A stretch of 64,000 nucleotides of DNA from Rhizomicrobium sp. Its GTDB lineage: Bacteria; Pseudomonadota; Alphaproteobacteria; Micropepsales; Micropepsaceae. The position numbers were made by a program, and so were the translations under genes. Location of the stretch: contig JBBCGJ010000001.1 in NCBI GenBank assembly GCA_037200985.1, positions 558,001-622,000 on the forward strand. The letters run 5' to 3'. The notes under the pieces were generated by a model that saw only the letters and a program-made list of their open reading frames with translations, did not search any database and was not told where the DNA came from. Shown piece after piece: positions 1-64,000 of this stretch (positions within the stretch are counted from its first letter, which is position 1; every line of letters starts with the position of its first letter).

Positions 1-282
1 ATGGCGCGCAACCTCGACCGTCCCGGTCACGAAACGGCGGCGCTGGTCGCCGATGGCGGTCCGACCGACGACCCTTTGGGCGAGATGTCGATCGCGCTCG
101 CGACGCGGCTGGGCGGCACCAATCCCAATCCGCGCAACGGCGCCGGCGCGCCGACGGGACGCATGCAATATGTCGTCTTTCCCGGATCGCACAACACGCC
201 GCCCTGGCGGCGCGACCTCGCCGAGATGGAGACGGCGGCGCAGGCGCTGCTGGCTGGGATCGGCGGCTGGCCCGCGGTCTGA
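1..282 (+). CDS. C-terminal part of an unidentified protein (runs in from the left edge)
   Basis: The frame is open from the first base to a TGA at 280-282, giving at least 93 residues. The ATG at base 1 is probably internal, because the frame is open at the edge and no ribosome-binding site can be seen. The fragment is rich in Gly, Pro and Ala, has an Asn-Pro-Asn-Pro-Arg stretch near residue 42, and ends in a short amphipathic helix. I do not recognise the family. It converges on the long minus-strand operon, with only seven bases between the two stop codons, so it belongs to a different transcription unit. Confidence 0.45.
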   Translation: MARNLDRPGHETAALVADGGPTDDPLGEMSIALATRLGGTNPNPRNGAGAPTGRMQYVVFPGSHNTPPWRRDLAEMETAAQALLAGIGGWPAV

Positions 283-289
283 GTCCGGC

Positions 290-679
290 TTACGGTCTGG
301 CTTCGGCCTCATATTCGGCGATGGCTTCCTTCGCGATGCGAAAGGAGTCGACGCCGGCTGGGATACCGGCATAACAGGCGACCTGAAGGAAGATTTCCGC
401 GATCTCGGTCTTGGTGAGGCCGTTGCGCAGCGCGGCCTTGACGTGGATCTTCAGTTCGTGCGGGCGGTTGAGGACGCTGATCATGGCGAGGTTGACGACG
501 CTGCGGTCGCGGCGGGGCAGACCCTCGCGGCCCCAGATATAGCCCCAGCACGATTCGGTGGCCATCTCCTGCATCGGCATGGAGAAGGCGTCGGCGTTGG
601 CCAGCGACTTCTCGACATATTCGGCGCCGAGGACCTCCTTGCGGATTTTGAGGCCCTTGTCGAACAGTTCCTTGATCAT
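290..679 (-). CDS. carboxymuconolactone decarboxylase family protein
   Basis: This 129-residue protein has the compact all-helical CMD fold seen in 4-carboxymuconolactone decarboxylase (PcaC). The core runs from about residue 40 (ESCWGYIWGREGL) through a helix with an invariant-looking His (HELKIHVKAALRNGLT) to EIFLQVACYAGIPAG. The CxxC pair of the peroxidase-type AhpD branch is absent, so a decarboxylase or lactone-processing role is likelier than a redox role. The ATG overlaps the TGA of the upstream dehydrogenase (ATGA), which indicates translational coupling. It is the last gene of the twelve-gene minus-strand operon. The actual substrate is unknown; the name gives the family only. Confidence 0.85.
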   Translation of the reverse strand: MIKELFDKGLKIRKEVLGAEYVEKSLANADAFSMPMQEMATESCWGYIWGREGLPRRDRSVVNLAMISVLNRPHELKIHVKAALRNGLTKTEIAEIFLQVACYAGIPAGVDSFRIAKEAIAEYEAEARP

Positions 680-1578
680 GTCGGATTTCCTTTTGTGGTT
701 TTGCTGGAATCGAGCCCGGCCCAGCTTTCGACCAGCCGCGCCATCTCGGTGAAGTCGCTGTCGGGTCCGTAGACATTGTTGGCGATGGAGAGCATCTGGC
801 GCACCGCGCTGCCGACGACCATGGGCACGCCCATGGCTTCGGCCTCCTCGACGCAGAGCCGCACATCCTTGAACGACAGGCCGGTGGCGAAGCCGAAGTC
901 GAAGGTCCGCGGCAGGACGGACTTCGGCCATTTGTCCTGCGTCGCGCTGCTGCGTCCGCTGGAGACGTTCAGCACGTCGATCATCAATTTGGGATCGAGG
1001 CCGGCCTTGATGCCCATCGCCATGCCTTCCGCCGTGATGGCGATGGCGCAGGCGCCCATCAGATTGTTGGCGAGCTTCATAGTCTGTCCAAGGCCGGGCG
1101 TCTCGCCCATGAAGAACAGCTTGCCCAAATTCCGGAGGATGCTTTCGATCCCGTCATAGGTCGCGCGGGGGCCCGACACCATCACGGCGAGAGTGCCCTG
1201 CTCGGCGCCCTTGATGCCGCCGGAGACCGGCGCGTCGAGCATGACGATATCCTTGGCCGCGAGCGCCGCCGCGACGGCGGCCGTGACGCGCGGGCCGGTG
1301 GTCGAAAGATCGACGAAGGTCTTGATCGTCTTGCCCCTGGCGACGCTCGATGCGACGTCCTGGACGATGGCGGGGGAGGGCAGGCTGGCGAACACGAACT
1401 CCGCCGCATCGGCGACAGCGGCCGGCGTGGGCGCGGACGTCGCACCGCGCCGAACGAGCGACGCGACGGCCTCTTCGCTGACATCGTAGACCGTCACCTT
1501 ATGCCCGGCATCGACCAGCCGCCCGCACATGCGCGAGCCCATCCGCCCCAGTCCGATGAATCCTATGGTTTCGCTCAT
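676..1578 (-). CDS. NAD(P)-dependent beta-hydroxyacid dehydrogenase (3-hydroxyisobutyrate dehydrogenase family)
   Basis: This 300-residue enzyme oxidises a beta-hydroxyacid or reduces the matching semialdehyde. The Rossmann motif IGFIGLGRMG lies at residues 5-14. The substrate-binding signature DAPVSGG is at about 115-121 and continues into KGAEQGTL. The catalytic Lys is K168 in GQTMKLANNLM. The helical C-terminal half is of normal length for the family. The start at 1578 was chosen because the family's N-terminal strand begins there; the frame continues upstream without similarity. It lies 4 bases after the MBL hydrolase and overlaps the CMD gene, so it acts in the same pathway. Tartronate-semialdehyde reductase or another relative cannot be excluded. 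Confidence 0.88.
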   Translation of the reverse strand: MSETIGFIGLGRMGSRMCGRLVDAGHKVTVYDVSEEAVASLVRRGATSAPTPAAVADAAEFVFASLPSPAIVQDVASSVARGKTIKTFVDLSTTGPRVTAAVAAALAAKDIVMLDAPVSGGIKGAEQGTLAVMVSGPRATYDGIESILRNLGKLFFMGETPGLGQTMKLANNLMGACAIAITAEGMAMGIKAGLDPKLMIDVLNVSSGRSSATQDKWPKSVLPRTFDFGFATGLSFKDVRLCVEEAEAMGVPMVVGSAVRQMLSIANNVYGPDSDFTEMARLVESWAGLDSSKTTKGNPT

Positions 1579-1582
1579 ATCT

Positions 1583-2377
1583 TCAGCCCTTCGGTTCGGC
1601 ATCGAGACGCACCACGCCGGCGAGACCGTCCCTGGCCAGCGGATAGCGCGCGAGCACCAGGGGATCGTGGCCCGGCACGATATGCGCCTGCGAGCTCGCG
1701 AGCTTTCGGATGGTCGAGAATGCCTCGAGATAGTCGTCGACGTCGACCACGATCGGGAAGGGGTGGGCGCGCTCCATATTGGCGTAAAGATGCGCGGCAT
1801 CCGACGCCAGTACGACGAAGCCGCGCCGCGTCTTCACGCGCGTCACCTGCAGGCCTTTGGTGTGGCCGCCGACCTTGTGCAGGGTGATCCCCGGCGCCAG
1901 CTCGGACGCACCGTCATGGAACCGCACCCGGCCGTCGAAGACGTTATGCACCATCTGCGCGGCGTGCTCGGCTTCGAAGGCGCCGCGCAGCGCGGCGTGG
2001 CACATCGACCGGCCGGTGACGTAAGCCATCTCCGCGTCCTGGATGTGGAAGCGCGCCTTGGGGAAGAGCGGCAGGTTGCCGGCGTGGTCGTAATGCATGT
2101 GCGACAGGATCACGTCGCCGACCGCGGCGGGATCGACGCCGATCGCCTTCAATCCGTCGGCCACGGGGCGCGTGATCTGGCGGCCGCGCTTCTTCGCCAT
2201 ATCGGGGGCGAAGCCCGTGTCGAGCACGAAAGTCCGATCCTCGCCGACGATGGCCCAGACGTAATAGTCCAGCGGCATGTCGCCGTCCTCGTGAGGATCG
2301 CCGCCGAGGAAGTTCTCATGGGCCTTGCGGTCGTGATGGCCGTAGTGGATGGCGTAGATATCGTAGCAGTCCGACAT
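1583..2377 (-). CDS. MBL-fold hydrolase, N-acyl-homoserine-lactonase-like
   Basis: A 264-residue metallo-beta-lactamase-fold enzyme. The dinuclear zinc motif is SHMHYDHAG, with H93, H95, D97 and H98. Further ligands follow in VGGHTKG (His), LASDAAHLY (Asp) and IVPGHDPL (His). Spacing and length match the AHL-lactonase (AiiA/AttM) branch, whose members open lactone rings. Inside a catabolic operon it more likely opens a pathway lactone than quenches quorum signals; that is inference from context. It is separated by 4 bases from the P450 upstream and 4 bases from the dehydrogenase downstream. Confidence 0.85.
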   Translation of the reverse strand: MSDCYDIYAIHYGHHDRKAHENFLGGDPHEDGDMPLDYYVWAIVGEDRTFVLDTGFAPDMAKKRGRQITRPVADGLKAIGVDPAAVGDVILSHMHYDHAGNLPLFPKARFHIQDAEMAYVTGRSMCHAALRGAFEAEHAAQMVHNVFDGRVRFHDGASELAPGITLHKVGGHTKGLQVTRVKTRRGFVVLASDAAHLYANMERAHPFPIVVDVDDYLEAFSTIRKLASSQAHIVPGHDPLVLARYPLARDGLAGVVRLDAEPKG

Positions 2378-2381
2378 CGCT

Positions 2382-3557
2382 TCACGCTTCGACGATGCGG
2401 ATCGGGACCTTTATGGGTCCGTGTCCGATGGTGGTCATCCAGGGCTCGGGCTCGCCGGCCGGTTCGATCCGCCCCACGCGTCTGACGATCGCGCCAAGGA
2501 GCGCGTCGGCTTCAGCCTGGGCGAGGGCCTTTCCGACGCACATATGGATTCCCTGGCCCCATCCCACTTGTCCGCGCAGGTCGCGTCGGATGTCGTAGCG
2601 TTCGGGGTTGTCCCACTTGCGCGGATCGCGGTTGGCGGCGGAGAACATCAGGCCGCAGCGTGTGCCTTCGGGGATGACGTAATCGTCGATCTGCACATCG
2701 GTCTTGGCGATGCGTCCGGCCATGCGCGACGGGGAATCCCAGCGCAGGGCCTCGTCGAAGGCGTTGCGCAGGAGGGAGGGATCGGCGCGCAGGGCCTGGT
2801 ACTGCTCGGGGAATTGCGCGAAGGCGTTGAGCGCATTGGCCATGGTGATGACGGTGGTGTCGGCGCCGGCGGAGAGGATGGTGAGGGTCAGGAGCTTGGC
2901 GTCCTGCTCGCTGATCTCGCCGCGGTCGGCGGCGGCGTACATCTCGCCGCCCAGGCTGTCGGGTCTTATGCTCTCGCGGCTGCAGGCTTTATCGACCCAT
3001 GCGAAGCTGTCGCCGGCCTGTGCCATGGCGGCATCGAAGAGTTCGTTGGCGGGCCCCATCGTGGCCCACACCGCGTTGCCGAAAGGCGTCATGGCCTCGC
3101 GGCCTTCCTGTGGCAGGCCCATGAGATCGGGCAGGACCTTGTGGACATAGCGGGCGGTGATATCGGCGACGGCGTCGACGGTCTGGCCGGCGCGGGTCAT
3201 GAGGTCGTCGACCAGGATCTCGGCCTCGCGGCTGAAGGCGTCTTCCATCTGCTTCATCGCCTTGGGCGACAGCGCCCGGCCGATCACGGCGCGCACCCGG
3301 GTGTGACGGGGCGGATCGTCGGTGAGGAGGATCTCCGGGCGGACCGAGTTGGGATCGTGCCAGGGGCGCGAGGTGCTGGAGAACGCCTTCCAGTCGACCA
3401 AGCCCTTGGCGACATGCTCGTGGCGGCCGAGCATCGCGATGTTTTCGCGTTCGAGATAGACCACGGGAGCCATCTCGCGGATGGCGTCGTCGACGGCGCG
3501 GGCATTGCGGACGGACTCGGCGCTGAAGAGGTCGATATCGGTGGAGGGGAGGGCCAT
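2382..3557 (-). CDS. cytochrome P450
   Basis: A 391-residue soluble bacterial class I P450. The I-helix oxygen-activation motif AGADTT is at 230-235. The K-helix ExxR is E269/R272 (EALR), and the haem-thiolate Cys is C340 in GWGQGIHMCVG. The consensus Phe of the haem loop (FGxGxHxCxG) is Trp here (W333), a substitution close to the haem. No ferredoxin or ferredoxin reductase lies next to it, so electrons must come from elsewhere. It sits between the 67-aa protein and the MBL hydrolase with 4-base gaps. It probably hydroxylates the pathway substrate; which substrate is unknown. Confidence 0.92.
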   Translation of the reverse strand: MALPSTDIDLFSAESVRNARAVDDAIREMAPVVYLERENIAMLGRHEHVAKGLVDWKAFSSTSRPWHDPNSVRPEILLTDDPPRHTRVRAVIGRALSPKAMKQMEDAFSREAEILVDDLMTRAGQTVDAVADITARYVHKVLPDLMGLPQEGREAMTPFGNAVWATMGPANELFDAAMAQAGDSFAWVDKACSRESIRPDSLGGEMYAAADRGEISEQDAKLLTLTILSAGADTTVITMANALNAFAQFPEQYQALRADPSLLRNAFDEALRWDSPSRMAGRIAKTDVQIDDYVIPEGTRCGLMFSAANRDPRKWDNPERYDIRRDLRGQVGWGQGIHMCVGKALAQAEADALLGAIVRRVGRIEPAGEPEPWMTTIGHGPIKVPIRIVEA

Positions 3558-3561
3558 GGCG

Positions 3562-3765
3562 CTATCTCCGGAACGGGAAGGTCAGCAGGAAGAGGACCAG
3601 CTTGAAGTCCAGCAGTCCGAGACCTTTGCGGAACTCGGCGGGGGAGAGCTTGGCGGTCATCGGCATGGCGCCGAAGATCTTGCCCTTGATGACGAGAAGA
3701 TCGCCGTCGCGCTCGATGGCGCTGACGTTCATGAGCTCGGATCTGTCGGCAGCGGTGAGCTTCAT
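3562..3765 (-). CDS. small protein of unknown function (67 aa)
   Basis: The frame continues upstream, but the only sensible start is the ATG at 3765, which overlaps the TGA of the flavoprotein gene (ATGA). The product has a charged N-terminal two thirds with a short beta-like stretch (DGDLLVIKGKIFG) and a hydrophobic C-terminus (LDFKLVLFLLTFPF) ending in two Arg. That end looks like a membrane-associating tail. Tight coupling to the flavoprotein and the P450, 4 bases away, suggests an accessory or membrane-tethering role, but this is inference. I recognise no domain. Confidence 0.7.
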   Translation of the reverse strand: MKLTAADRSELMNVSAIERDGDLLVIKGKIFGAMPMTAKLSPAEFRKGLGLLDFKLVLFLLTFPFRR

Positions 3766-5336
3766 TTCCGCATGCCGATCTTGTCGAAATCGATCTTCAG
3801 GTCCTCGCACATCCGCATGGCGGCAGCACGTCCGGCGCCGAAAACGCCGCCGCCGGGATGCTGGAAGGGTCCGACGAGATAGAGCCGCTCGCAGCCCGGC
3901 ACCACGTTCATGCCCAGATCGGGCGTCGGTCGATGCGCGCCGGACTGGTAGGTGGTGGAGGCGACGCCGTGCAGATCGCCATGCTGGAAGCTGGCGGAAG
4001 TGCGCTCCATGTCGAGCGGGCTGTCGCATAGATAGGCGATGATGTTCTCCGGCCCGACATTCGAGATGTAATTGCCCATATGCGCCAGCATGCGCTCGGC
4101 ATAGGCCTTCTTCGCGCGGTCCCAATCCAGGCCGTCGGCGCGCTTGTAGGGGACATAGTCCCAGACATGCATGGTCGCCTTGCCGGCGGGAGCGCGCGAC
4201 GGATCGTGCATCGAGATCGAGCCGAGGCCGATCAGCGGCGGATCGGTGAAGCCGCCATAGCGTAGATTGTCGAAGCTCTTGCGCAGGGCGTTGTAGGAAT
4301 TGGGCAGCAGCTCGATCATCACCGCCTTGACGTGGTCGCCGGCGCGGAACTTCAGCGGCTCGTTGAGGGCGGCATGGACGGTGATGCAGCCCATCTCGGA
4401 GATCTGGGTGGCCTCGGCGTCATGAATCACCGTGGGATCGAGACCCGAGACCATCTTGCCCAACAGGTGGGGATGGATGGCGCCGATGACGCCGTCCTTG
4501 GCCCTGTACTCGCGGCCGTCGCGCGTTGCGATGCCGTTGGCGCGGCCGTTCTTGGTCGTCACCGTGGCGACGTCGACATTGGCGAGGACTTCGCCGCCAT
4601 TGGATTGGATGGAGGCGATGAGGGCCTCGGTGAGCTTGCCGGAGCCGCCGAGGGGCACGCCGATGCCATAGGCTTCGAGGAAACCGACGAAGACGAAGGG
4701 TCCCATGCCGGTGGCCTTCTCGTCGGGCGAGACGAGGTTCTCGCCGGCGATCCTCCCGAAATGCATGATGACCTTCTCGTTCTCGAACAGGCCGGTGAGC
4801 AGGTCGTGGCAGGAGAGCTGCATGATGCGCCACATCTCGCGGCCCTCGCGGCTCTGGTCCATCATGGCATAGGAGGCGCCGAGCGGCACCGGCGGGGAAT
4901 AGAGCTGCGACTGGATCATCGGCAGGAACGTCTTGGCCATATCGGCGAAGCCTCGGAACGCTTCGGCGTCCTTCTTGGAGAACTTGGCGATGTCGGCGAC
5001 GGTGCGCTCGCGGTCGCGGTACATGCCGAGCGTGGTGCCGTCCTCGAACACGCTGACCATCGGCATGTCGGGGAAGACGTAGCGCAACCCGAACTTGGAT
5101 TTGAGGCCGAGATCGTCGTTCTTCAGCAGCGGATTGCCCTGGATGAAGATGTGGGCCATCGAATGCTGGTCGTGCCGGAAGCCGGGCACGGTGAGCTCGC
5201 GGGTGACGACGCCGCCGCCGTGCCAGGCGTTGCGCTCCAGGACCAGGACCTTTTTGCCGGCCTGGGCCATATAGGCGGCGGCGACGAGGCCGTTATGGCC
5301 CGAGCCGATCGCTATGACGTCGTAATCCTTGGCCAT
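3762..5336 (-). CDS. FAD-dependent oxidoreductase of the phytoene desaturase / carotenoid isomerase superfamily
   Basis: A 524-residue flavoprotein. The N-terminal FAD-binding motif is VIAIGSGHNGLVAAAYMA, followed by a beta-strand ending in VLVLERN. The C-terminal FAD-contact motif reads CERLYLVGPFQHPGGGVFGAG, typical of CrtI-like and amine-oxidase-like enzymes. The family desaturates or isomerises isoprenoids and other hydrophobic substrates. No carotenoid genes (crtB, crtY, crtE) are nearby, so a catabolic desaturation of a terpenoid- or steroid-like compound fits better than pigment synthesis. It follows the NTF2-like gene by 7 bases and overlaps the 67-aa gene. Confidence 0.85.
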   Translation of the reverse strand: MAKDYDVIAIGSGHNGLVAAAYMAQAGKKVLVLERNAWHGGGVVTRELTVPGFRHDQHSMAHIFIQGNPLLKNDDLGLKSKFGLRYVFPDMPMVSVFEDGTTLGMYRDRERTVADIAKFSKKDAEAFRGFADMAKTFLPMIQSQLYSPPVPLGASYAMMDQSREGREMWRIMQLSCHDLLTGLFENEKVIMHFGRIAGENLVSPDEKATGMGPFVFVGFLEAYGIGVPLGGSGKLTEALIASIQSNGGEVLANVDVATVTTKNGRANGIATRDGREYRAKDGVIGAIHPHLLGKMVSGLDPTVIHDAEATQISEMGCITVHAALNEPLKFRAGDHVKAVMIELLPNSYNALRKSFDNLRYGGFTDPPLIGLGSISMHDPSRAPAGKATMHVWDYVPYKRADGLDWDRAKKAYAERMLAHMGNYISNVGPENIIAYLCDSPLDMERTSASFQHGDLHGVASTTYQSGAHRPTPDLGMNVVPGCERLYLVGPFQHPGGGVFGAGRAAAMRMCEDLKIDFDKIGMRK

Positions 5337-5343
5337 CGTTCCC

Positions 5344-5751
5344 TCAGCTCGTGATCGACGCGATATACGCCGTGTCCATGTACTCGCGGATGGCGAAGAT
5401 CATGTTGTCCCTGATCTCGACGATCCAGGCATAGCGGTTGTCGTAGGTGCGTCCGTTGCGGAAGGTGCCGGTGCCGTGGGTCTCGACCGCCACGAAATCG
5501 CCTTTGCCGAACAGGTTCTCGACCGAGTTCTTGGGATCGCCGTCGACGAACAGGCCGCGCACAGGGGCGAGGAATTCGTCGACGATGCCGGTGCGGCCGC
5601 GATGAACGCCGGCGCCGGGGATACCCGGCTTGGCCATCGGGGTCCAGGTTGCGTCGGGGTGAAAGCACGGGCGGATTTTTTCCAGATCGCCGGTGTTCAG
5701 GACGTCCTCGAAGAAGCGGCGGACCAGCTGTTCATTCTTGCTCTCGGTCAT
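5344..5751 (-). CDS. NTF2-like (SnoaL-type) protein
   Basis: A 135-residue alpha+beta cone-fold protein. It has the usual N-terminal helix pair (NEQLVRRFFEDVLNTGDLEKI), a FHPDATW turn, and a C-terminal sheet ending in REYMDTAYI, the family pattern in which a polar residue points into the cavity. Members include ketosteroid isomerases, polyketide cyclases, epoxide hydrolases and pure binding proteins. The start at 5751 has AAAGGA just upstream; an in-frame extension to 5823 lacks similarity. In this operon it could isomerise or hydrate an intermediate. The reaction is not determinable from the sequence. Confidence 0.8.
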   Translation of the reverse strand: MTESKNEQLVRRFFEDVLNTGDLEKIRPCFHPDATWTPMAKPGIPGAGVHRGRTGIVDEFLAPVRGLFVDGDPKNSVENLFGKGDFVAVETHGTGTFRNGRTYDNRYAWIVEIRDNMIFAIREYMDTAYIASITS

Positions 5752-5764
5752 GGCGGTTCCTTTG

Positions 5765-6661
5765 CTATCGCGGCGCCGGCTTAGCGCTCTGTTCGGCGTA
5801 GATTGGCACGTCGTAGAGGACATGGGAGGACTTGGCGCGGCCGGCCGGCACCGGCTCGTCGGGCAGGGCGGCGAGCAGGGCCTTCATCCGCGCCTCGATG
5901 GTGGCGCGGATCTCGGTGTGGGTGATGATGTAGAGATCGTTGCGCCTGATGCCGCGCATCACCTTGGCGCCGACCTCTTCGATGGACATGGCGTCGGCGA
6001 ATATCTCCTTGGAGACCGGATCGGTGTCGTCGATCTTGACCAGATGGGCACCGGTATCGCTCAAGTCCTTGGGCCGGACGGCGGGGGTGCTGTTGAAGAG
6101 GTCGGAGCGGACGGCGCCGGGGCAGAGGATCGAGACGCCGATGCCGTGGGGGGCGAGGTTCATGCGCAGGCACTCGCCGATGGCGGTGGTGGCGAATTTG
6201 GAGGCGGTATAGGGCCCGACGCCGCCGCTGGCGAACAGTCCGTTGATGGAGGAGGTGAGCAGGATATGGCCGCCTTCCTTCTGCGCGATCATGCGCGGCA
6301 CGAAGGTGCGGACGCAATTGACGGTGCCGCCCAGGTTCACGCCCAGGCAGAAATCCCAATCGTCATAGGTGGCGTCCTGCGTCGGCCCGCCGAGGAAGAT
6401 GCCGGCATTGCTGACGAGGATATGGACCGTGCCGGCGTCGGCGGCGGCGCGGGCGAAGGCGTCGCGGTCGGTGACGTCGAGGCGGAGGGCGCGGACGCGG
6501 TCGCCGCCGGCCAGGGCCTTGACCGCCTTGTCGAGCGCGTCCTGGCGGATGTCGGCGATCACGACGCGCGCACCGGCGGCCAGGAGCTCCTGGGCGATGG
6601 CGAGGCCGATGCCGGCCGCGCCGCCGGTGATGAAGGCGGTCTTGTCCTTGAAGTCGTCCAT
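5765..6661 (-). CDS. short-chain dehydrogenase/reductase
   Basis: A 298-residue SDR. The nucleotide-binding motif is TGGAAGIG (12-19), followed by the NAG motif in LVSNAGIF and the catalytic set S138, Y151 and K155 (YTASK). An acidic residue after the second strand (ADIRQ) favours NAD over NADP. The C-terminal 50 residues extend beyond a minimal SDR and probably form the substrate lid. The start at 6661 was preferred over the in-frame extension to 6775, which would overlap the upstream SDR. It lies 19 bases after that SDR, in the same operon. It interconverts an alcohol and a ketone of unknown identity. Confidence 0.87.
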   Translation of the reverse strand: MDDFKDKTAFITGGAAGIGLAIAQELLAAGARVVIADIRQDALDKAVKALAGGDRVRALRLDVTDRDAFARAAADAGTVHILVSNAGIFLGGPTQDATYDDWDFCLGVNLGGTVNCVRTFVPRMIAQKEGGHILLTSSINGLFASGGVGPYTASKFATTAIGECLRMNLAPHGIGVSILCPGAVRSDLFNSTPAVRPKDLSDTGAHLVKIDDTDPVSKEIFADAMSIEEVGAKVMRGIRRNDLYIITHTEIRATIEARMKALLAALPDEPVPAGRAKSSHVLYDVPIYAEQSAKPAPR

Positions 6662-6680
6662 ATGCGTTCGCTCCGATTGG

Positions 6681-7436
6681 CTAGCCGGCGGCGGCGATAC
6701 CGCCGTCGACATGCAGGATCTCGCCATTGACGAAAGAGGCGGCGGGCGAGAGCAGGAAGGCGACGGCCTGGGCATTGTCCTCGGCGCTGCCCAGCCTTCG
6801 CAGCGGGATCGTTCGTGTGCGGCGGGCGTACTCCTCTTGCGTATTGAGGCCGAGCGCGCCCGGGGTCGGCACCGAGCCGGGCGCCACCGCGTTGACGCGC
6901 ACCTTCCTGGGGCCCAGCTCCGCCGACAGGGTCTTGGTGAGGGTGACGAGGGCGCCTTTGACGAGGGAGTAGACCGCCGTGTTGGGAAAGCCCTTCTCGG
7001 CGACGGGCGAGGCCATGTTCACGATGGCGCCGCCTCTCTCAGCGTCCATATGGGCGAGCAGGGCCTGTACCCCCCAGAGCGATCCCTTGATGCCGACGCC
7101 CAGCATGCGGTCGACGACGTCCTCGCGCACATCCTCGATCGGCTCGTAGCGCAGCAGCATGGCGTTGTTGACCACGGCGTCGATGCGGCCGGTGTGCTGC
7201 GCGAATTGGGCCGCGGCGGCATGGAAGGCATGGCGGTCCGCGACGTCGAAGGCGAAGTCCGCGGCGCGGCCGCCGCTTTCCCGGATCGCCTCGACCGTCT
7301 CCGCGCAACCGACGGGGTCGATATCGCAGGCGCCGACGCGCGCGCCGCAGCGCGCCAAAAGCTCCGCCGTGGCGCGGCCGAGGCCGCGGCCGGCACCGGT
7401 GATCAGGATCGCTTGGTCTTTGAGGTCCCAGTCCAT
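6681..7436 (-). CDS. short-chain dehydrogenase/reductase
   Basis: A 251-residue classical SDR. Residues 13-20 carry TGAGRGLG, and the catalytic residues are S143, Y156 and K160 (YSLVK). The usual NNAG motif reads NNAM (90-93), a mild departure. The coenzyme-selecting strand ends in CDID, which favours NAD. The ATG at 7436 shares one base with the stop of the MBL gene (TGATG). A GTG three bases earlier is also possible. It ends in the standard VNGEILHVDGG motif of the family. It is paired with the next SDR, suggesting two successive oxidation or reduction steps. Confidence 0.87.
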   Translation of the reverse strand: MDWDLKDQAILITGAGRGLGRATAELLARCGARVGACDIDPVGCAETVEAIRESGGRAADFAFDVADRHAFHAAAAQFAQHTGRIDAVVNNAMLLRYEPIEDVREDVVDRMLGVGIKGSLWGVQALLAHMDAERGGAIVNMASPVAEKGFPNTAVYSLVKGALVTLTKTLSAELGPRKVRVNAVAPGSVPTPGALGLNTQEEYARRTRTIPLRRLGSAEDNAQAVAFLLSPAASFVNGEILHVDGGIAAAG

Positions 7437-8314
7437 CACTGCGCCTTCAGCTTCCAGTTGGTGGTGTCGCGGACGACATAGCCCGAGGACGGATGGGTGA
7501 AATGCGTGCCGATGACGAGGATATTCTTGTCAGCCACCCGGTCGATGAAGGCGCGGCGCGATGCGATGCCGGCGTCCTTGTCCATGTCGAAGTTCACGGG
7601 CCGCGCCCATTCGGCGAGCTGGATGGGATGGTGCATCATGTCGCCGGTGATGACGGCCTCCTCGCCCCTGGAGCGGATCGCGACGCTGACATGGCCGGGG
7701 GTGTGGCCCGGCGTCGGGAAGATGCTGACCTCGTCGGTGATCTGAGCGGTCGGACCGACAAGCTCGACCAGGCCTGCGTCGAACACCGGATTGATCGAAT
7801 CGCCCATATGGGTGAGGTCGTGATAGTTGCCGGTGCGTTCCAGCTCCTTCCAGTGGTCGTATTCCGCGCGCCCGAAATAATAGCGCGCGGTGGGGAAGGT
7901 CGGCACCCATTTGCCGTCGACCAGCATGGTGTTCCAGCCGACATGGTCGAAATGCAGGTGGGTGCAGAGGACCTTGGTGATGCTCTCGCGGGGAAAGCCG
8001 GCGGCCGCGAGGTCTTCCAGAAAAGTCGTGCGCATATTGGTGAAGACGTCGAACTCGCGGTGGCGGCCATTGCCGATGCACGTGTCGATCATCACATGGT
8101 CCTTGCCCGAGCGCAGGACGAAGCATTGGAAGGATATCTTCATCCGCCCGTCGGGCGTGATGAAGTTGGGCTGCAGCCAGTCGTGGCGCAGGGCGTCCTC
8201 GGCGGTGAGGTCCTTGGACAGCATGCTGAAGGGGTCGGTATGGTCGTTGACCTCGACGATGCGGGCGATCTCGACATCGCCGACCTGCCATTTGCGGATA
8301 TGTTCTGCGGCCAT
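7436..8314 (-). CDS. MBL-fold metallo-hydrolase
   Basis: A 292-residue enzyme with the zinc motif THLHFDHVGW (H119, H121, D123, H124). Downstream ligands lie in TPGHTPGHVSV (His), ITGDMMHHP (Asp) and IGTHFTHP (His). It belongs to the longer lactonase/quorum-quenching-like branch and is only distantly related to the MBL gene at 1583-2377, so the operon holds two different hydrolases rather than a duplication. It lies 18 bases after the GMC oxidoreductase. A lactone or ester hydrolase is the likely role; the substrate is unknown. Confidence 0.85.
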   Translation of the reverse strand: MAAEHIRKWQVGDVEIARIVEVNDHTDPFSMLSKDLTAEDALRHDWLQPNFITPDGRMKISFQCFVLRSGKDHVMIDTCIGNGRHREFDVFTNMRTTFLEDLAAAGFPRESITKVLCTHLHFDHVGWNTMLVDGKWVPTFPTARYYFGRAEYDHWKELERTGNYHDLTHMGDSINPVFDAGLVELVGPTAQITDEVSIFPTPGHTPGHVSVAIRSRGEEAVITGDMMHHPIQLAEWARPVNFDMDKDAGIASRRAFIDRVADKNILVIGTHFTHPSSGYVVRDTTNWKLKAQ

Positions 8315-8332
8315 CGATGCCTCCGATAGGCG

Positions 8333-9976
8333 TTAGTGTTGCGACAAGGCGAGCGGCGCCGGCGGCGCCTTGCCCAGGATCATGTCGGCCGCCTTCTCCG
8401 CGACCATCACGACGGGGGCGTTGGTGTTGCCGCCGATCAGCTTGGGGAAGATCGCGGCGTCGGCGACGCGCAGGGCCGCGATGCCTCGGACCTTCAGCTC
8501 CGGCGTCACGACGGCGTCGTCGCCCGTGCCCATGCGGCAGGAACCGGCCGGATGATGCACCGTGGCGGCGGTGGCGCGGATATAATCCGTCCACTGATCG
8601 TCGTTCTCGACCGCGGCACCGGGCAGGAATTCGGTGGCCCGATAGGGCGCGAAGGCCGGCGCGGCGAAGATGCGGCGCGCGAGCTTAAGCCCGCGCAGCA
8701 GCGGCGCGACGTCCTCCGGCGCGCTCAGCAATTGGGGATCGATCAGGGACAGGGCGCGCGGATCGGGGCTCGCGAGGGTGAGCCGGCCGCGGCTCTTGGG
8801 ATGCAGCAGTACGATGCTTATCGCAAAACCGTGACCGAGCGGCAGGGGGAAGAGGTTCTGGTTGCGCCGCGCCGGCTGGAACACGACCTGGAGGTCGGGG
8901 CGGTCGAGGTCGGCGGTGGACCGCAGCACGGCGTGGGACTCGAACACATTGCTGGCGAAGGGGCCTTGCCGCGCCAGGAGATATTGCAGCACGTTCCACA
9001 CCCCGCGTGGGAACGCCTTTGCCGAGATGCCGTAGGACTGCGGATTGTCGGTCCACATCTGGATATTGGCGGCGATGTGATCGTGATAGTTCGCGCCGAC
9101 CGCGGGCAGGTGGTACTGCACGGCGATGCCGAGCTTCTGGAGTTCGGCGCCGTCGCCAATGCCCGACAGCAGCAGCATCTGCGGCGAGCCCACCGCGCCG
9201 CCGCTCAGGATCACCTCGCGCCGCGCGTCGATGCGCGTCGTGCCGCCGTTGATCAGGACCTCCACGCCGGTGGCGCGTTTGTCCTCAACGATCACGCGCG
9301 CGATCGGCGCGCCGGTCATCACCGTCAGGTTGGGGCGGTTCATCGCCGGCTTCAGGAATGCGGTGACGCCGGACTCGCGGCGCCCGTTCCTTATCGCCCC
9401 CTGGCGCAGGCCATAGCCTTCGGGGTTCGGACCGTTGAAGTCGTCGCAATGCCGAAACTGCAGGGACTGCATCGCCTGCGCGAACACCGCGTTGAGCGGA
9501 TTGGGACCCCGGATGTCGCCGACATGCATCGGGCCGTCATGGCCGTGGAAGGGCGAGCTCGGATATTGCGCATTGTTCTCCGAGCGCAGGAAATAGGGCA
9601 GCACCTCGGCGAAGGACCAGCCGGTGTTTCCGGCGGCGGCCCAGTCGTCATAGTCCTTCGCGTGCCCCCGGAAATACACCATGCCGTTGACCGAGCTCGA
9701 CCCGCCCAGTACCCGGCCGCGCGGCACCGGAATGCGCCGGCCGTTGAGATGCGCCTGCGGCACCGTCTCCAGACCCCAGCTCAATTGCTTGAGCGTCAGC
9801 GCCGCACCGACCAGCGCCGGCACATGGATGAAGGGGTGGGAATCCCTGCCGCCCGCCTCGACCAGACAGACGCGATTGTTGGGATCTTCCGACAATCGAT
9901 TGGCCAGCACGCAGCCGGCCGTGCCGGCGCCCGCGATCACATAGTCGAAGGCGTGTGCGCTCTGCCCCTGGGCCAT
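8333..9976 (-). CDS. GMC-family FAD-dependent alcohol oxidoreductase
   Basis: A 547-residue glucose-methanol-choline oxidoreductase. The FAD dinucleotide motif GAGTAG is at 16-21. GMC signature 1 is RGRVLGGSSSVNG at about 85-97. The active-site region is TVHHPAGSCRMG, with the catalytic His near 475 and a second polar position in GGNTNAP near 517. The closest functional types are choline and alkanol (AlkJ-like) dehydrogenases, which oxidise primary alcohols to aldehydes. No signal peptide or Tat motif is visible, so it is cytosolic or peripherally membrane bound. It follows the esterase-like gene by 10 bases. Confidence 0.9.
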   Translation of the reverse strand: MAQGQSAHAFDYVIAGAGTAGCVLANRLSEDPNNRVCLVEAGGRDSHPFIHVPALVGAALTLKQLSWGLETVPQAHLNGRRIPVPRGRVLGGSSSVNGMVYFRGHAKDYDDWAAAGNTGWSFAEVLPYFLRSENNAQYPSSPFHGHDGPMHVGDIRGPNPLNAVFAQAMQSLQFRHCDDFNGPNPEGYGLRQGAIRNGRRESGVTAFLKPAMNRPNLTVMTGAPIARVIVEDKRATGVEVLINGGTTRIDARREVILSGGAVGSPQMLLLSGIGDGAELQKLGIAVQYHLPAVGANYHDHIAANIQMWTDNPQSYGISAKAFPRGVWNVLQYLLARQGPFASNVFESHAVLRSTADLDRPDLQVVFQPARRNQNLFPLPLGHGFAISIVLLHPKSRGRLTLASPDPRALSLIDPQLLSAPEDVAPLLRGLKLARRIFAAPAFAPYRATEFLPGAAVENDDQWTDYIRATAATVHHPAGSCRMGTGDDAVVTPELKVRGIAALRVADAAIFPKLIGGNTNAPVVMVAEKAADMILGKAPPAPLALSQH

Positions 9977-9986
9977 GGTGCGGCTT

Positions 9987-11135
9987 CTAGGTCGCCGCCG
10001 AGACGGCGACGTCCGACAGCCGCCGCCAACGCAGGTAATTGGCGTCGGCGTTCATCACCCCGGTCATCAACCCGACGAAGGTCAGGTCGCGCTCCGGATC
10101 GGTCCACCAGATCGTGGTGCCCGCGCCATAGCCGCCCATCGTCTCGGGCGAGGTCAGCGAGCCGTAGAGATTGACTCCCACCGTCTCGCCGCGCAGCGGA
10201 AAGCCCAGTCCGATATAGGCCGGGATCACCGGCCAGCCGCGGTCGATGCAGAGCTTCTTGAACACCTCATTGGGCTTCTCGCCGGTCCAGTTGCGCCGCG
10301 CCAGCTCCACCATTCGCGGCGACAGGATGCGCACGCCATTGCCTGTGCCACCGCCCCGGAACATTTCGGCGAAGCGGTACATGTCCAGCGCGGTCGAGAC
10401 GATGCCGACCCAGGGCATCTCCGCGTCCTCTTCCTCGAATGCCCCGTTCGGCCCGAAATTGCTGTGTCCCAGATGCTGGGTCGGCGAGTTGCCGCGGAAC
10501 TCGGGCACCAGGTGCCGCTCCTTGAGGTCGCGCCGGCGCCCGACCGAAGTGTCCTTCAGCCCCAGCGGGAACAGCAAATCCTCATTGGCGATGTCGCGGT
10601 AGCGTCGTCCCTTCGGATCGGTCTTGACCAGCATGTAGCCGAGCATCGAATGGCTCACCAGCGCCGAATAAGCCACCACCTCGTTGGGGCGATGCTCCGC
10701 CGCGATCCGCTCGCAGATCGTCATCACCATGTCCTCGAGCACGTCGATATACATGCCCTCGTTCGGCGTGTAGATCGGCGGCATCCCCGACGAATGCGTC
10801 AGCAGATGCAGCACCGTGATGTCGTCGCGCCCCTTGCCCGCGAACTCAGGGATCACGTCCTTCACCTTGGTGTGGAACGCGAACCAGCCCAGCTCGATCG
10901 CCCGCAAAACCAGCACGTTCGTGAACGATTTCGTCACCGAGAACAGGCTGAAAACCGAATCCTTGCGGACAGGCCGCGTCTTCTTCGAATCCGCGTGCCC
11001 GAACGCCTCGTAGAACCCGATCTCCCCATGACGCGCGACGATCACCGCGCCGCCGAAATACAGGTCCTTCTTGATGTCGTCCTCGATGATGGATTTGAGA
11101 TGCGAAAGACGATCGACGTTCAATCCGTGACTCAA
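9987..11135 (-). CDS. serine hydrolase, class C beta-lactamase fold (EstB-like esterase)
   Basis: A 382-residue serine hydrolase. The nucleophile motif SxxK is S66-V-T-K69. The second motif YxN reads YSA (Y156), as in esterases and D-aminopeptidases rather than true beta-lactamases. It also carries the family sequence LLTHSSGMP (111-119). I chose the TTG at 11135 because AGGGAG lies 8 bases upstream and no ATG or GTG fits the domain start. The longer frame to 11261 adds only a basic unconserved stretch. It is the first gene of the twelve-gene operon and probably hydrolyses the ester or lactone substrate. Beta-lactam resistance is unlikely. Confidence 0.83.
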   Translation of the reverse strand: MSHGLNVDRLSHLKSIIEDDIKKDLYFGGAVIVARHGEIGFYEAFGHADSKKTRPVRKDSVFSLFSVTKSFTNVLVLRAIELGWFAFHTKVKDVIPEFAGKGRDDITVLHLLTHSSGMPPIYTPNEGMYIDVLEDMVMTICERIAAEHRPNEVVAYSALVSHSMLGYMLVKTDPKGRRYRDIANEDLLFPLGLKDTSVGRRRDLKERHLVPEFRGNSPTQHLGHSNFGPNGAFEEEDAEMPWVGIVSTALDMYRFAEMFRGGGTGNGVRILSPRMVELARRNWTGEKPNEVFKKLCIDRGWPVIPAYIGLGFPLRGETVGVNLYGSLTSPETMGGYGAGTTIWWTDPERDLTFVGLMTGVMNADANYLRWRRLSDVAVSAAT

Positions 11136-11144
11136 AGAGGTGTT

Positions 11145-11150
11145 CTCCCT
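11145..11150 (-). promoter_or_regulatory. ribosome-binding site deciding a TTG start
   Basis: AGGGAG on the minus strand lies 8 bases before the TTG at 11135 and fixes that rare start for the esterase-like gene that opens the operon. Confidence 0.55.
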
Positions 11151-11389
11151 GTTGACGATCGCGCCCGCGCGGCAACGGCGCGCGTTTTTCGGAGCGTTCG
11201 ATCGGCTGCTTATTCGCAAAAAGAATTTAAGGACGGCGGCAATCGCCTGTCCAGCCGCCATTGCGCGTGCGCGCGCACGGAGCGCCGTCTACGCAACGAT
11301 TTCGTGTCGCGGGGGGAAGCGGTTCGCGCATTGCAGCGAAGTATTGCGCGCAAAGTGCAGGATGCGGGCGCCGCCGCACCCGTCTTGCG

Positions 11390-14311
11390 TCAAAGTGCGA
11401 AGCGGATTTGCGCGCCGACCGACATCGACACCGGCGTATCGGGCGCGCTGGGCGGGTTCATGTCCAGCACGGCGAAGCCGTCGACCGCGCCGCGGCCTTC
11501 CAGCACCGGCACGTCATAGGTCGTTTCCATCCGATATTCGCGCTTGCCCGCGATGTTCCAGGTCTGGGTCACCGGGCCGAGCGTACCGCTCTGCCGGTCG
11601 ACGACCTGAAGCGAGGTGTAATTGAGCGCGCCGCTCTCGACATGCAGCGGCTGGGTCAGCGAGAAGCGCAGGCTGTCGTCTTCCGAAAGTACGCCCAGCT
11701 TCGTCGCGGCAAGCTCATAGGCGGTCGATTGCAGGCCGGCTTGCGACAGCGACAGGCTCGACACCGCCGATTGCGGTGCGTTGGTGCGCGCCAGCGTGCC
11801 GGAGCCCGAGACGGTCCATCCGTCCGACAGCGCGGCCGTCGCACCCAGCGTCGTGCCCTCGGTATGCGCGCCGCCGGCGAAGGCCAGCGCGCCGCTGCCC
11901 TGCGAGCCGAGCAGTCCGTCGTCCTCGGTCAGCTGCGTATAGCTGGCGTTGATCGTCAGGTCCCTTCCGAGCGCGTAGCTCAGCCCCGCGACCGACGCCG
12001 AGGCGCGCGCCGTCGCGAGCGGAAGCTCCTTGAGCGGGCCGAAGGTCGGATCGACATAGATGTGATCGTCGGACTTCTGGCTGAAGCCAAAATTCAGCTT
12101 GAGGTCGCGCGTCACGGAATACCCGCCGCTCGCATACATGCCGCCCGACGCGAAGCCGAGCACCGGATTGACGCCGCCGGTCGAGGGATCGAAATCGGAC
12201 CGCAGCGAGAAGGCGCCCGTCCCCATCATGGAATAAGCGGCGCTGCCTTCGCCCATGTGCAGCTCGATTCCCGCCTCGGGGTTGGACGCGACGAACTCGG
12301 CGTGGAACGGCCCTTCGCCGCGGTCGGTCTCGTCGGGTGTGGACTGCGTCGTCACGATGCCGAGTCGCCAGTCGCCCTGGGCGAGCTGGGTCGACTGCGA
12401 TTCGAAGGACAGCGAATTCTTGCCGTGCGCCCAATCGATCAGGCGCTGATAGAGATAGGTCTGGAACGGATTGCTGGTCCCGTTGACGTTCTGGTTCTTG
12501 CCGACGAGCAGGCTGCTCAAGGGGATCGTGAAGTCGCGATAGGTCGAGCCGATGGACTCGAAGGCGACCAGGAACGCGCCCTTCTGCTGCCACAGGTTGA
12601 GCTGGCCCGTATTCAGCACCGAATATTTGAGCGAGGTCGGCGACCAGGTCGGAAGCAGGAACGACGTCCCGACCGGCCGTCCGCTGTAGGTGAAGGGCTG
12701 GTAAATGGTGAGATCGTTGAAATCGAGCGGCGACTGCGACGCCTGGATGTCGAGCTTGCCCCAGCCATAGATCGGATCGACGCCTGGCGCGCCCAGATCG
12801 TCGGCCGACTGGAGGATGATCTGCACCGTCTCTTCCGCATGCTGCTGCAGCCACGGCCAGCGGTCCTGCAGGAGCGCGACGGCGCCCGTCACCAGCGGCG
12901 CGGCGAAGGAGGTTCCCGTCATGCGGGTGACGCCGCCGTGATTGTCGGACACCAGGATCAGTTCGCCGGGCGCGACCAGATAGCGGTATTTGAGCTTGTT
13001 CTGCTCCCGGCAGATGCCGTTGACCAGGATGCAGGATTCGCCCGGCGTGTTGGAGAACCAGGAGATCTGGTCGGTCGGACCGACGGAGCCGACCAGGAGA
13101 AGGTTGTCGGGCGCCTGGCCGCCGGTCCACGGCACGTTCGCGGTCTGCGTGATGCCGTCATTGCCCGCCGCCTTCACCAGGACAAGGTCGTGATTGCGGT
13201 TGCTGAGCTGCGGGCTGTTCAGGATCTTGGCCCAGTCGCTCGACAGCACGCTGCCCGGCACGCCGAGCGAGGCGTTCACGACATAGGCGCCCTTCTTGTA
13301 GAGCGTGTAGATGCCTTGGCTGACGTCCGCCCAGCTCGCGGTGCCGGTCTGGTCGAACGGGTTGTAGACCTCGACGGTGGAATTGGGCGCGATGCCCATG
13401 ATGGCCTGGCCGTCATGCTTGGCCGCGATCAGGCTGGCCACGGCGGCGCCGTGATCGTTGGAATAGTTCTGGTAGCCGCCGGCGAATATGAGGTTCGCGA
13501 CGCCGCTATTGTCGCTGGTGAAATTGGCGTCCAGCACGCCGATGACGGAGTTCGAGCCCAGGCCCTGGATCTGTGTCAGCGCCGGCGACCAGTGCACGGA
13601 GGCCATCCACCAGTCGACATGGTCGACCCCGGTATAGGACATCAGGCCGTCATACCAGTTGAGGAAGAACAGCGAGCGCGTATCGACGCTGGTGTTGGCC
13701 AGCGAATTGGGATCGTTGGGATCGATTCCGTATTTGGCGAACATCGGCGCGGCGAAGCCGTCGTAGAAATTCTTGCCGGTCGCCCGCTGCACGGCGGCGC
13801 CCCAGAAATTCGCGCTGGTGCCGACGAAGGCGTTCAACTGCTTCTGCAGGTTCGCATAGTTGTGCGCATTGCTGGACTGCAGCAGGTTCCAGGTCTGGTT
13901 GATGTCCCCCCATTGCGGACCGGCATTTTTCCAGAACGGCTGCACCGTTTTGAAGAAGCTGTTCCCGACGAAGGGATTCATGGTGCCCCAGAACGGATCG
14001 TTGCTCCCATAGAACGGGATGATCGTTCCGTAGAACGGCTGGATGTCGCCCCAGAAGGGCTGGATATCGCCCCAGAACGGGCTGATGTCGCCATAGAATG
14101 GGTTGATATCGCCATAGAACGGATTGATGTCGCCGTAGAACGGGTTGATATCGCCGTAGAACGGGTTGATCGAGCCGTAGAAGGGGTTGATGTCGCCGTA
14201 GAGCGGAGTGATCGGCCGGTCGGTCGCGGCCGCGCCGGTGTCCGCCAGGGCCCCGTGGCCGGCAAGCAGGCACCCGAACGCGGCGCCGGCAAATAGCCAT
14301 TTCCGAACCAT
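11390..14311 (-). CDS. S8 (subtilisin-like) serine protease with N-terminal heptapeptide repeats and a likely C-terminal autotransporter barrel
   Basis: A 973-residue secreted protein. Residues 1-23 form a Sec signal peptide ending in GALA. Residues 36-112 are eleven tandem units of the type PFYGDIN or PFWGDIQ. The peptidase domain spans about 230-550, with catalytic Asp261 (GVLDANF), His287 (YSNDHGAAVA), the oxyanion Asn near 384 (AAGNDG) and Ser468 (GTSFAAP). The last 250 or so residues are alternating, Gly-rich beta-strand sequence ending in QIRFAL. This resembles an outer-membrane beta-barrel, although the last residue is Leu rather than Phe. I infer surface exposure or self-export. It has its own upstream region and does not overlap its neighbours. 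Confidence 0.85.
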   Translation of the reverse strand: MVRKWLFAGAAFGCLLAGHGALADTGAAATDRPITPLYGDINPFYGSINPFYGDINPFYGDINPFYGDINPFYGDISPFWGDIQPFWGDIQPFYGTIIPFYGSNDPFWGTMNPFVGNSFFKTVQPFWKNAGPQWGDINQTWNLLQSSNAHNYANLQKQLNAFVGTSANFWGAAVQRATGKNFYDGFAAPMFAKYGIDPNDPNSLANTSVDTRSLFFLNWYDGLMSYTGVDHVDWWMASVHWSPALTQIQGLGSNSVIGVLDANFTSDNSGVANLIFAGGYQNYSNDHGAAVASLIAAKHDGQAIMGIAPNSTVEVYNPFDQTGTASWADVSQGIYTLYKKGAYVVNASLGVPGSVLSSDWAKILNSPQLSNRNHDLVLVKAAGNDGITQTANVPWTGGQAPDNLLLVGSVGPTDQISWFSNTPGESCILVNGICREQNKLKYRYLVAPGELILVSDNHGGVTRMTGTSFAAPLVTGAVALLQDRWPWLQQHAEETVQIILQSADDLGAPGVDPIYGWGKLDIQASQSPLDFNDLTIYQPFTYSGRPVGTSFLLPTWSPTSLKYSVLNTGQLNLWQQKGAFLVAFESIGSTYRDFTIPLSSLLVGKNQNVNGTSNPFQTYLYQRLIDWAHGKNSLSFESQSTQLAQGDWRLGIVTTQSTPDETDRGEGPFHAEFVASNPEAGIELHMGEGSAAYSMMGTGAFSLRSDFDPSTGGVNPVLGFASGGMYASGGYSVTRDLKLNFGFSQKSDDHIYVDPTFGPLKELPLATARASASVAGLSYALGRDLTINASYTQLTEDDGLLGSQGSGALAFAGGAHTEGTTLGATAALSDGWTVSGSGTLARTNAPQSAVSSLSLSQAGLQSTAYELAATKLGVLSEDDSLRFSLTQPLHVESGALNYTSLQVVDRQSGTLGPVTQTWNIAGKREYRMETTYDVPVLEGRGAVDGFAVLDMNPPSAPDTPVSMSVGAQIRFAL
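13976..14206 (-). repeat. tandem 21-bp coding repeat (eleven heptapeptide units)
   Basis: Eleven in-frame 21-base units encode P-[FL]-[YW]-G-[DST]-x-x, most often PFYGDIN, then PFWGDIQ, with diverged units at the end (PFYGTII, PFYGSND, PFWGTMN). The central copies are almost identical at DNA level, which indicates recent slippage or unequal exchange, while the outer copies have drifted. The aromatic/Gly/Asp pattern suggests a regular extended or beta-solenoid-like stalk just after the signal peptide. Confidence 0.92.
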
Positions 14312-14424
14312 TGATATCCCCGCCGACGCAACCAGGCATTCCTACATCGACGATGGGCGCGGGAGCTTAAGCAGGGGTAAACCCGATCCCGTACGCTCAC
14401 GCTTTGCTAAGGTCCGCTTAATTT

Positions 14425-14436
14425 TCCGTATACGGA
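14425..14436. promoter_or_regulatory. perfect 12-bp palindrome, possible operator
   Basis: TCCGTATACGGA is a perfect palindrome about 115 bases upstream of the subtilase start and just after the stop of the sensor-kinase gene. An A/T-rich stretch adjoins it. Its half site ATCCGTAT recurs at 35593-35600. A regulator site for the protease is plausible but unproven. Confidence 0.3.
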
Positions 14437-14466
14437 TCGCAGCCAATGCGATGCAGTTGGCCGCGC

Positions 14467-16605
14467 CTAGGACGCGACCGCGGTTTGGTCCAGCCGGAAC
14501 GCGCCCAGAACCCGCTCCGCCGGCAGATGGACCCTTGCGATCGTGCCCTCGTCGACTTCGCTCATCAGCGTGAAGCGCCCGCCGTGCAAGCGGACGAGCG
14601 ACTTGACGATCGGCAGGCCCAGGCCGACGCCGCCATGCAGCCGGGCATAGGTGCTTTCCGCCTGTCCGAACGGTTCCATGACCGTGGCGAGCTTGTCCTC
14701 AGGGATTCCGACCCCGTTGTCGCGCACCACGACGTCCACGCCGTCTTCGACCCATTCCGTGCGGACGGCGATCGCGCCATCCCGGCCGGTGAACTTCACG
14801 GCGTTCGACAGCAGATTGACCAGGATCTGGCGCAGCCGCTTGTCGTCGCCGCGCACGCGGACGTTCCGGGCGCCGTCGTCCACCCGGATCGTCTTTCCGG
14901 CGGCGGCCGGGCTGCCTTCGATCTCGCTCACCGCGCTTTCCACGATCTCGCCGAGCAGCATCTCGTTTTCGGCGAGCGTGACGGTTCCCGCATCGATGCG
15001 CGCCATGTCAAGAATGTCGTTCAGGATGCCGAGCAGGTTCTGGCCGCTGACATTGATGTCGGCGGCATATTCCCTGAGCTTGGTTCCGGTGATCGCGCCA
15101 TGCGCCATCAGTTCCGAGAACCCGATGATCGCGTTCAGCGGGGTGCGCAGCTCGTGGCTCATATTGGCCAGGAAATGGCTCTTGGCGCGATTGGCCTCCT
15201 CGGCCGCCTCCATGGCGAGGCGCAGATGCTGCTCCACCTCATTGCGGCGCGCGATCTCGACGTCGCGCTCGGACAGGGTCCGCGTCAGCTCGACATTCTT
15301 CTGCGTGATCGCGGTGCGGTGGCGGCGCATCAGCAGGTGGCGCCAGCCGATCCAGAGCATCAGGATCACCACGCCCAGCAGTACCGCCGCGAAGGCCACG
15401 GTCTGCGTCGTGGCGCGCGATTCGCGCAGCGAGATGTCGCGCTTGAGCTGTTCGGACCGGAGGTGCTCGATCTCCAGCTGCTGCGTGGCGAAATCGAACT
15501 GCGCGCCCAGCAGCGCGAGGTTGGCGGATGCCGCGAGCGAGCCGCCCTGGTCGTTCAGCCGCTTGAAGGCCTCCAGATGCGCCAGGGCGAGCGGATAATT
15601 GCCCTGGGCGCGATAGACCTTGTAGGCGATCTCGTGCATGTCGCGGAACGGCGAGATCGTGGTCTTCAGGTCGATGCCGCGAAACGCCTTGTCGAGGTCG
15701 CGGGCCGCGAGTTCGGGCGCGCCGCGCTCGAAATCGATCTCGGCCTTGACGCCCCACACGAACGGGGCGGAGCCGCTTTCGTCGCCCCCGGTCAGAAGCC
15801 GGAGCGCCTGGTTCACCGTGTCCGTCGCGGCGCCGAAATTGTGCTGCTTGGCGTAGACCGCGGCGAGATTGGGCAGGATGCTCAGTTCGAGGAATTCGCT
15901 TTTGAGCTTGCGGCTGATGTCGAGCGCGCGCTGGAAATTCCCGACCGCCTCGTCGTAGCGGCCCATCTGCTGCAGGGCGAAGCCCAGATTGTTCGCGATG
16001 GACAGCTCGACCGCCGGATCGGCGGAATAGATGCGCTGGGCGTCGTTGTAGTAGCGGATCTCGCGCGCGAAATCGTGCGCCTCGTCGTAGATGCTCCCGA
16101 GCCCCTGGAGTGCGATCGACTGGCTGCGCGCCTCGCCGAGCCTGGCGAAGATGTCGTGCGCCTTCTGGAAGCTCTTCAGGGCATGGGCGACGTCGCCGCT
16201 GATGTCCGCGATGCGCGCGTCCGAGAGCGCGAGATCGCCGTCGAGCTTGGTGATTCTGTTGTCTTCGCTCGCGATCCTGATCGCCTTGTCGAGAATGACG
16301 CGGGCCTCGGCGACCTTGTTGAGCCGGGTAAGCGCCTCGGCCTCGAGCCACAGGCTCGTCGCGAGGCTCCTGTCCTGGTCGGGCGATACGGCGAGACGTT
16401 CGGCGATCGTTTCCGCGGCGTGCGCCTTTTGCAGGGCGGCATTGGGGTCCGCCATCATCGCCTTCTTGGCGGCCGCGATGAGGTCGTTATAGTCGGCAGG
16501 CTTCGCCATGGGCTTGATGCGCTCGGGACGGCCGCCATCGTCGGCGCGCGCGCCGGTCGCGCCGAGCAGGCAAAGCGTTAGGACTAGGCTAACCCTCTTT
16601 AACAT
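14467..16605 (-). CDS. TPR-containing membrane sensor histidine kinase
   Basis: A 712-residue kinase. Residues 1-21 look like a Sec signal peptide, and about 40-390 are TPR-like helical repeats, probably periplasmic. One membrane helix at 402-424 is followed by a coiled-coil linker at 430-475. The HisKA domain carries the phosphoacceptor H484 (SHELRTPLN). The HATPase has its N box near 597-604, G1 DNGVGI at 629-634, an F box EPFGQ, and G2 GVGLGLPI at 659-666. No receiver domain is fused and no response regulator is adjacent, so the partner is elsewhere. The TPR sensor arrangement suggests it senses a protein or peptide rather than a small ligand. Confidence 0.88.
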   Translation of the reverse strand: MLKRVSLVLTLCLLGATGARADDGGRPERIKPMAKPADYNDLIAAAKKAMMADPNAALQKAHAAETIAERLAVSPDQDRSLATSLWLEAEALTRLNKVAEARVILDKAIRIASEDNRITKLDGDLALSDARIADISGDVAHALKSFQKAHDIFARLGEARSQSIALQGLGSIYDEAHDFAREIRYYNDAQRIYSADPAVELSIANNLGFALQQMGRYDEAVGNFQRALDISRKLKSEFLELSILPNLAAVYAKQHNFGAATDTVNQALRLLTGGDESGSAPFVWGVKAEIDFERGAPELAARDLDKAFRGIDLKTTISPFRDMHEIAYKVYRAQGNYPLALAHLEAFKRLNDQGGSLAASANLALLGAQFDFATQQLEIEHLRSEQLKRDISLRESRATTQTVAFAAVLLGVVILMLWIGWRHLLMRRHRTAITQKNVELTRTLSERDVEIARRNEVEQHLRLAMEAAEEANRAKSHFLANMSHELRTPLNAIIGFSELMAHGAITGTKLREYAADINVSGQNLLGILNDILDMARIDAGTVTLAENEMLLGEIVESAVSEIEGSPAAAGKTIRVDDGARNVRVRGDDKRLRQILVNLLSNAVKFTGRDGAIAVRTEWVEDGVDVVVRDNGVGIPEDKLATVMEPFGQAESTYARLHGGVGLGLPIVKSLVRLHGGRFTLMSEVDEGTIARVHLPAERVLGAFRLDQTAVAS

Positions 16606-16766
16606 TCGGTACTCCTCGTCGGAGCATGCCGGATGTTTCTTGACGAACGATTAGTCGCGCCGGTGAGGGCGCCGTCAACATGCGGTCGGTACGGAACGTC
16701 GGAGCACGCGCTTCCGGGGGACTCGAAAAGTTCCCTATCGACCTGTGCGTGCGATAGGCCGCGCGG

Positions 16767-17942
16767 TCAGTGGGGCGCGCTGAGCGTGGCCAGCCGCACC
16801 TGATCGCCCTGGCGCAACGAGTCCGGCGGATTGTCGACCACGCGGTCATGCCGCGTCAGGCCCGAAGAGACCTCCACCGACGTGCCGTAGTCGCGCAGGA
16901 TCGTCACCGGCTTGAGGATGACACGGTCGCGCGGCCCGACCACGGCGACTTGCGGGCCACTGTCGCTGAAGATCAGCGTGCTGGCCGGAAGGCGGATGGC
17001 GTCGCCGCTCGCCACAAGATCGAACGTCACCTGGGCATAGTCGCCGGGATTGAACATATTGTCGGCATTGTCGGCCTGGAACTGGATCAGGATCGTTCCG
17101 GTCTGGGTGTTCACCGACTCGGCGTTCGCGACCAGCGTTGCCACGAACACCTGTCCGGGATGCTGCGGCACCGTGAAGTTCGCCTTCATGCCGGGCTTGA
17201 TCTGCTCGGAGTAGTTCTGCGGCACGTTCACATAGATGCGCACCTTGCTGTCGTCGGCGACCGTGAAGAGCGGCGCCGATCCCGTCGTGGTGGTGGTGGG
17301 GACGGTCACGAGGTCGCCGACGTCGACCGCCCGGCTGGTGACGGTGCCGTCGAACGGCGCGACGATGCTCTTGAAGCCCTCCAGCGCCACGAGCCGGTCG
17401 ACATTGGCCTTCGCCGAGGCGACGGCGGCCGTCATCGCCGCTAGGTTGGCGTTCTTGGTGTCGACGTCCTGCGGCGCCACCGCGTTCTGCTTGGCCAGAT
17501 CGTTCCAGCGCTTGGCGGTGACCGCCGCGAGTTTCTGGTTCGCGATGGCGGTGCCGAGATCCGCACGGGCCTGCGCCAGCTGTTGGTCCTGGTCCGGAAT
17601 GTCGATCTCGGCGAGGAGCTGTCCCGCCTTCACCTTGGTCCCGATGTCGACATACCACTTCTTGAGGTATCCGCTGACCCGCGCATAGATCGGCGAGCTG
17701 TTGAAGGCCTGCACATTGCCGGGAAGCGCCAGGCGGCCGTTGGCGCCGCTCTGCAGGTTGATCACGCTGACGGTCGGCAGCGCGTTCGCCTCCGTCCAGT
17801 CGTCGACCTCGCGGCTCGCCATGACGCGCGTGACGAGACCGACGACGACGATCAGGATCGCGACGCCGCCGGCGACATAGCCGATCAGCCTCAGCCGCTT
17901 CGGCGGCACATAGCTCAGGGGATTGCTGCTGGTCTCAGGCAT
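16767..17942 (-). CDS. RND efflux periplasmic adaptor subunit (membrane fusion protein)
   Basis: A 391-residue HlyD/AcrA-type adaptor anchored by one N-terminal helix (about 18-37). The lipoyl half-motifs are GYLKKWYVDIGTKVKAGQLLAEIDIP near 90-115 and the matching VAPFDGTVTSRAVDVGDLV after a helical hairpin. Beta-barrel and membrane-proximal domains follow. The ATG at 17942 overlaps the end of the permease gene by 8 bases, with GGAG inside that gene as ribosome-binding site; the longer frame to 18011 was rejected for this reason. It links the RND pump to an outer-membrane channel, which is not encoded next to it. Confidence 0.9.
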   Translation of the reverse strand: MPETSSNPLSYVPPKRLRLIGYVAGGVAILIVVVGLVTRVMASREVDDWTEANALPTVSVINLQSGANGRLALPGNVQAFNSSPIYARVSGYLKKWYVDIGTKVKAGQLLAEIDIPDQDQQLAQARADLGTAIANQKLAAVTAKRWNDLAKQNAVAPQDVDTKNANLAAMTAAVASAKANVDRLVALEGFKSIVAPFDGTVTSRAVDVGDLVTVPTTTTTGSAPLFTVADDSKVRIYVNVPQNYSEQIKPGMKANFTVPQHPGQVFVATLVANAESVNTQTGTILIQFQADNADNMFNPGDYAQVTFDLVASGDAIRLPASTLIFSDSGPQVAVVGPRDRVILKPVTILRDYGTSVEVSSGLTRHDRVVDNPPDSLRQGDQVRLATLSAPH

Positions 17943-20900
17943 AGGCTTCTTCTCCGGAGGACGGCGCGGCCCGGCCGACTTCGCCGCTGGCACGGTGGGC
18001 CTTGCGTCCATGGACGATACTGAAAACGACGGGTACGAAGATAAGTGTCGCGCAGGTTGCGAAAACCAGGCCGCCGATCACGGCGCGGCCGAGCGGCGCG
18101 TTCTGCTCGCCGCCCTCGCCCAGGCCCAGCGCCATCGGCGCCATGCCGATGATCATGGCGAGCGCGGTCATCAGCACCGGGCGGAAGCGGGTGATGCCGG
18201 CCTCGACCGCCGCGAGCATTGCGTCGCCGGTGGCTTCCAGCCGCTCGCGCGCGAAGCTGACGACCAGGATGGAGTTCGCCGTCGCCACGCCCATGCACAT
18301 GATGGCGCCGGTCAGCGCCGGCACCGACAGCGTCGTGCCGGTGCCGAACAGCATCCACACGATGCCGGCCAGCGCCGCGGGCAGGGCGGTGACGATCACG
18401 AAGGGGTCGAGCCAGGACTGGAAGTTCACCACGATCAGAAGATAGATCAGGACGATGGCTGCGAGCAGTCCGAAGGACAGGCCGGTGAACGCCGCGTCCA
18501 TCGTGACGACCTGCCCGCGCACATGCACCGTCACGCCCTTGGGCAGGTCGCCGGCCGTATCGGCGATGGCTTGGCGCACATCGGCGGCGACCGCGCCGAG
18601 GTCGCGATCCTGCGTCGTCGCATAGAGGTCGATGGTGGGCTGCACATTATAATGTGAGACCACCGCATCGGACTGTTCGCGGGTGATCTTGCCCAGTCCG
18701 CCCAGGATCTGCAGGCCCCCTCCCGAACCGGTCACCGGCACGTTCTCCAGCGCCGCCAGGTTGGTGATCTGGTATTCCGGCGTCTGCGCCACGATCGGAT
18801 AGGACACCCCGGTCTGCGGATTGAGCCAGAAGGTCGGCGCGGTCTGCGAGCTGCCGGCCAGCGTGGTCACCACGCTGTTCGTCACGTCGCGCTCGGTCAG
18901 GCCGAACTGCGCCATCCGCGAGCGGTCGACGTCGACGCGCAATTGCGGATTGCGGAAGGACTGCTGCATGCGCGCATCCGCGATGCCCGCGATGGCTTGG
19001 ATGCGGTGCAGGAGCAGGAGCGCATAGGCGCGGTCCTTGTCGATCTTCGGGCCCGCGATCTGCACGTCGATCGGCGCCGGCGCGCCGAAGTTCAGGATCT
19101 GGCTGATGATGTCGGCCGGCAGGAAGGAGAACGCGGTCCCGGGGAACTGGCGGGGCAGGGTCACCCGCAAGGTGCGGACATAGTCCGCCGTCGCGTGATG
19201 GTCGGGCTTCAGCGTCACATAGATGTCGCCGTCCTGGTAACCGATCAGGCCGGAGTTGTTGTAGACCGTGTTGATCGCGCTGGTGGGCAGGCCGATATTG
19301 TCGACGATGGATTCGATCTCCTTCGGCGGGATCGTCCGGCGGATTTGCTTCTCGATGTCGCCGAACATCGCCGCCGCGTGCTCGATGCGCGTGCCGACCG
19401 GCGGGCGCACATGCAGCGTGATCTGGCCGGCATCGACCGACGGGAAGAAGTTCGAGCCCAGGAACGGGAACAGCACGAAAGACAGCAGGACGAAACCGAC
19501 GAAGCCGATCACGAACGGCCGGCGGTTGGCGAGCGCCATCGCGAGCAGATTGCGGTAGCCCTCGCGGATCTTCTCGAACCGGGTCTCGAAGCCGCGCTGG
19601 AAGCGCGCCAGCGGATTGTTTCCCGCGGCGGCGCGCGCCTCGTGGCCCGCGGCATTGGCGTGCGGCTTCAGCAGATACATCGCCATCGTCGGCACCAGCG
19701 TGCGCGACAGGATGAAGGACGCGATCATCGCGAACACGACCGCCTCGGCCAGCGGCACGAACAGGAAGCCCGCGACGCCCTTCAGCGCGAACATCGGCAC
19801 GAACACGATGCAGATGCAGAGCAGCGAGACGAAGGCCGGCTGCACGATCTGCGCCGCGCCGTCCAGGATCGCGGTCTTGACCGGCTTGCCGTGCTCCAGA
19901 TGCCAGTTGATGTTCTCGATCGTCACCGTCGCGTCGTCGACCAGGATGCCGACCGCCAGCGCCAGCCCGCCCAGCGTCATGATGTTGAGCGACTCGCCCA
20001 CGTACCACAGGCCCGCCAGGGCGCAGAGGATGGCGAGCGGGATCGAGATCGCGATGATCACGGTGGAGCGCCAGCTTCCCAGGAACAAGAGGATCATCAG
20101 GCTGGTCAGCGCCGCGGCGATCGCGCCTTCGCGCACCACGCCGGAGATCGCGCCCTTCACGAACACCGACTGGTCGTTGAGCAGGTTGATCTTGAAGGCG
20201 GGCGGCAGCGTCGCCTGCAGTCCCGGTAGCGCGTCCTTTACGCCCTGCACGATGTCGAGCGTCGAGGCCGAGCCGGTCTTGAGGATCGTGGTGAGCACGG
20301 CGCGCGCCCCGTCGACATGCACGATGCTCTGCTGCGGCGGGTTGCCGTCTCGCACATGGCCGACGTCGTGGACGTAGATCGTAGCCCCGTTCACCGCCTT
20401 GATCGGGATGTTGTTCAGATCCTCGATCGTCACCGGCGCGTCGTTCAGCTTCACCGTATACTGCGTCGCGCCGAACTTGACCGTGCCGGCGGGCAGGATC
20501 TGGTTCTGCGCCGCGATGGCGTTCTCGACATCCTGCGCCGACAGGCCCTTGGCCTGCAGCGCCTGGGAATCGAGGTCGATCTGGAGTTGGCGCACCTTGC
20601 CGCCATAGGAATAAGGCACGGCGGCGCCCGGGATCGTGCTCAGCACCGGCCGCACGAAATTCTGCGCCAGGTCGAGCACCTGCTGCTCCGACATGTGCTG
20701 GCCGGAGAAGGCGAGCTGCAGGATCGGCACGGTGGAGGCGTTGTAGTTCAGGATCAGCGGCGGCGTGGCGCCCGGCGGCAATTGCTTGAGCACCGTCTGC
20801 GAGATCGAGGTGACCTGCGCGGTCGCGGTGCGGATGTCGACGCCCGGCTGGAAATAGATCTTCTCGATGCCGATGCCGGGGATTGAGGTGCTCTCGATGT

Positions 20901-21141
20901 GCTCGATGTCGTTGACGGTCGTCGTGAGGATGCGCTCATAAGGCGTGACGATACGGCCCGACATCTCGTCCGGCGACAGGCCGGTGAACTGGAACGCGAC
21001 GCCGATCACCGGTATGCGGATGTCGGGAAAGATGTCGGTCGGCATCGACATCGCGGCCAGCGGGCCGACGATCACGATCAGGATCGCCATGACGATGAAG
21101 GTGAGAGGCCGCTCCAGCGCGACGCGAACGATCCATGTCAT
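17935..21141 (-). CDS. RND efflux transporter permease (HAE1-type)
   Basis: A 1068-residue inner-membrane proton-driven pump of the usual RND length. It starts with the canonical cytoplasmic and first-helix sequence (RPLTFIVMAILIV) and continues through a large periplasmic porter domain. The proton-relay acidic pair is in TM4 (GILVDDATVTIEN). A second periplasmic loop and TM7-12 follow. The gene is co-transcribed with the adaptor downstream and divergent from a TetR regulator at 21373. Substrates of such pumps include solvents, phenolics, detergents and antibiotics; here none can be assigned. No outer-membrane factor follows, so it must borrow one, possibly the NodT protein at 33607-35043 or a TolC elsewhere. 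Confidence 0.93.
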   Translation of the reverse strand: MTWIVRVALERPLTFIVMAILIVIVGPLAAMSMPTDIFPDIRIPVIGVAFQFTGLSPDEMSGRIVTPYERILTTTVNDIEHIESTSIPGIGIEKIYFQPGVDIRTATAQVTSISQTVLKQLPPGATPPLILNYNASTVPILQLAFSGQHMSEQQVLDLAQNFVRPVLSTIPGAAVPYSYGGKVRQLQIDLDSQALQAKGLSAQDVENAIAAQNQILPAGTVKFGATQYTVKLNDAPVTIEDLNNIPIKAVNGATIYVHDVGHVRDGNPPQQSIVHVDGARAVLTTILKTGSASTLDIVQGVKDALPGLQATLPPAFKINLLNDQSVFVKGAISGVVREGAIAAALTSLMILLFLGSWRSTVIIAISIPLAILCALAGLWYVGESLNIMTLGGLALAVGILVDDATVTIENINWHLEHGKPVKTAILDGAAQIVQPAFVSLLCICIVFVPMFALKGVAGFLFVPLAEAVVFAMIASFILSRTLVPTMAMYLLKPHANAAGHEARAAAGNNPLARFQRGFETRFEKIREGYRNLLAMALANRRPFVIGFVGFVLLSFVLFPFLGSNFFPSVDAGQITLHVRPPVGTRIEHAAAMFGDIEKQIRRTIPPKEIESIVDNIGLPTSAINTVYNNSGLIGYQDGDIYVTLKPDHHATADYVRTLRVTLPRQFPGTAFSFLPADIISQILNFGAPAPIDVQIAGPKIDKDRAYALLLLHRIQAIAGIADARMQQSFRNPQLRVDVDRSRMAQFGLTERDVTNSVVTTLAGSSQTAPTFWLNPQTGVSYPIVAQTPEYQITNLAALENVPVTGSGGGLQILGGLGKITREQSDAVVSHYNVQPTIDLYATTQDRDLGAVAADVRQAIADTAGDLPKGVTVHVRGQVVTMDAAFTGLSFGLLAAIVLIYLLIVVNFQSWLDPFVIVTALPAALAGIVWMLFGTGTTLSVPALTGAIMCMGVATANSILVVSFARERLEATGDAMLAAVEAGITRFRPVLMTALAMIIGMAPMALGLGEGGEQNAPLGRAVIGGLVFATCATLIFVPVVFSIVHGRKAHRASGEVGRAAPSSGEEAYA

Positions 21142-21311
21142 ACGGGCAGGCCTTCAGCGATTCAAACGATCCACCACACGGCCGGGCCGGCGGCCCGACT
21201 GAATATTCTCCCCGTGCGGTTCGCGGCGCCGAACCGTCTTTCTCGCACCGCGTTTCGCTCTTCGCCGGCTCCATCGGCTTGCAGGGCGAACTGTCGCAAA
21301 CTATGTTAACG

Positions 21312-21350
21312 ACCGGTACGGTGCGATGCAGCATATAGGTACCGCTCGGT
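21312..21350. promoter_or_regulatory. divergent RND/TetR control region with two ACCG...CGGT inverted repeats
   Basis: ACCGGTACGGT (21312-21322) and ACCGCTCGGT (21341-21350) are two small inverted repeats with the same half sites. They lie 20-60 bases before the TetR start and inside the divergent promoter region of the efflux operon. They are candidate sites for the TetR encoded at 21373. Confidence 0.4.
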
Positions 21351-21372
21351 TACATCGTCAAGGCGCAAGACT

Positions 21373-21990
21373 GTGACAAAGAGAAAGCCTCTGCCGGCCG
21401 GTCGGCGGGCCGCGAAACCGCCCAAGCGGGCGGTAGAGCGGATTCGCGAATCCGCTCGCGACCTGTTCTACCGCCAGGGCATCCGCGCCGTCGGCGTGGA
21501 GGAGATCGTGACGCATGCCGGCGTCACCAAACCCAGTCTGTACCGCAGTTTCCTGTCGAAGGACGCACTCGCCGCCGACTATCTCCGCCATCTGGGCGAG
21601 GACGCGCTGGCGCGGTTCGAAGCGACCCTCGCGGCCGATCCGCAAAATCCGCGGGAGCAGTTGCGCGTCTGGCTCATGGAACTGCAGGCCCGCGCGAACA
21701 AGGCCGACTATCGCGGCTGCGGTACGACCAATGCGGCCGTCGAATATCCCGACCGGCGCCATCCCGCGCGCAAGGTCGCGAGCGACATCAAATCCCGCTT
21801 CCGTGCCCGGCTCACGGCGCTGGCCGCGTCGCTCGGCGCGCGGGAGCCCGACCGGCTGGGCGATGCGCTGATGCTGCTGTTCGAAGGCGTCTATGCCTCC
21901 GGACAATTGTTCGGCGCCGGCGGGCCTGCGCGCGTTTTGCTCGAGGCGGTCGATGCGCTGGTCGACAGCTATTGCGCCCCGGGTCGCTGA
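21373..21990 (+). CDS. TetR/AcrR-family transcriptional regulator
   Basis: A 205-residue repressor starting at a GTG. After a basic tail, the helix-turn-helix spans about residues 20-65 (RIRESARDLFYRQGIRAVGV, VTHAGVTKPSLYRSF). The helical ligand domain that follows contains a Cys in ADYRGCGTTNAAVEYPD, a motif typical of one AcrR subgroup. It is transcribed away from the RND operon across a 231-base intergenic region, so it most likely represses that operon and itself until an efflux substrate binds. No in-frame ATG fits. Confidence 0.87.
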   Translation: MTKRKPLPAGRRAAKPPKRAVERIRESARDLFYRQGIRAVGVEEIVTHAGVTKPSLYRSFLSKDALAADYLRHLGEDALARFEATLAADPQNPREQLRVWLMELQARANKADYRGCGTTNAAVEYPDRRHPARKVASDIKSRFRARLTALAASLGAREPDRLGDALMLLFEGVYASGQLFGAGGPARVLLEAVDALVDSYCAPGR

Positions 21991-22021
21991 TTCTACATCC
22001 GAAGAATGACGGGCCAATATT

Positions 22022-22039
22022 CGCCGCTTTTGCGCGGCG
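22022..22039. terminator. possible stem-loop after the TetR gene
   Basis: CGCCGC and GCGGCG arms enclose a 6-base loop (TTTTGC) about 30 bases after the TetR stop. The run of T after the stem is weak, so it may be only an mRNA hairpin. Confidence 0.3.
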
Positions 22040-22096
22040 TTGTGCCTCACCTATATTTCTGCCAGACTTTGCCTGCTTTACCCGGGGGCGGGGGCA

Positions 22097-23707
22097 ATGT
22101 CGGTCGATACTGGAGCCGGACCCGGTCGCTACCGGGCGTTCATCTCCTATAGCCACAAGGATGCCGCGTTCGGCCGCCATCTGCACCGGCGGCTGGAGGC
22201 CTATGTCCTGCCGCGCCGAATGGTGGGGCGCGCAGGCGCCGACGGCATCGCGGTGCCAGGCCGGCTCGCGCCGATCTTCCGCGACCGCGAGGAATTCTCC
22301 GCCGCGCAGGACCTGAGCGCGCAAGTGCGCGCCGCGCTCGCCCAATCGCGCAGCCTCGTCGTCGTGTGCTCGGCCGCCGCCGCGCAATCGGTCTGGGTCG
22401 CACGCGAAGTCGAGCTGTTCCGCGAACTGCACCCCGACCGCCCCGTGCTCGCCGCGATCCGCGCCGGCGAACCGCCCGATTGCCTCCCCCCGGTGCTCCG
22501 GCAAAGAACCGCATCGGGTGAATTCATCGAGCCGCTTGCCGCCGATTTCCGCAAGGGTCGCGACGGCTGGGAGCACGGCATCCTCAAACTCGTCGCCGGC
22601 ATCGTCGGCGTCGGTCTCGACGAGCTGGTGCAGCGGGATTTGCAGCGCCGCGTGCGCCGCGTGACGGCCGTCACGGCCGCCGCCCTGGCGCTGGTGTTAG
22701 TGATGGGCGTGTTGACGGTTTTCGCCTTGAGCGCCCGGTCCGAAGCCGAGCGCCAGCGCGGCGAAGCGGAAGGCCTTGTGGAGTTCATGCTGACGGATCT
22801 GCGCACGACGTTGAAAGGGGTGGGACGCCTGGACGCCATGACGGCGGTCAACGAGCGGGCGCTGAAGTACTACACCGATCAAGACTTGAGCCGACTGCCG
22901 CCGGACTCGCTGGAACGCCGCGCCCGCACGCTGCATGCGATGGGCGAGGACGACGAGACGCGGGGCGATCGGAACGCGGCGCTCAAGAACTTTCAGGAAG
23001 CGGAACGCACAACCGGCGCGCTTCTCGCGGCCGCGCCGAACGATCCCGAACGCCTCTTCGATCATACGCAGAGCGAATACTGGATCGGCCTGCACAACTA
23101 CATGCAGAAGAATTTCGCCGCGGCGAAACCGTATTTCCTCGCCTACAAGCAATTGGTGGATCGCATGATCGCCATTGCGCCCGAGAATCCGAAGTACATG
23201 AGAGAGCTCGGATATGCAGAAGGCGATCTCTGCTCGCTTGCAATCCAGCCTCCGCGCGACGGCCTTGCGGCCCTGCGGCTTTGCAAGGCGGCGCTTGCGC
23301 AGATGGAGGCTGTGGCGAGGCATGCGCACTGGTCGGCGGAGGCGATGTCCGACGTCGCCAACCGGCATGGCTGGCTGGCGGACGCCTACTTGGCCAACGA
23401 CGACCGCGAACACGCCATCGCCGAACGCCGGGCACAGGATCGGATCATGCGGCGCCTTATGGCGGCCGACCCCTTGAATATGGATTTGAAGAGCGACTGG
23501 ATAGCGCTTCAGCGCGTCCTCGCCCGAATTGAAGCAAAGAGCGGCGAGCGCGATGCGGCTTTGGCCCGGCTCGGCCAGGCATTGTCGACGATCGACGAAA
23601 TGGTCGGGTTTGATCGCAACAACAAAGTGTGGCCCGTCGTGAAATCCAAGCTGAATGCCGACAAGGCTACGATTTCGTCGCAACCACCCGAAAGGATCGA
23701 GCTATGA
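22097..23707 (+). CDS. TIR-domain protein with membrane helix and TPR-like C-terminal region
   Basis: A 536-residue protein. The TIR domain occupies about 10-135: strand A is AFISYSHKD (14-22), then FRDREEFSAAQDL (61-73), then SRSLVVVCS. The WxxxE motif is W100-V-A-R-E104 and matches the position of the catalytic Glu of TIR NADases. A membrane helix follows at about 190-212. The remaining 320 residues are helical with TPR-like spacing (GDRNAALKNFQEAERTTGALL and later repeats). I chose the ATG at 22097, behind a G-rich ribosome-binding site; the frame extends to 22040 without domain sequence. The stop overlaps the next gene (ATGA). NAD cleavage or nucleotide signalling triggered through the TPRs is inference. 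Confidence 0.85.
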   Translation: MSVDTGAGPGRYRAFISYSHKDAAFGRHLHRRLEAYVLPRRMVGRAGADGIAVPGRLAPIFRDREEFSAAQDLSAQVRAALAQSRSLVVVCSAAAAQSVWVAREVELFRELHPDRPVLAAIRAGEPPDCLPPVLRQRTASGEFIEPLAADFRKGRDGWEHGILKLVAGIVGVGLDELVQRDLQRRVRRVTAVTAAALALVLVMGVLTVFALSARSEAERQRGEAEGLVEFMLTDLRTTLKGVGRLDAMTAVNERALKYYTDQDLSRLPPDSLERRARTLHAMGEDDETRGDRNAALKNFQEAERTTGALLAAAPNDPERLFDHTQSEYWIGLHNYMQKNFAAAKPYFLAYKQLVDRMIAIAPENPKYMRELGYAEGDLCSLAIQPPRDGLAALRLCKAALAQMEAVARHAHWSAEAMSDVANRHGWLADAYLANDDREHAIAERRAQDRIMRRLMAADPLNMDLKSDWIALQRVLARIEAKSGERDAALARLGQALSTIDEMVGFDRNNKVWPVVKSKLNADKATISSQPPERIEL

Positions 23708-24279
23708 CAACGTTCAAGGCATTGAAGTCGCCCGGCGAGTCGCATCCTCTTCCGACGTGGAACGGCGATCCGGCGCCATTTCCGGACACGCGAACCTACA
23801 CCTTGAGCCTGCGAATAGGATCCGACGGGTACTTGGAACCTAATGTCGTGAGCGGCACCGACTACGATCCCGCCGAGGATGGGCCGCTCGAACTGAGAGT
23901 CCAAAAAAAGGACTGTATGGTAACGATAGAACTCGACAAGGCTATCGATTGGGAATTCCGCCGCGAATTGCCAATGTCGCTCGGTGTGGCGCCGGACGGT
24001 CAAGATCGCTACTTCGATGTGCAAGGTTTGCCGGTGGATGCGGCGTCGCGGTGCATGTCGATCTCGTTCCGGGCGCTGCTGCTGAAACAAGGAACGCCGA
24101 AGGTAAACAAGGATCCGTATAATCTCCACTTCAGGGTCTATTTGAGAAGGATGGACGGCACTCGAATTAATACGCCGCTCAGCCTCACGATCGATCCCGA
24201 TATCAAGAATCCGGGAGACGTGGTGGGACACGGGATCCTTTCGGCGGCACGCGGAGACGCCGGTCCAGCGACGCGATGA
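23704..24279 (+). CDS. protein of unknown function, TIR-cassette middle gene (191 aa)
   Basis: The ATG overlaps the TGA of the TIR gene. The product is soluble, with no signal peptide or membrane helix. It is rich in short beta-strand segments (TYTLSLRIG, PLELRVQKK, CMVTIELDKAIDW, LHFRVYLRR) broken by Pro/Gly/Asp turns, which suggests a beta-sandwich or C2/immunoglobulin-like fold. I recognise no family. Position and coupling argue that it works with the TIR protein, for example as sensor, adaptor or effector regulator; this is inference. Base composition is slightly less G+C-rich than in the flanking genes. Confidence 0.75.
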   Translation: MTTFKALKSPGESHPLPTWNGDPAPFPDTRTYTLSLRIGSDGYLEPNVVSGTDYDPAEDGPLELRVQKKDCMVTIELDKAIDWEFRRELPMSLGVAPDGQDRYFDVQGLPVDAASRCMSISFRALLLKQGTPKVNKDPYNLHFRVYLRRMDGTRINTPLSLTIDPDIKNPGDVVGHGILSAARGDAGPATR

Positions 24280-24283
24280 GGGA

Positions 24284-25900
24284 TTGAAAGGTTTCAGCAA
24301 AGGCGAAAGCGCGGTTTTGCCCAACACGTCCTCCCTTCTCTCCATCATCGCCCACGCCCGGGCCGGCGCGCTGGACCACGCATGCCGGCTCTTCCTGGAG
24401 GGCGGTTTCGAGCTGGTGAACGACGACCCCTCTGTGCTCAGCGTGCGAGGCCGCCTGTTGAAGGACCGTGCGCTCGCCGCCGAGGGGGCGGAGCGCCGGC
24501 GGCTTTACCTGGAGGCCGCCGGCGCTTACGCCCGCGCTGCGGAGCTCGGCGGCGCGACCTATCCGCTGGTCAACGCGGCGACGCTGTTCCTGCTCGCCGG
24601 CCGCGGCGAGCAGTCCAAGGCGCTGGCGGGCAAATTGCTCGAACGGGCACGCACCGGCGGAGACGAATTGGAGACGCCATACTATCGGGCCGCGACGGAG
24701 GCCGAGGCGCTGCTGCTTCTGGGCAATGCAGCGCAGGCCCGGACAGCGCTGCGCAAGGCGGTCGCCCTGGCGCCGAGGGCCTTTGAGGACCACGCCTCGA
24801 CGCTGCGCCAGTTCGAGCTGATCCTGCGCGAATTCGGCAAGGACGATGCCTGGCTCGATTCCTTCCGGCCGCCGCGCGCGCTGCACTTCGCCGGCGGCAT
24901 GGGCGTGTCGCCGGACAGCGAAGCGGTGCGGCGGCGGGTGCGCGCGCATATCGCCAAGGAGCGCATCGGCTACGGCTATGGCGCGCTGGCGGCCGGCGCC
25001 GACATTCTCATCGCCCAGGCGCTGCTCGAGGAAGGCGCCGAGCTTCATCTCGTGCTGCCGATGCCGCGCGAACGTTTCCGCGAACATTCCGTCGCCGCCT
25101 TCGGCTCGAGCTGGACCACGAAATTCGACCGCATCCTGGCGCGCGCGGCCAGTGTGCGTGCCATCGCGGATGCGCCCGACCCGGTCTTTCCGCTCGCCAT
25201 CCAGCTCGCGGCCGAGATCGCGATGGGCAGCGCCGTGATGCAGGCCCAGTCCCTGATGACGCAGGCGGTGCAGCTCCTGATCCTGGACAAGCCGGCGGGC
25301 CGCGGCGGCGGCGTCACCGCCTGGATCGCGGCGCAATGGAAGAAGAGCGGAAGGCGGCAGTTGACGGTCGCCGCTTCGCGCGCCAAGGGCCGCGCCGCGG
25401 AGACCGCGCGCGCCGCCGCCGGGCCCATTCGTCTCGCCGCGATGCTCCGGATCGATCTGTCCGAAGCGGGCGCCGACCGCTTGTCGAAGGAGCTGCTGCC
25501 GCGCCTCGCGCGCGCGCTGGGCAAACCGAGGCCGCTGTTCGCGCCGCGCTGGACCGGCGAGGCGCTGCTGGTGGCCTATCAGGCGACGGCGGCCGCCGCG
25601 GCCGCAGCGCATGCCGCCGCCGCGTCGCTGGCCGATGCCGGAGGCGTGCGCATCGCCGGTCACTATGCCAGCGTCCGCCAGGCCGACGACGTTTTCAGCG
25701 GCAAGCCGTTCCTCGCCGGCCCCGCCACCCGGCTTCTCGAACGGATGGTCCGCTCCGTTCCGCCCGGCGCGATCCATCTGAGCGAGGATTTCGCGGCGGC
25801 GCTGCATGCCGGCGCCGGCCATCCGCATACCGAATATGTCGGCGATCTCGACGCCGAGGGGTCCGACGAACCCGTGCGCCTGTTCGCGCTGAAATCCTAG
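24284..25900 (+). CDS. TPR protein with SLOG-like nucleotide-binding region and degenerate nucleotidyl-cyclase-like C-terminus
   Basis: A 538-residue protein starting at a TTG (24284, or a second TTG at 24317; no ATG fits). Residues 15-190 form TPR-like helices. Residues about 195-300 (HFAGGMGVSP, GYGALAAGADILIAQALLEEGAELHLVLP) resemble the Rossmann-like LOG/SLOG fold, which binds or makes nucleotide ligands. Residues about 380-536 follow the order of class III nucleotidyl cyclases (RIDLSEAG, TGEALLVAY, VRIAGHYASV, PGAIHLSEDF, EYVGDL). One candidate metal Asp remains (D391). The second site reads Glu426-Ala instead of Asp-Gly, so catalysis is doubtful. The gene lies 4 bases after the 191-aa gene and is probably one operon with the TIR protein. 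Confidence 0.75.
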   Translation: MKGFSKGESAVLPNTSSLLSIIAHARAGALDHACRLFLEGGFELVNDDPSVLSVRGRLLKDRALAAEGAERRRLYLEAAGAYARAAELGGATYPLVNAATLFLLAGRGEQSKALAGKLLERARTGGDELETPYYRAATEAEALLLLGNAAQARTALRKAVALAPRAFEDHASTLRQFELILREFGKDDAWLDSFRPPRALHFAGGMGVSPDSEAVRRRVRAHIAKERIGYGYGALAAGADILIAQALLEEGAELHLVLPMPRERFREHSVAAFGSSWTTKFDRILARAASVRAIADAPDPVFPLAIQLAAEIAMGSAVMQAQSLMTQAVQLLILDKPAGRGGGVTAWIAAQWKKSGRRQLTVAASRAKGRAAETARAAAGPIRLAAMLRIDLSEAGADRLSKELLPRLARALGKPRPLFAPRWTGEALLVAYQATAAAAAAAHAAAASLADAGGVRIAGHYASVRQADDVFSGKPFLAGPATRLLERMVRSVPPGAIHLSEDFAAALHAGAGHPHTEYVGDLDAEGSDEPVRLFALKS

Positions 25901-26565
25901 ACCGTCAGGTCCTGCAGTGCGCGGGGCGACACGATCGTCAGTTCTTTGGCGCTGCGGCGGATGATGCCGCGCCGCTCCAGCGCGTTGATCGTGCGCGACA
26001 CGGTCTCGCGCGTGGAGCTGACCCGCGTCGCCAGCGCCGCGAGGACCGGCGGCGGACGGATGGTCCGGCCGTCGCCCAGCCGCGCCAGCCGCAGCAATTC
26101 GGCATGGATCCGACCCGCCGCCGACAACGTGGTGCTCTCCACGATCCGCGCCGACGAGGCGCGCAACTGCTTGAGCAGCACGCGCGAGACGACCAGCCCG
26201 ACGCAGCTATGGGCGTCGATCAGCGCCAGGAAGTCCGAAGCGCCGAACACCGCGGTCCGCACCTCCTCGACCGCCACGACGTCCGCGTCCTCCGGGGCCG
26301 GCTCGGCGAGCGCCCCGAAGAAGTCGCCGCGCAGGAATTCGCGCAGCAGCACCGCCTGTCCCTCGCCGCCATAGGTCACGGCATGGGCGCGCCCGATGAC
26401 GAGAAGATAGGTCGCGTCCGCGCGGTCGCCCTGTCGAAGGATAATCGCGCTCAGCGGATAGCGGCGGTCGATGGCGCGGCGTCCGATGCTTGCGGCGACA
26501 TCGGCCGGGCAACCGAAAGTCTCCCGCAGAAACGCAAGCATGCCGGTGTCCAAAGGCAGCCCCAT
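25897..26565 (-). CDS. Crp/Fnr-family transcriptional regulator
   Basis: A 222-residue regulator. Residues about 20-135 form the cyclic-nucleotide-binding-like barrel (IILRQGDRADATYLLVIGRA, LREFLRGDFFGAL). About 145-222 form a winged helix (LAALATRVSSTRETVSRTINALERRGII). The Cys cluster of Fnr proteins is absent, so an oxygen-sensing Fe-S role is unlikely. The start is uncertain: the frame runs to 26793, but only sequence from the ATG at 26565 resembles the family. Its stop overlaps the stop of the SLOG-like gene by three bases on the opposite strand. The arrangement is convergent, and control of the TIR cassette cannot be inferred. Confidence 0.8.
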   Translation of the reverse strand: MGLPLDTGMLAFLRETFGCPADVAASIGRRAIDRRYPLSAIILRQGDRADATYLLVIGRAHAVTYGGEGQAVLLREFLRGDFFGALAEPAPEDADVVAVEEVRTAVFGASDFLALIDAHSCVGLVVSRVLLKQLRASSARIVESTTLSAAGRIHAELLRLARLGDGRTIRPPPVLAALATRVSSTRETVSRTINALERRGIIRRSAKELTIVSPRALQDLTV

Positions 26566-26791
26566 TCGCGATTGATCGATGCGGTCGAGATTGGCTGTGA
26601 CAACATGAATAGACAAGGCCGGCGCCGGGGCGCGACCGGTTGCAATTTGACACCCGCCGCCCCCGTCTTGATTGCGAATCAAAATTCCGATTTGTAGGGC
26701 CCATCCGTCGATGGGCGGTTCGGCGCGAACCGGGCGGGAAGCGTCTGCCGGTCGCGGCAGGCATGCGGCGACCAGCGCGAGGACCACGGCC

Positions 26792-27784
26792 ATGGCAGGG
26801 GTGTACCGGATTTTCGGCTCGGAGATGTCGCCCTATTCGGTGAAAGTGCGGTCCTATTTCCGCTACAAGGCGATCCCGCATGAATGGATCGCACGCCGCC
26901 CGGCGGTCGAGGAGGAATACAAGAAATACGCGCGGCTGCCGATCGTGCCGACCGTCGCCACGCCGGACGATGAGGGCATCCAGGACTCCACGCCGATTTT
27001 GGAGCGGCTGGAAGCCGCGTATCCCGAGCCTTCGATCCATCCCGCCGATCCCGCGCTGAAATTTCTGTCCCGCCTCTTCGAGGAATTCGGCGACGAATGG
27101 GGCAACAAGCTGATGTTCCATCATCGCTGGTGGGCGCCGGTCGACCGGCAGGCTTCGGCGCAGATCCTGGCGCGGCTCAACCTGCCTCATGGCAGCGCGG
27201 ACGACATTGCCGGCCTTGCGACGATGATCCTGGCCCGCATGTCGGGCCGCGGCGGCTTCGTCGGCTCGAGCGCCGAGACCGCGCCGCTCATCGCCGCGTA
27301 TTATTTCGAGCTGCTAGATCTGCTCGAACCGCATCTGCAGGCCCGCAAATACCTCTTCGGCGCGCGCCCGGCCTTCGGCGATTTCGGGCTGGCCGCCCAG
27401 CTCTACGAATCCTCGATCGATCCGACCTGCGGCGGCATCATCCGTGCGCGGGGACCGCATGTGCTCGACTGGTGCTACCGCATGAACGAGCCGCGCAACG
27501 ACGGCGGCTTCGAGGACTGGGAGACGCTGAAGCCGACCATGGAGCCCCTGCTGCGCTATGTCGGCCGCTACTTCCTTCCCTGGACCCGGGCGAACGCCGC
27601 GGCGCTCAAGGCGGGAGCCGCGCAATTCTCCGTCGATCTCGACGGCAAGGCGTATGTGCAAGCTCCCCAGAAATATCACGCCAAATCGCAGGGCGTCCTG
27701 GAAGAGGCCTTCCGGGCGGTGGCGGACAAGCAGGCGCTCTTGCCGATCCTCGAAGCCGCCGACTGCCTGCGCTATCTGGCCTGA
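26792..27784 (+). CDS. glutathione S-transferase family protein
   Basis: A 330-residue protein, longer than a standard GST (about 210). The N-terminal thioredoxin-like domain (about 1-85) starts YRIFGSEMSPYSVKVRSYFRY and has the cis-Pro region PIVPTVATPDD and the DSTPILERLE helix. The helical C-terminal domain contains FGDFGLAAQLYE, the N-capping region of the family. The extra C-terminal 80 residues carry no recognised domain. The ATG at 26792 has GAGG upstream. It may conjugate or reduce an electrophile. It stands alone between the Crp-like gene and the TetR-aromatic module. Confidence 0.83.
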   Translation: MAGVYRIFGSEMSPYSVKVRSYFRYKAIPHEWIARRPAVEEEYKKYARLPIVPTVATPDDEGIQDSTPILERLEAAYPEPSIHPADPALKFLSRLFEEFGDEWGNKLMFHHRWWAPVDRQASAQILARLNLPHGSADDIAGLATMILARMSGRGGFVGSSAETAPLIAAYYFELLDLLEPHLQARKYLFGARPAFGDFGLAAQLYESSIDPTCGGIIRARGPHVLDWCYRMNEPRNDGGFEDWETLKPTMEPLLRYVGRYFLPWTRANAAALKAGAAQFSVDLDGKAYVQAPQKYHAKSQGVLEEAFRAVADKQALLPILEAADCLRYLA

Positions 27785-27792
27785 CTGCTGTC

Positions 27793-27821
27793 TTGCTGAA
27801 ACTGACTGTTTCGTCTATTTT
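27793..27821 (+). promoter_or_regulatory. possible sigma-70-type promoter for the TetR-extradiol-hydroxylase operon
   Basis: TTGCTG (27793-27798) and TATTTT (27816-27821) are separated by 17 bases, about 30 bases before the TetR start. The following palindrome would overlap the transcription start. Confidence 0.35.
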
Positions 27822-27835
27822 TGACTAGATAGTCA
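27822..27835. promoter_or_regulatory. perfect palindrome, likely TetR operator
   Basis: TGACTA-GA-TAGTCA is a 14-base inverted repeat with perfect 6-base arms. It lies 16 bases upstream of the TetR ATG in an A/T-rich spacer, which is where an autorepressor would bind. Confidence 0.55.
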
Positions 27836-27851
27836 TAACATCGCGAGCGGG

Positions 27852-28496
27852 ATGGAACAGGCCGATACCCGTCAGACGCGGCGCCGTGCGCGGACGCGCG
27901 GCGCGCTGCTCGCCGCCGCCGAGGAGCTGTTCGCGGCACGCGGCCCCGATGCCGTGAGCGTGGACGAGATCGTGGCCGGCGCGGATGTGGCCAAGGGGTC
28001 GTTTTACAATCACTTCTCCGACAAGAACGATCTCGCCCGCGAAGTCATGCTCGGCGTGCGCGGCGAGATCGAACGCCAGGTGATCGAAGCGAACCGCGGC
28101 ATCGTGGACCCTGCCGCGCGCGTCGCCCGGGCGCTGTGCGTCTTCGCGCGCTACGCCCTTGAGCGGCCCGACCGCGCGCGCAGTCTCCTGCACTTGTCGC
28201 GCAACGCGACCGATCCCGACGCGGAGGTGAACGAAGGCGTGCGGCACGACGTTTCCGCCGGCCTGGCCGCCGGTCGGTTTGGCGGCGAAAGCCGCGACGC
28301 CGCGATCCTCCTCGTGATGGGCGCCGCGCAGGCCGCCTTCCAGCGCGCGCTCGATGCCGATGCGGCCACGGCGCGCAAGACCGTGACGGGCCTCGTCGCG
28401 CTCCTGCTGCGCGGCCTCGGCGTGCGCCTGGCGGAGGCGCAATCGATCGCGGCGGCAGCCGCCTCCGACATCCTCACGCGAAAGGACAGGTCATGA
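27852..28496 (+). CDS. TetR-family transcriptional regulator
   Basis: A 214-residue regulator. A basic N-terminal tail precedes a textbook helix-turn-helix (TRGALLAAAEELFAARGPDAV, IVAGADVAKGSFYNHFSDKNDL, about 17-62), followed by an all-helical effector domain. Its TGA overlaps the ATG of the extradiol dioxygenase (ATGA), so repressor and enzymes share one transcript. A perfect palindrome lies immediately upstream. The likely inducer is the aromatic substrate of the two enzymes that follow, by analogy with other self-controlled catabolic operons. Confidence 0.9.
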   Translation: MEQADTRQTRRRARTRGALLAAAEELFAARGPDAVSVDEIVAGADVAKGSFYNHFSDKNDLAREVMLGVRGEIERQVIEANRGIVDPAARVARALCVFARYALERPDRARSLLHLSRNATDPDAEVNEGVRHDVSAGLAAGRFGGESRDAAILLVMGAAQAAFQRALDADAATARKTVTGLVALLLRGLGVRLAEAQSIAAAAASDILTRKDRS

Positions 28497-29419
28497 GCAC
28501 GATCGCCGTCGACGACATCGCCCATGTCCGCTTCCGGGCGCCGGACCTGGATGCGATGGAAGCGTTCCTCGTCGAGTTCGGCCTGCAGCGCGCGGCGCTG
28601 ATCGATCGCACCCTGTACATGCGGGGCACCGGGCCCGCGCCCTTCCTCCATGCGACGGAAGAGGGGCCGCCCGGATTTGCCGGCCTCGCCCTGCGCGCCA
28701 AGTCCCAGGCCGATCTCGAGCGTTTGGCGGTCAGCGAAAACGTTGCGGTCGAGGCCTTGGACGCGCCCGGCGGCGGCCATGTCGTGCGCCTCACCGATCC
28801 CGATGGAGTCGCCGTCGAGATCGTCGCCGGACAGAGCTCCACCGGCTCCATCGCGTTGCCGCCGCGCCAGCCCTGGAACGGCGCCGACGGTCGCGCACGG
28901 CTGCGGGCCGTCAAGCGGGTCGGCGCCGGTCCCGCGCATGTCCTGCGGCTCGGTCATTGCGTGCTCAACGTGTCCGACTTTCGCGCCTCGGAAGCCTGGT
29001 ACAAAGCGCGCTTCGGCTTTCTCACCTCCGACGAGATCGAGCTTCAGCCGGGCTTCGCGCTCGGCGCCTTCCTGCGCTGCGACCGCGGCGAACTGCCGGC
29101 CGACCATCACACCCTGTTCCTCATCCAGAGTCCGAAAGGCCCGGGCTTCAACCACGCGGCGTTCGAAGTGCGCGATCTCGACGACCTGATGACCGGTCAC
29201 GATTTCCTCCAGGCGCGGGCGCGGCAACCCGAATGGGGCGTCGGTCGCCACATCCTCGGCAGCCAGGTGTTCGATTATTGGCGCGACCCCTGGGGCCACA
29301 CCGTCGAGCATTGGACCGACGGCGATCTTCTCACCGCGGCGGACGGTTCGAACAAGGCCGGTCTTACGGAGCTGCTCGGCGTGCAATGGGGACCGCCCGC
29401 GCCCCCGACCATGGGCTGA
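28493..29419 (+). CDS. VOC-family extradiol ring-cleavage dioxygenase
   Basis: A 308-residue type I (vicinal oxygen chelate) extradiol dioxygenase. It has two tandem VOC modules (about 5-115 and 147-290), as in 2,3-dihydroxybiphenyl and catechol 2,3-dioxygenases. The Fe(II) facial triad is H155 (RLGHCVLNV), H221 (GFNHAAFEV) and E272 (GHTVEHW), all in the second module. The length matches the two-domain class. It is coupled to TetR by an ATGA overlap and lies 4 bases before the flavin hydroxylase. The hydroxylase would make the catechol and this enzyme would cleave it next to the hydroxyls. The exact ring substituent is unknown. Confidence 0.87.
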   Translation: MSTIAVDDIAHVRFRAPDLDAMEAFLVEFGLQRAALIDRTLYMRGTGPAPFLHATEEGPPGFAGLALRAKSQADLERLAVSENVAVEALDAPGGGHVVRLTDPDGVAVEIVAGQSSTGSIALPPRQPWNGADGRARLRAVKRVGAGPAHVLRLGHCVLNVSDFRASEAWYKARFGFLTSDEIELQPGFALGAFLRCDRGELPADHHTLFLIQSPKGPGFNHAAFEVRDLDDLMTGHDFLQARARQPEWGVGRHILGSQVFDYWRDPWGHTVEHWTDGDLLTAADGSNKAGLTELLGVQWGPPAPPTMG

Positions 29420-29423
29420 GCCG

Positions 29424-30914
29424 ATGACCGACGCGGTCGATTGCGATGTGCTGGTCGTCGGCCTCGGGCCGGTCGGCGCGGTACTCGCGGCGCTGCTTGC
29501 GCAGCAGGGCGTGCGCGTCATCGCCATCGACCGGGACAAGGAGGTCTATCCCCTGCCGCGCGCCGCGCATTTCGATCACGAGATCATGCGCATTTTCCAG
29601 CAATTGGGCATCGCCGCCGAGGTGGCGGCACACGCCCGCGTGGCGCCGGCCTATGAATTCCGCAATGCCGCGGGCGAGGTGCTGCTGCGTTTCGACCAGG
29701 CGGGGCAGGACGGCCCCTCCGGCTGGCCGCCGAGCTTCATGTTCAACCAGCCCGGCATGGAACAGGCGGTGCGGGCGCGGCTCGCCACGTTTCCGAACGC
29801 GCAGATCCGCCTCGAACGCTGCTTCGAGAGCTTCGCGGAAGTCGAGGGTGGATTGCTCGCGGCGCTGTCGGGTCCGGCAGGATGGGAAACCGTCCATGCC
29901 AGATTCATCGTCGGCTGCGACGGCGCCCGCAGCGCGGTGCGCGAAGCCTGCGGCATCGCCTTGTTCGACTACGCGTTCGACGAGCCCTGGCTGGTGATCG
30001 ACGCGGTGCCGCTGCCGGGCGCCCGTGTGCCGGACGTCTGTCTGCAGATCTGCGATCCGGCGCGTCCGACAACCTGCGTTCTGATGGGCCCGGGCCGGCA
30101 TCGCTGGGAGTTCATGCTCAAGCCGGGCGAGACGCCCGCGCAGGTGCTGGACGATGCGTTCATCCGCGACCTGCTCGCCGCCTGGGATTGCGCCGACACC
30201 GTCGAGGTCGTGCGCAAGGTGGTCTATCGCTTTCATGGCCTTGTCGCGGAGTCCTGGCGGTCCGGCCGGGTACTGATCGCCGGTGACGCTGCCCACCAGA
30301 TGCCGCCCTTCGCGGGGCAGGGCATGTGCTCGGGCCTGCGCGACGCGGCGAACCTTTCCTGGAAGCTCGCCGCGGTTCTCGCCGGCGCCGACGACGCTAT
30401 TCTCGACACCTATCAGACCGAACGCGAGCCGCATGTTCGAGGCCTGATCGAACTCGCCATCGCGATGGGGCGTCTGGTCTGCATGTCCGATCCCGCAGCG
30501 GCGGCCGTGCGCGACGCCGGGCTGCTCGCCCAGCGCGCCGCCGGCACCAGCGCGGTGCCGCCGCTCGCGCCCGCGTCTTTCGCGGCGGGCTTTCTACTCG
30601 CCGGCAGCCCCGCCGCCGGCTCCCCGATGCCGCAGCCGCGCCGCGGCGAGCGGCGGCTGGACGATGTCCTGGGCGACGGCGCCTGGCTGATTGCGAGAGG
30701 CGCGCCGCCGCGATCGCGTCGGCTCGACGGCGTTCCGCTGACAGCGATATCGCTCGGCGACGAGGGCCTCGCCGACTTTGCGGATGTCCTGTCCAATTGG
30801 CTGGACCGTCAGGCGTCGGAGGCGGTTCTCGTCCGCCCCGACCGCTGCGTGTTCGGCTGCGGCGACCCCGACGCGCTGCTCGCCGCCTTCGCAGCACAGC
30901 TTCGCGGCACCTAA
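29424..30914 (+). CDS. FAD-dependent aromatic monooxygenase (MhpA/PheA-like)
   Basis: A 496-residue class A flavin hydroxylase. The motifs are the dinucleotide fold VVGLGPVG (11-18), the DG motif GCDGARSAVR, and the GD motif VLIAGDAAHQMPPFAGQGM. A C-terminal thioredoxin-like domain is shortened. It resembles 3-(3-hydroxyphenyl)propionate hydroxylase (MhpA), which adds a hydroxyl ortho to a phenol using NADH and oxygen. Together with the VOC dioxygenase it forms a minimal hydroxylation plus meta-cleavage module. No hydrolase follows in this operon. It ends 4 bases before the convergent efflux gene. Confidence 0.87.
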   Translation: MTDAVDCDVLVVGLGPVGAVLAALLAQQGVRVIAIDRDKEVYPLPRAAHFDHEIMRIFQQLGIAAEVAAHARVAPAYEFRNAAGEVLLRFDQAGQDGPSGWPPSFMFNQPGMEQAVRARLATFPNAQIRLERCFESFAEVEGGLLAALSGPAGWETVHARFIVGCDGARSAVREACGIALFDYAFDEPWLVIDAVPLPGARVPDVCLQICDPARPTTCVLMGPGRHRWEFMLKPGETPAQVLDDAFIRDLLAAWDCADTVEVVRKVVYRFHGLVAESWRSGRVLIAGDAAHQMPPFAGQGMCSGLRDAANLSWKLAAVLAGADDAILDTYQTEREPHVRGLIELAIAMGRLVCMSDPAAAAVRDAGLLAQRAAGTSAVPPLAPASFAAGFLLAGSPAAGSPMPQPRRGERRLDDVLGDGAWLIARGAPPRSRRLDGVPLTAISLGDEGLADFADVLSNWLDRQASEAVLVRPDRCVFGCGDPDALLAAFAAQLRGT

Positions 30915-30918
30915 GCCG

Positions 30919-32469
30919 TCACTCTCCGCCGACCGGCGTGCCGCCGCCGCTCACCGCCCGGCGCGCCAGCCAGACGACGCCGATCATCGCGACGCTGAGC
31001 CAGCCCGAAATCCAGAACAGGTCGTCGCTCGACAGCAGATAGGCCTGGTCGGTGAGGCTGCGCGTCAGCAGCCGATAGGCCTGCGCGTCGGTGAAGCCGA
31101 AATGGTTCAGCCGGTCCACGGCCTGCTGCATCGCCGGGTTGAAAATGCTCGACGAGTCGGCGAGCCGGGCCTGGTGCAGCGCCTCGCGCCGGTCCCACAT
31201 CGTGGTCGTGATCGAGGCGGCGAAGCCGCCCGCCGTGATGCGGGCGAAATTGGAAATGCCGGACGCCGACGGAATGCGGTCCGGCGGCACGCCGTCCAGC
31301 GAGATGGTGAGCATGGAGACGAAGAACATGCTCATCGCCACCCCCTGCACGAGCAGCGGCATGACGAAATCCCAGAACCCCGCGTCGGCGGTGAGACCCG
31401 AGCGCATGAAATAGGATATCGCGAAGGCGATGAAGGTCAGCGTCGCCATGATGCGGGAGTCGACGCGCGACATGAAGCGCGCCGCGATGGGCGTGAGCAG
31501 CACGGCGACGACACCGCTCGGTGCCGCCACGAGGCCTGCCCAGGTCGCCGTATAGTTGAGATTGGACTGAAGCCAGAGCGGCAGGAGCAGAAGATTACCG
31601 AAGAACACCGCATAGCTGAGGCTAAGCGCGATCGTCCCCAGCGCGAAGTTTCGATTCTTGAACTGGGAAAGATCGACCACCGGGTGCATGTCGGTCAGCT
31701 CCCAGATGATGAAGGCGGCGAAGCCGATCGCGGCGATGATCGCCTCCACGACGATGGTGGTCGAGGCGAACCAGTCCGCGTCCTTGCCGGTGTCCAGCAT
31801 GATCTGCAGCGAGCCGACCCAGACGGCGAGCAGGATCAGGCCGACCGTGTCGATGGGCAGCGCCCGCGTCGCGGTCTCCCGGCTGGAAAGGTTGACCCAG
31901 CACAGGATACCGGCGAGCACGCCGATGGGCACGTTGATCAGGAATATCCAGCTCCAATGGTAGTTGTCGGAGATGTAGCCGCCCAGGATCGGACCCACGA
32001 TCGGCGCCACCAGGGTCGTGACCGACCAGATGCCGAGCGCCGTCGACCGCTTGTTCGCCGGAAAGATCGCGATCAAGAGAGCCTGCGAGCCGGGAATCAT
32101 CGGCCCCGATATCGCGCCTTGCAGCACGCGGAAGGCGATCAGCGAATTCAGGCTCCAGGCGATGCCGCAGAGGAACGAGGCGATCGTGAATCCGAACACC
32201 GCGACGACGAAGGTGCGCACGACGCCGAAGCGCCCCATCAGCCAGCCGGTCAGCGGCACCGCGACGCCGTTCGCCACCGCGAAGGAGGTGATCACCCAGG
32301 TGCCCTGGTCGGTCGAGGTGCCCAGATTGCCCGCGATGGTGGGCAGCGAGACATTGGCGATGGTGGTGTCGAGCACCTGCATGAAGGTGCCGAGCGCCAG
32401 CGCGATCGCCGTGACCGCCAGTCTTCCGCCGGCCAGCGGAGTCGGCCCGGCCGCGCCGGGCGCGCTCAT
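30919..32469 (-). CDS. emrB: DHA2-family MFS drug transporter, EmrB-like
   Basis: A 516-residue fourteen-helix major facilitator. It starts with the DHA2 signature LGTFMQVLDTTIANVSLPTIAGNLG, followed by motif A GWLMGRFGVVRTF and motif C (GPILGGYI). It is the last gene of a marR-nodT-emrA-emrB operon, and its start overlaps the end of emrA by 4 bases. With EmrA and an outer-membrane factor it would form a tripartite pump exporting hydrophobic or uncoupler-like compounds across both membranes. The specific drug is not predictable. Confidence 0.92.
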   Translation of the reverse strand: MSAPGAAGPTPLAGGRLAVTAIALALGTFMQVLDTTIANVSLPTIAGNLGTSTDQGTWVITSFAVANGVAVPLTGWLMGRFGVVRTFVVAVFGFTIASFLCGIAWSLNSLIAFRVLQGAISGPMIPGSQALLIAIFPANKRSTALGIWSVTTLVAPIVGPILGGYISDNYHWSWIFLINVPIGVLAGILCWVNLSSRETATRALPIDTVGLILLAVWVGSLQIMLDTGKDADWFASTTIVVEAIIAAIGFAAFIIWELTDMHPVVDLSQFKNRNFALGTIALSLSYAVFFGNLLLLPLWLQSNLNYTATWAGLVAAPSGVVAVLLTPIAARFMSRVDSRIMATLTFIAFAISYFMRSGLTADAGFWDFVMPLLVQGVAMSMFFVSMLTISLDGVPPDRIPSASGISNFARITAGGFAASITTTMWDRREALHQARLADSSSIFNPAMQQAVDRLNHFGFTDAQAYRLLTRSLTDQAYLLSSDDLFWISGWLSVAMIGVVWLARRAVSGGGTPVGGE

Positions 32470-33614
32470 GCGCCGTTCTGCTTCAGGATGCGCTTGATCA
32501 GCGCATCGGCTTCGGGGGCGCCGTCATTGCCGATGTCGCCGCGCAGCTTGCGCACCGCGACCGTGGATCCCACGGCCGAGCCGGACGTGTCGCGGATATT
32601 GACGCTGGCGACCACCGAAAGTCCGACGCGCAGCGGGTGACTGCGCAGCTCGGCCGGATCGAGCGAGATGCGCACCGGCACGCGCTGAACGATTTTGATC
32701 CAGTTGCCGGTGGCGTTCTGCGGCGGCAGCAGCGCGAAAGCGCTTCCGCTGCCCGCGCCCAGTCCCAGCACGTGGCCGTGGAAGACCACGCCGCCGCCAT
32801 AGATGTCCGCGGTCACGGTGACGGGCTGGCCGACGCGCATGTCCTTGAGCTGGATCTCCTTGAAGTTGGCGTCGACCCAGACGTCATCGAGCGGCACCAC
32901 CGCCATGAGCGGCGTGCCGGCCGCGATCTGCTGGCCGAGCTGCGCGGTGCGCTGCGCCACCACGCCGTCCACCGGCGCGTAGAGATTGACGTGCGAATAC
33001 GCGATCGCCGCCTGGCGCAGCCGCGCCATGGATGCGAGCACGTCGGGATTGTTGGAGACCGCGGTGTTCTGCACCGCCGCCAGCGCCTGGGCGAGGCCGC
33101 TCTCGGCGGCGTGGACGTTCGCCTGCGCCGAGGTCAGCGCGTCGCGGGCGTGCACGAGCTCCTCGTGCGACACGGCGGCGCCGGCGTCCAGGCGGCGGCG
33201 ATAGTCGCTTTGCGCTTGCCCCACCGCGACCCGCGCCGCGGCAAGCTGGGCGCGGTACTGGTCGACCTTGGAGAAATTCGTGCGCACGGCGCGCACCGTC
33301 TGTCCCAGATCGGCTTCCGCCGCCTCCAGCGCGACCTTCGCCTTCACCGGATCGAGTTCGACCAGCAATTGTCCGCGCCGCACGACCTGGGTGTTGTCGG
33401 CGTGCAGCGCCAGGATCGTCCCCGGCTCGCGGCTGGTGATGACGACGATGTCGCCGCCGACATAGGCGTCGTCTGTGCTTTGGAAATAAATCGCGTAGAG
33501 GAAATAATAGAGCGCATAGGCCAGCGCGCAGACCAGAATCACCGCTCCCAGGATGATGAACCAGCGCCGGCGCGGATCGGGACGATGGCGGCCGACGGGT
33601 GTTGCGTCACTCAT
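32466..33614 (-). CDS. emrA: HlyD-family efflux adaptor, EmrA-like
   Basis: A 382-residue membrane fusion protein. A short cytoplasmic tail is followed by one membrane helix (WFIILGAVILVCALAYALYYF), the lipoyl half (TDDAYVGGDIVVITSREPG), a long coiled-coil hairpin (about 95-205) and a second half with YAPVDGVVAQRTAQLGQQIA. The TDDAYV sequence after the helix is the EmrA hallmark. I chose the ATG at 33614, which overlaps the nodT stop by 8 bases. It bridges the MFS pump to the NodT channel encoded just upstream. Confidence 0.92.
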   Translation of the reverse strand: MSDATPVGRHRPDPRRRWFIILGAVILVCALAYALYYFLYAIYFQSTDDAYVGGDIVVITSREPGTILALHADNTQVVRRGQLLVELDPVKAKVALEAAEADLGQTVRAVRTNFSKVDQYRAQLAAARVAVGQAQSDYRRRLDAGAAVSHEELVHARDALTSAQANVHAAESGLAQALAAVQNTAVSNNPDVLASMARLRQAAIAYSHVNLYAPVDGVVAQRTAQLGQQIAAGTPLMAVVPLDDVWVDANFKEIQLKDMRVGQPVTVTADIYGGGVVFHGHVLGLGAGSGSAFALLPPQNATGNWIKIVQRVPVRISLDPAELRSHPLRVGLSVVASVNIRDTSGSAVGSTVAVRKLRGDIGNDGAPEADALIKRILKQNGA

Positions 33615-35043
33615 GGGAATTGTCCGGCTTGTCGTTGACGTTCGCGCTGGCTTGACGCTCCGGCGCATAGCCGCCGCCGATCGCCATCAGCAGGGTGACG
33701 CGCGCCGCGATCGTATCGCCGGCCAGCTGCGCGCTCTGCATGCGCGTCTGGATCAGGAGGCCCTCGGCGTCGAGCGTGGTCTGCTGCGGGCTAAGGCCGC
33801 TGCGATAGCGCTCGCGCGCCAGATCGAAGCTGGCCTGCGCATCGGTCACCGCGCCGCGCTGGTCGGCGCTGCGGTCCTGCAGGCTCTTCAGGTCGGTCAG
33901 CGCGTCGGCGGTCTGGCGCACCGCGGTGACGACGGCCCAATTGTAGTTGGCGACCGCTTCATCGAGCTGCGCCGTGGCGCCCGCGTAATTCGCGTCGATC
34001 TCGCCCGCGTCGAAGATCGGTAGATGGATGGCGGCGCCCGCGCCGTACTGGAAAGAGGTCGAATTGAACAGGTTGTTGACCCCGAAGGCGGCGGTGCCCG
34101 CGAGCGCCAGCAGGTTGATGTCGGGATAATAGGCCTTGCGTGCCACTTCGCGGCCCTGGAAGGCGCTCGCGATGCGCGCCTGGGCCGCTGCGATGTCGGC
34201 GCGCCGCGCCAAGAGGTCCGCCGGAAGGACCGCCGGCAGCGCCAGCGCCGTGTCGTTCAGGTTCGGCCGCCCAATGTCATAAGCGTCGGCGCCGCGTCCG
34301 ATCAGCGCCGCGATCTGGTGTACGGCGATATCGCGGGTGGCGCGCGCCTGCGTCAGGCCCTCGCGCGACAGCGCGAGCAGGGCGGAGGCCTCCTTCTGCG
34401 ACGCCAAGGTGTCGAGGCCGGCGCGCACGCGCCCCGCCGTCAGCGCCAGGATGCCCTGGCGCTGCTTGACGGCCTCCTGCGCGACGTCGATCAGAACGTC
34501 GGCGCGCCACAGCCAGACATAGGCTTGCGTCACCGTGCCGGCGAGCAGCAGTCGGGATGCGGTGGCGTCGAGCGCCGCGGCCTGCGCGCTGGCGCGCGCC
34601 TGCGCGACTTGGGCCTCCTGCTTACCGAAGAAATCGATCGACCAGGAAAGATCGGCCTCGAACGAACCGATCCATCGGTCCGACCCGCCGAAAGGCGGCG
34701 GATAGAGGTAGTCGTTGCTGAAATGCTGGTGCGTTTCATTGCCGTTCAGCGTGACCTGCGGATAGGTCGCGGCCCGGGCGGCCGAAAGCTGCGACTGCGC
34801 CGCGCGCACGCGCGCCAGCGCCGCGGCCAGCGGCGGATTGCCCTTGAGTGCCTGTTCGACAAGGCCGTTGAGCTGCGGATCGTTGAACGCCGTCCACCAG
34901 GTGTCGGCGACGGCCGGTGCCGACGCGGTGCCGAGGCCCAGGCTTTCGCTCTTCAGCGTCACTTCGCGCGGCGTGGTTGAAGGCGTGTCGACGCAAGCGC
35001 TCGCAAGCGCGCCGGCAAGCGTCACGGCCAGCAGCCCCTTCAT
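33607..35043 (-). CDS. NodT-family outer-membrane efflux lipoprotein
   Basis: A 478-residue TolC-like channel. The N-terminus is a lipoprotein signal with lipobox ASAC and the acylated Cys at 17. Two TolC-type repeats follow, each with a long coiled coil (LVEQALKGNPPLAAALARVR, RADIAAAQARIASAFQG). The ATG at 35043 overlaps the marR stop (ATGA). The frame continues upstream to 35379 but is then only antisense-like sequence in the marR region. It provides the outer-membrane exit for EmrAB. Since the RND pair at 16767-21141 lacks a channel, this protein might serve both; that is speculation. Confidence 0.92.
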   Translation of the reverse strand: MKGLLAVTLAGALASACVDTPSTTPREVTLKSESLGLGTASAPAVADTWWTAFNDPQLNGLVEQALKGNPPLAAALARVRAAQSQLSAARAATYPQVTLNGNETHQHFSNDYLYPPPFGGSDRWIGSFEADLSWSIDFFGKQEAQVAQARASAQAAALDATASRLLLAGTVTQAYVWLWRADVLIDVAQEAVKQRQGILALTAGRVRAGLDTLASQKEASALLALSREGLTQARATRDIAVHQIAALIGRGADAYDIGRPNLNDTALALPAVLPADLLARRADIAAAQARIASAFQGREVARKAYYPDINLLALAGTAAFGVNNLFNSTSFQYGAGAAIHLPIFDAGEIDANYAGATAQLDEAVANYNWAVVTAVRQTADALTDLKSLQDRSADQRGAVTDAQASFDLARERYRSGLSPQQTTLDAEGLLIQTRMQSAQLAGDTIAARVTLLMAIGGGYAPERQASANVNDKPDNSHE

Positions 35044-35528
35044 TCGGCGGCGACTTTCGCCGCCGGCTCGACGGGCGTCTTTTCCATGCGGTTCAGAAGG
35101 CGCGTCAGCAACCCGACAAGCTGCGCCGCCTCCTCGTTGGAGAAATCGCCGAGCATCTCGTTCCAGAACGCGATCGTTGGAGTCGCCATGGCCTTGGTCA
35201 CGGTGCGTCCCTCCGGCGTGAGCGCCAGGTGCACCACGCGCCGATCGGTGAGGCTGCGGCTGCGCGTGACGAAGCCGCGCGCTTCGAGCTGGTCGACCAC
35301 GCGTGTGATCGCGCCGCTGTCGTAGTTCATGTGGCGCGAGATGTCGGCGCAGGTCGCCGCCAGCCCGTCGCGCAGGCACATCAGCGCCACCCAGTGCGAG
35401 AAGGTCAGGCCCTCACCGGCGAAGCGGGCCTCGGCACGGGGAACCATGAGATTGGTAAGCCGACGCAGCAGGCAGCCTAGGGAGGTCTGCGCCTCGAAAT
35501 TATCCTGGTCATAGAAAGGCTTGATCAT
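35040..35528 (-). CDS. MarR-family transcriptional regulator
   Basis: A 162-residue winged-helix regulator. The DNA-binding core is at about 55-120: LAATCADISRHMNYDSGAITRVVDQLEARGFVTR, then a wing with SLTDRRVVHLALTPEGR, the standard MarR DxR wing motif. Dimerisation helices lie at both ends. It is the first gene of the efflux operon, as in emrRAB. It most likely represses its own operon and is released by phenolic or uncoupler ligands. Inverted repeats that could be its sites lie just upstream (35546-35574). Confidence 0.9.
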   Translation of the reverse strand: MIKPFYDQDNFEAQTSLGCLLRRLTNLMVPRAEARFAGEGLTFSHWVALMCLRDGLAATCADISRHMNYDSGAITRVVDQLEARGFVTRSRSLTDRRVVHLALTPEGRTVTKAMATPTIAFWNEMLGDFSNEEAAQLVGLLTRLLNRMEKTPVEPAAKVAAE

Positions 35529-35545
35529 ATTCTGCCTACCAAGTT

Positions 35546-35574
35546 ACTGCTCAAACAATAACTGTTCTAGCAGT
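35546..35574. promoter_or_regulatory. inverted repeat, possible MarR operator
   Basis: ACTGCT and AGCAGT arms are separated by 17 bases, 18 bases upstream of the marR start. They lie where a repressor would block the promoter of marR-nodT-emrAB. Confidence 0.35.
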
Positions 35575-35586
35575 GAAATACAACTT

Positions 35587-35600
35587 ATACGAATCCGTAT
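35587..35600. promoter_or_regulatory. inverted repeat ATACG-AATC-CGTAT
   Basis: Perfect 5-base arms around a 4-base centre in the marR upstream region. The half site ATCCGTAT also occurs, inverted, in the palindrome before the subtilase gene (14430-14437). Confidence 0.3.
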
Positions 35601-35626
35601 GCTTCGAAACGCGAAGCGATTTTTGC
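35601..35626 (+). terminator. stem-loop followed by T-run with no upstream plus-strand gene
   Basis: GCTTCG and CGAAGC arms enclose AAACG and are followed by GATTTTTGC. The shape is that of a rho-independent terminator reading rightward, but no gene precedes it on that strand. It could end a small antisense or leader RNA, or be chance. Confidence 0.25.
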
Positions 35627-35973
35627 ATTTTGGCCTGTGGCGTCCTGTCTGACTCGCTCAGGCTTTGGCGAAAACTGTCGAAAAAATGCGCCCGCATCGG
35701 GTCCCCGTCACAGGGCGCGCGCATGCACGGACGATGAGACCGACGCGTCGCGGCACGCGCGATTCACGTCGTCGGCGATGGCTTGGCGAATATCGCGCCC
35801 GAGAGACCGGCGGCTTGCCGTTTCGTAAGGGCAACCGACATCTCTTCGGATTTGTTCGCGCGCTCCGCCGACACACCCGGTAACAAATTACCTCTCCCTC
35901 GGAAGGGCTTGGGCGTGTAGCCTCCGGCCGGACTCGCGCCGCCTATGAGCGCGAGACCGACCAGGGGGTCTTC

Positions 35974-38208
35974 ATGAATCTGCGTCGCCATGCCGGACTT
36001 GCGGTATTCCTCGCCCTCGCGCTGTGCGCCTGCGGGCAGGGCGACAAGCAGAAGCAGGCATCGGCGCCGGCCAAGCCCGTCGCGGCGGCGCCCGCGCCGG
36101 CGGCGGACAATGCCGATCCCGCTTCGCGCCTCGGCGATGCCGCCAATGTCGACGGCGACCGCATCGTCCATGCCGATGCCACGCCCGGCGACTGGCTGAG
36201 CCATGGCCGCACCTATGGTGAGCAACGCTATTCGCCGCTCAAGGACGTCAACATCGACACGGTCAAGCAACTCGGCGTCGCCTGGGAATTCCGCACCAAT
36301 ACGGTGCGGGGGCTGGAAAGCACGCCCATCGTGTCGGACGGAATCATGTTCGTCACCGGCTCATGGAGCAAGGTCTGGGCGCTCGACGCCAAGACCGGCC
36401 GCCAGCTCTGGTTCTACGATCCGGAAGTGCCGGGCCAATGGGCCCGCTATGCCTGCTGCGACGTCGTCAATCGCGGCGTCGCGGTGTGGAAGGGCGCGGT
36501 CTATGTCGGCACGCTCGACGGCCGCCTCGTCAAGCTCGACGCCAGGACCGGCAGGCCGGTATGGGACATCAACACGATCGACCGCACGCGGCCCTACACC
36601 ATCACCGGCGCGCCGCGCGTCGTGAAGGGCATGGTGCTGATCGGAAACGGCGGCGCCGAATACGGCGTGCGCGGCTACCTGACCGCCTATGACGCCGACA
36701 CCGGCAAGCAGCTTTGGCGCTTCTACGTCGTTCCCGGCGATCCCGCCTTGCCGCCGGAGGACAAGGCGATGGCCGCGGCGCTGAAGACCTGGTCGACGGG
36801 GGGCACGCAGAACAAATGGTGGGAGCAGGGCGGCGGCGGCACGCCGTGGGACGCGATCACCTACGATCCCGATCTCGACCTGCTCTATGTCGGCACGGGC
36901 AACGGCTCTTCGTGGAATCGCAACCTGCGTTCGCCCGGCGGCGGCGACAATCTCTATCTGTCCTCCATCGTGGCGCTGAAGCCGGAAACCGGCGAGCTCG
37001 CCTGGTACTACCAGACGACGCCGGGCGACGACTGGGACTACACCGCCACGCAGCACATCATCCTCGCCGACGTCGTCATCGACGGCGTCCTGCGCAAAGT
37101 GCTGATGCAGGCGCCGAAGAACGGCTTCTTCTATGTGATCGACCGCACCAACGGAAAGCTGATCTCCGCCAAGCCCTATACGACGATCACCTGGGCCAAG
37201 GGCGTCGACATGAAGACCGGCCGCCCGATCGAGACCCCCGGCGTTCGCTACGCCCGCAATCCCTCGGTCCAGATTCCCGGGCCCATCGGCGCGCACAATT
37301 GGCAGCCCATGGCGTTCAATCCGCAGACCGGCCTCGTCTACATCCCGGTGATCGACGGCAATTTCATCTACGCCCAGCAGCGCATGCTGGCCTATCATCC
37401 CGGCGCGTGGAATGTCAGCGACTTCGCGCAGCTCGGCCAGATCGTGCTCGACGGCATCAAGAAGGGCCAGACCGCCCCGCCGACCAAGGGCTATATCCGC
37501 GCCTGGGATCCGGTGGCGCAGAAGATGGTGTGGCAGGTCGAGATGACCGGCGGCTGGAACAGCGGCATGCTCACCACGGCCGGCGGGCTCGTCTTCGCCG
37601 GCGGCGCGGACGGCATTTTCGCCGCCTATGACGCAAAGACCGGCGCGCGGCTGTGGAACATCGATCTCAAGACCGGCGTGAACGCGCCGGCGATCACCTA
37701 CACCGTCGACGGCGAGCAATATGTCGCCGTCGCGGCGGCCTATGGCGGCGCCGGCGGCCTGGGCGCGGTCCCCGACGCCAACACCGCCCTGATGAAATGG
37801 CGCAACAACCAGGGCCGCATCTTCGCCTTCAAGATCGGCGGCACCGGCACGGTGCAGGCGATCACGGCGGACATCAACGCCGAGGTGCCGCAACCGCCGG
37901 CCGAGACCGTCGATCCCAAGCTGGCGCAGAAGGGCTTCGCGCTGTTCCAGAACAATTGCGCGTCCTGCCATGGCGTGCTGATGCTGTCCTCCGGCGTGGT
38001 GCCGGACCTGCGCATGGTCAATCCGGACATCTGGAACCAGTACGACGCCATCGTGCTCGGCGGCGCGCTCGCGGATGCCGGCATGGGCTCGTTCAAGGAC
38101 ATCCTGTCGGCCGACGACGTGAAGGCGATCCGCGCCTATGCCTTGAGCCAGGCCCAGGCGCTCTATGCGAGCAAGCATCCGCCGCCGGCGACGCCGCCCG
38201 CGCATTGA
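35974..38208 (+). CDS. PQQ-dependent quinohaemoprotein alcohol dehydrogenase, lipoprotein form
   Basis: A 744-residue periplasmic enzyme. The N-terminus is a lipoprotein signal with lipobox LCAC (Cys20), then a Pro/Ala linker. Residues about 65-620 form the eight-bladed PQQ propeller with the vicinal disulfide C161-C162 and the catalytic Asp355 in GDDWDYTATQ. Thr357, two residues on, matches calcium-type enzymes rather than lanthanide-type ones, which carry Asp there. The C-terminal cytochrome c domain has CASCH (662-666) and a probable Met ligand near 704. It oxidises primary alcohols and passes electrons to the respiratory chain. No PQQ synthesis genes are in view. Confidence 0.93.
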   Translation: MNLRRHAGLAVFLALALCACGQGDKQKQASAPAKPVAAAPAPAADNADPASRLGDAANVDGDRIVHADATPGDWLSHGRTYGEQRYSPLKDVNIDTVKQLGVAWEFRTNTVRGLESTPIVSDGIMFVTGSWSKVWALDAKTGRQLWFYDPEVPGQWARYACCDVVNRGVAVWKGAVYVGTLDGRLVKLDARTGRPVWDINTIDRTRPYTITGAPRVVKGMVLIGNGGAEYGVRGYLTAYDADTGKQLWRFYVVPGDPALPPEDKAMAAALKTWSTGGTQNKWWEQGGGGTPWDAITYDPDLDLLYVGTGNGSSWNRNLRSPGGGDNLYLSSIVALKPETGELAWYYQTTPGDDWDYTATQHIILADVVIDGVLRKVLMQAPKNGFFYVIDRTNGKLISAKPYTTITWAKGVDMKTGRPIETPGVRYARNPSVQIPGPIGAHNWQPMAFNPQTGLVYIPVIDGNFIYAQQRMLAYHPGAWNVSDFAQLGQIVLDGIKKGQTAPPTKGYIRAWDPVAQKMVWQVEMTGGWNSGMLTTAGGLVFAGGADGIFAAYDAKTGARLWNIDLKTGVNAPAITYTVDGEQYVAVAAAYGGAGGLGAVPDANTALMKWRNNQGRIFAFKIGGTGTVQAITADINAEVPQPPAETVDPKLAQKGFALFQNNCASCHGVLMLSSGVVPDLRMVNPDIWNQYDAIVLGGALADAGMGSFKDILSADDVKAIRAYALSQAQALYASKHPPPATPPAH

Positions 38209-38221
38209 GACGCGAAGCGGT

Positions 38222-39574
38222 TCACTGCGGCGAGACGGGACCGGCCTTGATGTCGGGATCGTTCAGGTGCTCGGCCTTCCACCGCATCATCTCCCAGATG
38301 CGTGTGCGCCCCGACGGGTGGTCGTAGAAGATCGCCTCCTCCCACGGCGCCGGATCGAGCTTGCGGTAGTTCGCGAGTTTCAGCACGGATGTGGCGAACG
38401 CGTCGGGCTTGCGCGCCGCGTTGATGCCGTACATGTCGGCCTGGATCTCCATCGTGCGGGTGATGGTGTTGAGCACCGGCGTCGCCAGCATCAGGAACAC
38501 CGCGGCCAGCGCCGCCAGCACCGGCAGGCCGGCCGGATCGTCGATCCGCCGGACGTCCCAATTGCCGCCGAATATCCCGACCAGGGCCGTGAATCCGCCG
38601 TCCAGGAACAGGAACGTGACCAGCGCCACAAGCGACAGCCAGGCGAGCTGCACGACCTGATGGTTCATCACATAGTGGCCCATCTCATGGCCGAGGACGG
38701 CCAGGACCTCGTCATGGCTGCTCTTGTTCAAGAGGTTGTCGTTCAGCGAAATCCGCGTCGTGCCGAACAAGCCCGAGACGTTCGCCGAGATGCGGTCCGA
38801 TTGCTTGGAAGCATCGAACAGGAACACGTCCGTCGCCGGAATGCCGTTGGCGCGCGCCAGAGACAGGATATCGTTCTTCAGGGGGCCCGCGGGCAGCGGC
38901 GTGTAGGTGTTCGTCAAGGGGGCGAGCAGCACGGGCGCAATGACGGCGACTACCGCGAAGAAGGCGGCGAAGACGCCGGTCGCCCATATCCACCAGGTCC
39001 GCCCCGCGCTGCGGATCGCCCAATAGAGAAGCGTCAGGCCGATGGTGAACAGGATCAGGTTCACGCCGGTGACGGTCAGGAATTCGAGGAACCAGCCAAA
39101 GAAAGTCTGGTTCATCAGGCCATAAGCCCTCTCGCGCAGAAAGCTCTCATAGAGCGTCAGCGGGAACGACAGCACGGTCACGATCAGGATATAGGGCCCG
39201 ACATAGAGCGGCGCCTGCCAGAACGCCGAGCGCGTCTGGCGCTCGGCGAAATCGCGCAGCGCCGCGGAGAACCGCGTCCACAGCAGCAGCGCCGACACCG
39301 CGACCGCCCAGAATGTGTCGACCAGGATCAGCCAGTAGCCGCCCTCGAAATAGGAATCCGATTGCGCCCTCGCCGCGCCGCTGACGCTTGCGAGATAGGC
39401 GTTCGTCGCCTTGGCGGGATCGAACGTCACGGGCGCGCCGATGGGCGGCAGCGCGTGCGACTGGATGATCGTCACCGGTGCGGCGCGCGGCCCCGCCTGC
39501 TGTGCCTGGGCCGTGCCGGACACAAGCAGAAGCACGATGCCGATGAGCCCCAGCCAGGGCAGCGGTCTGGTCAT
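38222..39574 (-). CDS. M48-family (Ste24-like) membrane metalloprotease
   Basis: A 450-residue integral membrane protease. A signal-like first helix ends in AQAQ, and several membrane helices lie between about 80 and 220. The zinc motif HEMGH (296-300) and the third ligand E375 in EIQAD complete the site, with further helices around 305-330 and 350-370. This is the CAAX-protease-type layout, which in bacteria clears misfolded membrane proteins. The ATG at 39574 has a strong GGGAGGA ribosome-binding site; the frame extends to 39745 through a dispersed repeat and was trimmed. Confidence 0.9.
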   Translation of the reverse strand: MTRPLPWLGLIGIVLLLVSGTAQAQQAGPRAAPVTIIQSHALPPIGAPVTFDPAKATNAYLASVSGAARAQSDSYFEGGYWLILVDTFWAVAVSALLLWTRFSAALRDFAERQTRSAFWQAPLYVGPYILIVTVLSFPLTLYESFLRERAYGLMNQTFFGWFLEFLTVTGVNLILFTIGLTLLYWAIRSAGRTWWIWATGVFAAFFAVVAVIAPVLLAPLTNTYTPLPAGPLKNDILSLARANGIPATDVFLFDASKQSDRISANVSGLFGTTRISLNDNLLNKSSHDEVLAVLGHEMGHYVMNHQVVQLAWLSLVALVTFLFLDGGFTALVGIFGGNWDVRRIDDPAGLPVLAALAAVFLMLATPVLNTITRTMEIQADMYGINAARKPDAFATSVLKLANYRKLDPAPWEEAIFYDHPSGRTRIWEMMRWKAEHLNDPDIKAGPVSPQ

Positions 39575-39578
39575 GGAA

Positions 39579-39585
39579 TCCTCCC
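39579..39585 (-). promoter_or_regulatory. ribosome-binding site deciding the M48 start
   Basis: GGGAGGA on the minus strand lies 4 bases before the ATG at 39574 and supports that start over the longer frame. Confidence 0.6.
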
Positions 39586-39631
39586 GCGCGGAGACTAGTG
39601 CATGATCGGGCTTTGTAGAAGAAACGGTCCT

Positions 39632-39706
39632 GTCATGCCCGCGAAGGTGGGTACCCAGCGACTGGGTCGGCAGCCGGACGTGGATTCCCGGCCGCGCGGG
39701 AATGAC
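39632..39706. repeat. palindromic intergenic repeat (REP-like)
   Basis: The element begins GTCATGCCCGCG and ends CGCGGGAATGAC, so its ends are inverted repeats with one mismatch in 12. It has inner complementary blocks. This sequence type (GTCATGCCCGCGAAGG...) is dispersed in intergenic regions of many alphaproteobacteria. It lies between the divergent M48 and alpha/beta-hydrolase genes. Only one copy was noticed in this window. Confidence 0.6.
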
Positions 39707-39801
39707 AAATCTGGAATTGCACGCGGCAGCGGCGCCCTCGCCCAAACGCCGTTCACCCCCCGCCGGTTTGCCGCCATCCGCCGCTTGGGCTATGCGAAGC
39801 C

Positions 39802-40536
39802 ATGACCGATTATCTCGTTCGCCCTGACGGCGGACGCATCGCTTATGACCGGTATCGGGGCCAGGGGCCCGGTGTCGTCTGGCTCGGCGGCTTCAAGTCC
39901 GACAGGACCGGCACCAAATCCCAGGCGCTCGGCGCCTGGGCGCGGGAGCGGGGCCGCGCCTTCGTGACCTTCGACTATTCCGGCCATGGCGCTTCCGACG
40001 GCGACTTTCGCGACGGAACGGTGACGCGCTGGCTGGCCGACAGTCTCGAAATCCTCGACCGGCTGACCGAAGGCCCGCAGATCCTGGTCGGCTCCAGCAT
40101 GGGCGGCTGGCTCGCTTTGTTGACGGCGCTCGCGCGGCCCGACCGTGTCGCGGGCCTGCTGCTGATCGCACCTGCCGCCGACTTCACGCAAGAGTTGCTC
40201 TGGAAATCCTATCCCGACGCGGTGCGCCGCCGGATCGAGGAGAAGGGCGAATATCTCTGGCCGTCGCTCTACGACGCCGAGCCCTATCCGATCACACGCG
40301 GCCTCATCGCGGACGGACGCAGGCATCTGCTGCTCGGCGGGCCGATCGCCATCGCCTGTCCGGTCCGGATCGTGCAGGGCATGGCGGATCCCGACGTGCC
40401 GTGGGAGCATGCGATGCGGCTCCTGAACGCGCTGGGTCCCGATGCCGAGATCACGCTGCTGAAATCCGGCGAGCACCGGCTTTCGCGGCCGCGCGAGATC
40501 GCGACGATCCTGCGGCTGCTGGAAGCGATGACGTGA
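39802..40536 (+). CDS. alpha/beta hydrolase
   Basis: A 244-residue serine hydrolase. The nucleophile elbow is GSSMGG with Ser99, the acid is probably the Asp in GMADPDVPW, and the His is in SGEHRLS near 222. The oxyanion region is WLGGFKSDRTG. Length and motif pattern resemble the ABHD10/palmitoyl-thioesterase-like group, so a thioesterase or small-ester hydrolase role is likely. The TGA is followed one base later by the ATG of the TPR gene, so the two are probably co-transcribed. Confidence 0.85.
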   Translation: MTDYLVRPDGGRIAYDRYRGQGPGVVWLGGFKSDRTGTKSQALGAWARERGRAFVTFDYSGHGASDGDFRDGTVTRWLADSLEILDRLTEGPQILVGSSMGGWLALLTALARPDRVAGLLLIAPAADFTQELLWKSYPDAVRRRIEEKGEYLWPSLYDAEPYPITRGLIADGRRHLLLGGPIAIACPVRIVQGMADPDVPWEHAMRLLNALGPDAEITLLKSGEHRLSRPREIATILRLLEAMT

Positions 40537-40537
40537 G

Positions 40538-41281
40538 ATGAATCCATCAACCAAAATCCTCGCCGCGCTGCTGCTGGCCCTTGCCGCGTCCGGCGCCGAT
40601 GCCGCCGGTGTCGATCAATACGACGCCTGCCTGAACCGCACCCAGAGCGATCCCGCCGGCGCGCTGACCCAGGCGTCGAACTGGAGCAAGCAGGGCGGCG
40701 GCGCCGCGGCCGATCATTGCGCCGCCCTCGCGCTGGTGGGCCTGCGCCGCTTCGACGAGGCCGCGTCGCGGCTGGACGCGCTCGCGCGCAGCCCCTTTGC
40801 CGCCGACCCGGGGCGCAAGACGGCCCTGTTCGACCAAGCCGGCAACGCCTGGCTTCTCGCCGGCCGCCCCGACAGCGCCATCGCCTCGTTCAGCGCCGCG
40901 CTCGGCGTCGATGCGTTCGACGCCGACCTGTTGGCGGACCGCGCCCGCGCGCTGGCGCTCAAGCAGAACTGGCCCAAGGCCGAGTCCGATCTGAATGCCG
41001 CGCTGCTGGTCAATCCCGACCGCGCCGATCTCTACGTCCTGCGCGGCAGCGCCCGCCATGCCCTGGGCCGCAAGGCCGATGCGCGCAGCGACTTCGACCG
41101 CGCGCTCAGGCTCCAGCCGGGCAATGCGGATGCGCTGGTGGAGCGCGGCACGATGAAGTTCGAAGCCGGCGATGCCGCCGGCGCAAAGACCGACTGGCAG
41201 GCGGCCGTCTCCGCCGCCCCGAACAGCGCCGCCGGACAGGCAGCGCGCCAGCGTCTTGCCGACAGCACGGCGCCACACTAG
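40538..41281 (+). CDS. periplasmic TPR protein
   Basis: A 247-residue protein with a Sec signal peptide (cleavage after about residue 22, ADA). About five TPR motifs follow; the clearest are [23 protein letters not shown], and [26 protein letters not shown] near 165-195. TPR arrays are protein-interaction scaffolds and the partner is unknown. The gene is coupled to the alpha/beta hydrolase. Its TAG overlaps the stop of the convergent queG. Confidence 0.83.
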
Positions 41282-42396
41282 GCAACCGCCGATCTATCGG
41301 TCGGCATCATTTCGGATCGGACGTCCGGATCGCTCTCGGCCCGCTGCGGCAGCGCGATGCCCAGCCGCCCAAGCGCCCACACTGCCATTGCCCGCACGAG
41401 CGGCGACCCGTCGTCCAGCAAACGCAGCGCTTCTTCGCCCAACGCCGCGTTGCCGCTGTTGCCGATGGCGATCAGCACATTGCGCACGAAGCGGTCGCGC
41501 CCGATGCGCTTGACCGGCGATTTGCGGAACAGGGCGCGAAACGCCGCGTCGTCGAGACGCGCCAGTTCCCGCAGGGACGGCGCCGTCAACTCTGTGCGTG
41601 CGGACAGCAGCTGCTCGCGACCCGCCTGCGCGAACTTGTTCCACGGGCACACCGCCAGGCAGTCGTCGCAGCCATAGATGCGGTTGCCGATCGCTGCGCG
41701 GAATTCGCGCGGGATATGTCCTTTGTGCTCGATGGTGAGATAGGAAATGCAGCGCCGCGCATCGAGCTGATATGGCGCCGGAAACGCGTCCGTCGGACAG
41801 GCATCGAGGCAGCGCCGGCACTGCCCGCAATGGTCGGCCTCGGCATCGTCCGGCGCGAGGTCCAGGCTGGTGAAGATCGAGGCCAGGAAAAGCCAGGAAC
41901 CGAACTCGCGACTGACCAGGTTGGTATGCTTGCCCTGCCAGCCCACGCCGGCGGCCTCTGCCAGCGATTTTTCCATCACCGGCGCGGTGTCGACGAACAC
42001 CTTCACCTCGCAAGCGAAATCCTTCGCGATGCCGCCCGCCAGCCGCTTAAGCTTGGCCTTGATCACGTCGTGATAGTCGTCGCCCTGCGCATAGACCGAG
42101 ATCGCGCCCAGGTCGGGCCGCGCCAGGACATCGAGCGGATCGCCGTGCGGCCCGTAGTTAAGTCCCAGCACCACGACGCTCTTCGCCGCCGGCCACAAAA
42201 CGTCGGGATAGGCCCGCCGTGCCGCGTCGCGCGCCAGCCAGTCCATCGTGCCGTGCCGCCCGTCGGCGAGGAAGGCGCCGAGCCTTTCGGGCGCGCGCAG
42301 CGGCGCCGCGGCCCGCGCGAAGCGCACCATGCCGAACCCTTCCGCGCCCGCGCGCGCGCGGATCGCGGATTTGGGATCAGAAATCGAGCTCGGCAT
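41278..42396 (-). CDS. queG: epoxyqueuosine reductase
   Basis: A 372-residue enzyme for the last step of queuosine tRNA modification: cobalamin-dependent reduction of epoxyqueuosine at tRNA position 34. The conserved Asp136 is in [14 protein letters not shown], followed by [11 protein letters not shown]. Two 4Fe-4S ferredoxin-type motifs follow ([12 protein letters not shown] at 190-201, then [14 protein letters not shown]). A C-terminal HEAT-like repeat ([16 protein letters not shown]) binds tRNA. The length is typical. The start overlaps the end of the GST gene by 20 bases, a common pairing in alphaproteobacteria. Confidence 0.95.
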
Positions 42397-43021
42397 AGCT
42401 CGCCGTCGGCGGCTGTCCCGGCACGCGGTCGGCGAGCAGGGTGCGGAACGAGGGCCGCGATTTTATCCGGACGTACCATTCCGCCGCCTGGGGATAATCC
42501 GTCCACGGAATTTCTCCGAAATAGTCCAGGCAGGAAAGCTGCGCCGCGACCGCGAAATCGGCGATGTTGCAGTCGCGGGCCGACAGGTTGCCGTTGGCGT
42601 CGGTCGCCTCGCCCAGCGTCTTCAGCACGGCCTTCAGGGCCTCGCGCCCGCCCCGGATCACGTTCATGTCGGGCGCCGAGCGCTGCGGCGCACCGGTGTA
42701 GCGCTGCGCCCCCTTTTCGAAGAGGATGCGCCGCGTGACCTGCTCGTGCAGCGGCCCGCATGCCCAGTCGAGCCAGCGCAGGGCCTCGCCCCGCGCCGCC
42801 GGGTCCTCCGGCATGAGGGGATTATCGGGATAGGCGCCTTCGAGATGGTCGACGATGGCCCACAGGCCCGTCGCCCGCGTCCCGTCGAGGTCGACGAAGA
42901 CCGGAAGATGCGCCAGCGCGTCGTCGGACAGCACCGGATCGCAGGCGAGCCGTTTCTCGCCCACCAGCAGCCGCGCCAGCCGCGAAGCGGGCGAAAGCGT
43001 CAGATGAATCAGTTTGCGCAT
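42377..43021 (-). CDS. glutathione S-transferase family protein
   Basis: A 214-residue GST. The thioredoxin-like half is short at the N-terminus ([23 protein letters not shown]) and keeps the cis-Pro strand LPVFVDLDG. The helical half contains the N-capping box [17 protein letters not shown]. No obvious catalytic Cys or Ser is at the usual position after the first strand; the motif is LSPASR, where a Ser could act. It overlaps queG by 20 bases and is probably co-transcribed with it. Its function is unknown. Confidence 0.87.
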
Positions 43022-43058
43022 GGCGCGGCAATGTAGAGCATATTTGCCGCGGCTAAAA

Positions 43059-43820
43059 TTACTTCACGCACCAGTCCAGCGCGTCGCGCACCACCTGGCG
43101 CTGGCGCTCGACCAGCGTCCCGGTGCGGTGGCGCACATAGCGGCCCGGATGCACCGCCTGCCACCGCTGCGGGTTGGGCAGGATGGCGGCGAGCCGGGCC
43201 GCCTGGGCCTGGCTCAATTGCGCGGCCGGTATGCCGAAATAGCTCTGCGACGCGGCCTCCGCCCCGAAATTGCCGTGCCCCCAGTCCACCACGTTGAGAT
43301 AGACGGTCAGGATACGCTTCTTCGGCCACAAGGCTTCCATCAGGACGGTGAGATAGGCTTCGGTGCCCTTGCGGATGAAACTGCGCCAGGAGGTCAGGAA
43401 AACCTCGCGTGCCGTCTGCTGGCTGAGGGTGCTGGCGCCGCGCAGCGCCTTGTGCCGGACGCGATAGTCGTGCCAGGCATCCTGCATTTCCTTCCAGTCG
43501 AAGCCGTCATGATTGCAGAAATTCTGGTCCTCGGCGCCGATCACCGCCCGGCCCAGATAGGGCGAGATCGCGTCCGCGCCGCGCCAGGCGTAATGGACCT
43601 CGTCGAAGGTCGCGAGCCGCAGGAGGATCTGCGGCGTGACCGGAACGGGCACGAAGCGGAAGATCAGCAGAAGCAGGACCGGAGCGGGCAGGGCGAAGAA
43701 GAACAGCAACGCGAGCACGCGCCGCACCCAGGGCGTCCTTGCGCCCTCTCGGCCGTACCAAAGCCAGCGGAAGAACCCTCCCGCCTGGCCGGTCGCGCCC
43801 GGCTCGTCGTCCCCAACCAT
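43059..43820 (-). CDS. mtgA: monofunctional biosynthetic peptidoglycan transglycosylase
   Basis: A 253-residue GT51 glycosyltransferase without a transpeptidase domain. It polymerises lipid II into glycan strands in the periplasm. One membrane helix lies near 33-55 (VLALLFFFALPAPVLLLLIF). The GT51 motifs are VIGAEDQNFCNHDGFD (catalytic Glu), GASTLSQQTAREVFL, and KKRILTVYLNVVDWG. The ATG at 43820 gives the usual length; a TTG at 43856 would add 12 residues. An AGGAG lies rather far upstream of 43820, so the exact start is not certain. Confidence 0.93.
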   Translation of the reverse strand: MVGDDEPGATGQAGGFFRWLWYGREGARTPWVRRVLALLFFFALPAPVLLLLIFRFVPVPVTPQILLRLATFDEVHYAWRGADAISPYLGRAVIGAEDQNFCNHDGFDWKEMQDAWHDYRVRHKALRGASTLSQQTAREVFLTSWRSFIRKGTEAYLTVLMEALWPKKRILTVYLNVVDWGHGNFGAEAASQSYFGIPAAQLSQAQAARLAAILPNPQRWQAVHPGRYVRHRTGTLVERQRQVVRDALDWCVK

Positions 43821-43869
43821 GCGCCAGCATAGCAAACTCCTGCCATGCCGGCGCAAGGCTGGCAGGCAG

Positions 43870-44034
43870 TTACTTGATCTTGCCGGACACCGTATCGAAC
43901 GTCGTCGACAGGTTGGTACCGACGACCTGCACCGCGCCGATGATGACGACGGCGATGAGGGCGGCGATCAGCCCGTATTCGATGGCGGTGGCACCGGATT
44001 CGTCGCGAAGGAAAGTCTGGATCAGCTTGGACAT
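43870..44034 (-). CDS. Flp-family type IVb pilin
   Basis: A 54-residue prepilin. A short basic leader is followed by the processing and polymerisation motif ESGATAIEYGLIAALIAVVIIGAV. Prepilin peptidase cuts after the Gly, and the Glu five residues on is the conserved E5. The start at 44034 has GGGG upstream. The Flp/Tad pilus mediates surface attachment. No tad/cpa assembly genes are adjacent, so this is an isolated pilin copy that depends on a locus elsewhere. Confidence 0.92.
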   Translation of the reverse strand: MSKLIQTFLRDESGATAIEYGLIAALIAVVIIGAVQVVGTNLSTTFDTVSGKIK

Positions 44035-44220
44035 GGAAAACCCCGTTGCAGAATTCGAATGGCTGCGCCCATTGCGGCGCGGTTGGATGCTGCCATCTAT
44101 GTCTTTCGACAAATTTACATTCAGTCGTTAAAATCGAATTGAATTTGCCGACAATGGAGTGCGAATGTCCCGCCCGGCCGCCTCTTCCGCGGCTTCGTGG
44201 CCGGGTGCGGGAAAATACTT

Positions 44221-45030
44221 ATGGGCGATATTGTTAATTCGGTGCTCCTCGGCATCGTCGAGGGGCTGACCGAGTTCCTTCCGGTTTCCTCGACCGCGCA
44301 CCTTCTGGTCAGCGAGAATTTCCTCGGCCTGAGCAAGGACCAGTGGGAAGTCTTCACCGTCGTCATCCAGTTCGGCGCCGTCCTCTCCGTGGTCGCGGTC
44401 TATTGGCGCAAATTCTGGGACGTCCTGGTCGGCCTGCCGAGCCGGCCGCAGGCGCGGCAATTCACGCTCAACGTGCTCGTGGCCTTTCTGCCGGCGGCCG
44501 TGCTCGGCGTGGCCTTGATCAAGGTGATCAACGGCTTTCTTCTCGACCCGCAGCGCGCCCTGCCGGTCATCGCCGCCTCCTGGATCGTCGGCGGCATCGT
44601 CATCCTCCTGTTCGAGCGCATCGCACCGGTGCCGCGCTACATGGACGGCGACAACCTGCCGCTGGGCAAGGCGTTCCAGATCGGTCTGTGCCAGTGCCTG
44701 GCGCTGCTGCCCGGCGTCTCGCGCTCCGGTGCCACGATCCTCGGCGGCGAGCTGCTCGGCGTGGACCGCAAGGCCGCGGCCGCCTTCACCTTCTACCTCG
44801 CCGTCCCGACCATGCTCGGCGCGAGCGTGTTCGAGCTCTACAAGCACCGCGCGGCGCTGACCGGCGCGAACCTTCAGATCATCGCGATCGGCTTCGTGGT
44901 GTCGTTCATCGTCGCCTGGATCGTCGTGAAGACGTTCATCGGCTTCGTCGGCCGTTTCGGCCTCAAGCCCTTCGGCTGGTACCGCATCCTGGCCGGCCTG
45001 GGGATTATCGCGGTGCTGGCGTTGCGCTGA
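44221..45030 (+). CDS. uppP: undecaprenyl-diphosphatase
   Basis: A 269-residue multi-helix membrane phosphatase that recycles the undecaprenyl carrier and gives bacitracin tolerance. The two family motifs are present: EGLTEFLPVSSTAHLL near 15-30 and PGVSRSGATI near 165-174. The length is typical of BacA/UppP. I chose the ATG at 44221 rather than a GTG at 44197, because the family begins with this hydrophobic helix. Its 3' end overlaps the convergent NDUFA9-like gene by 26 bases. Confidence 0.95.
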   Translation: MGDIVNSVLLGIVEGLTEFLPVSSTAHLLVSENFLGLSKDQWEVFTVVIQFGAVLSVVAVYWRKFWDVLVGLPSRPQARQFTLNVLVAFLPAAVLGVALIKVINGFLLDPQRALPVIAASWIVGGIVILLFERIAPVPRYMDGDNLPLGKAFQIGLCQCLALLPGVSRSGATILGGELLGVDRKAAAAFTFYLAVPTMLGASVFELYKHRAALTGANLQIIAIGFVVSFIVAWIVVKTFIGFVGRFGLKPFGWYRILAGLGIIAVLALR

Positions 45031-45979
45031 CGCGGTCGCGGACCAGTTCCTCGTACTGGCCCTTGGACCGGAAGCGCCACAGATAGGCCGGCACCTCCGC
45101 CTCGACCGACGCCGGCGCGATGCCGAGCGCGGCCAGGCCGTTCTCGCCGGTCACCACATTGTCGGATTTGAGCAGCGTCACCTGATCGGGCGTCAGGAGC
45201 GGCTTTGGCAGGAATTGCAGGAACAGCGCCTTGAGCGTCGCGAGCGCGAAGGGCACCGGCACGAGCAGCCGCTGGCGGCCGGTCTCCCGCAGCACGATCT
45301 GCATCAATTCCTTGAACGTATAGACCGCCGGCCCACCGAGTTCGTAGATCCTGCCGCCCAGCGCCGGATCCTGCGCCAGCCGGGCGATCGCGGCGGCGAC
45401 GTCGCCGACGAACACCGGCTGGAACCGCGTATGCCCGCCGCCGATCAGCGGCAGCGCCGGAAGAATGCGGGCAAGCGCCGCGAAGCGGTTGAAGAAATCG
45501 TCCTCCGGCCCGAACACCAGCGACGGCCGCACGATGGCGGCTTCCGGGAAGGCGGCGCGCACGCGCTCCTCGCCTTCGCCCTTGCTGCTGGCATAGGCGC
45601 TGGCGGCGTCCTTGTCGGCGCCGATCGCCGAGACCTGCACCAGGATCCTGGCGCCGGCCGCCTTCGCGGCCTTGGCGATCGTCTCAGCACCCTCGACATG
45701 CACCGCCTCGAAGCTCTGCCCGCCGCTGGGGGCAAGGATGCCGGTCAGGTTGACGACCGCGTCCGCCCCGGCCACCGCCGCCGCGACCTCGTCCGCCTCG
45801 CGGACGTCGCAGCGCAGCAGCACGATCTGGCCGACCGCGCCCATCGGGCGGAGGAAGAATCCCGCATTGGGATAGCGGACCGCGACGCGGATGCGGTGGC
45901 CGGCCTTGGCGAGCGCGCGAATCGTATGGCGGCCGAGGAAGCCCGTTCCGCCGAACACCGTGATCTGGGACTTGGTCAT
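45005..45979 (-). CDS. complex I NDUFA9-subunit-like NAD(P)-binding protein
   Basis: A 324-residue atypical SDR. The nucleotide motif is VFGGTGFLGRH near 8-18. The region RCDVREADEVAAAVAGADAVVNLTGIL follows, and the catalytic YxxxK is represented by AYASSKGEGE. The C-terminal part (GGPAVYTFKELMQIVL, LTPDQVTLLKSDNVV) is characteristic of the alphaproteobacterial relatives of mitochondrial NDUFA9. These are thought to help assemble or stabilise respiratory complex I. No nuo genes are nearby. Confidence 0.9.
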   Translation of the reverse strand: MTKSQITVFGGTGFLGRHTIRALAKAGHRIRVAVRYPNAGFFLRPMGAVGQIVLLRCDVREADEVAAAVAGADAVVNLTGILAPSGGQSFEAVHVEGAETIAKAAKAAGARILVQVSAIGADKDAASAYASSKGEGEERVRAAFPEAAIVRPSLVFGPEDDFFNRFAALARILPALPLIGGGHTRFQPVFVGDVAAAIARLAQDPALGGRIYELGGPAVYTFKELMQIVLRETGRQRLLVPVPFALATLKALFLQFLPKPLLTPDQVTLLKSDNVVTGENGLAALGIAPASVEAEVPAYLWRFRSKGQYEELVRDRVSATPAPR

Positions 45980-46036
45980 GGGACGCTTCTTAGCGGGCCG
46001 GCGCGCTTCAGAAAAGGCCGCGCCTTGCCGCGCCGC

Positions 46037-46321
46037 TCACTCGCGGACATAGGCCCGCTCGCCCGTCCCGGGCTCGATATAGACGGTCACGTTCTGGCCG
46101 GTCTCATCGTCGACGAAGCGCTCCGCCGTGCGCTGCCAGCCCGGACCCGGCCGCGCCGGCGCGAGGGCCTTGTAGCGGAAGCGCTCGAACAGGACGGCCA
46201 GCACGAGGACCGCGCCCCAGGCGCCGAAGACCGCCGCCAGCGGGAACGCGCCGGTGGCGAGCGCGATCAGGCCGCAGAAGAGCGCCGCGGCGCCGATCGC
46301 GATCAGGGCGGTGCGCAGCAT
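46037..46321 (-). CDS. small membrane protein of unknown function
   Basis: A 94-residue protein with two predicted membrane helices (LIAIGAAALFCGLIALATG and AAVFGAWGAVLVLAVLF, about 6-45). A basic cytoplasmic stretch and a short C-terminal domain (DDETGQNVTVYIEPGTGERAY) follow. I do not recognise the family. It follows the YbjQ-like gene by 2 bases, so the two are likely co-transcribed. Confidence 0.75.
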   Translation of the reverse strand: MLRTALIAIGAAALFCGLIALATGAFPLAAVFGAWGAVLVLAVLFERFRYKALAPARPGPGWQRTAERFVDDETGQNVTVYIEPGTGERAYVRE

Positions 46322-46323
46322 CT

Positions 46324-46647
46324 TCAGCCCTCCGGCTCGAGCACCACGGCGGTGCCATAGGCCACGATCTCGCTCATGGTCTGGCCGATCTCCGAGGAAT
46401 CGAAGCGCATCATCACCACCGCGTTGGCGCCCATCGCGGTCGCGTTGCGCACCATGCGGTCGATGGCCTGGCGTCGGGTCTCTTCCAGGAGCTGCGTATA
46501 TTCATGAATCTCGCCGCCGACGATCGAGCGCAGCCCGGCCATGATGTTTCCGCCGAGTCCTCGGGAACGGACCACCACGCCGAACACCTGGCCCAACACG
46601 GCCTTGGCACGCTGCCCGCGGACGTTTTCTGTCGTGGTCACCAGCAT
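46324..46647 (-). CDS. YbjQ/UPF0145 family protein (putative heavy-metal-binding)
   Basis: A 107-residue protein with the family hallmarks LVTTTENVRG, VRSRGLGGNIMAGLRSIVGGEI and ANAVVMMRFDSSEI. Members form homo-oligomeric rings and were annotated as heavy-metal-binding by structure; the physiological role is unknown. Length is standard. It is the first gene of a two-gene unit with the small membrane protein. Confidence 0.9.
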   Translation of the reverse strand: MLVTTTENVRGQRAKAVLGQVFGVVVRSRGLGGNIMAGLRSIVGGEIHEYTQLLEETRRQAIDRMVRNATAMGANAVVMMRFDSSEIGQTMSEIVAYGTAVVLEPEG

Positions 46648-46820
46648 CGCATCCTCACTGACCGCTGCGCCGCCGAACGCGGTGCATTCATAAGATAAGG
46701 CGTGCGGACGCCGGGCAGTAGGCGCGGCGAGGGAATTATGTGTGGGCTGTCGTAAGGTCTTGGCGGGGTTGCTTCATTGACAGCGCGGGGCGAGGTCCCT
46801 AAACATCGCGCCCTTCCATC

Positions 46821-46905
<85 letters not shown>

Positions 46906-46910
46906 TTTGT

Positions 46911-46934
46911 TCTTTCGCCAACGTTCGCGAAAGA
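46911..46934. repeat. inverted repeat between tRNA and integrase
   Basis: TCTTTCGC and GCGAAAGA arms (perfect, 8 bases) around CAACGTTC, starting 5 bases after the tRNA CCA. It may be a transcript-end hairpin or an integrase/excisionase arm site. Further GTTCGC copies follow near 46974-46990. Confidence 0.5.
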
Positions 46935-47097
46935 CCGCAAATCCCGCAAAACCCAATGAAATAGCGACTTTAGCGTTCGCCATCGTTCGCTGTCGCTCTG
47001 GGCTACCCGAGAAATTCGTGGGTATTTTATGGGTACAGGGCGGTCACAAAAGACCCCTGTGGGTACGGAAACTCGTCGTCACGAGAGGGACACAATC

Positions 47098-48312
47098 ATG
47101 GCTCTGACGGATGTCAAATGCAGGGGCACCAGACCCGAGAAAACTCGTCAGAAACTCTCGGACGGGGGCGGTCTGCAGCTTTGGATTCAACCGAATGGGG
47201 CCCGGCTCTGGCAGCTCATCTATCGCTATCAGGGGAAACAGGCACAGATGGCGCTCGGTCCATATCCTCAGGTTTCGCTTCTCGACGCTCGAACCAAGCG
47301 GGATGAAGTGAAAGCGAAAATCCGTTCGGGTATCGATCCTGCTGCCGAGAAGCGCCTCGTGGCGACGGCCGAGCCGGGACCGGGCGACACCTTCAAGGCG
47401 ATAGCGCTGGAGTTTATTGCCAAGTGCCGGCGAGACAATTTGGCGGCACCGACGATGGTGAAAAAGGAATGGCTGTTGGATTTCGCATATCCGATGCTCG
47501 GTTCGAAACGAGTTTCCGAGATTCGACCAGTCGATGTTCTCAAGGTTGTCCAGGAAATCGAATTCAAAGGGAACTACGAGACCGCGCGCCGCTTGAAATC
47601 GACGATCGGACAAGTCTGTCGCTATGCAGTGGCCACCTCGCGAGCCGAGTTTGATCCCACCCCCGTGTTGCGGGGAGCCATCACTCCCCCAAAGGTAACC
47701 CCGCGGGCGGCGATAACCGACCCGGAGAAATTTGGCGGCTTGCTCCGCGCCATAGATGGATTCGACGGACAGCCAGCGACCATCGCTGCGCTCAAGCTTA
47801 TGGCCCTTCTATTTCCTAGACCTGGCGAACTGCGCTTTGCGGAATGGACTGAGTTCGATTTCGACAAGTCGATTTGGACCGTCCCTGCCGAAAAGACAAA
47901 GATGCGGCGCGAACATCGCATTTTTCTTGCGCGCCAGGCAGTCGAGACATTGGAGGATCTGCGCAAGATCACCGGCCATCGCAAATTGCTGTTCCCAAGC
48001 TTTCATGGTGCCGCAAAGCCAATTTCGGAGAACACCTTGAACACTGCGCTACGCAGAATGGGGTATGGGCAGGAAGAAATGACATCGCATGGCTTTCGGG
48101 CCAGCGCTTCGACCTTGCTCAACGAGTCCGGCAAGTGGCATCCCGACGCTATTGAACGGCAGCTGGCGCATGTCGAATCCAACGATGTCCGGAGGGCCTA
48201 CTCCCGCGGCTCATTTTGGGATGAACGCGTCCGAATGATGTCCTGGTGGGCCGACTACCTTGACCAACTTCGGAATGGCGCAAATGTCAGGCAATTCCGC
48301 AAAGCTTCCTGA
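47098..48312 (+). CDS. P4-type tyrosine recombinase (island integrase)
   Basis: A 404-residue integrase. The N-terminal arm-binding domain (about 3-85; LSDGGGLQLWIQPNGARLWQ and LGPYPQVSLLDAR) is the DUF4102 type of CP4-57/P4 integrases. A SAM-like core-binding domain (95-190) and the catalytic domain follow, with Arg241 (FPRPGELRF), His331 and Arg334 (HGFRASAS), His358 (LAHVES) and Tyr368 (RAYSRG). All key residues are present, so it is probably active. I chose the ATG at 47098 with GAGAGGGA upstream. It inserts the island into the adjacent tRNA-Leu. Confidence 0.93.
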   Translation: MALTDVKCRGTRPEKTRQKLSDGGGLQLWIQPNGARLWQLIYRYQGKQAQMALGPYPQVSLLDARTKRDEVKAKIRSGIDPAAEKRLVATAEPGPGDTFKAIALEFIAKCRRDNLAAPTMVKKEWLLDFAYPMLGSKRVSEIRPVDVLKVVQEIEFKGNYETARRLKSTIGQVCRYAVATSRAEFDPTPVLRGAITPPKVTPRAAITDPEKFGGLLRAIDGFDGQPATIAALKLMALLFPRPGELRFAEWTEFDFDKSIWTVPAEKTKMRREHRIFLARQAVETLEDLRKITGHRKLLFPSFHGAAKPISENTLNTALRRMGYGQEEMTSHGFRASASTLLNESGKWHPDAIERQLAHVESNDVRRAYSRGSFWDERVRMMSWWADYLDQLRNGANVRQFRKAS

Positions 48313-49199
48313 ATTCGCCCATTCACGCACGGACCGACGCCTTCACCTGCGAAAGAATGCTGCATGAACCAAGCCAGCGAGTACAAATGGTACGTCTTCA
48401 GCGTGAAGCGCGACGAACGGAGAACCCCAAAACGGTGGGATCAGACTCGACCTAATTTTAGCGATAGATAGCGCTTTCGCTGGGTGGGCTATCTTGGTGA
48501 CGGCAAGGCACGCCGTGGCGGATGATATTGAGTCATGGCCGGTATTTGATGTCTCAGTTCCTGAGCGCACGGTCGAACACTCGGACGGGCGACGGGCCCC
48601 GAGGACAGATTGCCTCCCTTCCAAGTTCAGGCTTGGTGCAACATGCAGATCAAGCGGATGGCCAACGGTGACGAGCCGGACCTCGCTTTGGCCGGCGAGG
48701 CAGCGGTAGAGCAGTTCAAGGCTTTGGAGGGGTGCTATCTCCGGGCCTGGTTGAAGCGAGACGCTGTCAAGGCATCTAGCGCGAGCGCTGTCACCTGACT
48801 TCGCCACCTTCTCAGGCATTGAGTCCGACTTGTGTCTCGCTGGACCCTGGGGCGGCTCGCAAGCTTCTGATCGCCGCTGCTCCGATTTCACAATCGCCGC
48901 CGACCGTACACGGTGCGCCCGCCGCAGGCGTGGAAGGAAATCCACCGAGGCGGAAGGAATGTCGGTGCAGACGCGGAGTTCAATAGAGGAGTTTTCCACA
49001 TCGCGTTCAACCGCTTGGCTGCATTCGTGTAAATCGGAGTACGTCCACTAGGTTCCCGCCCAGTTGAAGCGTATAGTTGTCCCGGGAGTGGCCGTGCGTG
49101 CCGCGCCATGCCTAATTGACATAGCCGCGCTTACGCAAGACTCGCCATCGGCGGTCAACCTCCGTGCACTATCCGACCGGCAACGCCGGGGAGGGCATT
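48313..49199. other. region without a convincing gene; degenerate coding remnants
   Basis: About 890 bases hold only short broken frames. On the plus strand one fragment starts at 48364 (35 codons). A stretch near 48494-48600 (ARHAVADDIESWPVFDVSVP) and another near 48610-48795 in a different frame (MQIKRMANGDEPDLALAGEA) look like pieces of decayed genes separated by frameshifts. A 218-codon minus-strand frame (48343-48999) has no recognisable domain and a low-complexity look. I call none of them a gene. This is typical debris behind an island integrase. Confidence 0.5.
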
Positions 49200-49649
49200 A
49201 TGATGCTCAAGGTTCTCATCGCAGAAGACGAGTTACTCATCGCCGATGCACTCGAAGAAGCGCTTATCGAAAATGGCTACGAGGTCTGTGGCATAGCCCG
49301 GAATGTGGAGCAGGCCGTAGTGCTCTGCGAACTGCATCTTCCCGACCTTGCCGTTCTCGACGTTCGGCTTGCCAAGGGCGACCGAGGCCCGGAGATTGCC
49401 CGGCGGTTGAGCAGCAAAGGAAAGATCGGCGTACTGTATGCAACTGGCGACGATGCCCGCATAAGCACGCTAACGTTCGCCGATGGTGAGGCTTCAATCA
49501 CAAAGCCGTATCGCACGGTTGATGTAGTTCGCGCCTTGGCAATCGTCCGCGAGATCGCGACAGGCGGAACGGCCGTACCGCCGTTCCCCACGGGCTTTCG
49601 TTTGTTGCCCGAATTCGGCGCGCGGCCCGCCCCAGTGTCGGCGGCGTGA
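49200..49649 (+). CDS. stand-alone response-regulator receiver protein
   Basis: A 149-residue single receiver domain. The acidic pair is in LIAEDELLIADAL, the phosphoacceptor Asp in LAVLDVRLAKGD, the Thr in LYATGDD and the Lys in ITKPYRTVDVV. No DNA-binding output domain is present. A double ATG start follows GGGGAGGG. The stop overlaps the GTG start of the kinase gene. Single-domain receivers paired with HWE/HisKA_2 kinases act as phosphate relays in alphaproteobacteria; here it is the likely partner of the kinase. Confidence 0.88.
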   Translation: MMLKVLIAEDELLIADALEEALIENGYEVCGIARNVEQAVVLCELHLPDLAVLDVRLAKGDRGPEIARRLSSKGKIGVLYATGDDARISTLTFADGEASITKPYRTVDVVRALAIVREIATGGTAVPPFPTGFRLLPEFGARPAPVSAA

Positions 49650-50854
49650 CAGAGGCGCGTACGACTGAGAAGCTACTGCGTCAGCAGGCGGCGCTTGCGG
49701 ATTTTGGCAGCTTCGCGTTCAGCGAAACGGATCTGAAAAAAATACTGACGGAAGCAGCGCGCATTTGTGCGCAAAGCCTGAGCGTGCCCTTCGCAAAAAT
49801 CTGCCGCTATCGTGCTGAGCGGAATGACCTTCTCATCGAAGCAGGTTACGGGTGGCATGCGGGCGTTGTTGGCTATGTTGTGTCTCCAGCAGATGAAAGC
49901 TCGACGCAGGGTCGGGCCTACGTCACCGGGAAGCCCGTCATCTTGGAAGACCTTGCGAAAAACAACAGCTACGCGCTGCCGCCGTTCTATGCGGAGCATG
50001 GCGTTGTCGCGACCGTCGACGTCCTGATCAAAGGCAACGCGGGGCCTTGGGGTGTGTTGGAGATTGATAGCCCGATTGCGCGTGCATTCGATCAGCACGA
50101 CATCGCCTTTCTGACCGGCTTTGCAAACGTCGTTGCGGAAGCGGTCACCACCGCAGAACGAACTGCTGCGCTGCAAGCGGCGGTCGAGCGGCAGACATCC
50201 CTGATTGCCGAGAAGGACAGGTTGTTGGTGGAGCGCCAGGGGCTTTTGGTCGAGAAGGATGTATTGGCCGAGGAGTTACAGCATCGAGTTCGAAACAACC
50301 TGCAACTAATATCGGGAATGCTGAATCGTCAAATCGACTTGAGTGACGAAGCCGATAAAGAGGGAATACGTGCCATCGCGCGGCGGGTGATGAGCCTGGC
50401 CGCAATCTACGACCATCTACTAGGAAACGGGCTCACCCGCACCATAGATTTCGACAAATACGTGAGATCGATCTGCGAGAGCTTACGGGACTTTCAGGAT
50501 ACTCGGGAATTTGGCGTGACGCTTACTTGCGAAGGCGCGCCAGACCCGTTGCCGCTTGACCTCGACTCCGTGACCGCCCTCGGCATTGTCATTGCTGAGA
50601 TCGTTTCGAATGCCTATCTCCATGCGTTCCCTGGGCGCGAGGGAACAATCCGTCCAACACTGACGCGGGACGCCACAGGCGCAACACTTACCATTGGCGA
50701 TGATGGCATCGGATTTGTGGAGCCGCCCTCAAGCAAGCGTCACGGCCTTGGACTGGTGAGGCGTCTGATGGAGCAGATAGGCGGTACAGTAGGCGTCGTC
50801 TCGGACCATGGTACGAAGTGGACGCTGGGGTTTTCGACGCTCGAAGGAAATTGA
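49646..50854 (+). CDS. GAF-domain sensor histidine kinase (HisKA_2/HWE type)
   Basis: A 402-residue soluble kinase starting at a GTG that overlaps the receiver stop (GTGA). A GAF domain spans about 20-170 (LTEAARICAQSLSVPFAKI, WGVLEIDSP). A coiled coil follows at 175-212, then the HisKA_2 phosphoacceptor His in LQHRVRNNLQLI. The ATPase domain has IVSNAYLHAF, GDDGIGF and HGLGLVRRLMEQ. No membrane helix is present, so it senses a cytosolic ligand or redox state. It forms a two-gene unit with the receiver. Confidence 0.9.
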   Translation: MTEARTTEKLLRQQAALADFGSFAFSETDLKKILTEAARICAQSLSVPFAKICRYRAERNDLLIEAGYGWHAGVVGYVVSPADESSTQGRAYVTGKPVILEDLAKNNSYALPPFYAEHGVVATVDVLIKGNAGPWGVLEIDSPIARAFDQHDIAFLTGFANVVAEAVTTAERTAALQAAVERQTSLIAEKDRLLVERQGLLVEKDVLAEELQHRVRNNLQLISGMLNRQIDLSDEADKEGIRAIARRVMSLAAIYDHLLGNGLTRTIDFDKYVRSICESLRDFQDTREFGVTLTCEGAPDPLPLDLDSVTALGIVIAEIVSNAYLHAFPGREGTIRPTLTRDATGATLTIGDDGIGFVEPPSSKRHGLGLVRRLMEQIGGTVGVVSDHGTKWTLGFSTLEGN

Positions 50855-50974
50855 ACCCAGTTTGTCTGGCAACCCGAACTTCTTCGCAAATTCCGAACGC
50901 CGCGCGGTATAGTTCGGCGCGACCTTCGGGTAGTCGAGCGGCAGCCTCCATCTCCAACGCCGGTACAAAGTCAA
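50855..50974 (-). pseudogene. remnant resembling the C-terminus of a Ros/MucR-family regulator
   Basis: On the minus strand about 40 codons read YRRWRWRLPLDYPKVAPNYT, then RRSEFAKKFGLPDKLG. This matches the C-terminal signature of Ros/MucR zinc-finger regulators (YR.KWGLP.DYP.VAPNY...RS.LAK..GLG). The zinc-finger part upstream is missing, and the frame runs on into antisense of the kinase gene. It is therefore a truncated remnant. Such proteins control conjugation and exopolysaccharide genes. Confidence 0.45.
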
Positions 50975-51033
50975 TTGACCTTGGAGAGCGAGCTCTGGAG
51001 CGGACAATTCTGCCAAACTCACCGACCGTCTGA

Positions 51034-51855
51034 TTAGGAGGCCGCACACGATCCAAAGCGGAAGCTCGAAACCGTCACGCCTCCCATGAAATCGTCCTGA
51101 TGGTAGAAACAGACTCCCGGGTCTTCGCCGGCGGAGCCGACGGCGACCATCAAAGGCAACAAATGGTCCTCGTTCGGGTGGGCGAAGCGCGCCTGGGGCG
51201 CGTCACTCCATCTGCAAAGCCGATCGCGTCGGTCGGCGGGCGACAAATCTGCGAGCGTCTCCTGAAGCCAGCCATCGAATTGGCGCGAAGGTCCGGCGGC
51301 CCCCCGATCCATCCGGCGCAAATTGTGATAGCTCAGACCGCTGCCGAGGATCAGCACCCCCTCTTCGCGAAGCGGAGCCAGTAGTCGTCCGGCCTCGATG
51401 TGGGTCGATGGATCGTATCCCGCCTTCAGCGACAGCTGCACGACTGGAATGTTGGCTTCGGAATAGAGAGGCTCCATCACCGTGAAGACCCCGTGATCGA
51501 AACCGCGAGTCTCATCGCTCAGGCAGTCCAAGCCGCCCCCGGCGAGCAGCGACTGGACGCGAGCCGCAAGCTCGGGCGAGCCTGGCGCCTTGTACTGCAC
51601 ATGATAGGTATGCTCGGGAAACCCATAATAATCGTAAATCATCGACGGACGTGGGCTCGCCGACACGGTGAACTCCCTGCACTCCCAGTGGCCGGAGATT
51701 ATCAACACCGCGCGAGGGCGGACGCCGAGTTGGCGTCTAATATCGATGATCGATGCCTCGAGCTTATCAAAAAGGCTTCCCCATTCTTCCTTCATGTAAG
51801 GCCAGGGGCCACCCCCATGGGACAGAAAATAAGTGGGAAGGCGGAGAGAAGACAT
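51034..51855 (-). CDS. DODA-type (class III) extradiol dioxygenase
   Basis: A 273-residue LigB-superfamily enzyme of the 4,5-DOPA-extradiol-dioxygenase type. Candidate metal ligands are His13 (LSHGGGP), His56 (SGHWECRE), and His231 in HPNEDHLLPL. Other conserved His residues are 121 (DHGVFTVMEPL), 177 and 226. Members cleave small catechols non-haem-dependently, though several have unknown substrates. It sits 223 bases downstream of the LigM-like gene on the same strand. It could be the ring-fission enzyme for the island pathway, but class III DODA proteins are often not catabolic. Confidence 0.87.
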   Translation of the reverse strand: MSSLRLPTYFLSHGGGPWPYMKEEWGSLFDKLEASIIDIRRQLGVRPRAVLIISGHWECREFTVSASPRPSMIYDYYGFPEHTYHVQYKAPGSPELAARVQSLLAGGGLDCLSDETRGFDHGVFTVMEPLYSEANIPVVQLSLKAGYDPSTHIEAGRLLAPLREEGVLILGSGLSYHNLRRMDRGAAGPSRQFDGWLQETLADLSPADRRDRLCRWSDAPQARFAHPNEDHLLPLMVAVGSAGEDPGVCFYHQDDFMGGVTVSSFRFGSCAAS

Positions 51856-52078
51856 TTGGTTTGCCGATCAACTAGGTGCCATCGCAGTACCTTATCAACT
51901 CCACGCCGCTGATCATCATGCAAAATCTTCATGTAGCATTCTTTCGCAGCCAAACATCGACATGCGGGCTTTCCCGCGCGACGCCCTGACGCTGCGTGGA
52001 GTGGCGGCGAGCGCTTCCGTCGCGCGGCGAAGGACGCCCGCGATCAAGAGCGTGTCCGGTGGTGCCAGTCGATAATGA

Positions 52079-53440
52079 CTAGGCGGCCCGGTAGCTTCGG
52101 GCTTGCCTGGAATAGGGCCAGGGTTCGACGCTGGCGCGGATTTCCTTCTGGACATGACGTTCAACTGGGGGGCGGTGTGAGCCAGCATTTTCTTCGCCCC
52201 AGATAACCGTCACATCGTTGCCAAACTGAGCGCTGGGTTCGTTCAAAATCGCAAGCGATATCCATTTCCGATAGGCTGGGATGAAGCATGGATAGGTCGA
52301 GATGCCGACCATCTTCCCCTTGTGCATCACCTTGTCATAGGGGTGCGCAGCATAGTGTCCATTGGGATATTCCAGGAATTTTCCGTTGGCGCCTTCGTTG
52401 AACTGGCTGGCATGGATCGCCGTGACATCTTCGTCTTTCCACTCGAGCGTCACTTTGCGCCGACGCGGTCCGTCGGTCATCTTCTCAAGCGCGTCGCGGC
52501 CGATGAAGTCGTGATCGAACTTCACCAACCGTCCATAGTCGAGATCCCAAGGCGTCAAATAGTAGTCCTCGACATTGTCGGAGTAGAAGCTACCCCCGAG
52601 TGAGGCGAGGGCCTCGAAACTGTCTTCCTTCAGCCATTCGCGGTAGGGCCGCATCTTCTCGCCCGTGTAGATGGCTTGGAGCGGAGAGGGAATCCAGCCA
52701 GCTTCGACTGCGCATATGCCATAGGCGCGCCTTCCGACCAGACGCAGGCCGAATTCCTTGCCCGCTTCGATGATCGCGGCCTTTACCTCGGGGCCGTGTT
52801 CCTGCGGACCCCAGAACTCGAGTCCTGGCGCTCCAGCAAAACTATGGGCGAGCGCGCGCAATGAACGTCCTGCGACACGGATTTCGCTCATTTGGAAAAA
52901 TTTGATGCTGGGGAGGGGGTTGCCGTTCAATTTCTCGAGGAGTGCCCAGGCGTTCGGCCCTTGAAGTTCGAACCGAAATGTCTTGCGCGGCTTCGGGTTG
53001 GAAACAAAGCGCTCGTCGCGTTCAACCCGGACATCGTAGCCGCCGGTTTCCGCGTGATACTGAACCCAATTCGCAACCGGCGGTCGGCCGACGATGTTGA
53101 CCTTGTCGTCCTCCAGCCCGAACAGGACCATGTCGCCGATAATGAAGCCATCATAGTTGCAGCACACGAGCTGCTTTCCCTTGTTCTTGCCGTAGCTCTT
53201 GAAGGTGTTGACGCCAACATCCGAGAGCAGACGGATCGTGTCTGGCCCCTCGACATAGAGATCGGTCATGTGAAGAGATTGATCGAGAAGTCCGACGGTC
53301 TCGTGCCAGGAACGCCCCTCGTCCCGCCAATTGGTGAACTCCGCCTGAACCGGATATACATAAGCGCCCATCTGCGAATTGCGGAGCATGGCCACCGGAT
53401 TGCCCCAGTGGTCTATCTTCTCCTGAAGACTCTTGAACAT
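52079..53440 (-). CDS. GcvT-fold aminomethyltransferase family protein, LigM/DesA-like O-demethylase
   Basis: A 453-residue protein with the tetrahydrofolate-binding GcvT fold, in three parts as in glycine-cleavage T-protein. Recognisable stretches are LLSDVGVNTFKSYGKNKGKQ, GFIIGDMVLFGLED, GLRLVGRRAYGICAVEAGWIPSP and the C-terminal barrel with GKMVGISTYPCF. The length and these motifs resemble vanillate/syringate O-demethylases LigM and DesA, which move an aryl methyl group to tetrahydrofolate. I chose the ATG at 53440 with GGGAGAAG upstream. A DMSP or sarcosine demethylase remains possible. No folate-recycling genes (metF, ligH) are adjacent. Confidence 0.8.
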   Translation of the reverse strand: MFKSLQEKIDHWGNPVAMLRNSQMGAYVYPVQAEFTNWRDEGRSWHETVGLLDQSLHMTDLYVEGPDTIRLLSDVGVNTFKSYGKNKGKQLVCCNYDGFIIGDMVLFGLEDDKVNIVGRPPVANWVQYHAETGGYDVRVERDERFVSNPKPRKTFRFELQGPNAWALLEKLNGNPLPSIKFFQMSEIRVAGRSLRALAHSFAGAPGLEFWGPQEHGPEVKAAIIEAGKEFGLRLVGRRAYGICAVEAGWIPSPLQAIYTGEKMRPYREWLKEDSFEALASLGGSFYSDNVEDYYLTPWDLDYGRLVKFDHDFIGRDALEKMTDGPRRRKVTLEWKDEDVTAIHASQFNEGANGKFLEYPNGHYAAHPYDKVMHKGKMVGISTYPCFIPAYRKWISLAILNEPSAQFGNDVTVIWGEENAGSHRPPVERHVQKEIRASVEPWPYSRQARSYRAA

Positions 53441-53661
53441 GAGTTTTCTTCTCCCAGACTGCAGCCTGTTGCTGTGTTGGAAAGGCGAGCCACGCCTCAG
53501 TGTCGCCGCATCGCGTTCAGAGTGCCCGCGCCACTCCCGCACGCGCGTGAGGCCGGTTCGGACTCGTCTCCAACCTGACCGAATCGTCAAGCATGCGAAC
53601 AAAGATGCCGCTTACGCTGTCCGCAAAAGATCCCGCCAAGCGGCGGCGTTCGCCGGGGCCA

Positions 53662-54033
53662 TCAACGGCCTGACTTAATGACGCCCGTGAACTTTCCGGT
53701 GGCATCTTCGCCAGCGAAGGAGTCGCCGGCGTTATATTCCTTCGACGGTACGCAAACGGGCTTGGCGTCGGGGGCTGGCGGCGGATCGGTCGGCGTAAAG
53801 CAGCTCTGGCCGTTCGCCTCCGCCCAATTTCCCTTGATCGTCGCGCCGCTGGGCAGCGCGATCGAATAAGTGTGATCCGCGTTGACGTACCCCTTGGCGA
53901 CGCGGCCGTCCGCGTAAGTAAAATCAATAGTGCCGCCATAGGCGACGGACCAGGTATCGGCAAACGCGGGCTTGGCCGCAAGCGCGGTGAATATCACGGC
54001 CGCAGCCGTCAATAGCGTGTTCATAGCGCGCAT
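53662..54033 (-). CDS. small secreted protein of unknown function
   Basis: A 123-residue protein with a Sec signal peptide (cleaved after about residue 25, AFA). A mature beta-rich domain follows with two Cys (QSCFTPTDPPP and KPVCVPSKEY) that could form a disulfide. I recognise no family. The start at 54033 has AGGAGG 8 bases upstream. It lies between the LigM-like gene and the PPOX-like gene, all on the minus strand, and may share their transcript. Confidence 0.75.
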   Translation of the reverse strand: MRAMNTLLTAAAVIFTALAAKPAFADTWSVAYGGTIDFTYADGRVAKGYVNADHTYSIALPSGATIKGNWAEANGQSCFTPTDPPPAPDAKPVCVPSKEYNAGDSFAGEDATGKFTGVIKSGR

Positions 54034-54055
54034 CGGGATTTCCTCCTGCCCTTGT

Positions 54056-54487
54056 TCAATCGATATTCAGTGGCTGGCCGAGAAGATTCTCGGTGCGATC
54101 GACCTCGACGAGAACGGCCCACCCCTTCTTATCCGGGTCCCATTGCTTCTCCGGCTCGATCAGACGTTCCCACACCTTCTCATAGACCGGGCCGGATTTG
54201 TGGACGCTTGCCGTTCCGTAGAAGCGGACGATACCGCCGATGGGAAGAACTTCGCGCGCGCCAAGATTGAAGTAGAAGACCGTGACCTTCGTCCCGTCGG
54301 CAAGCAACGCAGTGGTGGTTCCGCGGCCACGCTCCCAGATCGAGATGTGATTGTCGTCATAGACTTGCGCGCTGCCGCGGGGCGTAATTTGGGCGAAGCC
54401 GGTGCTCAGTACCGTGCCGACAAGACAAACGTGCTCGGGAAACGCCGCATCGATCAGTGGGCGGACTGCATTGGGGATCGACGCCAT
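54056..54487 (-). CDS. pyridoxamine-5'-phosphate-oxidase-fold flavoprotein
   Basis: A 143-residue split-barrel protein of the PPOX/FMN-binding type. The strand pattern is HVCLVGTVLSTGFAQITPRGSAQVYDD, then HISIWERGRGTTTALLADGTKVTVFYFN. Members bind FMN, F420 or haem and reduce or store small compounds. The start at 54487 follows the usual N-terminal helix, and the frame upstream is unconserved. It heads the minus-strand unit running toward the LigM-like gene. A reductase role in the island pathway is possible but unproven. Confidence 0.82.
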   Translation of the reverse strand: MASIPNAVRPLIDAAFPEHVCLVGTVLSTGFAQITPRGSAQVYDDNHISIWERGRGTTTALLADGTKVTVFYFNLGAREVLPIGGIVRFYGTASVHKSGPVYEKVWERLIEPEKQWDPDKKGWAVLVEVDRTENLLGQPLNID

Positions 54488-54700
54488 GATTAATCCTCGC
54501 CCGTTAGACGATCGATGTGTGACTGAAGATGCCTGAGGCGTCAATCGGCAAGGCGTGACAGCGCGCAAAACATTTCTGCGCGCCGCTGACAAATCTCCAT
54601 CTCTATCAACGCAGCCGAACATGTCCTTCAAACCATTCCGGCTATCCCGATATTCAAAAATGTCCAATAAGCAAAAAAAACTGTCTCGGGGGGACTCCAA

Positions 54701-56944
54701 ATGCCGAATTTCTGCAATGCCATTCGTGCGGTCTCGGTGCTCAGCGCCGTACTGCTATGTGCGACCGGATCTGCGTTCGCGCAGGCGGACGGCGGCGCCG
54801 CGCCGACAAAACCGGCAAGCACGTCCGAAGCATCGACCGGGTCGCAGCTCGAGACAGTTGTGGTGACGGCGGAAAAAACCGGTGAAGACCTACAGCGGGT
54901 TCCGGTGAATGTCAGCGCGGCGAGCGCTGCCACACTGGAAGAGAAGGGCGTAACGAATATCGGTGATATCCAGGCTGCGATTCCCTCGTTGAACACCGTA
55001 AATACTTTGGGCTATCTGACGTTCTTCCTTCATGGCGTCGGGACGATCCAAAACGGCATAGGATTTGAAAACCCCGTCGCACTGTACGTCGATGGCGTGT
55101 ATATCGGCGACCAAGGGGTAGGTCTGTTTCAGTTCAACAACATTGCGCAGGTGGAGGTCGACAAGGGCCCCCAGGGGACCTTGTTCGGTCGAAATGCGAC
55201 GGGCGGCGTCATCCAAATAACCACGCTCGAACCCACCGAGGATTTTCATATCAAGGCAAGCCTTGGGGTCAGCAGCTACGGTGGAGTAAACGGCTCGCTC
55301 TATGCGGCTGGTGGCATTGCGCCGGACTTGGTCGCAGACATTTCCATTGCGGCTTCGCGTCGAGATGGTTGGGGAAAAAACCTTTTCAACGGTCAGGAGG
55401 TCTATGCCGTTCCGCATGATGTGGCTGTGCGGTCGAAGTGGGTTTACACGCCCGGCGACTGGAAGTTCACATTAATTGCCGACTACGCGAATACCCTGAA
55501 TAGCAATAACTCGGCGAGTGTCGTTCAGGGATCTCGCGTCGGCAATGGCGTTGGACCAATTGGAAGTCCCATCTTTTACCCGAACCCATGGGATACGGAC
55601 GCGAATGTCCAGCCTCGGGAGACGGTTGAAGGCGGTGGAGTGAGCCTGAAGGCGGAACGGAGTTTTGGCACTGTTCAGATGTCAAATCTTGCCTCTTGGC
55701 GGACGAATACGTTCCGTTCCATCGCCGATTATGATGCAACCGCTACGGCGGGAACCGGCCTCGATATCCATTCGCGTGCCTGGCAGTTCAGCGATGACTT
55801 GCAATTTGCTTCATCTGGCGATGGCCCGTTCAAGTGGGTTGCCGGCCTCTACTATTTCCGAGCGAATGGTCGCTTTCTCCCAGACGGGGTCTCAATTGGA
55901 GGCGTGGTGACTCCTACTGGTCAGACCATCCCCTTCTTCACCGCCGCGATCTTTGGGCAGGAGAATACCCAGGCCGAAGCGGTATTCGCTCAAGGTTCCT
56001 ATGAAATCCTTCCCGCGCTGACGCTCACCTTGGGAGCTCGATACAGCCTCGAGCAGCGCGATACTTCGGGGTTCGAAGATGCAGTAAACTGCAGCTTGCC
56101 GCCCGGGTTCTGCCCGCCACCCGTACTTGTGCCGCCGGTGAGCGCTTCGCGAGACTTCAATCAGCCAACGTTCAAAGGTGCACTCGCCTATCAGCTGACA
56201 CCTGACACGCTCGTCTACACCTCGGTAAACACCGGCTTTAAGAGCGGCGGCTACAATGCTACCGACCCGGCCAGCGCATTTTGGCTATACTTACCGGAAA
56301 AGATCATTGCGTATGAAGCCGGCGTAAAATCGGATCTCCTGGACCGGAAACTGCGCGTAAACGCCTCGGGGTTTTACTACGACTACAAGCACATCCAGAG
56401 CGAAATCTCGGGGACTACCTCTACAGACATCAACAATGCCGGATCGGCTCACATCTACGGTCTCGATGCCGACATAACCGCATTTCCAGCTGGTGATCTT
56501 CAGCTCGATGCTTCGCTCTCGCTTCTTCATGCGGAATATTACGAATTTCCCACAGCTGCCCTGGGCCAACCGGGAGGCGGATATCCCGTCCTCACCGGGA
56601 ACGGGGCAGGGAATACGCTTCCGCACTCTCCGAGCGTGACTTTGACCGCCGATGCGCAATATCCATTTGAGTTTGCGAACGGAACACTCACGCTTGGCGG
56701 AAATGTCTATTACAACAGCGGATATTACCTCGAATCGGACAATATTATTCACCAGAACGCCTACGCTATGGAGGGCGCCACGATCCGCTGGACGAACGAC
56801 GGCCATTTTTCGCTTCTGGTGTACGCGAATAACATCAGCAATGAGGCCGTCAAGAGTATTGGCGTCACGATACCAACTGGAAATCAGTGGAACGTTCTCG
56901 GAGCGCCACAGACTTTCGGGGCCACCCTCACTTACGCCTATTGA
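54701..56944 (+). CDS. TonB-dependent outer-membrane receptor
   Basis: A 747-residue receptor. The Sec signal ends near 28 (AFAQA) and is followed by the TonB box ETVVVTA near 51-57. The plug domain runs from about 60 to 165 (VPVNVSAASAATLEEKGVTNIGDIQAAIP, GPQGTLFGRNATGGVIQI). A 22-strand barrel ends in ATLTYAY with the C-terminal aromatic. It belongs to the sphingomonad-type catabolic receptors rather than an obvious siderophore class. Next to the dioxygenase genes it probably imports the aromatic substrate; this is inference. It is convergent with lysR. Confidence 0.93.
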   Translation: MPNFCNAIRAVSVLSAVLLCATGSAFAQADGGAAPTKPASTSEASTGSQLETVVVTAEKTGEDLQRVPVNVSAASAATLEEKGVTNIGDIQAAIPSLNTVNTLGYLTFFLHGVGTIQNGIGFENPVALYVDGVYIGDQGVGLFQFNNIAQVEVDKGPQGTLFGRNATGGVIQITTLEPTEDFHIKASLGVSSYGGVNGSLYAAGGIAPDLVADISIAASRRDGWGKNLFNGQEVYAVPHDVAVRSKWVYTPGDWKFTLIADYANTLNSNNSASVVQGSRVGNGVGPIGSPIFYPNPWDTDANVQPRETVEGGGVSLKAERSFGTVQMSNLASWRTNTFRSIADYDATATAGTGLDIHSRAWQFSDDLQFASSGDGPFKWVAGLYYFRANGRFLPDGVSIGGVVTPTGQTIPFFTAAIFGQENTQAEAVFAQGSYEILPALTLTLGARYSLEQRDTSGFEDAVNCSLPPGFCPPPVLVPPVSASRDFNQPTFKGALAYQLTPDTLVYTSVNTGFKSGGYNATDPASAFWLYLPEKIIAYEAGVKSDLLDRKLRVNASGFYYDYKHIQSEISGTTSTDINNAGSAHIYGLDADITAFPAGDLQLDASLSLLHAEYYEFPTAALGQPGGGYPVLTGNGAGNTLPHSPSVTLTADAQYPFEFANGTLTLGGNVYYNSGYYLESDNIIHQNAYAMEGATIRWTNDGHFSLLVYANNISNEAVKSIGVTIPTGNQWNVLGAPQTFGATLTYAY

Positions 56945-57849
56945 TTGGTGTCGGGGTATGCACGTCCGTCCACCAGTGCTTGGAATAGGAACGCACTGGC
57001 GGGCCCCTGTGGATGGTCTCGATTTCGAGATACTACCACCTCGAAGCTGGGAAGGTGATCCAAGCCATCCCAGCGGTCGACGGGCAGTACGACCAGCCGC
57101 CCGGACGCAATGTCCGCCTCGACGAGCGGCCTGGGCATGCTGCCCCAACCGATGCTCGCACATATCAGGCTGCGTTTGGTTGCAAGGTCGGTTACACGCC
57201 AAGCGTCAAACGCAGCAACCCCGTGATCCTTGCCCTCTGTCGCCTCGCCACTTTCGGTCAATACGATTTGCAATTCGTGTCGCAAGACATCGACGGTGAT
57301 CGGCCCCGCACACCGGGCCAATGGATGGTCCGGTGCCGCGACCGCTACCAGCTCCGTCATCGCAATTCGGTTGCTTTCAAGGGTGTCGGGTAAAATTGGT
57401 TCGACAAGGACTGCCAAGTCGAGGACCCCGCGCTGCAATGCGTCCGGTAGCCCGAATGACTTTCTAAAGATCTTGAGCCCGACCGCTGGAAATTTGGCGC
57501 GAAACGAAGACAGCGCGGCTGCCACGTCGGCAAAGGGAACCATTTCCGACAATCCGAGACGCACTTCAGATTCGAGGCCGCCGGCCATGCCTTTGACCTG
57601 GGTTCCAAACTGCGCGACGTCGGCAAGAATACGGCGCGCGCGCGGCACCAGTGCTTGGCCCGCTCTCGTGGGAATTGGCCGATATCCCGTGCGATCGAAT
57701 AGCGGGGCGCCCACCTGATCTTCTAACTTCTGAATTGCATACGTTATCGCCGATTGTGCGCGGTTTAAGCGACGGGCGGCGCCAGAGAAGCTGCCCTCGT
57801 CGACGGACGTGACGAAAACCAGCAATTGGTCGAAGCTCGGTGTCTCCAT
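56938..57849 (-). CDS. LysR-family transcriptional regulator
   Basis: A 303-residue regulator. The N-terminal winged helix (about 1-62; FDQLLVFVTSVDEGSFSGAARRLNRAQSAITYAIQKLEDQVG) is textbook. The C-terminal periplasmic-binding-like effector domain begins near 90 (VRLGLSEMVPFADVAAAL). It is divergent from the DoxX gene across a 102-base region with an inverted repeat, and its end overlaps the TonB receptor by 7 bases. It probably activates the DoxX gene or the neighbouring pathway genes when an aromatic acid binds. Confidence 0.92.
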   Translation of the reverse strand: METPSFDQLLVFVTSVDEGSFSGAARRLNRAQSAITYAIQKLEDQVGAPLFDRTGYRPIPTRAGQALVPRARRILADVAQFGTQVKGMAGGLESEVRLGLSEMVPFADVAAALSSFRAKFPAVGLKIFRKSFGLPDALQRGVLDLAVLVEPILPDTLESNRIAMTELVAVAAPDHPLARCAGPITVDVLRHELQIVLTESGEATEGKDHGVAAFDAWRVTDLATKRSLICASIGWGSMPRPLVEADIASGRLVVLPVDRWDGLDHLPSFEVVVSRNRDHPQGPASAFLFQALVDGRAYPDTNQ

Positions 57850-57876
57850 TTCTATTGACTTTTCCGAACTTCTTTA

Positions 57877-57900
57877 TCGAAACAATCCCAATTTTTTCGA
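57877..57900. promoter_or_regulatory. inverted repeat in the lysR-doxX divergent region
   Basis: TCGAAA and TTTCGA arms are separated by 12 bases in an A/T-rich stretch between the two divergent starts, the position expected for a LysR recognition site. Confidence 0.4.
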
Positions 57901-57951
57901 GCAAATCTTCTCCCTATGCTGAGAGGCTCGATAAGAATTGGAGAAGCGTTC

Positions 57952-58383
57952 ATGGATGAGGGAATAGCGGTCCAGCATGCGCGTGGATCGGACGGCAAGA
58001 TTCTCAATATCGCCCTCTGGATAGCGCAAGCTGCCATCTTTGTTCTCTTCGGCATGTCGGCGCTCATGAAGCTGACTTTTCCCATCCCCCAACTGGCCGG
58101 CATAATGCCGTGGACCGGGCAGCTTCCGACGACCTTTGTGCGCTTCATCGGTGTCGTTGACCTGGCCGGGTCGCTCGGCATTATTCTTCCCTCGCTCACG
58201 CGAATTTTTCCGCGCGTAACGGTATTGGCTGCGCTGGGCTGTACGGTCCTGCAAATCCTCGCCATTTGCTTCCACAGCTGGCGCGGAGAATTCTCCTCGC
58301 TGCCTCTCAACTTCGTGCTGTTGCCGCTTTCAGTCTTCGTTCTTTGGGGCCGGTCGAGCAAAGCGCCCATTCGTTCACGCTGA
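57952..58383 (+). CDS. DoxX-family membrane protein
   Basis: A 143-residue protein with four membrane helices (ILNIALWIAQAAIFVLFGMSA and three more), matching the DoxX/DoxD-like family in length and in the GxxKL region (MSALMKLTFPIPQL). Members are quinone-linked or accessory membrane proteins of unclear function, found next to oxygenase genes. I chose the ATG at 57952, with GGAG upstream, rather than 57916. It is under a divergent LysR regulator. Confidence 0.82.
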   Translation: MDEGIAVQHARGSDGKILNIALWIAQAAIFVLFGMSALMKLTFPIPQLAGIMPWTGQLPTTFVRFIGVVDLAGSLGIILPSLTRIFPRVTVLAALGCTVLQILAICFHSWRGEFSSLPLNFVLLPLSVFVLWGRSSKAPIRSR

Positions 58384-58531
58384 TCTCGCAGTCAACGGGC
58401 CCAGCCGCACTCGGCCGCGCCGTCGTGTTCAGCGCGCACTGAATGTCGCGAGCGGCGCTCCATCGGCCGCTAGCCGGCGGACGGCGACTTAGCGCTCCGT
58501 ACAAACAACGCGAACCGTTCCGCATCGAATA

Positions 58532-59365
58532 TCAGGAGCGCTTGAGGAAAGACGATGTCACGTCCGCGAACAGACGCGGGCGCTCGATCATGGCCCAATG
58601 GCCGCAGTGCGGTATGAAGTAGCCGGTCGAATTCTCAAGCAATTGGATGAAACGGTATCCCTGACTCATCGGCACGACCTTGTCGTCCTTGCCGTTGACG
58701 ACCAATGTCTCGACCTTGCAGCGGGCGACGTCTTCGTCCTGATACATGCCGCCGCCAGTCCTCGCGGCGCCAGCGTCTAGGAGGGCCTTGAAGGCAGCTT
58801 GCAATTGCGGGCGCATCGAAAGGGCATGACGATAGGAGATCAATTCCGGGGGCGCCGCAAAGTCCGGGTGGGTCAGCGCCTCGACCACTTTCTTCATGCC
58901 CGCGACAGTGAAGTCGTATTGTGCGAGTGCCATCAATGCAGGAGAGGGTTGTGGATTGCTGAGGCCGGCGCTTCCCATCAGTACCAGCTTGCGAAGCCGT
59001 TCAGGGTGACGCATCGCGACGCCCAGGGCCGTCGCGCCACCCATTGAATTGCCGACGATGTTCGCACTCTCAAGGCCAAGGGCATCAAGAAACGCAAGGA
59101 GCTGCTGGAATCGCGCGTTCTGGCCGTAATCGAAGCGGGCGGGATCGGGCGCGTCGGAATCGCCAAAGCCGACCATATCGTAGGCCATCGCCCTAAAGCC
59201 TGCTGCGGCGAACAACGGCAGCGATCCCTTCCAATTACCGCGCGCGTCGGCACCGGGGCCCGCGCCGTGGATCAGGATGAGCGGCTCACCCGCTCCGGAT
59301 TCAATGAAATTGGTGTTGTAGTCGCCAGTTCGGATGGATTTCCGCGGCAGCTCGGACTCGCTCAT
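58532..59365 (-). CDS. alpha/beta hydrolase, meta-cleavage-product hydrolase type (MhpC/BphD-like)
   Basis: A 277-residue C-C hydrolase candidate. The oxyanion motif is HGAGPGADARGNW, and the nucleophile is Ser107 in GNSMGG. The acid is in NGKDDKVVPM and the His in PHCGHWAMIE, all as in 2-hydroxy-6-oxohexa-2,4-dienoate hydrolases. The second ATG (59365) is preferred because AGGGG lies 7 bases upstream; the ATG two codons earlier has no room for a ribosome-binding site. It would hydrolyse the product of extradiol cleavage in the island pathway. It is divergent from gntR across a palindrome. Confidence 0.87.
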   Translation of the reverse strand: MSESELPRKSIRTGDYNTNFIESGAGEPLILIHGAGPGADARGNWKGSLPLFAAAGFRAMAYDMVGFGDSDAPDPARFDYGQNARFQQLLAFLDALGLESANIVGNSMGGATALGVAMRHPERLRKLVLMGSAGLSNPQPSPALMALAQYDFTVAGMKKVVEALTHPDFAAPPELISYRHALSMRPQLQAAFKALLDAGAARTGGGMYQDEDVARCKVETLVVNGKDDKVVPMSQGYRFIQLLENSTGYFIPHCGHWAMIERPRLFADVTSSFLKRS

Positions 59366-59372
59366 CCCCATA

Positions 59373-59377
59373 CCCCT
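59373..59377 (-). promoter_or_regulatory. ribosome-binding site favouring the second ATG of the hydrolase
   Basis: AGGGG on the minus strand is 7 bases before the ATG at 59365 but only 1 base before the ATG at 59371, so the inner start is the better one. Confidence 0.5.
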
Positions 59378-59388
59378 TTTTTTGATGG

Positions 59389-59412
59389 TATCTCGTATTG
59401 GAATATGAGATA
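59389..59412. promoter_or_regulatory. 24-bp near-perfect palindrome, likely GntR operator
   Basis: TATCTCGTATT and AATATGAGATA form 11-base arms around GG with a single mismatch. It lies 24 bases upstream of the hydrolase start and about 130 bases before gntR, in the divergent promoter region. Strength and position make it the best operator candidate of the window, presumably for the adjacent GntR protein. Confidence 0.6.
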
Positions 59413-59540
59413 TGATATCCGAACGAAGGCGACGTCAAGCTGATTGGCCGTGCGCGGCCGGAGAAGAAATTGTGCCGCGTCGATGCGGCAGTGTCTCCGC
59501 GCGGCTCAGGAAGCTTGATTGATAGGCATTAGGAATTTCG

Positions 59541-60227
59541 ATGGATTCCATTCCAAGCGTGCCGGCAATCGGAGACGTCGTGTACCAACGAATCTTGGAC
59601 GCGATCGTGAACGGCACACTTTTGCCTGGGGCGCAGATCACCGAACAGGCGTTGGCCGAAAGGTTGAATGTCTCGAAGACTCCCGTTCGCGAGGCTCTCT
59701 TGCGACTCCGCCAACACGGGCTCATCGAAGCCAGCGGCAAGCGGGGATATCGTGTCGTCCTGCTCTCCACCGAAGCGTTGCGGGCAACGATGGAAATCCG
59801 CGAGGCGCTCGAAATTTATCTTGCGGTGTGTGCGGCTGAACGAGCTAACGAAAAGCAGAAGGGCCAAATTATGGCCACTGCCCAAGCGTCTCTGACCGCA
59901 GCTGAGGCAGGCGATTTTGATGCGTTCCATGTTCAGGATCGCGAATTTCACTCCGCGATTGCCGGGGCCGTCAGCAATTCTGCGATGGACGAGCAGGTCG
60001 CCCGCTGCATCGTCCTGATCCACACGGCGGTGCGTCGGGACCTGCCGCCGGATGGCGAAGAAATCGTGCGTTGCGGGCAACGTCATGTTCAAGTTGCGAA
60101 GGCGATTTTCGCTGGCGACGCGCGGGCCGCATCAATCGAAATGATGGGGCACCTTCGAAGCTTTCATGCAGTGGTGATCGAACAGCGTGAAGCCAGCTTG
60201 GCAGCGCGAGGCATGGCCGCGGAATAA
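59541..60227 (+). CDS. GntR-family transcriptional regulator (FCD domain)
   Basis: A 228-residue regulator. The N-terminal winged helix (about 8-75) reads VYQRILDAIVNGTLLPGAQI and then LAERLNVSKTPVREALLRLRQHGLIEA, the FadR-branch pattern. The C-terminal all-helical FCD ligand domain starts near 80 and includes metal-ligand-like residues (FHVQDREFHSAIAGA, HVQVAKAIFAGD). It precedes the Rieske dioxygenase operon by 62 bases in the same direction and faces the hydrolase gene. It probably represses both transcription units until an aromatic acid or pathway intermediate binds. Confidence 0.92.
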   Translation: MDSIPSVPAIGDVVYQRILDAIVNGTLLPGAQITEQALAERLNVSKTPVREALLRLRQHGLIEASGKRGYRVVLLSTEALRATMEIREALEIYLAVCAAERANEKQKGQIMATAQASLTAAEAGDFDAFHVQDREFHSAIAGAVSNSAMDEQVARCIVLIHTAVRRDLPPDGEEIVRCGQRHVQVAKAIFAGDARAASIEMMGHLRSFHAVVIEQREASLAARGMAAE

Positions 60228-60289
60228 GCTGCACGCCCCATGCAATCTACGACGATGGGTAATCGGTGTCACAACAAGAAAGGTACGTC

Positions 60290-61645
60290 ATGGAGGACGC
60301 AACGCAACGGTCGGCCAAGTGGAAAGAAACGGATATTAGGGCACTCTTCGATGAAGAAGGAGGCACGGTCGACTCCCGAATCTACACCGACCAGGATCTC
60401 TACGATCTCGAGATGGAGCGGTTATTCGGTCGCTCGTGGCTGTTCCTCGCCCACGAATCCCAATTCAAGAAAACGGGAGACTATTTCGCCACCTATATGG
60501 GCGACGATCCCGTCATAGTCGTCCGACAACAGGACGGCAGCATCAAGGCTTTTCTCAATCAATGCAGGCACCGCGGCATGCGCATCTGCCGCAACGATGG
60601 CGGGAATGCACGGGCATTTACGTGCCCCTACCACGGCTGGGCCTATGACATAGGCGGCAACCTGGTCAACGTGCCGATGGAGAAGGAAGCTTACGGCGCC
60701 GTCGACAAGCGCAAGTGGTCGGCCACGGCAGTGCCACGCGTGGAACACCACAAGGGACTGATCTTTGGCAACTGGGATGTAAACGCCCCGTCTCTTGCAG
60801 ACTATCTTGGCGAGGCGCGCTTCTACATGGACGCGATGCTCGATCGTGCCGAAGGCGGCACTGAGATGATCGGGGGCGTCATCAAGTGGGTCGTTCCCTG
60901 CAATTGGAAGCTCGCGGCGGAGCAGTTCTGCAGCGACATGTATCACGTATTCATTACACATGCCTCCGGTTTCATCGCGATGGCGCCCCCGGAAGCTCCA
61001 GCTGGCGGGCCTGGTCCCGTGCAAGAAGGCCTACAGTTCCGTGCTTCGTGGGGCGGTCATGGGTCCGGTCTCTTTATTGGCGCCGGCGGCTTTGAGCAGA
61101 TGGCCATGACCGCAGGTGTCGAAACCGCTGAGTATTGGTGTATCGACTCTGCGCCGGAAGCCGAGCGGCGGCTGGGGAGGTCGCGTGGTCGCGAGATGAA
61201 CGGCGCGCATATGACGGTCTTTCCGTCACTGTCCTTCCTTGCCGGCACCAACGCGGTGCGCGTTTGGCACCCGCGCGGTCCCAACGAGATCGAGATATGG
61301 GCGTTTACGCTTGTTGATGCTGCCGCTCCGGACAATGTGAAGGAGCAAGTTCGCCTCAGTGGCCAACGTGGCTTTGGACCATCGGGCATCTTTGAACAAG
61401 ATGACGGCGAGAATTGGGTCGAGGTTCAGCGCGTATTGCAAGGGCATCAGGCGCGCAAGACGCGCTTCAACGTACAGATGGGTCTTGGCAAAGGCGGGAT
61501 CGACGACGCTCGCTTTCCGGGCCGTCTCGGCTATGTCTACTCCGAGAATGCGGCGCGTGGCTTCTATGCCCATTGGCTACGCATGATGACAGAACCGAAT
61601 TGGTCGACCCTTGGCCCGACGCAGGTGAAGCATGCCGCAGAATAG
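60290..61645 (+). CDS. Rieske aromatic-ring-hydroxylating dioxygenase, alpha subunit
   Basis: A 451-residue catalytic subunit. The Rieske 2Fe-2S site is C92/H94 (CRH) and C112/H115 (CPYH). The bridging Asp216 and Fe ligands His219 and His224 lie in SDMYHVFITH, with a third carboxylate probably in EQDDGENW. The length matches naphthalene/biphenyl-type alpha subunits. I chose the ATG at 60290 with AAAGG upstream rather than the GTG at 60266. It adds both atoms of oxygen to an aromatic ring to give a cis-dihydrodiol. It is the first gene of a five-gene operon and overlaps the beta subunit by 14 bases. Confidence 0.94.
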   Translation: MEDATQRSAKWKETDIRALFDEEGGTVDSRIYTDQDLYDLEMERLFGRSWLFLAHESQFKKTGDYFATYMGDDPVIVVRQQDGSIKAFLNQCRHRGMRICRNDGGNARAFTCPYHGWAYDIGGNLVNVPMEKEAYGAVDKRKWSATAVPRVEHHKGLIFGNWDVNAPSLADYLGEARFYMDAMLDRAEGGTEMIGGVIKWVVPCNWKLAAEQFCSDMYHVFITHASGFIAMAPPEAPAGGPGPVQEGLQFRASWGGHGSGLFIGAGGFEQMAMTAGVETAEYWCIDSAPEAERRLGRSRGREMNGAHMTVFPSLSFLAGTNAVRVWHPRGPNEIEIWAFTLVDAAAPDNVKEQVRLSGQRGFGPSGIFEQDDGENWVEVQRVLQGHQARKTRFNVQMGLGKGGIDDARFPGRLGYVYSENAARGFYAHWLRMMTEPNWSTLGPTQVKHAAE

Positions 61646-62204
61646 CCCCCGAGCGGCCGGCGTCGAGTTGCAGCCGAACAGCCCGCAGATAGTTGGCGTC
61701 GAGTTGCAGCACGAAATCGAGCAATTCCTTTACCGTGAAGCGGCGCTTCTCGACAACCGGCGTTTCGAGGAGTGGTTGGACGTACTCGCCGAGGATATTC
61801 GCTATTACATGCCTCTTCGCACGAATCGTTCGCGGCGAGAACAGTCGCTTGAATACTCAAGCGAGCATGAGAGCAGCTATTTCGACGAGGACAAACGCAT
61901 GATGAACGTGCGTGTCAAGAAGCTCCGATCGGAGTTCGGCTGGTCGGAGGATCCGCCGTCACGCACGCGGCACCTCGTCAGCAATGTCCAGATCGAACCA
62001 AATGTGGATGGCGAGTCATTCGCCATAACAGCGGCCGTCTTGGTGTATCGGAATCGTGCCGAGCGCACCGTCGATATCATATCGGGTGAAAGACGGGACG
62101 TTTTGCGTCGGGCAAACAATGCATTGGGCTTCGAGATCGCCTCCCGTACTTTCCTGATCGATCAGTCGACCGTGCTCGCATACAACATCAGCTTCTTCCT
62201 TTGA
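61632..62204 (+). CDS. aromatic-ring-hydroxylating dioxygenase, beta subunit
   Basis: A 190-residue structural subunit with an NTF2-like fold. It runs from HEIEQFLYREAALLDNRRFEEWLDVLAEDIRYYMPLR to the C-terminal ASRTFLIDQSTVLAYNISFFL, the family's usual start and end. It forms alpha3beta3 hexamers with the preceding subunit. The N-terminal extension of about 25 residues is unusual and contains a 12-codon-spaced duplication (GVELQ twice). The start lies inside the alpha gene, so the two are translationally coupled. Confidence 0.92.
   Translation: MPQNSPRAAGVELQPNSPQIVGVELQHEIEQFLYREAALLDNRRFEEWLDVLAEDIRYYMPLRTNRSRREQSLEYSSEHESSYFDEDKRMMNVRVKKLRSEFGWSEDPPSRTRHLVSNVQIEPNVDGESFAITAAVLVYRNRAERTVDIISGERRDVLRRANNALGFEIASRTFLIDQSTVLAYNISFFL
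61659..61710 (+). repeat. 36-bp-spaced direct repeat in the beta-subunit N-terminus
   Basis: The 16-base block GGCGTCGAGTTGCAGC occurs at 61659-61674 and again at 61695-61710, exactly 36 bases apart and in frame. The protein therefore repeats GVELQ. It looks like a recent in-frame duplication that lengthens the N-terminus. Confidence 0.8.
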
Positions 62205-62211
62205 GATAACG

Positions 62212-62531
62212 ATGGCGTTTACGCTCGTCTGCACGACGTCCGACATTGCTGCAGGAGAGGCGCGCCGCATCGATCATGAGGAACCGGTAGCCCTCTTCAA
62301 TGTCGATGGCACCTTCCTAGCAGTGCAGGACAAATGCACCCATGGCGATTGGTCGCTTGCGGAGGGATATGTCGATGGCGATGTCGTGGAGTGCACGCTC
62401 CACATGGCGAAGTTTTGCCTGAGGACTGGCAAGGTTCTCGGCCCGCCGGCAACACGCCCTCTCAAGGTCTATCCTGTGCGTGTCGAGGGAAACAATGTCC
62501 TGGTAGACCTTTCAGCGGGCGCCAGCGTCAT

Positions 62532-62535
<4 letters not shown>
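62212..62535 (+). CDS. Rieske-type ferredoxin of the dioxygenase system
   Basis: A 107-residue 2Fe-2S electron carrier. The Rieske ligands are C42 and H44 (CTHG) and C61 and H64 (CTLH), with the normal 16-residue spacing and a short loop as in BphA3/naphthalene-type ferredoxins. It carries electrons from the reductase to the alpha subunit. It lies 7 bases after the beta subunit and overlaps the reductase start (ATGA). No signal peptide is present, so it is cytosolic. Confidence 0.94.

Positions 62536-64000
<1,465 letters not shown>

Follow-up and report, generated by a model that had tools for sequence, protein, structure and literature searches.

TPR-bearing receptors of the RRNPPA class act inside Bacillota cells, on peptide that has been re-imported. 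In Rap–Phr and RRNPPA signaling, tandem pheromone precursors are cut by extracellular proteases (PMC11343458). The alphaproteobacterial system described here shares the tandem short peptides and the extracellular protease. It differs in that its TPR is carried on an envelope transducer and its repeats are part of the protease. Specifically, the TPR partners have a signal-peptide-like start and a hydrophobic stretch at residue 387–437 in 36 of 41 rows, features that do not fit a cytoplasmic RRNPPA receptor. Signal peptides and transmembrane stretches were called by a simple hydrophobicity rule.

LapD-type receptors have a degenerate GGDEF–EAL, and LapG-type proteases are not subtilases. The LapD–LapG and DvhD–DvhG systems resemble ours in pairing a c-di-GMP receptor with a protease, and DvhD differs in fold, consisting of dCache and HD-GYP (PMC13090378). 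The partners reported here are not LapD-type receptors: their EAL signatures are present in 24 of 25, and 12 of 37 partners have HisKA instead. In RcbA–RcbB of Vibrio vulnificus, a TPR–GGDEF enzyme is gated by its operon partner, an arrangement that likewise joins TPR to a c-di-GMP domain under operon-partner control; in the account given there, the operon partner is another TPR protein and no protease is involved (PMC12282931).

On the protease side, SprP of Pseudomonas aeruginosa is also a signal-peptide subtilase with an N-terminal part of unknown function, and its deletion promotes aggregates and biofilm and abolishes motility (PMC3937732). As that source describes it, SprP differs in that its N-terminal domain, of 233 aa, is largely confined to Pseudomonas, and the protein as a whole measures 590 aa and has a C-terminal extension (PMC3937732). 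Autotransporter subtilases have in common with our protein a signal peptide, an S8 domain, and a beta-rich C-terminus. In the literature searched, with most subscription journals outside its scope, we found no description of a module consisting of a repeat-tailed subtilase and a TPR transducer.

A subtilase with a heptad array

The window, a 64,000-nucleotide stretch of Rhizomicrobium sp. DNA, contains the following gene and features.

11390..14311, minus strand: heptad-tailed subtilase gene, 973 aa (open reading frame, PF00082 match, homologues)
14243..14311, minus strand: putative signal peptide, about residues 1–23 (judged by eye from the sequence)
13976..14206, minus strand: heptad array of 11 units, residues 36–112 (Tandem Repeats Finder, lag-7 shuffles)
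13964..13975, minus strand: broken last unit PFVG, residues 113–116 (register from lag-7 analysis and sequence)
13562..13963, minus strand: conserved, mostly helical region, residues 117–250 (alignment, predicted helices)
12758..13471, minus strand: subtilase domain, residues 281–518 (PF00082 match)
11393..12721, minus strand: beta-rich C-terminal region, residues 531–973, possibly an outer-membrane barrel (predicted strands)

The sequence-only reading had placed an 11-unit heptad repeat at 13976–14206, directly after the signal peptide of a subtilase. Both points hold, with a 12-residue spacer between signal peptide and array: the 231 bases equal 11 x 21 and encode 11 in-register heptads as codons 36–112 of the open reading frame at 14311..11390. 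The units, in order, are PLYGDIN, PFYGSIN, PFYGDIN (three times), PFYGDIS, PFWGDIQ (twice), PFYGTII, PFYGSND, and PFWGTMN, followed by the broken PFVG. This periodicity is not due to chance. Residue identity at lag 7 within the array is 54 of 70, versus a mean of 6.8 and a maximum of 20 in 20,000 segment shuffles, and over 1,000 shuffles of the whole protein the best scanning window reached at most 20 versus 55 observed. Tandem Repeats Finder assigns the array DNA a period of 21 and a score of 210 over 14010–14206. The 21-bp units had also been called near-identical, a description that suits the three PFYGDIN units (0.86–0.95 alike at the DNA level) and not the full set, for which DNA identity over all pairs spans 0.52–0.95 with a mean of 0.73. 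RTX repeats are G- and D-rich nonapeptides (PMC3034196); the period of 7 sets the array apart from these calcium-binding repeats.

The domain order of the protein is signal peptide, heptad array, helical region, subtilase, and beta-rich C-terminus. Because the PF00082 match starts at residue 281, the conserved helical region separates the array from the protease. The match scores 115.8 bits against a cut-off of 21.8, and all 41 family members match PF00082 at E 0.1. What the protein has in common with Peptidase S8 (PF00082) is the catalytic domain with its invariant Asp, His, Asn, and Ser; the array, the helical region, and the beta-rich C-terminus lie outside the family model. D261, H287, N384, and S468 are invariant in the 41 aligned members. 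By their motifs, we take D261, H287, and S468 to be the Asp–His–Ser triad and N384 to be the oxyanion Asn. Given this invariance, the window subtilase is likely an active protease.

A full-length AlphaFold2 model built with 41 sequences has a mean pLDDT of 77 and a pTM of 0.69, and pLDDT is below 50 over residues 1–118. The matches listed by VIA-align are subtilisins, which residues 229–527 match with Z 33.6 and rmsd 2.2 over 258 residues; the lack of barrels in this listing carries no weight. From residue 725, approximately 12–13 strands are predicted that resemble an outer-membrane barrel; the listed fold matches cover the protease domain alone. This region gave no match to PF03797, the beta-domain of type Va autotransporters. 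Specifically, PF03797 is not among the families matched by the 41 members at E 0.1, and hhalign of the C-terminus against 21 PF03797 barrels from relatives yields a probability of 2.6. The NCBIfam models for EprS and fusolisin are matched by 31 and 9 of the 41 members, respectively, and the window protein, whose C-terminus is not PF03797, scores 33 bits against the EprS cut-off of 1700, through the protease domain only. The C-terminal profile retrieved nothing from PDB sequences at E 5; it reaches other S8 proteins, and Pfam scans of twelve of them gave PF00082 and no other family.

The idea of modeling the array as a solenoid did not gain from structure prediction. Beyond the low pLDDT of the array in the full-length model, a 236-residue stretch from locus L042, containing about 25 units and folded alone, produced a low-confidence helix with a pTM of 0.18, and we take this helix for an artefact; such low confidence is compatible with a solenoid. 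With respect to the suggested roles in adhesion or metal binding, Pfam searches of the 41 members at E 0.1 returned no convincing match to a family of either kind. Weak matches to PA2201_N (4/41, best 0.0029), to Adeno_shaft (4/41, best 0.04), and to BBP2 and a copper-binding family (1/41 each) were taken as chance.

The array among relatives

The heptad array marks an alphaproteobacterial S8 family. Among 61 genomes close to that of the window, matches at E 0.001 were obtained in 13, and long ones in six, including the window's own. Scanning genome contigs yielded 47 loci in Maricaulis, Erythrobacter, Parvularcula, Euryhalocaulis, and others. These loci (L026–L072) were recruited with array peptides, so the array is present in them by construction, and generality rests on array-independent sets; the same scan gave a further 31 pattern stretches without a confirmed relative. 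The array-independent set comprises 149 genomes from the family of G390, searched at E 1e-15 with the C-terminal profile A4. Of the 17 genes that the C-terminus by itself retrieved here with the N-terminal part in view, 14 contain a heptad block. The three S8 genes without regular heptads are extra copies in a single genome, G478.

When the array itself was the query against 385 genomes, seven matched. The four strong matches (G000, G354, G180, and G390) represent the heptad-tailed S8 family; the weak ones (G217, G160, and G128), together with weak places in G000, G180, and G390, look unrelated or antisense, as judged by reading G217, G160, G128, and the one in G180. The array query also weakly matched five plasmid records, and in phage it returned 34 records, in which the matches listed are partial subtilase matches.

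Aligned units follow the form P/A-F-x-G-D/N-I-x, in which x is mostly Y, W, H, R, T, S, A, or F, and alignment gaps in the array are mostly whole heptads. The wording of the unit varies by lineage, examples being PFYGNIA, PLYGNVS, PFYGNLR, PFYGKIA, PFWGDIQ, PFWGEIN, and AWYGNIN. Copy number had been expected to vary, and it does: a sister genome, whose protein is 91% identical to the window's, has one extra heptad, and over 55 genes, with seven cut or aberrant rows dropped, copy number ranges from about 5 to 29 with a median of 11, as counted by pattern with an error of one or two units. The proposed recent expansion fares less evenly. Between the window and its sister species, a unit has been gained or lost near the N-terminal end, in keeping with a length change among the first units, but the later units line up, and 71 of 77 aligned array residues agree. 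We did not see a fixed-length domain of known function; the homologues have the array, its length is variable, and no known function for it was found. The heptad repeat can be described as a linear-motif-like tail of variable length, carried by a protease of a known class. The array is conserved as a feature, and its units seem to be re-homogenised within lineages.

The TPR partner and its outputs

Next to the subtilase gene lies a second gene.

14467..16605, minus strand: partner gene, TPR histidine kinase, 712 aa (Pfam, adjacency in relatives)
15433..16500, minus strand: TPR ectodomain of the partner, 356 aa (ectodomain comparison of relatives)
14515..15186, minus strand: HisKA and HATPase_c of the partner, residues 474–697 (Pfam)

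The protease and the TPR transducer very probably constitute a functional pair. In 38 of the 47 loci, the S8 gene has a TPR gene as its same-strand neighbour. Of the remaining nine, two (L030 and L042) have full flanks, keep the array, and lack an adjacent TPR gene; six (L045, L049, L066, L069, L071, and L072) are cut by contig ends; and one is aberrant, namely L064, from a metagenome bin, in which an open frame runs from the array and the S8 N-terminus into kinase and receiver parts. By contig name, L071 and L072 belong to one assembly, so the nine loci represent eight genomes. Seven of these genomes have a TPR gene, in six cases beside an S8 copy. The TPR gene of G572 lies close to a contig end, and that genome yielded no S8 C-terminus; G566, the source of L064 with its array-bearing open frame, has a match to neither the S8 C-terminal nor the TPR profile. 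When five window neighbours (RND, HlyD, TPR kinase, beta-lactamase, and GMC) were used as queries against the 47 loci, the TPR kinase alone recurred; RND gave one match, at 23% identity, and HlyD, beta-lactamase, and GMC gave none at E 1e-8. The position of the TPR gene varies: it lies upstream in the clade of the window and downstream in the majority of the other loci, whereas G426 and G457 have a divergent arrangement. Gene order differs while adjacency stays, showing that adjacency has outlived rearrangement. The TPR ectodomain is also of steady size, measuring 349–356 residues in 36 of 37 rows, with a late start call in the remaining row.

The two genes also co-occur. In the 149 genomes, TPR is found in 14, the S8 C-terminus in 13 (a weak 14th match, G469 at 60 bits, was dropped), and both in 13; G497 has the TPR system and no S8 member that we found. 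Both genes reside on one contig in 10 of the 13; the exceptions are G425, G551, and G478. On the TPR contig of G478, the only S8 sequence is a fragment approximately 9 kb away. At E 1e-20, the TPR ectodomain profile picks out six of the 385 genomes of the class, and four of them contain a recognizable S8 family member: G000, G180, G390, and G354, the last with stops in the matched C-terminal part. Regarding the other two, the TPR gene of G152 starts at a contig end and the C-terminal match examined there is a subtilase without heptads, and G047 has the TPR system and no S8 C-terminal match. The C-terminal profile reaches 63 of the 385 genomes at E 1e-5, most via weak matches of its second half to other proteins. 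Fisher tests of co-occurrence, uncorrected for shared descent, give p values of 8e-18 (149 genomes) and 2e-8.

The partners have a TPR and a signaling output on one chain and are thus TPR signal transducers. Across 37 partners, Pfam identifies TPR_12 in 37, EAL in 25, GGDEF in 15, HisKA in 12, HATPase in 12, and a receiver in 5. A histidine kinase forms the end of 12 partners and an EAL domain that of the other 25, of which 15 have GGDEF as well. EAL signatures are present by pattern in 24 of the 25; the 25th is cut by its start call, and its motifs were seen on inspection. Judged by these motifs, the EAL domains look catalytic rather than degenerate. All 15 TPR-kinase loci considered (14 from the G390 family, plus G047) have a receiver-only gene beside the kinase, and six of these 15 neighbourhoods contain a stand-alone EAL open frame, three with E of approximately 1e-100 to the fused EAL. 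In L060, EAL, S8, TPR kinase, and receiver occur in a row, and in L053, both module types occur in tandem. What is distributed over several genes with one partner type is fused in the other, suggesting that many lineages have a c-di-GMP output. In the window's own clade there is the kinase only, with no receiver or EAL gene seen beside the pair.

What the array may do

The pairing is well supported. Beyond it, we infer a mechanism in which the C-terminal region would be a barrel that holds or exports the protease, probably anchoring it in the outer membrane. The TPR domain would face the periplasm and read the protease. The notion is that the aromatic–acidic heptads form a multivalent linear-motif tail recognized by the TPR, which would thereby signal how much protease is present, whether it is exported, or how active it is. 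The output would be phosphotransfer, in many lineages ending in c-di-GMP breakdown and thus affecting attachment or motility. That protease and sensor form one module in which the heptads are read by the TPR and the output is phosphotransfer or c-di-GMP is, as a whole chain, a tentative proposal, and the heptads as TPR ligand are offered equally tentatively.

The heptads are aromatic, mostly acidic, and repeated, which makes them a natural candidate ligand, either tethered or released. Kinesin light chain TPRs bind Y- and W-acidic peptides (PMC6214655). Against solved structures, the TPR profile matches designed TPR proteins first, followed by Pins, O-GlcNAc transferase, LGN, and kinesin light chains; the last come along with many other TPR proteins. 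Once the catalytic domain is accounted for, unit wording still correlates with TPR divergence (partial Mantel 0.39, p 0.0005, 49 pairs). With the TPR held, unit wording also tracks the C-terminal region (partial Mantel 0.34, p 0.0005). Since the C-terminal region correlates nearly as well, the coevolution of unit and TPR is neither specific nor decisive. Loci L059, L035, and L070 were deliberately kept out of the Mantel set, which also lacks L029 and L039 (truncated TPR genes), the second system of L053, and every copy with no partner in view; in G425, G551, and G180, the members of the pair come from separate pieces.

The foremost alternative, which we judge unlikely, is that the array is a plain flexible tail serving as a spacer, in surface adhesion, or as an export aid, and that the TPR reads another part of the protease or peptides from its substrates. 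The low predicted order of the array and its wide copy-number spread fit this idea, as do the orphan copies L030 and L042, which keep the array, and aromatic-rich units would suit sticking to surfaces. However, distant lineages preserve both the regular spacing of seven residues and the G and I positions, which exceeds what a spacer needs.

Somewhat less probable again is control from the inside out, in which the phosphorylation or c-di-GMP state of the transducer acts via the TPR to hold, export, or release the protease, with the array as a docking handle. The pairing evidence (adjacency in 38 of 47 loci, co-occurrence in 13 of 13 genomes) fits this arrangement equally, c-di-GMP domains are present in 25 of 37 partners, and control of a protease by a c-di-GMP receptor is known with other folds (PMC13090378). 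By contrast, the catalytic appearance of the EAL signatures (24 of 25 by pattern) and the 12 of 37 partners that are kinases, many with a receiver gene or domain, suit sensing over output.

We consider it improbable that the array is a built-in peptide-signal precursor, such that heptads released by the subtilase from its own chain are sensed by the periplasmic TPR of the partner. Tandem units within the protease's own chain, a TPR partner alongside, and lineage-specific unit wording speak for such a precursor, and RRNPPA systems offer the precedent of tandem pheromone precursors cut by extracellular proteases (PMC11343458). Nonetheless, the units run on without an obvious linker, and three S8 copies in G478 lack regular heptads. 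Least probable by far is co-inheritance of the two genes without joint function: both are patchy and common to related genomes, and the Fisher test ignores descent, but adjacency persists through changes in gene order, and among the window neighbours used as queries recurrence is confined to the TPR kinase.

Taken singly, subtilases, TPR sensors, and c-di-GMP enzymes are well known. What we did not find described in the literature searched, which holds few subscription journals, is a conserved module that joins a repeat-tailed subtilase to a TPR transducer and whose output switches between a kinase and a c-di-GMP enzyme. If the improbable peptide-signal reading were true, the module would be a Gram-negative envelope counterpart of RRNPPA, with the heptad wordings as species dialects and phosphotransfer or c-di-GMP as the output. 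The module occurs in the cultured genera Maricaulis, Erythrobacter, Parvularcula, and Euryhalocaulis and is thus open to testing. It provides envelope TPR sensors with a concrete ligand hypothesis, together with a natural series of heptad wordings.

Array length and pattern in related loci

The longest heptad array seen, of approximately 27-29 units, belongs to a Euryhalocaulis S8 protease copy that adjoins a TPR gene (L197:847-4185). The second Euryhalocaulis S8 copy, L030, is not paired with a TPR gene and carries approximately 15 units. At locus L042, Y and W units alternate over a large part of the array's first half, forming a 14-residue super-repeat. Assemblies seem to break at the array; specifically, contigs end within or near it in L066, L069, L070, L071, and L072, and thus, copy numbers may be misjudged.

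Genome G160 has an 84-aa open frame (L210:1447-1698, minus strand) that contains four TFWGDLS-like units and is not linked to S8. Genome G478 harbors three extra S8 copies that lack regular heptads (L136, L137, and L138), all on different contigs from the genome's single TPR match.

Antisense frame and other repeats in the window

Three further features of the window are as follows.

11261-14296, plus strand: 1011-aa open frame, antisense to the heptad-tailed protease gene
46420-46462: short tandem repeat, period 20
61633-61715: short tandem repeat, period 36

The antisense frame is probably a G+C-rich shadow frame rather than a gene.

Module layouts in other loci and a composite frame

Erythrobacter sp. 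YT30 possesses a tandem pair of modules (L053:2-11494), arranged in the order S8, TPR kinase, receiver, S8, and TPR-GGDEF-EAL. One metagenome bin carries a row of four genes (L060:4321-11763), encoding EAL, S8, TPR kinase, and receiver proteins. Finally, in a Caulobacteraceae metagenome bin, a single reading frame joins the array and the S8 N-terminus to portions of a histidine kinase ATPase and a receiver that follow them (L064:5905-7434). This composite frame is either an assembly chimera or a genuine deletion fusion of both module genes.
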